This document shows, piece by piece, positions 1-17,767 of a DNA stretch of 17,767 nt. Location of the stretch: positions 1 to 17,767 of the forward strand of contig PJAB01001053.1 in NCBI GenBank assembly GCA_002887195.1, in the 5' to 3' direction. Under the pieces are notes generated by a model. The model had not been told where the DNA came from, made no database searches, and saw nothing but the letters and a program-made list of their open reading frames with translations. The position numbers and the translations under genes are program-made. The DNA is from Chrysochromulina parva (lineage: Eukaryota; Haptophyta; Prymnesiales; Chrysochromulinaceae). Each line of letters opens with the position of its first letter. Position 1 is the first letter of the stretch.

Positions 1-236
1 CGGCTCCGATCTTGAATGTTTGCGGCACCGTCCATCTCGAAGCGAGCACCAAAATAAGGCGCTCGATCGTCAGCGCACAGCGTTGACACAGCCTGCAAGG
101 TGCCAGCTGCTCAGCCCGACTTGATAACGGCCATGACGCCTCAGCTTGGCACGGCGAGGCAACGGAGCGCGAGAGGTCGAGACACCGCCCCGAAGGAGAC
201 TTTTTTCGCAGCGGTTTCAAAGACCCGGTCATCCTC
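1..236. other. 5' flank of the glycosylase gene
   Basis: This stretch holds no supported gene. An in-frame TGA at 84-86 precedes the first in-frame ATG (237) of the glycosylase, so that start is the first available. On the minus strand an ATG at 33-35 opens a short frame (MDGAANIQD...) running off the left edge. It could be the beginning of a divergent gene, but ten codons are not enough to call one. No clear TATA box is visible. Confidence 0.4.
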
Positions 237-276
237 ATGAAGCGAAGGAGGAAGCAAGCGACGCCATCTCCCTCGC

Positions 277-319
<43 letters not shown>

Positions 320-1145
320 ACGCACGCTCGAGAAGGAGCACGGCGGCGGCGGCCGCAGGACGGGCTCGTTTTCGCCCCTCTACGACGAGGCCGTCGCACC
401 CCACACGCTCATTCTGGGCACGCAGCCGTCGGTGAAGTCAATTGGCGCAGGCTGGTATTTCGGCAGCGACACCAACAGCTTTTGGCACATTGTGGGCGAG
501 GCGCTGGAATCTTACCGGCCCGGGATGGGGTTCCGCCGCGGCTTTCACCAGAACCAAAGCCGCCCAAATGGCGACGTGGTTCCGGCTATTGCGAGATTCC
601 TCACACCAAACTTGCCGGCTGTTGACTATGCCGAAGCCACACGTCGTCTCACCGCAGCTGGCTTTGCAGTGTGGGACTTCATAGAGTCGAGCGTGCGGAA
701 GGGTTCGCTGGATTCGGACATCAAAGAAGAGGTCACCGCCGACATTGGCGGGTTTGTTGCCCGCCATCCTTCCATCGAGCGAATTGTCTTCGCCACCGGC
801 ATGGGCTCGGCAGTCAAATTTCGCAAGCACTTTGGCGAGTGGCTAGGGCGCGGTGCGTTCCGCTGCAGCGGTGCGTCTGCGCTGGACGTCTTTGCGAAGA
901 CGGTGACTTGTCCCGCCTTGCAGGGCGGCATCGAGCTTGTCATTCCGCCATCGGTGTCGCCCGCAATGGCGACCATGACCTTTGGCGAGAAGCGCGATGC
1001 GTGGCTCGACCTTGTCTTCAAGCGGAGCATGTCTGCAAGCCCCCTCGTGCACCCGCACCAGCAGAAGGGCACCACAACATCCAAGCGGAAGGCACCAGCC
1101 GCTGCCGCCACCACCGCTACATCGAAGAAGCGTGCGCGGCGCTGA
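237..1145 (+). CDS. DNA-deoxyinosine (hypoxanthine) glycosylase, UDG superfamily family 6-like
   Basis: This 302-residue protein matches the hypoxanthine-DNA glycosylase (HDG, family 6) branch of the uracil-DNA-glycosylase superfamily, which removes deaminated bases, chiefly hypoxanthine, to start base-excision repair. Visible motifs in order are: LILGTQPSVKS (58-68, motif 1), YFGSDTNSFW with N80 (74-83), WDFIESSVRKGSLDSDI (146-162, the family hallmark RxGSLDS), IERIVFATG (180-188), and IPPSVSPA (236-243), the counterpart of the family's LPSTSPA motif 2. Residues 15-28 are a poly-Gly tract from a GGC repeat, ahead of the domain that begins near residue 45. The tail (about 275-302) is Lys/Arg/Ala-rich with KRK and KKRARR, a plausible nuclear localisation signal. 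ATG 237 is the first in-frame Met after a stop at 84-86. No intron is needed. The family call is firm; exact substrate preference is inferred. Confidence 0.86.
279..320. repeat. GGC trinucleotide repeat (poly-Gly tract)
   Basis: Thirteen GGC codons followed by one GGA encode 14 consecutive Gly residues near the N-terminus of the glycosylase. The pure CGG-type run is likely to vary in length and lies outside the catalytic fold. Confidence 0.9.
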
Positions 1146-1687
1146 AGACGCAGCTGGCGGTCTGGAGCCGCGCGCGCGTCCCTTTCCCTACACGTGTCGC
1201 AGGTCACGCTCAGTCGAGCAGCCAGGACGGCGGGAGAAGAGGGGATGAGGCCGGGGGGAGGAGAAGGGCAGGGGGGGAGGGAGAGCGCGGCCAGATTCGT
1301 CCAGCTTGGGCCGCCTGCGTGGGATTCGGAGGGAATCGGAGGCAGGGTTTCGGCAGCGCTCGTGTTTCGTATTGGATACGGCATCGGAGCCGTGCCACGT
1401 GTTGCCAGGAGTGGGCGATGGGGTCAGTGGTTAGCAGCGTGAGGTGCGCCGCCGCCTTCTCCCGGGGGGACCTGTTCTCTCGTGTGTTCAACCGTGTGGA
1501 CTGTGGAGGCCCATCCCCCCCTCTTTTCTAGATGTGCCAAGATGTAATGTCGCATGGCCAGAAAACAACACAGGTAGCATGCACAGCTCTATAACTTTCG
1601 ACCAAGGCCGGCCTGCTGAGGTCTGAGCCTGACGCCTCTGCTGCGACTCCGCGCGACATCGGGTTGTTGCCTCCACCGCCACAGGCC
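1146..1687. other. Convergent intergenic region (two 3' ends)
   Basis: The glycosylase (+) and the membrane-protein gene (-) converge here, so this should contain both 3' untranslated regions. I see no RNA gene. The only marked structure is a G-rich block at 1253-1281. A TGTAA at 1543-1547, about 400 nt past the glycosylase stop, could be a poly(A) signal, but this motif is established in green algae and not for this lineage. Short reading frames here have no recognisable protein character. Confidence 0.5.
1253..1281 (+). other. G-quadruplex-forming motif
   Basis: Four G-runs (6, 3, 7 and 3 Gs) are separated by loops of 7, 2 and 1 nt, which satisfies the canonical G3+N1-7 rule. It lies about 110 nt beyond the glycosylase stop codon on the sense strand, so it would be in that gene's 3' UTR or just downstream. 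A role in 3'-end formation is speculation. Confidence 0.6.
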
Positions 1688-2914
1688 CTAGCAGCTAGTT
1701 CTGCTCTTGGGATTGCCCCCGATGCTCATCACCTCGATGGCGGCGTGTGTGCCCTCGATCGTATCCGTCGCCTCGCCTCCTCGCGGCGTCCGCCCCTTGC
1801 CGCTGCCGCGCCCGCTGCTGCCGCCCTCGCCAAACTGGCCAGCTGCGCCACCACGGCTGGGGGTATGTGAGCGGTGGCTGGGGAGTCGCTCGGGCGTGAG
1901 CGGCCGCCCCTCGTCCTCATCGTGCATGCGTGTGCGCGGCGGCAACGTACCCTCGTCGCGCATTCGCAGCAGCCAGGCGAGGCCGGCAAGCAGCCCTATG
2001 CCCAAAACGGCGCCTACGACGCCCATGCCCGCGACGACGCCCATGCCCGCTACCTCGGTTGTGTGTGAAGCCAGCTGACTGGTCTGCGACATGCCGCTTG
2101 AGGATGGGGTTGGCGGGCGCCATACCAACGAGCCGAGGTCCTCAACGGCGGTCAGCGCGGCCGAGGGTGCACAGGCGGGTCCGCTCGCCGGCCGCTCGTC
2201 GCTCACCAGCAAAAGGGCCTCGACATGAACGAGCGGCGAGCCTGACTCGACATCTGAGGCAGCGGACTGCACGCCAACACACACACGCGTGCGCTCGCCC
2301 GCTGCGGGTAGGCCGAGGGGCGTCGAGAGAGTGCGCCAAGTGATCGCGCCGCCGCCGCCGCCTCCGCTTTCCCAGAGCCCAGCGACGGTGGCGGGTGTGA
2401 CCACGTCGGCGCAGCCGGGCAGTAGCGAGATCTGGCGCTTGCCGTCGAGGTCGTGGAGGTCGGCCCACGCACGCAGCTCCGCCGCATTCGTCGTCGCGCT
2501 CCAGCCAGCTCGGCTCACGCGCACGCGCGCCTCCGCGCGATACGGCAAGTTCATGTCGAGGGCGGTGGATGGAGCGCGCGAGCACACGAACAGATAGCCG
2601 GCGACGTGCGCCGCACGCAGCGCGTAGGCAACCTGGCCATCGGCCAGCCGCTCGATGCCGATGGCAGCGCCGGTCGAGTGCAATGCGTCCATCCGGTTGG
2701 CGAGCGACGCGACGTAGAATGACTCATAGCCTACGGTGGTACTATTGCTGGGCTCTACGGTGGCAGTGACGGCGGGCGCGTTTGGTAGCGCGATGAGCGT
2801 GTGCCAGGTGCTCGTCTGCTGGCGTTCAACGTAGAGTTCTACTCTTGAGGCATTGTAGTCCGCGGCAAAGTCCGTCGAGAAGGTTGAGAGCGGCTCGTAG
2901 GACGAGGCAGCCAT
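1688..2914 (-). CDS. Single-pass membrane protein of unknown function
   Basis: I do not recognise this 408-residue protein. Residues 1-288 look like a beta-rich ectodomain: they carry two N-glycosylation sequons (N21-A-S, N57-S-T), several Cys and a Trp/Val-rich stretch (WRTLSTPLG ... RVCVGVQS ... HVEALLLVSDE). One hydrophobic helix at about 289-316 (AGMGVVAGMGVV...LAGLAWLL) is followed by basic residues. The 92-residue tail is Ser/Thr/Pro/Gly-rich with proline-directed sites (LTPERLP, HTPSR) and would be cytosolic. The helix contains an in-frame tandem duplication of AGMGVV. No signal peptide is visible, which is odd for an ectodomain protein. An in-frame TGA (2927-2929) sits just upstream of the ATG, so either the start is right or an unseen upstream exon is spliced in after that stop. 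Residue composition and length support a real gene. Confidence 0.72.
   Translation of the reverse strand: MAASSYEPLSTFSTDFAADYNASRVELYVERQQTSTWHTLIALPNAPAVTATVEPSNSTTVGYESFYVASLANRMDALHSTGAAIGIERLADGQVAYALRAAHVAGYLFVCSRAPSTALDMNLPYRAEARVRVSRAGWSATTNAAELRAWADLHDLDGKRQISLLPGCADVVTPATVAGLWESGGGGGGAITWRTLSTPLGLPAAGERTRVCVGVQSAASDVESGSPLVHVEALLLVSDERPASGPACAPSAALTAVEDLGSLVWRPPTPSSSGMSQTSQLASHTTEVAGMGVVAGMGVVGAVLGIGLLAGLAWLLRMRDEGTLPPRTRMHDEDEGRPLTPERLPSHRSHTPSRGGAAGQFGEGGSSGRGSGKGRTPRGGEATDTIEGTHAAIEVMSIGGNPKSRTSC
2016..2051. repeat. 18-bp tandem duplication inside the transmembrane segment
   Basis: Two adjacent 18-bp units (2016-2033 and 2034-2051) differ at one base. They encode the doubled AGMGVV of the membrane helix on the minus strand and lengthen it to about 28 hydrophobic residues. 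Confidence 0.85.
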
Positions 2915-2931
2915 CGTAAGGGCGCTTCACA

Positions 2932-2957
2932 GTTGTTTCTGTGAACAGTAAAAACAA
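2932..2957 (-). repeat. Imperfect inverted repeat / pyrimidine tract just upstream of the membrane-protein ATG
   Basis: GTTGTTTCTGT (2932-2942) pairs with ACAG plus AAACAAC (2945-2957), giving 11 bp with a TA bulge and a 2-nt loop. Read on the gene's own (minus) strand, the same bases are a T-rich tract ending in TTCACAG, about 25 nt before the ATG, which also resembles a 3' splice site of a 5'-UTR intron. Both readings are possible; neither is proven. Confidence 0.4.
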
Positions 2958-3111
2958 CAAAGGGTGCTCGACGTCCTCTCAACTACGTCCTAACTGAGGC
3001 CCAACCATGGAGCGTGGGTCGCAATTGACGACATGGTGCGAGGCTGTTTGACTTGACAAGTTTGCATGGCCACGGGGGTTGGGGCCTCTATCCGTCTATG
3101 CCGGCGTACCC

Positions 3112-3133
3112 GGTACATCTGCGGTACATCTGC
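3112..3133. repeat. 11-bp tandem repeat (2 copies)
   Basis: GGTACATCTGC occurs twice in direct succession (3112-3122 and 3123-3133) in non-coding DNA. A looser repeat of GGACACTCG follows near 3228-3247. No function is evident. Confidence 0.8.
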
Positions 3134-3807
3134 GCCTCGATCTGGTTTGGTGGTTATCAGGACGACTGAACGCAACGTTGACCGGCCATGCCCACGGCTC
3201 TCTCGAGGCTGGGCGCATGTGGTGGGACACTCGAAGGACACTCGTGTCGGTGTACAAGGGCCCTGTATAGGCTGTGCCCCTTTGGGCTGTGCCTGTGGCC
3301 CTCGCCTCCTCGCTCCTGCCTCCCCGTGCGGTTCCGGTTGGGCCTTGGGCGACCGTCCCCTGACGCGCCTCGCCTGCGTTTCCGCGCGCGCGTTTGTCCG
3401 GTGCGGACCGGATGGCCAACCCGCCCATGCAACCGGCCGTCCGCCCGTAACGACCGCGGGCACAAGCGCTCAAGCGGGCACCCCGCCGAAACCCGAACTT
3501 TGGCAGATCGGCCCATAACAGCCAACTAGAACTACGGGAACTAAACTTATTTCGACTTTACAAGCGACTCCGAATGTGGTGCGTCGAATCTCTGATCTCT
3601 CCACCTCGGCACACGCAATCTGGGACACACCCCGCATCGCAACTCGATAACAAAGAAGAACACTTTTTCAGGCGACGTGCGGATGTGCTATGGGCGCTTC
3701 CACCCCGCCCCTTCCCATCCCGGCCCGGCACACGACTGCTCTACAGACCGTGACGTCAGTGTACCTGCGCGCGCCCGCGCTGCTCGACGTCGACGACGTC
3801 CATAGGG

Positions 3808-6800
3808 CTAGGCGGCCGGAGGCAGGCGGGCGGCGCTTTCGTCAATGAGTAGCTCGAGCTGCTGGAGCGGGTGGCGCACGATGAGGCGGCGCCGGCCTGC
3901 CGAGCAGTTGCACCGGCCCGAGCAGCTGTCGGTGTCGTCATCGTCAGCCATGGGCGCTCCGCCCATCATGCGCCCCACACGACGATTCGCCGTCGGCCCA
4001 CCCGCCTTTTGGCGCGCGCGGCCTGCCTGGCCCTCCTGGCCCGCGCCGCCCACGAAGACGCTCGCCGTGATCTGCGCGTGGCACGAGGTGCACGTCGTTG
4101 AGATCTTTCGGGTGCCCGCCGGCACGCGCGCCTTGAGCCGCTTGCCGCACTCGCTACAGGGAAAGCGCACCACTTGCAGCTCCGGCGCAGAAGCGGAGGG
4201 AGTCGGCGCGGTCGGCGCGGTCGGCGCGGCCGGTGCGGCCGGTGCGGCTGCGGGAGGGAGGACAGCGGGTGGCGGCGGGGCCGTGCCATCGTGCGGCGCC
4301 GTGGTGGGCGCGCCCGCTGGAGGCGGCGCGTGTGCCATGGGGGCATCGTCAGCGCCGTCTTGGGCAGCAGCGTCAGCGCCGTGGTGGGCAGCATCGTCAG
4401 CGCCATCACCGGGCGGCGAGGAGGGCGGCGAGGTTGGCGGGCTGACCAAGGGCGGCGCGGCGGGCGGCAGAGGCCATGCGGAGCCTCCGCCGAGTCCGCC
4501 GGCGCGCGCGCCCGCTGTGGAGAGGGCACGGCCCTCGGTGGCGGAAGCGACGCGGATGGCGCCCTCGGGGTCTTCATCGAGATGGATGTACGAGGCAGGG
4601 AGCGAGGAGTCGTCGTCGGCGTGCGTGTGCAGCGCGTGCTCGGGGCACAAGAAGGCGTCGTTCGCGCAGCCGCATTGCACGACCGAGAAATAGCACAGGT
4701 GGCGGCACACACGGCAGCGCCAGCGGAAAAAGTAGGCCGAGTCGTCCGCGCCATCCGACCAAGTATAGGCGAACGAGGGCTTGCCTTCGCCTTCGCCGGC
4801 CGGCGCGCCATCGAGGAGAGTGGGTTCGGGCGGCACGCGCACCCCGGCACGCCGGACAGCCTCTCGGGCGAGGCGCTCGGCGTGCAGCAGCCGACGCAGC
4901 TCGCTCACGAGGGCGCCTAGCTCGTGCGGGTGGGCATGCTGGGCGGCAGTGCACACGAGAGCCTCGTGCAGAAGGGTCGTGTCGCGCGTGGGCGGCGAGC
5001 GGTAGCGCTGCAGGCAAGCGGCACCCACGGGCAGCCAGTCGGCAAACGCGAAGTTGACCGATTCGGCCACGTTGAAGCCGACGTTGAAGCCCGAGTGGTA
5101 GGCGGCGGGCGAGGTGAACATGAAGGTGCCCGGCTCGGCGACGCACCGGTAGACGGGCACGCCAAAGGCACGAAGGACCGCGGGGGAGAAGATGCACGTC
5201 TTCCAGTAGTGCAGGTCCGGGTGTCGCTGGAAGAGCGCGGGGAAGATAGCATTCCACACCGTCTCCATCTCTTGCTTGTGCGAGGGCGGCACGCCGTACC
5301 ATACCTTGGGTTCGCCTGCGACGAGGTAGTTGGTCGCGTACAGGTGGTTGTCCTCCACGTGCCAGCAGAAAAAGGTGTTGCGCGAGCCCACGTACGTCAT
5401 CGGGTAGTTGACCCCAGGGATGAGGGGCGAGAAGCGCAGGAGCGAGGCACGCAGCAGCGAGTCCAAGATGCCCGAGCGCGTCTGCGTCGCGGTCACCTCA
5501 CCACGCAGCGAGTCCGCAGGCGGCATCGGCCCCTCATACGTCACGTCGGACGCGTAGAGCGCGCACGGCACCCCGCCCTCGCGCTCGATGAGCGCCTCGA
5601 ACGCGCGCACCGTCGCCGAGCACCCACTGCCGGCGCCCGCGCCGGCTGCGGCATCCTCAGCCGCACTCTCGAGCACATGCGAGCGCCGTTGGCTGCTTCG
5701 CTCATACATTGGGGTCAGGTCGGCCTCTTCCTCCTCGTCGGCGAGGATCTTGTAGTTCTTCTTCGAGATGGCGCGCGCCTTGCTCGAGAGCTCGCCCGAG
5801 CATGGGCCGAGGTGATAGCGGCTCTGATCGCATCCAGGCGTGTCGCACTGACCGAGCTTGCGCTTGCCGCCCGCTACCTTGTCGCTCGCGCTGTGTTGAG
5901 CTCCCATGTCGCTCGCGCCGCTCTCGAGGCGCTCGAGGGGGGGCGCGCACCCGCCGCTGCCGCCGGCCGCGGCAGACTGGGCTCGCGGTGGCAACGCATG
6001 CGTGCCGCTGGCCGCCCCGGCGGAAGCGGCAGAAGGCCCAGCCCTAGGCGCGGCGGTGGTCGCGGCGGTAGAGGGCCCAGCCCTAGACGCGGCGGTGGTC
6101 GCGGCGGTAGAGGGCCCAGCCCTAGACGCGGCGGTGGTCGCGGCGGCAGAGGGCCCAGCCCTAGGCGCGGCGGCAGAGGGCCCAGCCCTAGGCGCGGCGG
6201 CGGCAGAGGGCGCGGCGGCTCGCGCGACAGCAGGGGCCGCCGCGGTGTGTGCGGCGGCCTCAGTGGCATTGAGTGGGCGCAGGTTGGCATGCCGAAGCGC
6301 GAGGACTTTGGGCCAGCCGATGAGACGCACATTGTATCGCTTGCGCGCAGCGTCGACAGAGAGGACTGTGCCGCGTAGACCGTTGAGCTCCGGACGACTC
6401 TGTACGTCGTGCACCACGACGGCGCTCCCCTCGACGAACGCTGCCTCTGCGTAGGTGGGAGCGGCTGCAGCGGTGGCGGCAGCGGTGCCGGCGGCGGTGG
6501 CGGCGGCAGATGAGGCGGCGGCAACGGCGACGGCGGGCGGCGGTGGCGCCTCCGGCATCGGATGGTCGATCACATTGAGATCGGCGCCGGCATCGGCGGT
6601 GGCGGCGCCCTCGGCCACCGGCCCTTCGCTCGCCCCTGCCTCGGGTGCCTCTCCCTCGGGTGCCTCTCCCTCGGGCGGCGGCGACGAGGGCGGCGAGATC
6701 GGCGCTTCGCTCGACGGTGGGCGCACTGCGGGTGCAGCCGGCGCGGCCGGCGTGGTGGTCGGCACGGCGGCGGAAAGTGGCGCTGCCGCCATCGCCCCGG

Positions 6801-7941
6801 CCAGGGGAGCGGGCGCTGTGCCGGGCACTGGCGCTGCGGCTATAGACGAGGGCACAAACGGGATCTTGCCGCTCGCCCTGACGCCGGCGGCCGGGATGAA
6901 ACCAGGCGGTAGGCGCACGGCGCCACCGGGCGGTAGACGCACGGCGCCACCGGGCGGTAGACGCACGGCGCCACTGCCGAGGCTCTCGGGCGGCGCGGGC
7001 GCGGGTGGCGGGGGCGGGGGCGGCTGACACCTCCCAAGAGGACGAGCGAGCACGGGTGGCGCCTCGCGCATCTCCCAGGGCACCGCTGACAGCACCGTCG
7101 CCAATAGGCCGGTAGCGGCGGGGTGCGGGATGCCGGCGGCGGGCGGCGGCGGCTGCTGCTGGCTGGCGACGCGCTCCTGGTAGTGGCGCGCCTCCATGCG
7201 CAGCCGCGCCGCCTCGAGGCCGCTCACCTCGAGAGCCCCCACCCCCGCCTGCGTGGGTCGCTGCGCCATCAGCGCCCAAAAGCGCCGCTCGACCTCGGCG
7301 AGTGAACAGGGCTCGTCTGGCCAGGTGGCGGCCGAGAGGGCGCGGTACTCGTCGACGGTGAGGCGCGCATCGTCGCACTGTTCAAAGCCACGGTTGAAGA
7401 GCTGCAGCGGCTGCACGCGCGGCGCGAGCCTCGGCTCCGAGCCGTCCGCGGTCGGCGAGAGCGCGCGCACCACGTCCTCGACGCGCATTCTGCTCGTGAT
7501 CACGGAGCGCTCGGTGAAGCCCTTGGGCATGTGGCCCGACCAGGGATGCGGCGTCCAGCCCGGCGGTGGCACCACCTTGCACATCCCGTACGGCTCCATC
7601 TGCGGCATGATCGACTGGAAGTACCGGCCAGGCTCGCTAAACTCGGCAGCCGTCGGCCGGAAGACAGGGCACTCGGGCAGGTCGGTGGCCTCCTTGGCGA
7701 TGGCCCAGTGCCGGCAGTTCTGGCCGTAGCGCTCCAGCGTGCGCAGCCAGAGAGCCTCGTCCTCGTTGCAATTCGCCTCCTTGATTTCATGCTTCAGATG
7801 CTGGTGCACCTCGTTGATCGTGCGCAGCTTGCGGCCGCGGCTGCTCACAAAGTATGTGTCCTGGCGGCCGTTGCGCGCCTCGTCGCGGTGCACACGCCAG
7901 CCTTGCGGCGGGGCGCCGACGCCCGAATCGTCCGAGGGCAT
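3808..7941 (-). CDS. KDM5/plant-JMJ-like histone lysine demethylase with N-terminal MBD-like domain
   Basis: This 1377-residue nuclear protein is a predicted Fe(II)/2-oxoglutarate histone lysine demethylase. Domains in order: MBD-like (14-50: GW...G..D.Y...GRKLRT..EV), JmjN (91-134: CPVFRPT..EF...YGMCKV.PPPGW), the family linker with RGFEQ (184-188) and VERRFW (217-222), a low-complexity insert (about 240-775) holding an SH3/KOW-like module (500-556: SRPELNGLRGTV) and a C-x4-C-x5-H-x3-C knuckle (C699, C704, H710, C714), JmjC (about 830-970), a C5HC2-like zinc finger from C1076, and a C-terminal zinc ribbon (C1262, C1265, C1284, C1287). Fe ligands H861, E863 and H949 and the 2OG lysine K879 (GEPK) are present with KDM5 spacing, so activity is expected, probably on H3K4 by similarity. 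No PHD finger or ARID is visible. The reading frame is uninterrupted for 4.1 kb. It is transcribed divergently from the Sfi1-like gene. Confidence 0.9.
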   Translation of the reverse strand: MPSDDSGVGAPPQGWRVHRDEARNGRQDTYFVSSRGRKLRTINEVHQHLKHEIKEANCNEDEALWLRTLERYGQNCRHWAIAKEATDLPECPVFRPTAAEFSEPGRYFQSIMPQMEPYGMCKVVPPPGWTPHPWSGHMPKGFTERSVITSRMRVEDVVRALSPTADGSEPRLAPRVQPLQLFNRGFEQCDDARLTVDEYRALSAATWPDEPCSLAEVERRFWALMAQRPTQAGVGALEVSGLEAARLRMEARHYQERVASQQQPPPPAAGIPHPAATGLLATVLSAVPWEMREAPPVLARPLGRCQPPPPPPPAPAPPESLGSGAVRLPPGGAVRLPPGGAVRLPPGFIPAAGVRASGKIPFVPSSIAAAPVPGTAPAPLAGAMAAAPLSAAVPTTTPAAPAAPAVRPPSSEAPISPPSSPPPEGEAPEGEAPEAGASEGPVAEGAATADAGADLNVIDHPMPEAPPPPAVAVAAASSAAATAAGTAAATAAAAPTYAEAAFVEGSAVVVHDVQSRPELNGLRGTVLSVDAARKRYNVRLIGWPKVLALRHANLRPLNATEAAAHTAAAPAVARAAAPSAAAAPRAGPSAAAPRAGPSAAATTAASRAGPSTAATTAASRAGPSTAATTAAPRAGPSAASAGAASGTHALPPRAQSAAAGGSGGCAPPLERLESGASDMGAQHSASDKVAGGKRKLGQCDTPGCDQSRYHLGPCSGELSSKARAISKKNYKILADEEEEADLTPMYERSSQRRSHVLESAAEDAAAGAGAGSGCSATVRAFEALIEREGGVPCALYASDVTYEGPMPPADSLRGEVTATQTRSGILDSLLRASLLRFSPLIPGVNYPMTYVGSRNTFFCWHVEDNHLYATNYLVAGEPKVWYGVPPSHKQEMETVWNAIFPALFQRHPDLHYWKTCIFSPAVLRAFGVPVYRCVAEPGTFMFTSPAAYHSGFNVGFNVAESVNFAFADWLPVGAACLQRYRSPPTRDTTLLHEALVCTAAQHAHPHELGALVSELRRLLHAERLAREAVRRAGVRVPPEPTLLDGAPAGEGEGKPSFAYTWSDGADDSAYFFRWRCRVCRHLCYFSVVQCGCANDAFLCPEHALHTHADDDSSLPASYIHLDEDPEGAIRVASATEGRALSTAGARAGGLGGGSAWPLPPAAPPLVSPPTSPPSSPPGDGADDAAHHGADAAAQDGADDAPMAHAPPPAGAPTTAPHDGTAPPPPAVLPPAAAPAAPAAPTAPTAPTPSASAPELQVVRFPCSECGKRLKARVPAGTRKISTTCTSCHAQITASVFVGGAGQEGQAGRARQKAGGPTANRRVGRMMGGAPMADDDDTDSCSGRCNCSAGRRRLIVRHPLQQLELLIDESAARLPPAA
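6037..6210. repeat. 39-bp in-frame minisatellite in the JmjC gene
   Basis: The motif CCCAGCCCTAG recurs at 6037, 6076, 6115 and 6154 (exactly 39 bp apart) and again at 6181 (27 bp). On the minus strand each unit encodes about 13 residues of the form RAGPSTAATTAAS. It lies in the disordered insert of the demethylase, so length changes in steps of 13 residues would stay in frame. Confidence 0.88.
6904..6975. repeat. 24-bp in-frame tandem repeat (3 copies) in the JmjC gene
   Basis: Three near-identical 24-bp units (6904-6927, 6928-6951, 6952-6975) encode repeated GAVRLPPG on the minus strand, in the Pro/Ala-rich insert after the JmjN block. The second and third units are almost identical, which suggests recent amplification. 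Confidence 0.88.
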
Positions 7942-8387
7942 CAGACGAGCAGAAGGTGAAGGTGCTGCGAAGCACAGACGAGCAGAACGAAGACAAGGTG
8001 AACGAGAGAGGGTTGCTGCGGTGCGGCAAGGCGTCGCGCGCAGCTGCCGCTTCGCATGCGCGCGCGCACGCGGGCACGGCCCTCAGGCCCTCAGGCAACA
8101 GACGTGGAGGCGCGTGCGCTCAATGCACCGCGCTGCAGCCAGAGGCGGCGGTGAAGTTGGCGATGGCGGGGGCGGGGACGGAGGTTAGGGCGGGGGCGAT
8201 GGCGGGGGCGGGGACGAAGGCGGCGGGGAGGCTGGCGGCGAGGGTGGCGGCGGCGAGGGTGGTGGCGGTGCGGGCGGCGGCAGGGGCGGCGCAACGTGCT
8301 TACATTTTTTGCAAGAAGGACCACGCCTCTTTCAGGACCGCCGACTGGCCCGAGGGACGACCTTAGCCAACAAAAAGGCGAGTAAGA
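7942..8387. promoter_or_regulatory. Divergent promoter region between the JmjC and Sfi1-like genes
   Basis: The two start codons face away from each other 446 bp apart, so both promoters must lie here or in upstream UTR exons. CAGACGAGCAGAA occurs twice (7942-7954, 7975-7987; 33 bp apart), immediately upstream of the JmjC ATG. The block 8158-8290 is strongly G-rich on the plus strand with GC-box-like GGGGCGGGG sites, including a 21-bp direct repeat at 8160-8180 and 8196-8216. A short T-rich patch (TACATTTTTTGCAAG, 8301-8315) interrupts it. An in-frame TAG at 8364-8366 fixes the Sfi1-like start at 8388. No TATA box is obvious. Confidence 0.6.
8160..8216 (+). repeat. G-rich direct repeat with GC-box-like sites
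   Basis: A 21-bp sequence is repeated exactly at 36-bp spacing, each copy containing GGCGGGGGCGGGG. The run of G-tracts could bind Sp1/KLF-type zinc fingers or form a G-quadruplex; which of these occurs cannot be decided from sequence. Confidence 0.65.
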
Positions 8388-11300
8388 ATGGCGGTCTCGG
8401 CCTCCGCCAATCATGTCGCGGAGGTGCGTTCCTTCTTGCAGTCGCTGGGCGCGCCACCGCGCGTGCAGATACAAGCCACTCCACTAGCAGGGCCTGCAGC
8501 AGCGCCTGCCTCCGCTCCTTCCACCCTGCTGCCGACTCCTCTTCCGAAGCCGCCGCCGCGGCCTCGCGCGCACCTAGGAGCAGCAGCAGGAGCTGCTGCT
8601 GCTGCTGCGAGCTTATCGCCAGTCTTCGAGCATGGCGACGAGGACGAGAGTCAGCCGCGACTCTCGCCGCCCGTACCCAGCAGCACCCTCGCGCCACTGT
8701 CAGGTTCCTTGCCACCGCACCCCACGGAAGTTGCGCCGACGCCGCTGCCGCGACCCTCGCCACCGTTTGCACCATCACGAGCATCGCCTGCTGCAGAGCC
8801 ACCATATGCAACGGACGCCGCCATCAGCCACCGCCGCGATCTCAACGTCGGCATCCAAGGCCGCGCGAGTTGCGGCGGCAGCCGAGGAGGTGGCGGCCGT
8901 GGTGGCGGCAGCCGAGGTGTCAGCAGCCGAGGTGTCAGCTTCCGAGCCGAGAGCGGACGGACTACGGCGCAGCAGGACAAGACTACCAAGGTGGATCGCC
9001 GCGCGGCCGAGCAGCGCGCCCTCGCCCTGGCCGCGCGCAAGGAAGCCACGATCGCCGCGGCCGAGGCCGCAGGCAGGGAGCAGCGACTGGCATCTGCGGC
9101 GGCGTCGGCGGCGACGTCGGCGGCATCGGCGGCGGCAGCGGCGGCAACGGCGTGGGACGTGTCGGAGCTGGCAGCAACCCCTCCGCTGCCGCTGCCCGAT
9201 GACTGGCTCACCGTCCACCAGCTTCGTGCCGCGCGCGCGCACCTCGTGCGCAGCCTCACCGTTGGCCAACGGCAGCTACGAGAGTGCATCGGGCGTGCGC
9301 GGGAGCTGGGCGCAGCGGCGGAGGAGCAGCTGCGAGGCGGCGGCGTGGGCGAGGGAGTGAGCGGCGGTGCGTGGGAGGGGAGCGCCTTCAAATGGTCTCT
9401 CATCTCCACCCTGCGCGCCAAGTACCTCGTGCGCGCCGCGCTGCTCGCGCTCAGCTTGCATGCCGGCGCGCGTCGGCAGCGACGCGCTTTCGTGAGCCAG
9501 ATGGCGATGCCGCTGCTGCGTGAGCTGCTGCGAGCGGTATGGGAGGCGCTTGTGACGCTCGTGACGCCGCCAGAGCTTGTGCGCCGTGGCGAGCGCGCCG
9601 CCGCCGCTGCGCGCGTGCGCACTTCCCACAGAGCGCTGGGCTGGTGGGCTCAACATACGCGCTCGGAGACGCGCGCTCGGCGGCTGGCGGCGCGCTACTG
9701 GCGGCGGCTCTCGCTCGGCCACGCATGGGGGCGGCTGCTCGAGCGCATCACGGCGAGTGCCGAGTGGCAGCAGGCGACCCGTGCCGCACGGCAGCTCCAC
9801 GGTCGCGCCGTCCTGAGCGCGCACGTGCGTGCGTGGCGCGGGCTCGTCGCACGCCGCAAAAAGCTCGGCTCAAGTCTCGGGACTAGTCTGTGGGCGAGCC
9901 TCGGGCGAGGCTCGTCTGGCGGCGGCAGCGGCGGCAGCGGCGGCAGCGGCGGCGGCGGCGGCGGCGGCGGCCTCGGCAGACGAGCCTCGCTGGTGACGAG
10001 CCTCTTGCCTGTCAAACGCGTTGGCGCGCCCGCCGCGCCCGCCGCGCCCGGCAGCAGCGTCAGGCCCGTGGCGATCACGGCGGCGGCGGCGAGCGCCGCT
10101 GCCGCAATGATCGCAGCTGCAGCATCAACGGACGCGGCGCCGGCAGCGGAGCCGGAGCGTAGGGCTGCCAAGGCCATGAAGGGCGAGCAGATACCGGCCA
10201 CCTCAGCCAGCAGGCGTTCCGACGCCTCGATGGACGAGCAAGTTGTCAGCATACAAGCGGCGCATGCACCCAGCCCACCTCTCAAGGGAGGGGCGGGGCG
10301 CCGTGATGAGCACTTGCATGCGAGGCAGGGGGCGATCCAGCGTGCCTTGGCGTCGATGGACGAGGCCTCTCTCGGAGCATTCCTGGACGCGAGCGCGCTC
10401 AAGGTGCAAGCGTTTCAGCGCGGCCGGCAGTCACGCAAATTGAACGAGCGTCCCGCCGCCAAGGGCGGTGGAGGTGCTCACAATGCGGCCGAAGGCGGCG
10501 GGCTCTTCTTTGCGATGATGCCGATGCCACCTCGACCGGCGCGGCTAGCGCCCTCGGTCGCCCCCCCCCGCCCGCCCCCTCGCCCGCCCCGCTCGCTGCC
10601 CGCCTCACCCGCGGCCCGTGTGCGGCTCGAGGCGACGGACGCGCTCACGGCGGCGCTCGATGTGGCGGCGCCCGTGTCGGGTATCACTCTGCTGACTCGG
10701 GTGTGGCAGCGACCGCCCCCCGCGGCGCCCTACTTATCGGCCACGGTGCTGCCCCTCCGGCGGCGTGTGGTGGCATGGCAGTGCTGGCGCCAAGCCCTCG
10801 CGTGCCGTCGCGCGCACCGCGCCCTCGCCGCCATCGCTGCACATGCGATGAGCCGCCGCGTGCTCGCCGCGCTCCACGCGCACACATGCCACGTGATTGG
10901 CGCGCGCGCCGCCTTCGTCACCGTACTCGGGCGCGTCGCGGAACAGCGTCGGAGCTCGCGTGCATGGCTCGCGTGGCGTGCTGAGCACCGCAAGTGGCAT
11001 GCCTTCGCCGCCGAAGCGGCCAGCACCCAGTTTCGTCAGAACGCGCTCTCGGTGGCGATGGTGGCGCTGTGCGTGGCGGAGCGAGAAGGGCGCGCGCGTC
11101 GGCGCACGCTGAGCGGCGCGCGCCTTGCCCTCGCACGGCTTATGTGCCAGCGCGCGGTGGCAGTATGGTTCAGCTGGCGTTCGTGGGATCGCTCCCTGGC
11201 TGCAAAGGGGGCGGCGGCTGCGCAGGCTCGCGCGCATCATGAGCGAGCGAGGCGGCTCGCTCGCTGGCGGAACCGTTACGACGCGCGGTGCGTGATGCGC

Positions 11301-14209
11301 CGCGTGTTCAGCCTGTGTGCCACCTTCCACGCGCACGCGATCGCGTTGGGCGAGGGTGGCTTGCTCTGGCGTCTCGTGCGCCGCCTGTACGACGCGTGGA
11401 CGCTCTGCATGCATGAGGCACGCGCCGAGCGCCGGGTACGGATCGCCGAGCGGGCCGCAGACACACTCTGGCGCACGACGATCGGTACGCGCGTCCTCGG
11501 CTGCTGGCGCGCCCATGTGCGCGCGCGCGCCTTTCTACGCGCCACAATCACACGACGCACGCAGGCCGCCCTGCGCACGGGCCTCGCCGCCCTCGGCGCC
11601 CGGCCGGCCGCGCTGCGCACGTCCGTGGCGCTCGCGGCGCTCGCCGAGCGCCATCGTCGCCGGCACCCGCTCCGGCGCGGGCTCGAGGCGATGCAAGCAT
11701 GTCGGGACGTCGCGCGGGCGCGCCGGCTGAGTTGGGTACGTGCCCATCTCAGCGCGTGGCGTGAGCTGGTCAGCGCGCGCGACGCGACGGCCACTCGGCA
11801 CGCCGCGGTGCGCGGGCGACAACGGGCGCTGCGCCGGGCATGCGGCACGCTCCGGGTGCACGCGGCGGAGCGGAAGGCGGTGCAAGTGCTGAGTAGCTTT
11901 GGCCACGGCGCACGCGTTCGCGCGGCGCTCGAGGCGATAGTCGACCAGGTTGAGCGCTCCAAGGCGTTCGACGCGCTGTGGCAAGCGAGCCGCGGCCATA
12001 GTCGACGAGGCGCGCTGCGCCGAGTGGTGACGCGCTGGCGGCACGCGGTGTACTATGCGATGCTGCACTCGTATGCGGCGCCCGTACACGCCGCGTGCAC
12101 GGCGCTCGGTGGCGCATGGTCGCGATGGCGTGTCTCGTTCACCCACTGGCCTTGGCTGGCAGCACGCGAGGCGGCGGCGGCGCTCTACCTCGTACGGCTG
12201 CGCGGATGGTTTGGGTGGCTGCGATGGATGCGCCGCCGGCTGGCCGTGGTGCGGCGGGCGGAGGAGATGGTGGAGGCCGCCGCCGCCGAGGCCGCGGACG
12301 CCGAGGTGGCGGCGGCGCTGATGCCCCGTGTGCTTGGATACGACGGCGGTGAGGGCGGCGGTGAGGGCGGCGGCCAAGGCAGCGGCGAGGGCGCAGGCGA
12401 GGGGGCAGGCGAGGGGGCAGGCGAGCAGGAGGACGTGGAGCTCGCGAGACTGGAGCTCGAGTCTCTTCTCTCTCCCGACGACATCCGAGCACATGGGCCA
12501 ACAGATGCCGACCTTGCCGCCGGCCTGAGCTACCTCCTCGACCGTCGTCTGCCACCGCCGCCCACGACCCTCCATTCACGCCCCCCCACGGCCCTCCCCG
12601 CCTCAGCCGCCAACGACGCTGCCCCTGCCCCTTCCCACGCCGCCGCCGCCGCCGCCACCCATGGCAGCGCCCCTGGCACCTCGACCTCCGCACCCCCTGG
12701 CACCGCTGCCACCTCCCTTGGGACTACTGCCTCGGCCGGTGCTCGCTCACGCCCTGCGTCACGATCTGCGTCGCGCCCTTCCTCGCGCCCGTCGTCGCAA
12801 CCTCGGGCGGGCTGGCTGCCGCCGCGCCCGCTGCCTGTGTGGGATTCGTCAGAGCCACCCTCACGCCGCGCATCGTCCCCCGTCGACTCGCGCCCCCATT
12901 CTCGTGCGGGGGCGCCGCCTCATCTCCGCCCCACCTGGGATGATTCTCGCCCGCCCTCTCGCACGCCCTCTCGCCCGCCCTCTCGCCCGCCCTCGCGGGC
13001 CGCCGGCATCATCGCCGCCGCCGCCGCCGCTTTCGGCCCTCGCGCCGCCGTGCCCATGGTGGCCGTCACGCCCGTCGTGGCCGCAGCCGCGCCTGCCGCT
13101 CAAGTAGGCGCGCCTTGCGTTCAAGATGCCGCGTCCGGTGGCCTCCTCAGCACCGCGCCATTGCCGAGCACCGTGCACACTGGGTCCCTCATCGCACCTG
13201 AGTGCGCGGGAGGCAGCGGCGACCAGGGCGAGTTGGAGGGCTTTGACGAGGGTCATGACGAGGGCCACTACGAGACTAGCTACGAGACTGGCTACAAGAC
13301 CGGCTACGAGGCAGGCTACGAAGGCAACCGCGAGGGCGGCTACGAGGCCGGCTACGAGGCCGGCTACGAGGGCGGCTACGAGGCCGCCGGCGAGGCCGCC
13401 ATCGCCGCCGCCCCAACCGCTGCCCCGACCTTATCGCCAGCGCCAGCGCCTTTTCGCCCATCTACGGCGATGTCCCGAGCTCCACGTGCCCCCTCCGCTC
13501 CACCCCGCCTCATCCACCGGCCCTCCTCTCTTGCGCACTCCGCCTCGCTGCCGCCCGCCCCTCGCGCCGCCGCCCCTCGCCCCTCGGGCTCCTCGGGCTC
13601 ATGGCCGCCGCCACCCTCCACGGTGCGTGAGGCGGCGGCAGCGGTTGGAAGGCGGAGCCGAGGCGGGCGCAGCAGCCGCGGCAGCCGCGGCGCCGCCTCC
13701 CTCTCGCCGCCGCCACGCTCGCCGCCCTCTCCGCCCTCGCCACCCAAGGCAGCGCTCAAGGCGGTGCTCAAGAGCAGAGCATCTCCACTCCCCACAGCAT
13801 CTCCACTCCCCACAGCATCTCCACTCCCCACAGCATCTCCACTCCCCACAGCATCACCACTCCCCAAGCCGCCGCCAGCCAGATCCGCACAGCTAACTCA
13901 CGCCGCCGCAGCAAGTCCCACCGCCGTCGCCCTGCGCACGCCGCACCGCACCGCCTGTGGCGACTGCAGCGGCAGCCGCCGGAGTTGCAGCGGCGGCACG
14001 GTGAGCAGTGGCATGGCGTCTGTACCCTTCTCGCCTGCAGCCAACGCCTCGCGCGCCCACGCCGCCATCCTCACGGACCCGCCTGGCGCCTCTCCCGCTT
14101 CCGCCCCCTCCACCTCGCGCCACAGCTCCATGAGCAGCTGCGGTTGCCCCCCTCCTGCCACACCATCCAGCCGACCACCCCCCCACGCCCTCCAGCCGCG
14201 CTTCCTACC

Positions 14210-14263
<54 letters not shown>

Positions 14264-15959
14264 AGCGTCCGAGGCCGCCGTCGAGACCAAGGCCACCACT
14301 GCCATAAACAGCGGCGGAGGGGCAGCGCGCACCACACCACCTGCCCCTCTCAGCGCACCCCGCACCCTTCGCGTGTCGCTGCCCTCCGTGCTTCCCTTGC
14401 CCTTCGCCTCCCAAGCCGCCTCCTCATCGCCACCACCGCCGCCACTGCCGCCGCCGCCGCCGCCGCCGCCGCCGCCCTCGCTGCTGCCGTCGTCGTCGCC
14501 GCCACCGCCGCCCCCGCCACCGTGGCCACCACAACGATCCATCGCCACTCCGGCCGCCGCGGCAGACTCTCCCTTGACCAGTACGGCGCGAGGCCAGTGC
14601 TCGCCCCAGCCGCCTCTTTCCCACCCTCGCCCCGAGCAGCTAGCGCCCTCGCAGCACCCCACCTCGCAGCAATCCACCACGCAGCCTCGGACGCCGCCAG
14701 GCTGGACGCAGCCGGAGCTTCGCCCGGCGCCTCCGCCCCCGCCTGCGCCGATGCCCCCTCCTCCGCTCCAGCCTCGGCCACCGCCTTCGGCACTCGCGCC
14801 ACCACCTACGCCGCCACCCCGTTCACCCTTGCCCTTGCCGTCGCAGCCATTTCCACCGTTCCCCACCGAGGCTGCATGCCTGCAGCCTCCGCATGGCACC
14901 GGTGCCAAAGTTGCCATGGCCGGCACGTCCGCTTTTGGCGCCATCACCGCCGCCGGCGCCGCCGCCGCGCCCGCCTCACTGAGCGAGATGCAGCAGTGGC
15001 GGCAGGAAGAGCAAGGCAATCCCCATCTGGGGCCGCCCGTGGCTGAGAGCGCGCCCGCGCCCATCGCCTTCGCCTCCTTCGCGCCCGCGCCCGAAGCGCG
15101 CGCGCGCTCACGACGAGAGGGACGTGTGCTCACAACGGCGGATCGCACGCTCCTCGCCGCCTCGCTGCTCGCGTGGCACCGGCTCGCACGCACAGGCTCC
15201 GCCCTTCAAGCCGCCTCGCACGTGACTGTCCTTCCTGCCCCCGCCACTGCGTCACGTCCTGTTGTCGCCGAGGCATCCGCGCTGGCGGCAAGAGCGATGG
15301 CGGCCGAAGGCACAGAGTGGGCAGCAGCTGAGGTGTCGTCGTCGTCGTCGTCGTCGTCGTCATCGTCAGCGGAGGCGGCGGCGGAGGTGGAGACGTCGAT
15401 GGCGTTGGAGGCGACGGCGTCGGAGGCACCAAAGGCGTCGGTGGCGCCGGGGGCGTCTGCGGCGTCGGTGGCGCCAGTAAAGCACTCAGAAGGCATGCGG
15501 CCGTCTCCGGTGGCCAATGTATTGGAGATGGCCCTCCGCCGTCCGTATTGGCAGGCGGTCGAGGTGCTACGCCACCGCCGCTACCGCCGCTGCTTTGGTG
15601 CGTGGGTTGGGGAAATGGCCCTCCAACGCCGGCACTTTCAGGCAACTGAACTACTCCGCCACCGCCGACGCCGTCGCTGCTTCAGTGCGTGGGTGCGTGC
15701 CACAGCAGCTCGCGCGCGTGTGGGAGAGTGGGCAGTGGCTCCGGTGCCATCCGCGACCGCCCAGCCGCGCCCGCGCCCGGGGGCGACCCACATCTACTGC
15801 CGGCGGCCGAGAGAGCCTGTGGTGCGCTCGACTTTCCGGACTATCGCCCCCGTGGCCGGGCGCGACCCGATCGCCCTCATCCGCTCCACTCTGCTCAACT
15901 GTGAGTGGTTGCACGTTGTAGACGGCCTTGCAGATAGAGGCTTGCGAGGTACTAGGTAA
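8388..15959 (+). CDS. Sfi1-like centrin-binding-repeat protein, giant and largely disordered
   Basis: This 2523-residue protein resembles Sfi1-type proteins, whose long helix carries Trp-containing repeats that each bind a centrin at centrosomes or basal bodies. Around 410-1300 I count about twelve helical segments with the repeat core hhxxWRxx (WW418-419, AWQCWR near 797, AWLAWR, VWFSWR, LARWR, LGCWR, LSAWR, VTRWR, WSRWR, WFGWLRW near 1274). An IQ motif (VQAFQRGRQSRK, 673-684) is a likely calmodulin or centrin site. Residues 200-270 are an Ala/Glu/Arg-rich coiled-coil candidate. About 1300-2250 is low complexity: GEGAG repeats, RPxSRPxS, GYEAGYEG, TASPLP, poly-Ala and poly-Pro. Three more Trp repeats follow (W2263, W2406, W2435), two of them a 29-residue tandem pair. 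ATG 8388 follows an in-frame TAG at 8364. The last 20 codons may be intron read-through. Confidence 0.83.
8579..8603. repeat. Perfect 11-bp inverted repeat (CAG/CTG hairpin)
   Basis: AGCAGCAGCAG (8579-8589) and CTGCTGCTGCT (8593-8603) flank a 3-nt loop GAG, so either strand can fold into an 11-bp hairpin. It is inside the coding sequence of the Sfi1-like protein, where it encodes part of an Ala-rich run. CAG/CTG hairpins of this kind promote length instability. Confidence 0.8.
9917..9971. repeat. GGC/AGC repeat encoding a Gly/Ser linker
   Basis: An interrupted GGC run encodes Gly-Ser then poly-Gly in the Sfi1-like protein, between the first Trp-repeat cluster (about 420-490) and the IQ region. 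It probably acts as a flexible linker. Confidence 0.8.
12342..12425. repeat. GEG / GEGAG codon repeat
   Basis: Short in-frame repeats of GAGGGCGGCGGT and GAGGGGGCAGGC type encode a Gly/Glu/Ala tract directly after the main Trp-repeat array of the Sfi1-like protein, marking its boundary with the disordered region. Confidence 0.8.
13236..13400. repeat. 12-bp-period repeat encoding GYEAGYEG-type tetrapeptides
   Basis: About a dozen tetrapeptide-like units (EGHD, ETSY, ETGY, KTGY, EAGY, EGGY) are encoded by TACGAGGCCGGC-type 12-mers. It is an acidic, Tyr-rich island in an otherwise Pro/Ser/Ala-rich region of the Sfi1-like protein. Regularly spaced Tyr residues suggest a low-complexity interaction segment; function unknown. 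Confidence 0.82.
13779..13868. repeat. 18-bp tandem minisatellite (5 copies)
   Basis: GCATCTCCACTCCCCACA is repeated four times exactly, with a fifth slightly diverged copy (13851-13868). It encodes repeated ASPLPT at about residues 1798-1827 of the Sfi1-like protein, giving a ladder of Ser-Pro sites. Near-perfect identity implies recent expansion and probable length polymorphism. Confidence 0.92.
14211..14248. repeat. GCC repeat encoding poly-Ala
   Basis: An almost pure GCC codon run gives about twelve consecutive Ala residues in the disordered part of the Sfi1-like protein. Confidence 0.8.
14432..14480. repeat. CCG repeat encoding poly-Pro
   Basis: CCG/CCA codons give PPPPPLPPPPPPPPPP in the disordered part of the Sfi1-like protein. 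The surrounding region to about 14830 stays Pro-rich. It resembles a formin FH1 segment, but no FH2 domain follows, so it is simply a potential profilin/SH3/WW ligand region. Confidence 0.8.
15336..15368. repeat. TCG repeat encoding eleven Ser
   Basis: Eight TCG codons followed by TCA TCG TCA, in frame, encode poly-Ser just before the last pair of Trp repeats of the Sfi1-like protein. It is a plain trinucleotide microsatellite. Confidence 0.88.
15525..15698 (+). repeat. 29-residue tandem pair of Sfi1-like repeats
   Basis: Residues 2380-2408 and 2409-2437 align directly: both begin EMAL, contain LRHRR, and end CF(G/S)AWV with Trp 2406 and 2435. The two DNA copies differ at many bases while the protein pattern is kept, which argues for selection on the repeat and supports the reading frame this close to the 3' end. 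Confidence 0.8.
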
Positions 15960-15982
15960 TCAAAGCCTTCATCCTTGTTCAG
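15901..15982 (+). other. Candidate 82-nt intron at the 3' end of the Sfi1-like gene
   Basis: GTGAGT at 15901-15906 is a consensus 5' splice site and CTTCATCCTTGTTCAG at 15967-15982 is a good pyrimidine tract plus CAG acceptor, with TACTAG/TAAT branch-like bases in between. Removing the 82 nt joins a phase-1 split codon and reads 13 further codons to a TAA at 16021-16023, replacing the unspliced C-terminus that ends at 15959. The spliced ending (SHMRGAASERSEF) is short, so the effect on the protein is small. Confidence 0.42.
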
Positions 15983-16443
15983 CGCACATGCGCGGAGCGG
16001 CGTCGGAGCGGAGTGAGTTTTAACGCCCGACGATTGCCCGACGACGAGGAGACTCGGTGCTCTGTACCCCCCCGACCGGACTAGACGGGCCGCTACCCGG
16101 CGCGAACATCACCGCACTGGACCGGGTTCACGTGATGGTAATTGAGATATACACCCCGCGACCCCGGGCAAAGGCCAAAGCGCACCTCGCTCCTTCGGCC
16201 GGGCGTATATACTAAACCCGTAACCCGTATACTCGATAGTTGTAAGTTGTAAAGTACCGTCATCGGTCATGAAGTACCGTACGTCTCAACGCACAACGGA
16301 CCCTCTTGTCATTCGCTTCTGCGACAGTTCTGCGACAGCGGCCATGAAGACTCCTCCGCGAAGTTGCGACGAGTACGGAGGTCGCACGATCAACGCCCAT
16401 GCAACATGCAGCTTCGTCACCTTCAGGGCATGCGTCGCGTGCC
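15960..16443. other. Convergent intergenic region
   Basis: The Sfi1-like gene (+) and the partial gene (-) converge here. The region has lower GC than its flanks from about 16130 to 16330. It contains a GTATATAC palindrome (16205-16212), TGTAA twice (16241-16245, 16248-16252), an AAGTACCGT direct repeat (16252-16260, 16272-16280) and a perfect 11-bp tandem repeat TTCTGCGACAG (16317-16327, 16328-16338). No tRNA cloverleaf or other RNA gene was recognised. Confidence 0.5.
16241..16252 (+). terminator. Possible poly(A) signal (tandem TGTAA)
   Basis: TGTAA occurs twice within 12 bp about 280 nt beyond the Sfi1-like stop, in the locally AT-rich part of the gap. TGTAA is the green-algal poly(A) signal; its use in this organism is unknown, so this is a weak call. 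Confidence 0.22.
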
Positions 16444-17376
16444 TTACCACTTCCGCCCATCTCTTGGCGTCGACCACTGGCCGCCAGACTCCTGCCTGTG
16501 CCCGCCCCCTCGACCTCCACCTCCGCCGCCTTTGCCACCTGCCCCTCCGCGCGGCCAAGCGGAGCCTTCCGCGCTCCCGGCGAGCTCGGCAAGGCTGCGC
16601 CCCCCGCCGCCGCCACCCCGCGACCAAGACGGTCCGTCACTCCCGCCGCCCTTGCCCCCGGTCGAGGGCACGCTCGGGGAGTTGGCATCGGGTCTGGCTT
16701 CCGCAGCGAAGCGAGCGTTTCCTTCGGATGGCTTCGCAGCGGCGACGATGGCAGCAGCCGAGGCGGCAATTTCGGCGATGGCAGCGGCCCTCGTATCCGG
16801 TGCCGACCCGCAACGGCTGAATCGCTCACCACTGAGCCTCTCGCCACTGAGCCGCTCACTACGGCCTCCGCCGCCTCTAGCACCATCACGTCCACCACCG
16901 GCTTCGCCTCCACCACTACCGCGGCGGGGACCATCGCCACCTTCGGTACCGCCACGTCGGCCACTGCCGCCGCCGCCGTCCCGCGACCACGACTGCCCAT
17001 GACTACCGCCGCCCTTGCCCCCGCTCGAGGCTCTGGCATCATCCCAGGAGGGTCTGGCTTCCGCAGCGAAGCGAGCGTTTCCTTCGGACGGCTTCGCAGC
17101 GGCGACGATGGCAGCAGCCGAGGCGGCAATTTCGGCGATGGCAGCGGCCCTCGTATCCGGTGCCGAACCACCACGGCTGAATCGCTCACCACTGAGCCTC
17201 TCGTCACTGATCCGCTCACTACGGCCTCCGCCGCCTCTAGCACCATCACGTCCACCACCGGCTTCGCCTCCGCTACTACCGCGGCGGGGACCATCGCCAC
17301 CTTCGGTACCGCCACGTCGGCCGTCGCCTCCGTTGTCGCAACCGCCTGCGCCGCCGCCGCCGCCTCCGCCGGCGCA

Positions 17377-17408
<32 letters not shown>

Positions 17409-17767
17409 GTGTCTGCTGGCTGCTCTCAAAGGCGTGCTCTGCCTCGAGCCGCTGCTTACGCAGGTGGTCGGCCTGTGTCGTCCACACGTGCGCGAGCGAT
17501 TCGCGCAGCTCCGTGTGCAGCGACGCCACCTCGGCGCTCCACTCTGACTGATGCCACGCGTCCCATGCGCACACACCGCCGCCGCCACCCGTCTTCTCAC
17601 CCACCTCTTCCACGGCCGCATCCGCCACGGGCGTCTCCGAGAGGAACCGCACGGCAGCGGCGGCGGCGGCCGTCTCCAAGCCCGCGTACCCGCCCAGCCA
17701 CACGTACATAGGAGTGCGCCCCACCGCAAACGTGGGCGTCACGCGCACGCTCGCAAAGGCTGGCCGG
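16444..17767 (-). CDS. Partial protein with AP2/ERF-like half-domain and Gly/Arg-rich repeats (5' end outside the window)
   Basis: The frame is open from the right edge to a TAA at 16444-16446, about 440 codons, so the N-terminus is missing. The first visible residues (FASVRVTPTFAVGRTPMYVWLGGYAGLETAAAAAAVRFL) resemble the second half of an AP2/ERF DNA-binding domain, whose core is YLGGYxxxExAAxAYD; the usual AYD is not kept. Next comes an amphipathic, charged helix (17410-17568, WHQSEWSAEVASLHTELRESL...). The remainder is Gly/Arg/Ser-rich with a duplicated 120-residue unit containing AAAIAEIAASAAAIVAAAKP. I prefer this frame over the overlapping minus frame (16260-17729) because of its balanced N-terminal composition; substitutions between the repeat copies only weakly support it. 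The stop overlaps a GTAAGG splice-donor match, so the gene may continue further left. Confidence 0.55.
16618..17340. repeat. Tandem duplication of about 360 bp
   Basis: A core of 273 bp (16690-16962) recurs at 17050-17322, offset exactly 360 bp, with 8 mismatches by direct comparison (about 97% identity). More diverged homology extends left from 16618 and 16981 (offset 363, so one 3-bp indel). The period is a multiple of three, so all frames stay open. The unit encodes the Ala-rich helix and the GERFSR / GGGGRSER segments of the partial gene. Confidence 0.95.
17336..17408. repeat. GCC-rich repeat
   Basis: An interrupted GCC run encodes Gly-rich sequence (GGGGGGSGGCAGGGGG type) on the minus strand in the partial gene and poly-Ala in the plus frames. 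It separates the charged helix from the duplicated units. Confidence 0.7.

What the first reader, a model, noticed from the sequence alone, without database searches (positions are those of the whole stretch)
3808..7941. MBD-like domain fused to a KDM5/JMJ-type histone demethylase
Residues 14-50 fit the methyl-CpG-binding fold pattern (GW at 14-15, G25, D28-x-Y30, G36, LRT at 39-41, EV at 44-45), directly before a clear JmjN and a complete JmjC. Animal KDM5 proteins use ARID and PHD modules and plant JMJ14-type proteins use FY-rich domains; I know of no described MBD plus JmjN/JmjC demethylase. Relative to MeCP2, D28 and R40 would match D121 and R133, but the R111 position falls on A22 (R23 is next) and the loop is four residues shorter, so methyl-CpG binding is uncertain. 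If it binds, the protein would couple DNA methylation reading to histone demethylation in one chain.
Basis: partly seen in the sequence, partly recalled or inferred. Interest (0 to 1): 0.78.

Follow-up and report, generated by a model that had tools for sequence, protein, structure and literature searches.

The report
MBD-fold domain on haptophyte KDM5-like demethylase
A marine alga, probably a haptophyte, carries a histone demethylase gene with a DNA-methylation-reader-type fold attached at its front end; relatives share that front end, but whether it still reads methylated DNA is unsettled.

Summary
Window 3808-7941(-) is one uninterrupted 1377-codon frame with clear JmjN and JmjC. The MBD match at residues 12-54 is below Pfam's 21-bit cut-off in the full protein (17.0) and above it for residues 1-87 alone (22.4). 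A profile of seven family N-termini gives 33 PDB matches, 31 of them MBD/TAM (best E 2e-4, only two under 0.001). Foldseek's first 35 ranks for the predicted fold are all MBD/TAM (E 0.04-0.76). The front end (MBD-like + JmjN) recurs in divergent relatives, one a Prymnesium parvum transcriptome protein. The catalytic half is KDM5/JMJ14-like with iron ligands kept; Pfam lists no ARID, PHD or FYR domain. Methyl-CpG reading is doubtful here: loop L1 is short, the first arginine finger is displaced, and contact residues drift in the family, although P0130 keeps all five. Most likely it is an H3K4 demethylase tethered to chromatin by an MBD fold that need not be methyl-specific. The paper searches listed no such architecture, in a partial library and with few papers opened.

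The parts
3808..7941 (-). Whole gene frame: MBD-fold + JmjN + JmjC + C5HC2 + zinc-ribbon-like protein, 1377 aa, no stop or intron interrupting the frame
   Evidence: near-identical P0002 with the same chain
7771..7914 (-). MBD-fold domain, residues about 10-57 (Pfam stretch 12-54)
7717..7764 (-). Predicted second helix, residues 60-75 (within NEDEALWLRTLERYG), conserved bridge between MBD fold and JmjN
   Evidence: alignment A4, models
7567..7668 (-). JmjN, residues 92-125
   Evidence: Pfam PF02375; Foldseek matches to KDM5B, 50% identity over 44 columns
7156..7551 (-). Conserved region after JmjN, residues 131-262 (APRVQPLQLFN, ERRFWALMA); no Pfam family listed there
6262..6450 (-). Small module, residues 498-560 (KOW/Tudor-like by eye only; no Pfam match)
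   Evidence: sequence; similar stretch seen by eye in P0007 and P0008; Pfam none
5800..5868 (-). Cys/His motif CDTPGCDQSRYHLGPC within residues 692-714
   Evidence: position; no Pfam match; related CSTPGC/CATPGC...FHFGPC by eye in P0007 and P0008 (the pattern tried was one letter off and missed them)
5050..5397 (-). JmjC catalytic domain, residues 849-964; Fe ligands H861, E863, H949; 2-oxoglutarate residues K879, N871
4930..5040 (-). KDM5 C-terminal helical domain-like, residues 968-1004 (below cut-off)
   Evidence: Pfam PF21323, 14.0 and 17.0 bits, cut-off 27.1
4624..4716 (-). C5HC2 zinc finger, residues 1076-1106
   Evidence: Pfam PF02928, 22.3 bits, cut-off 22
4078..4158 (-). C-terminal zinc-ribbon-like motif, residues 1262-1288 (below Pfam cut-off)
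   Evidence: Pfam PF14803, 18.0 and 23.7 bits, cut-off 25.6

Best explanation
The gene encodes a KDM5/JMJ14-type histone demethylase, probably for H3K4, in which Pfam lists no ARID, PHD or FYR domain and which instead carries an N-terminal MBD-fold module joined by a conserved helix to JmjN. The MBD module most likely serves as a chromatin tether, through DNA backbone or nucleosome contact or a protein partner, that places the demethylase at its targets so that local H3K4 methylation is removed and transcription repressed. In this protein the module is probably not a strict methyl-CpG reader. Shown: the continuous frame, the MBD fold by profile and model, JmjN/JmjC, intact Fe and main 2-oxoglutarate residues, and conservation of the MBD-JmjN front end. 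Inferred: H3K4 specificity, the tether role, repression, and absence of strict methyl specificity.
For: MBD fold. Catalytic class: best PDB sequence matches are JMJ14 (2e-52) and KDM5B (3e-49), ahead of KDM4 proteins (8e-38 or weaker). Fe ligands H861/E863/H949 and K879/N871/W881 are kept. Front end present in P0125-P0130 and P0132, including a P. parvum transcriptome protein. Contact residues drift while G14, W15, G25, G36, E44, V45, H46, L49 and K50 are invariant in the seven rows of A5. Trp-to-Asp spacing is 13, against 16-19 in four other MBDs of this genome and 17 in the MBD2 and Arabidopsis MBD6 segments shown; human MBD5/6, with a nine-residue L1 deletion, do not bind methylated DNA (PMC2917364, passages). 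Precedent for an MBD protein serving an H3K4 demethylase independently of cytosine methylation: MBD8-LDL2 (PMC13157976, abstract and passages).
Against: D28, Y30, R40 and E44 are all present here, R23 lies one residue from the RF1 place, one alignment puts R19 in it, and P0130 has the complete five-residue set, so methyl-CpG reading is not excluded. JMJ13, solved with an H3K27me3 peptide, also scores ahead of KDM4 (5.9e-44), so the mark removed is not fixed by rank alone. One 2-oxoglutarate-proximal position is Ala (A869) where KDM5B and JMJ14 have Ser, so turnover is not certain. MBD8 works without its MBD, so such a domain can be dispensable. I saw no functional data for these proteins.
Confidence: 0.6

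Rival explanations
1. The MBD is a true methyl-CpG reader, so that one chain reads 5-methylcytosine and removes H3K4 methylation at methylated DNA. R23 or R19 would do the work of the first arginine finger in a shortened loop.
For: Four of the five contact residues are kept in the window protein and all five in P0130; alignment A3 sets R19 in the RF1 column. The genome holds six cytosine-C5 methylase-like matches and other MBD proteins, one (L002) with a complete contact set.
Against: By the GW-anchored count there is no Arg at the RF1 place (A22), and the loop is four residues short. P0127 lacks RF1, the D and the Y; P0128 lacks the Y and has K for RF1 and H for RF2; P0129 lacks RF1 and the Y; P0132 lacks the Y and has C for RF2. 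CpG observed/expected is 1.13 in the window and 0.97-1.23 in 17 own-genome loci, one of which (L007) overlaps the window: no sign of heavy CpG methylation there.
Confidence: 0.3
2. The MBD fold is a structural or protein-partner module (stability, complex assembly) with no DNA contact, as for human MBD5/6 in the BAP1 complex or SETDB2's MBD, which was crystallised with a protein partner. This overlaps with the best explanation, of which it is the no-DNA version.
For: DNA-contact residues drift while the helix face E44-V45-H46-xx-L49-K50 is invariant and the following NEDEALW helix nearly so. MBD5/6-BAP1 (PMC9523997, search listing). The SETDB2-C11orf46 structure is among the fold matches.
Against: Residues 33-40 of the window protein (SSRGRKLR) remain basic, compatible with a DNA backbone role; no partner is known.
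Confidence: 0.3
3. The MBD match is a chance resemblance or a gene-model artefact.
For: Sub-threshold Pfam score in the full-length protein and not listed in the genome-wide MBD search; P0127 and P0129 give no Pfam MBD match and only 5.6 bits against the canonical profile; Foldseek gave no match with E <= 0.001.
Against: Shuffle control 0 of 20,000; PDB profile hits 31 of 33 MBD/TAM; P0128 passes the Pfam cut-off at 26.1 bits; the chain is continuous in two proteins; a transcriptome protein of P. parvum has the aligned region.
Confidence: 0.03

Closest known systems
KDM5/JARID1 H3K4 demethylases (animals, fungi; KDM5-like copies in this genome, L005 and L011)
   Same: JmjN + JmjC + C5HC2; best PDB sequence matches include KDM5B
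   Different: No ARID or PHD listed; MBD fold in front. The same genome separately encodes a JmjN-ARID-PHD frame (L005) and a short JmjN match beside an ARID frame (L011)
Plant JMJ14/JMJ16/JMJ18 H3K4 demethylases
   Same: Best single PDB match is JMJ14; the named proteins among the 120 listed of 236 relatives are mostly plant, many called JMJ16 or JMJ18
   Different: No FYRN/FYRC listed; MBD-fold N-terminus, long Ala/Pro linkers and a zinc-ribbon-like tail
Canonical MBD proteins (MeCP2, MBD1-4, Arabidopsis MBD5/6)
   Same: MBD fold; D, Y, RF2 and the RF2-bracing E present
   Different: Loop L1 about four residues shorter and no Arg at the GW-anchored RF1 place
Human MBD5/MBD6 (non-methyl-binding MBDs)
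   Same: N-terminal MBD with a shortened loop L1 (PMC2917364, passages)
   Different: Deletion there is nine residues; no JmjC (recalled)
KDM2A/KDM2B (CxxC zinc finger + JmjC)
   Same: CpG-sensing DNA-binding domain and JmjC demethylase in one chain (PMC3685328, passages)
   Different: Reads unmethylated CpG by a zinc finger; H3K36 class
IBM1/DMM-1-type zf-4CXXC_R1 + JmjC proteins
   Same: JmjC fused to a domain linked with DNA-methylation control, in plants, fungi and others (PMC10538959, passages)
   Different: Different zinc-finger domain; IBM1 class predicted to act on H3K9
MBD8-LDL2 (Arabidopsis)
   Same: MBD protein working with an H3K4 demethylase, without methyl-specific binding (PMC13157976, abstract and passages)
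   Different: Two separate proteins; LDL2 is LSD1-type (recalled), and the MBD is dispensable there
SETDB1/2 and IDM1 (MBD plus histone-modifying enzyme; recalled, except the SETDB2 MBD structure)
   Same: MBD fold fused to a histone-modifying enzyme
   Different: Methyltransferase or acetyltransferase, not JmjC demethylase

Membership tests
MBD (methyl-CpG-binding domain fold, PF01429) | Profile match over the curated cut-off | tested here: inconclusive
   22.4 bits (cut-off 21) for residues 1-87, but 17.0 in the full protein and 20.0 in residues 1-262; not listed in the genome-wide search; relative P0128 26.1
MBD (methyl-CpG-binding domain fold, PF01429) | Beta-sheet plus helix fold resembling solved MBDs | tested here: met
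Methyl-CpG-reading MBD | Arginine fingers RF1 and RF2, D121, Y123, E137 equivalents and a full loop L1 | tested here: not met
   D, Y, RF2 and E met; RF1 place is Ala with Arg next to it and the loop is four residues short; alignment A3 would put R19 at RF1. Residue roles from PMC8811898 (passages)
Methyl-CpG-reading MBD | Preferential binding of methylated CpG DNA | not testable with these tools
   needs a binding assay
KDM5/JARID1-JMJ14 demethylase class | JmjN + JmjC with KDM5-type sequence and C5HC2 finger | tested here: met
   (C5HC2 just over cut-off)
KDM5/JARID1-JMJ14 demethylase class | Fe(II) and 2-oxoglutarate binding residues | tested here: met
   H861, E863, H949, K879, N871, W881 kept; A869 replaces the usual Ser (residue roles recalled)
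KDM5/JARID1 sensu stricto (animal/fungal) | ARID and PHD domains between JmjN and JmjC | tested here: not met
   no ARID or PHD listed with the limit at E 10 (HMMER's filters drop most above about 0.1)
Plant JMJ14 group | FYRN/FYRC after the C5HC2 finger | tested here: not met
   no FYRN or FYRC listed with the limit at E 10 (same caveat)
H3K4 demethylase activity | Removes H3K4me2/3 | not testable with these tools
   needs an enzyme assay

The most novel reading that the evidence does not exclude
Haptophytes evolved a single-chain reader-eraser in which an MBD recognises methylated CpG and the fused KDM5-type JmjC strips H3K4 methylation there. P0130 keeps the full methyl-CpG contact set, and the window protein is a variant with a shifted arginine finger.
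Probability: 0.3. Interest if true: 0.8.

Novelty: new variant of a known kind. Interest (0 to 1): 0.5.

Why it matters
KDM5-type demethylases are usually aimed by ARID and PHD domains or, in plants, FY-rich domains (recalled). An MBD fold in that role would be a new way of addressing an H3K4 eraser in a major group of marine algae. It also supplies a natural comparison: relatives with and without the methyl-CpG contact residues would show whether MBD domains on demethylases act by reading DNA methylation or in another way, a question raised independently by the Arabidopsis MBD8-LDL2 work.

Tried and rejected
Chance match: rejected. Clr2_transil was the only other family on the 87-residue fragment (17.5 bits, cut-off 27); DUF7028 was weak in P0128 (12.9 bits, cut-off 27); neither competes with MBD.

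N-terminal codons outside the gene: no ATG, GTG or TTG upstream in the open frame; relatives P0129, P0130 and P0132 begin within 20 residues of the same GW; P0129 is a transcriptome protein. RNA data for this exact species were not available.

MBD-JmjN is not a repeated combination in this genome as far as searched: the N-terminal query (166 aa) matched only the window gene over the MBD part; the other 5 of 6 hits cover the JmjN part. Four other MBD places exist; on the frames scanned, L001 pairs MBD with PHD, L003 with CW and CXXC, L004 with DDT, and L002 has MBD alone; none of these four frames showed JmjN or JmjC at E <= 0.01.

Profile comparison with only two near-identical window copies was weak (probability 42%); with seven rows it rose to 93.9%. 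Rows left out of alignment A5: P0126 (identical to the window in that stretch) and P0131, P0133, P0134 (their models lack it). P0131 and P0133 may have the MBD in an upstream exon; that could not be checked.

Full-length chains carrying MBD + JmjN + JmjC were seen only in P0001 and P0002, which are near-identical. P0006-P0008 carry the JmjC half (60-63% identity) and P0127-P0130 and P0132 the MBD-JmjN half; I could not join the halves in any second species.

An attempt to place the organism by 18S rRNA failed: the genome search with RF01960 did not complete, and a count of JmjC genes with PF02373. Haptophyte origin rests on the pattern of relatives only.

The motif expression missed seven of the listed proteins (P0009, P0010, P0012, P0016, P0078, P0112, P0123) and L008, which were therefore not aligned; the comparison with KDM5B and JMJ14 rests on the alignments. 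The GPC pattern was one letter off and found nothing in P0006-P0008.

Full report
Observation. The frame 3808-7941(-) encodes 1377 residues without an internal stop. Pfam gives JmjC 849-964 (2.8e-34), JmjN 92-125 (1e-12), zf-C5HC2 1076-1106 (22.3 bits, cut-off 22), a sub-threshold KDM5 C-terminal helical match, a sub-threshold C-terminal zinc ribbon, and MBD 12-54 at 17.0 bits (cut-off 21). ARID, PHD and FYRN/FYRC are not listed with the limit at E 10. For residues 1-87 alone the MBD score is 22.4 bits, E 9.2e-5; for residues 1-262 it is 20.0. A search of the whole genome with the MBD family at E <= 0.001 listed four other places and not this one. The Pfam evidence alone therefore straddles the cut-off.

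Relatives. P0002, an independent near-identical protein, has the same chain. Between the two, the MBD segment (46 of 47 identical) is as conserved as the region with JmjC, 815-1010 (193 of 196), while the Ala/Pro-rich linkers show 83-91% identity with gaps. A search with residues 1-262 returned 10 proteins at E <= 1. Seven carry the stretch in front of JmjN (P0125-P0130, P0132); three do not (P0131, P0133, P0134). P0128 is above the Pfam MBD cut-off; P0125, P0126, P0130 and P0132 match below it; P0127 and P0129 have no Pfam MBD match and are assigned by alignment. P0129 carries an MMETSP header with taxid 97485, Prymnesium parvum, a haptophyte; that MMETSP is a transcriptome project is recalled. 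So the MBD-like stretch and JmjN share a transcript-derived protein in a relative, and the window most likely comes from a haptophyte. P0006-P0008 share the JmjC half at 60-63%, and P0007 and P0008, by eye, the module before it. I could not show the complete chain in a second, clearly different species.

Catalytic half. By PDB sequence search the closest are JMJ14 (2.2e-52) and KDM5B (2.9e-49); a rice protein (Os05g0196500; entry 4igo, titled JMJ703, H3K4; 1.4e-46) and JMJ13 (5.9e-44, solved with an H3K27me3 peptide) follow, then KDM4 (8e-38 and weaker). Fe ligands H861, E863 and H949, and K879, N871 and W881, are kept; A869 replaces a Ser (residue roles recalled). H3K4 specificity is inferred from class.

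Does it read methyl-CpG? MeCP2 R111 (RF1), D121, Y123, R133 (RF2) and E137 make or brace the contacts (PMC8811898, passages). Counting from the invariant GW, the window has A22 at RF1 with R23 next, then D28, Y30, R40 and E44; an alternative alignment puts R19 in the RF1 column. Trp-to-Asp spacing is 13 against 16-19 in the four other MBDs of this genome. Across seven rows of the family (window and P0125 near-identical), RF1 is Arg in 2 of 7 (P0130, P0132), D in 6 of 7, Y in 3 of 7, RF2 Arg in 5 of 7 and E in 7 of 7. P0130 alone has all five. Fold positions G14, W15, G25, G36, E44, V45, H46, L49 and K50 are invariant. Human MBD5/6, with loop L1 deleted by nine residues, do not bind methylated DNA (PMC2917364, passages). 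The genome has six C5-methylase-like matches; the one compared with the PDB (L012) is closest to M.HhaI. CpG observed/expected is 1.13 in the window and 0.97-1.23 in 17 own-genome loci, one of which overlaps the window: a small, gene-biased sample. Hence: the fold is kept, the methyl-reading set is not consistently kept, and reading is possible but not favoured.

Other MBD and JmjN genes. On the frames scanned, the genome also encodes MBD with PHD (L001), MBD alone (L002), MBD with CW and CXXC (L003) and MBD with DDT (L004); and separate KDM5-like loci, L005 (JmjN, ARID and PHD in one frame) and L011 (a partial JmjN match in a short frame beside an ARID frame). The window gene is thus one of several JmjN lineages, and its lack of ARID is not because the organism lacks KDM5-like genes.

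Known comparisons. KDM2 joins a CpG-reading CxxC finger to JmjC (PMC3685328, passages); IBM1/DMM-1-type proteins join zf-4CXXC_R1 to JmjC (PMC10538959, passages); diatoms show other JmjC fusions (SET, MBT, CHROMO; PMC3145265, passages); MBD8 partners LDL2 in trans without methyl specificity and with a dispensable MBD (PMC13157976, abstract and passages). A demethylase family survey of 2008 has no occurrence of 'MBD' in its main text (PMC2579438, find). Of ten paper searches, eight bore on an MBD-JmjC protein and two on MBD residues and MBD5/6; no title or abstract start in the lists described one. Searches found no paper; two searches listed 20 of 112 and 15 of 51. I opened seven papers in part only, the library lacks most subscription papers, and absence from print is not established.

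Verdict. A real domain architecture, MBD fold plus KDM5/JMJ14-like demethylase, with its front end shared by haptophyte-type relatives. Best reading: an H3K4 eraser with an MBD-fold chromatin tether. The methyl-reading version remains open at about 0.3.

Noticed in passing
window 237-1145 (+): Gene for a DNA-deoxyinosine (hypoxanthine) glycosylase, NCBIfam TIGR04274, 86.2 bits over a cut-off of 80, in a eukaryotic contig; Pfam listed no family.
   Followed up: partly
window 8388-15959 (+): 2523-codon open frame, head-to-head with the demethylase gene with about 450 bases between the predicted starts; Ala/Pro-rich, with scattered Trp-rich helical-looking repeats (Sfi1-like by eye only), no Pfam match.
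   Followed up: no
window 16444-17766 (-): Gly-rich open frame with a long internally duplicated stretch (KPSEGNARFAAEARP occurs twice); no Pfam match over cut-off.
   Followed up: no
L003:1-2124(-): Own-genome protein with MBD, CW and CXXC zinc finger in one frame: two CpG-type reader domains and a CW finger together.
   Followed up: no
L015 and L016 (own genome): C5-methylase-like matches in or beside Cys/His-rich, PHD-like protein sequence (by eye).
   Followed up: no
P0131 and P0133: Models start just after the MBD stretch, hinting at an intron at the MBD boundary in relatives while the window gene has it in one frame.
   Followed up: no
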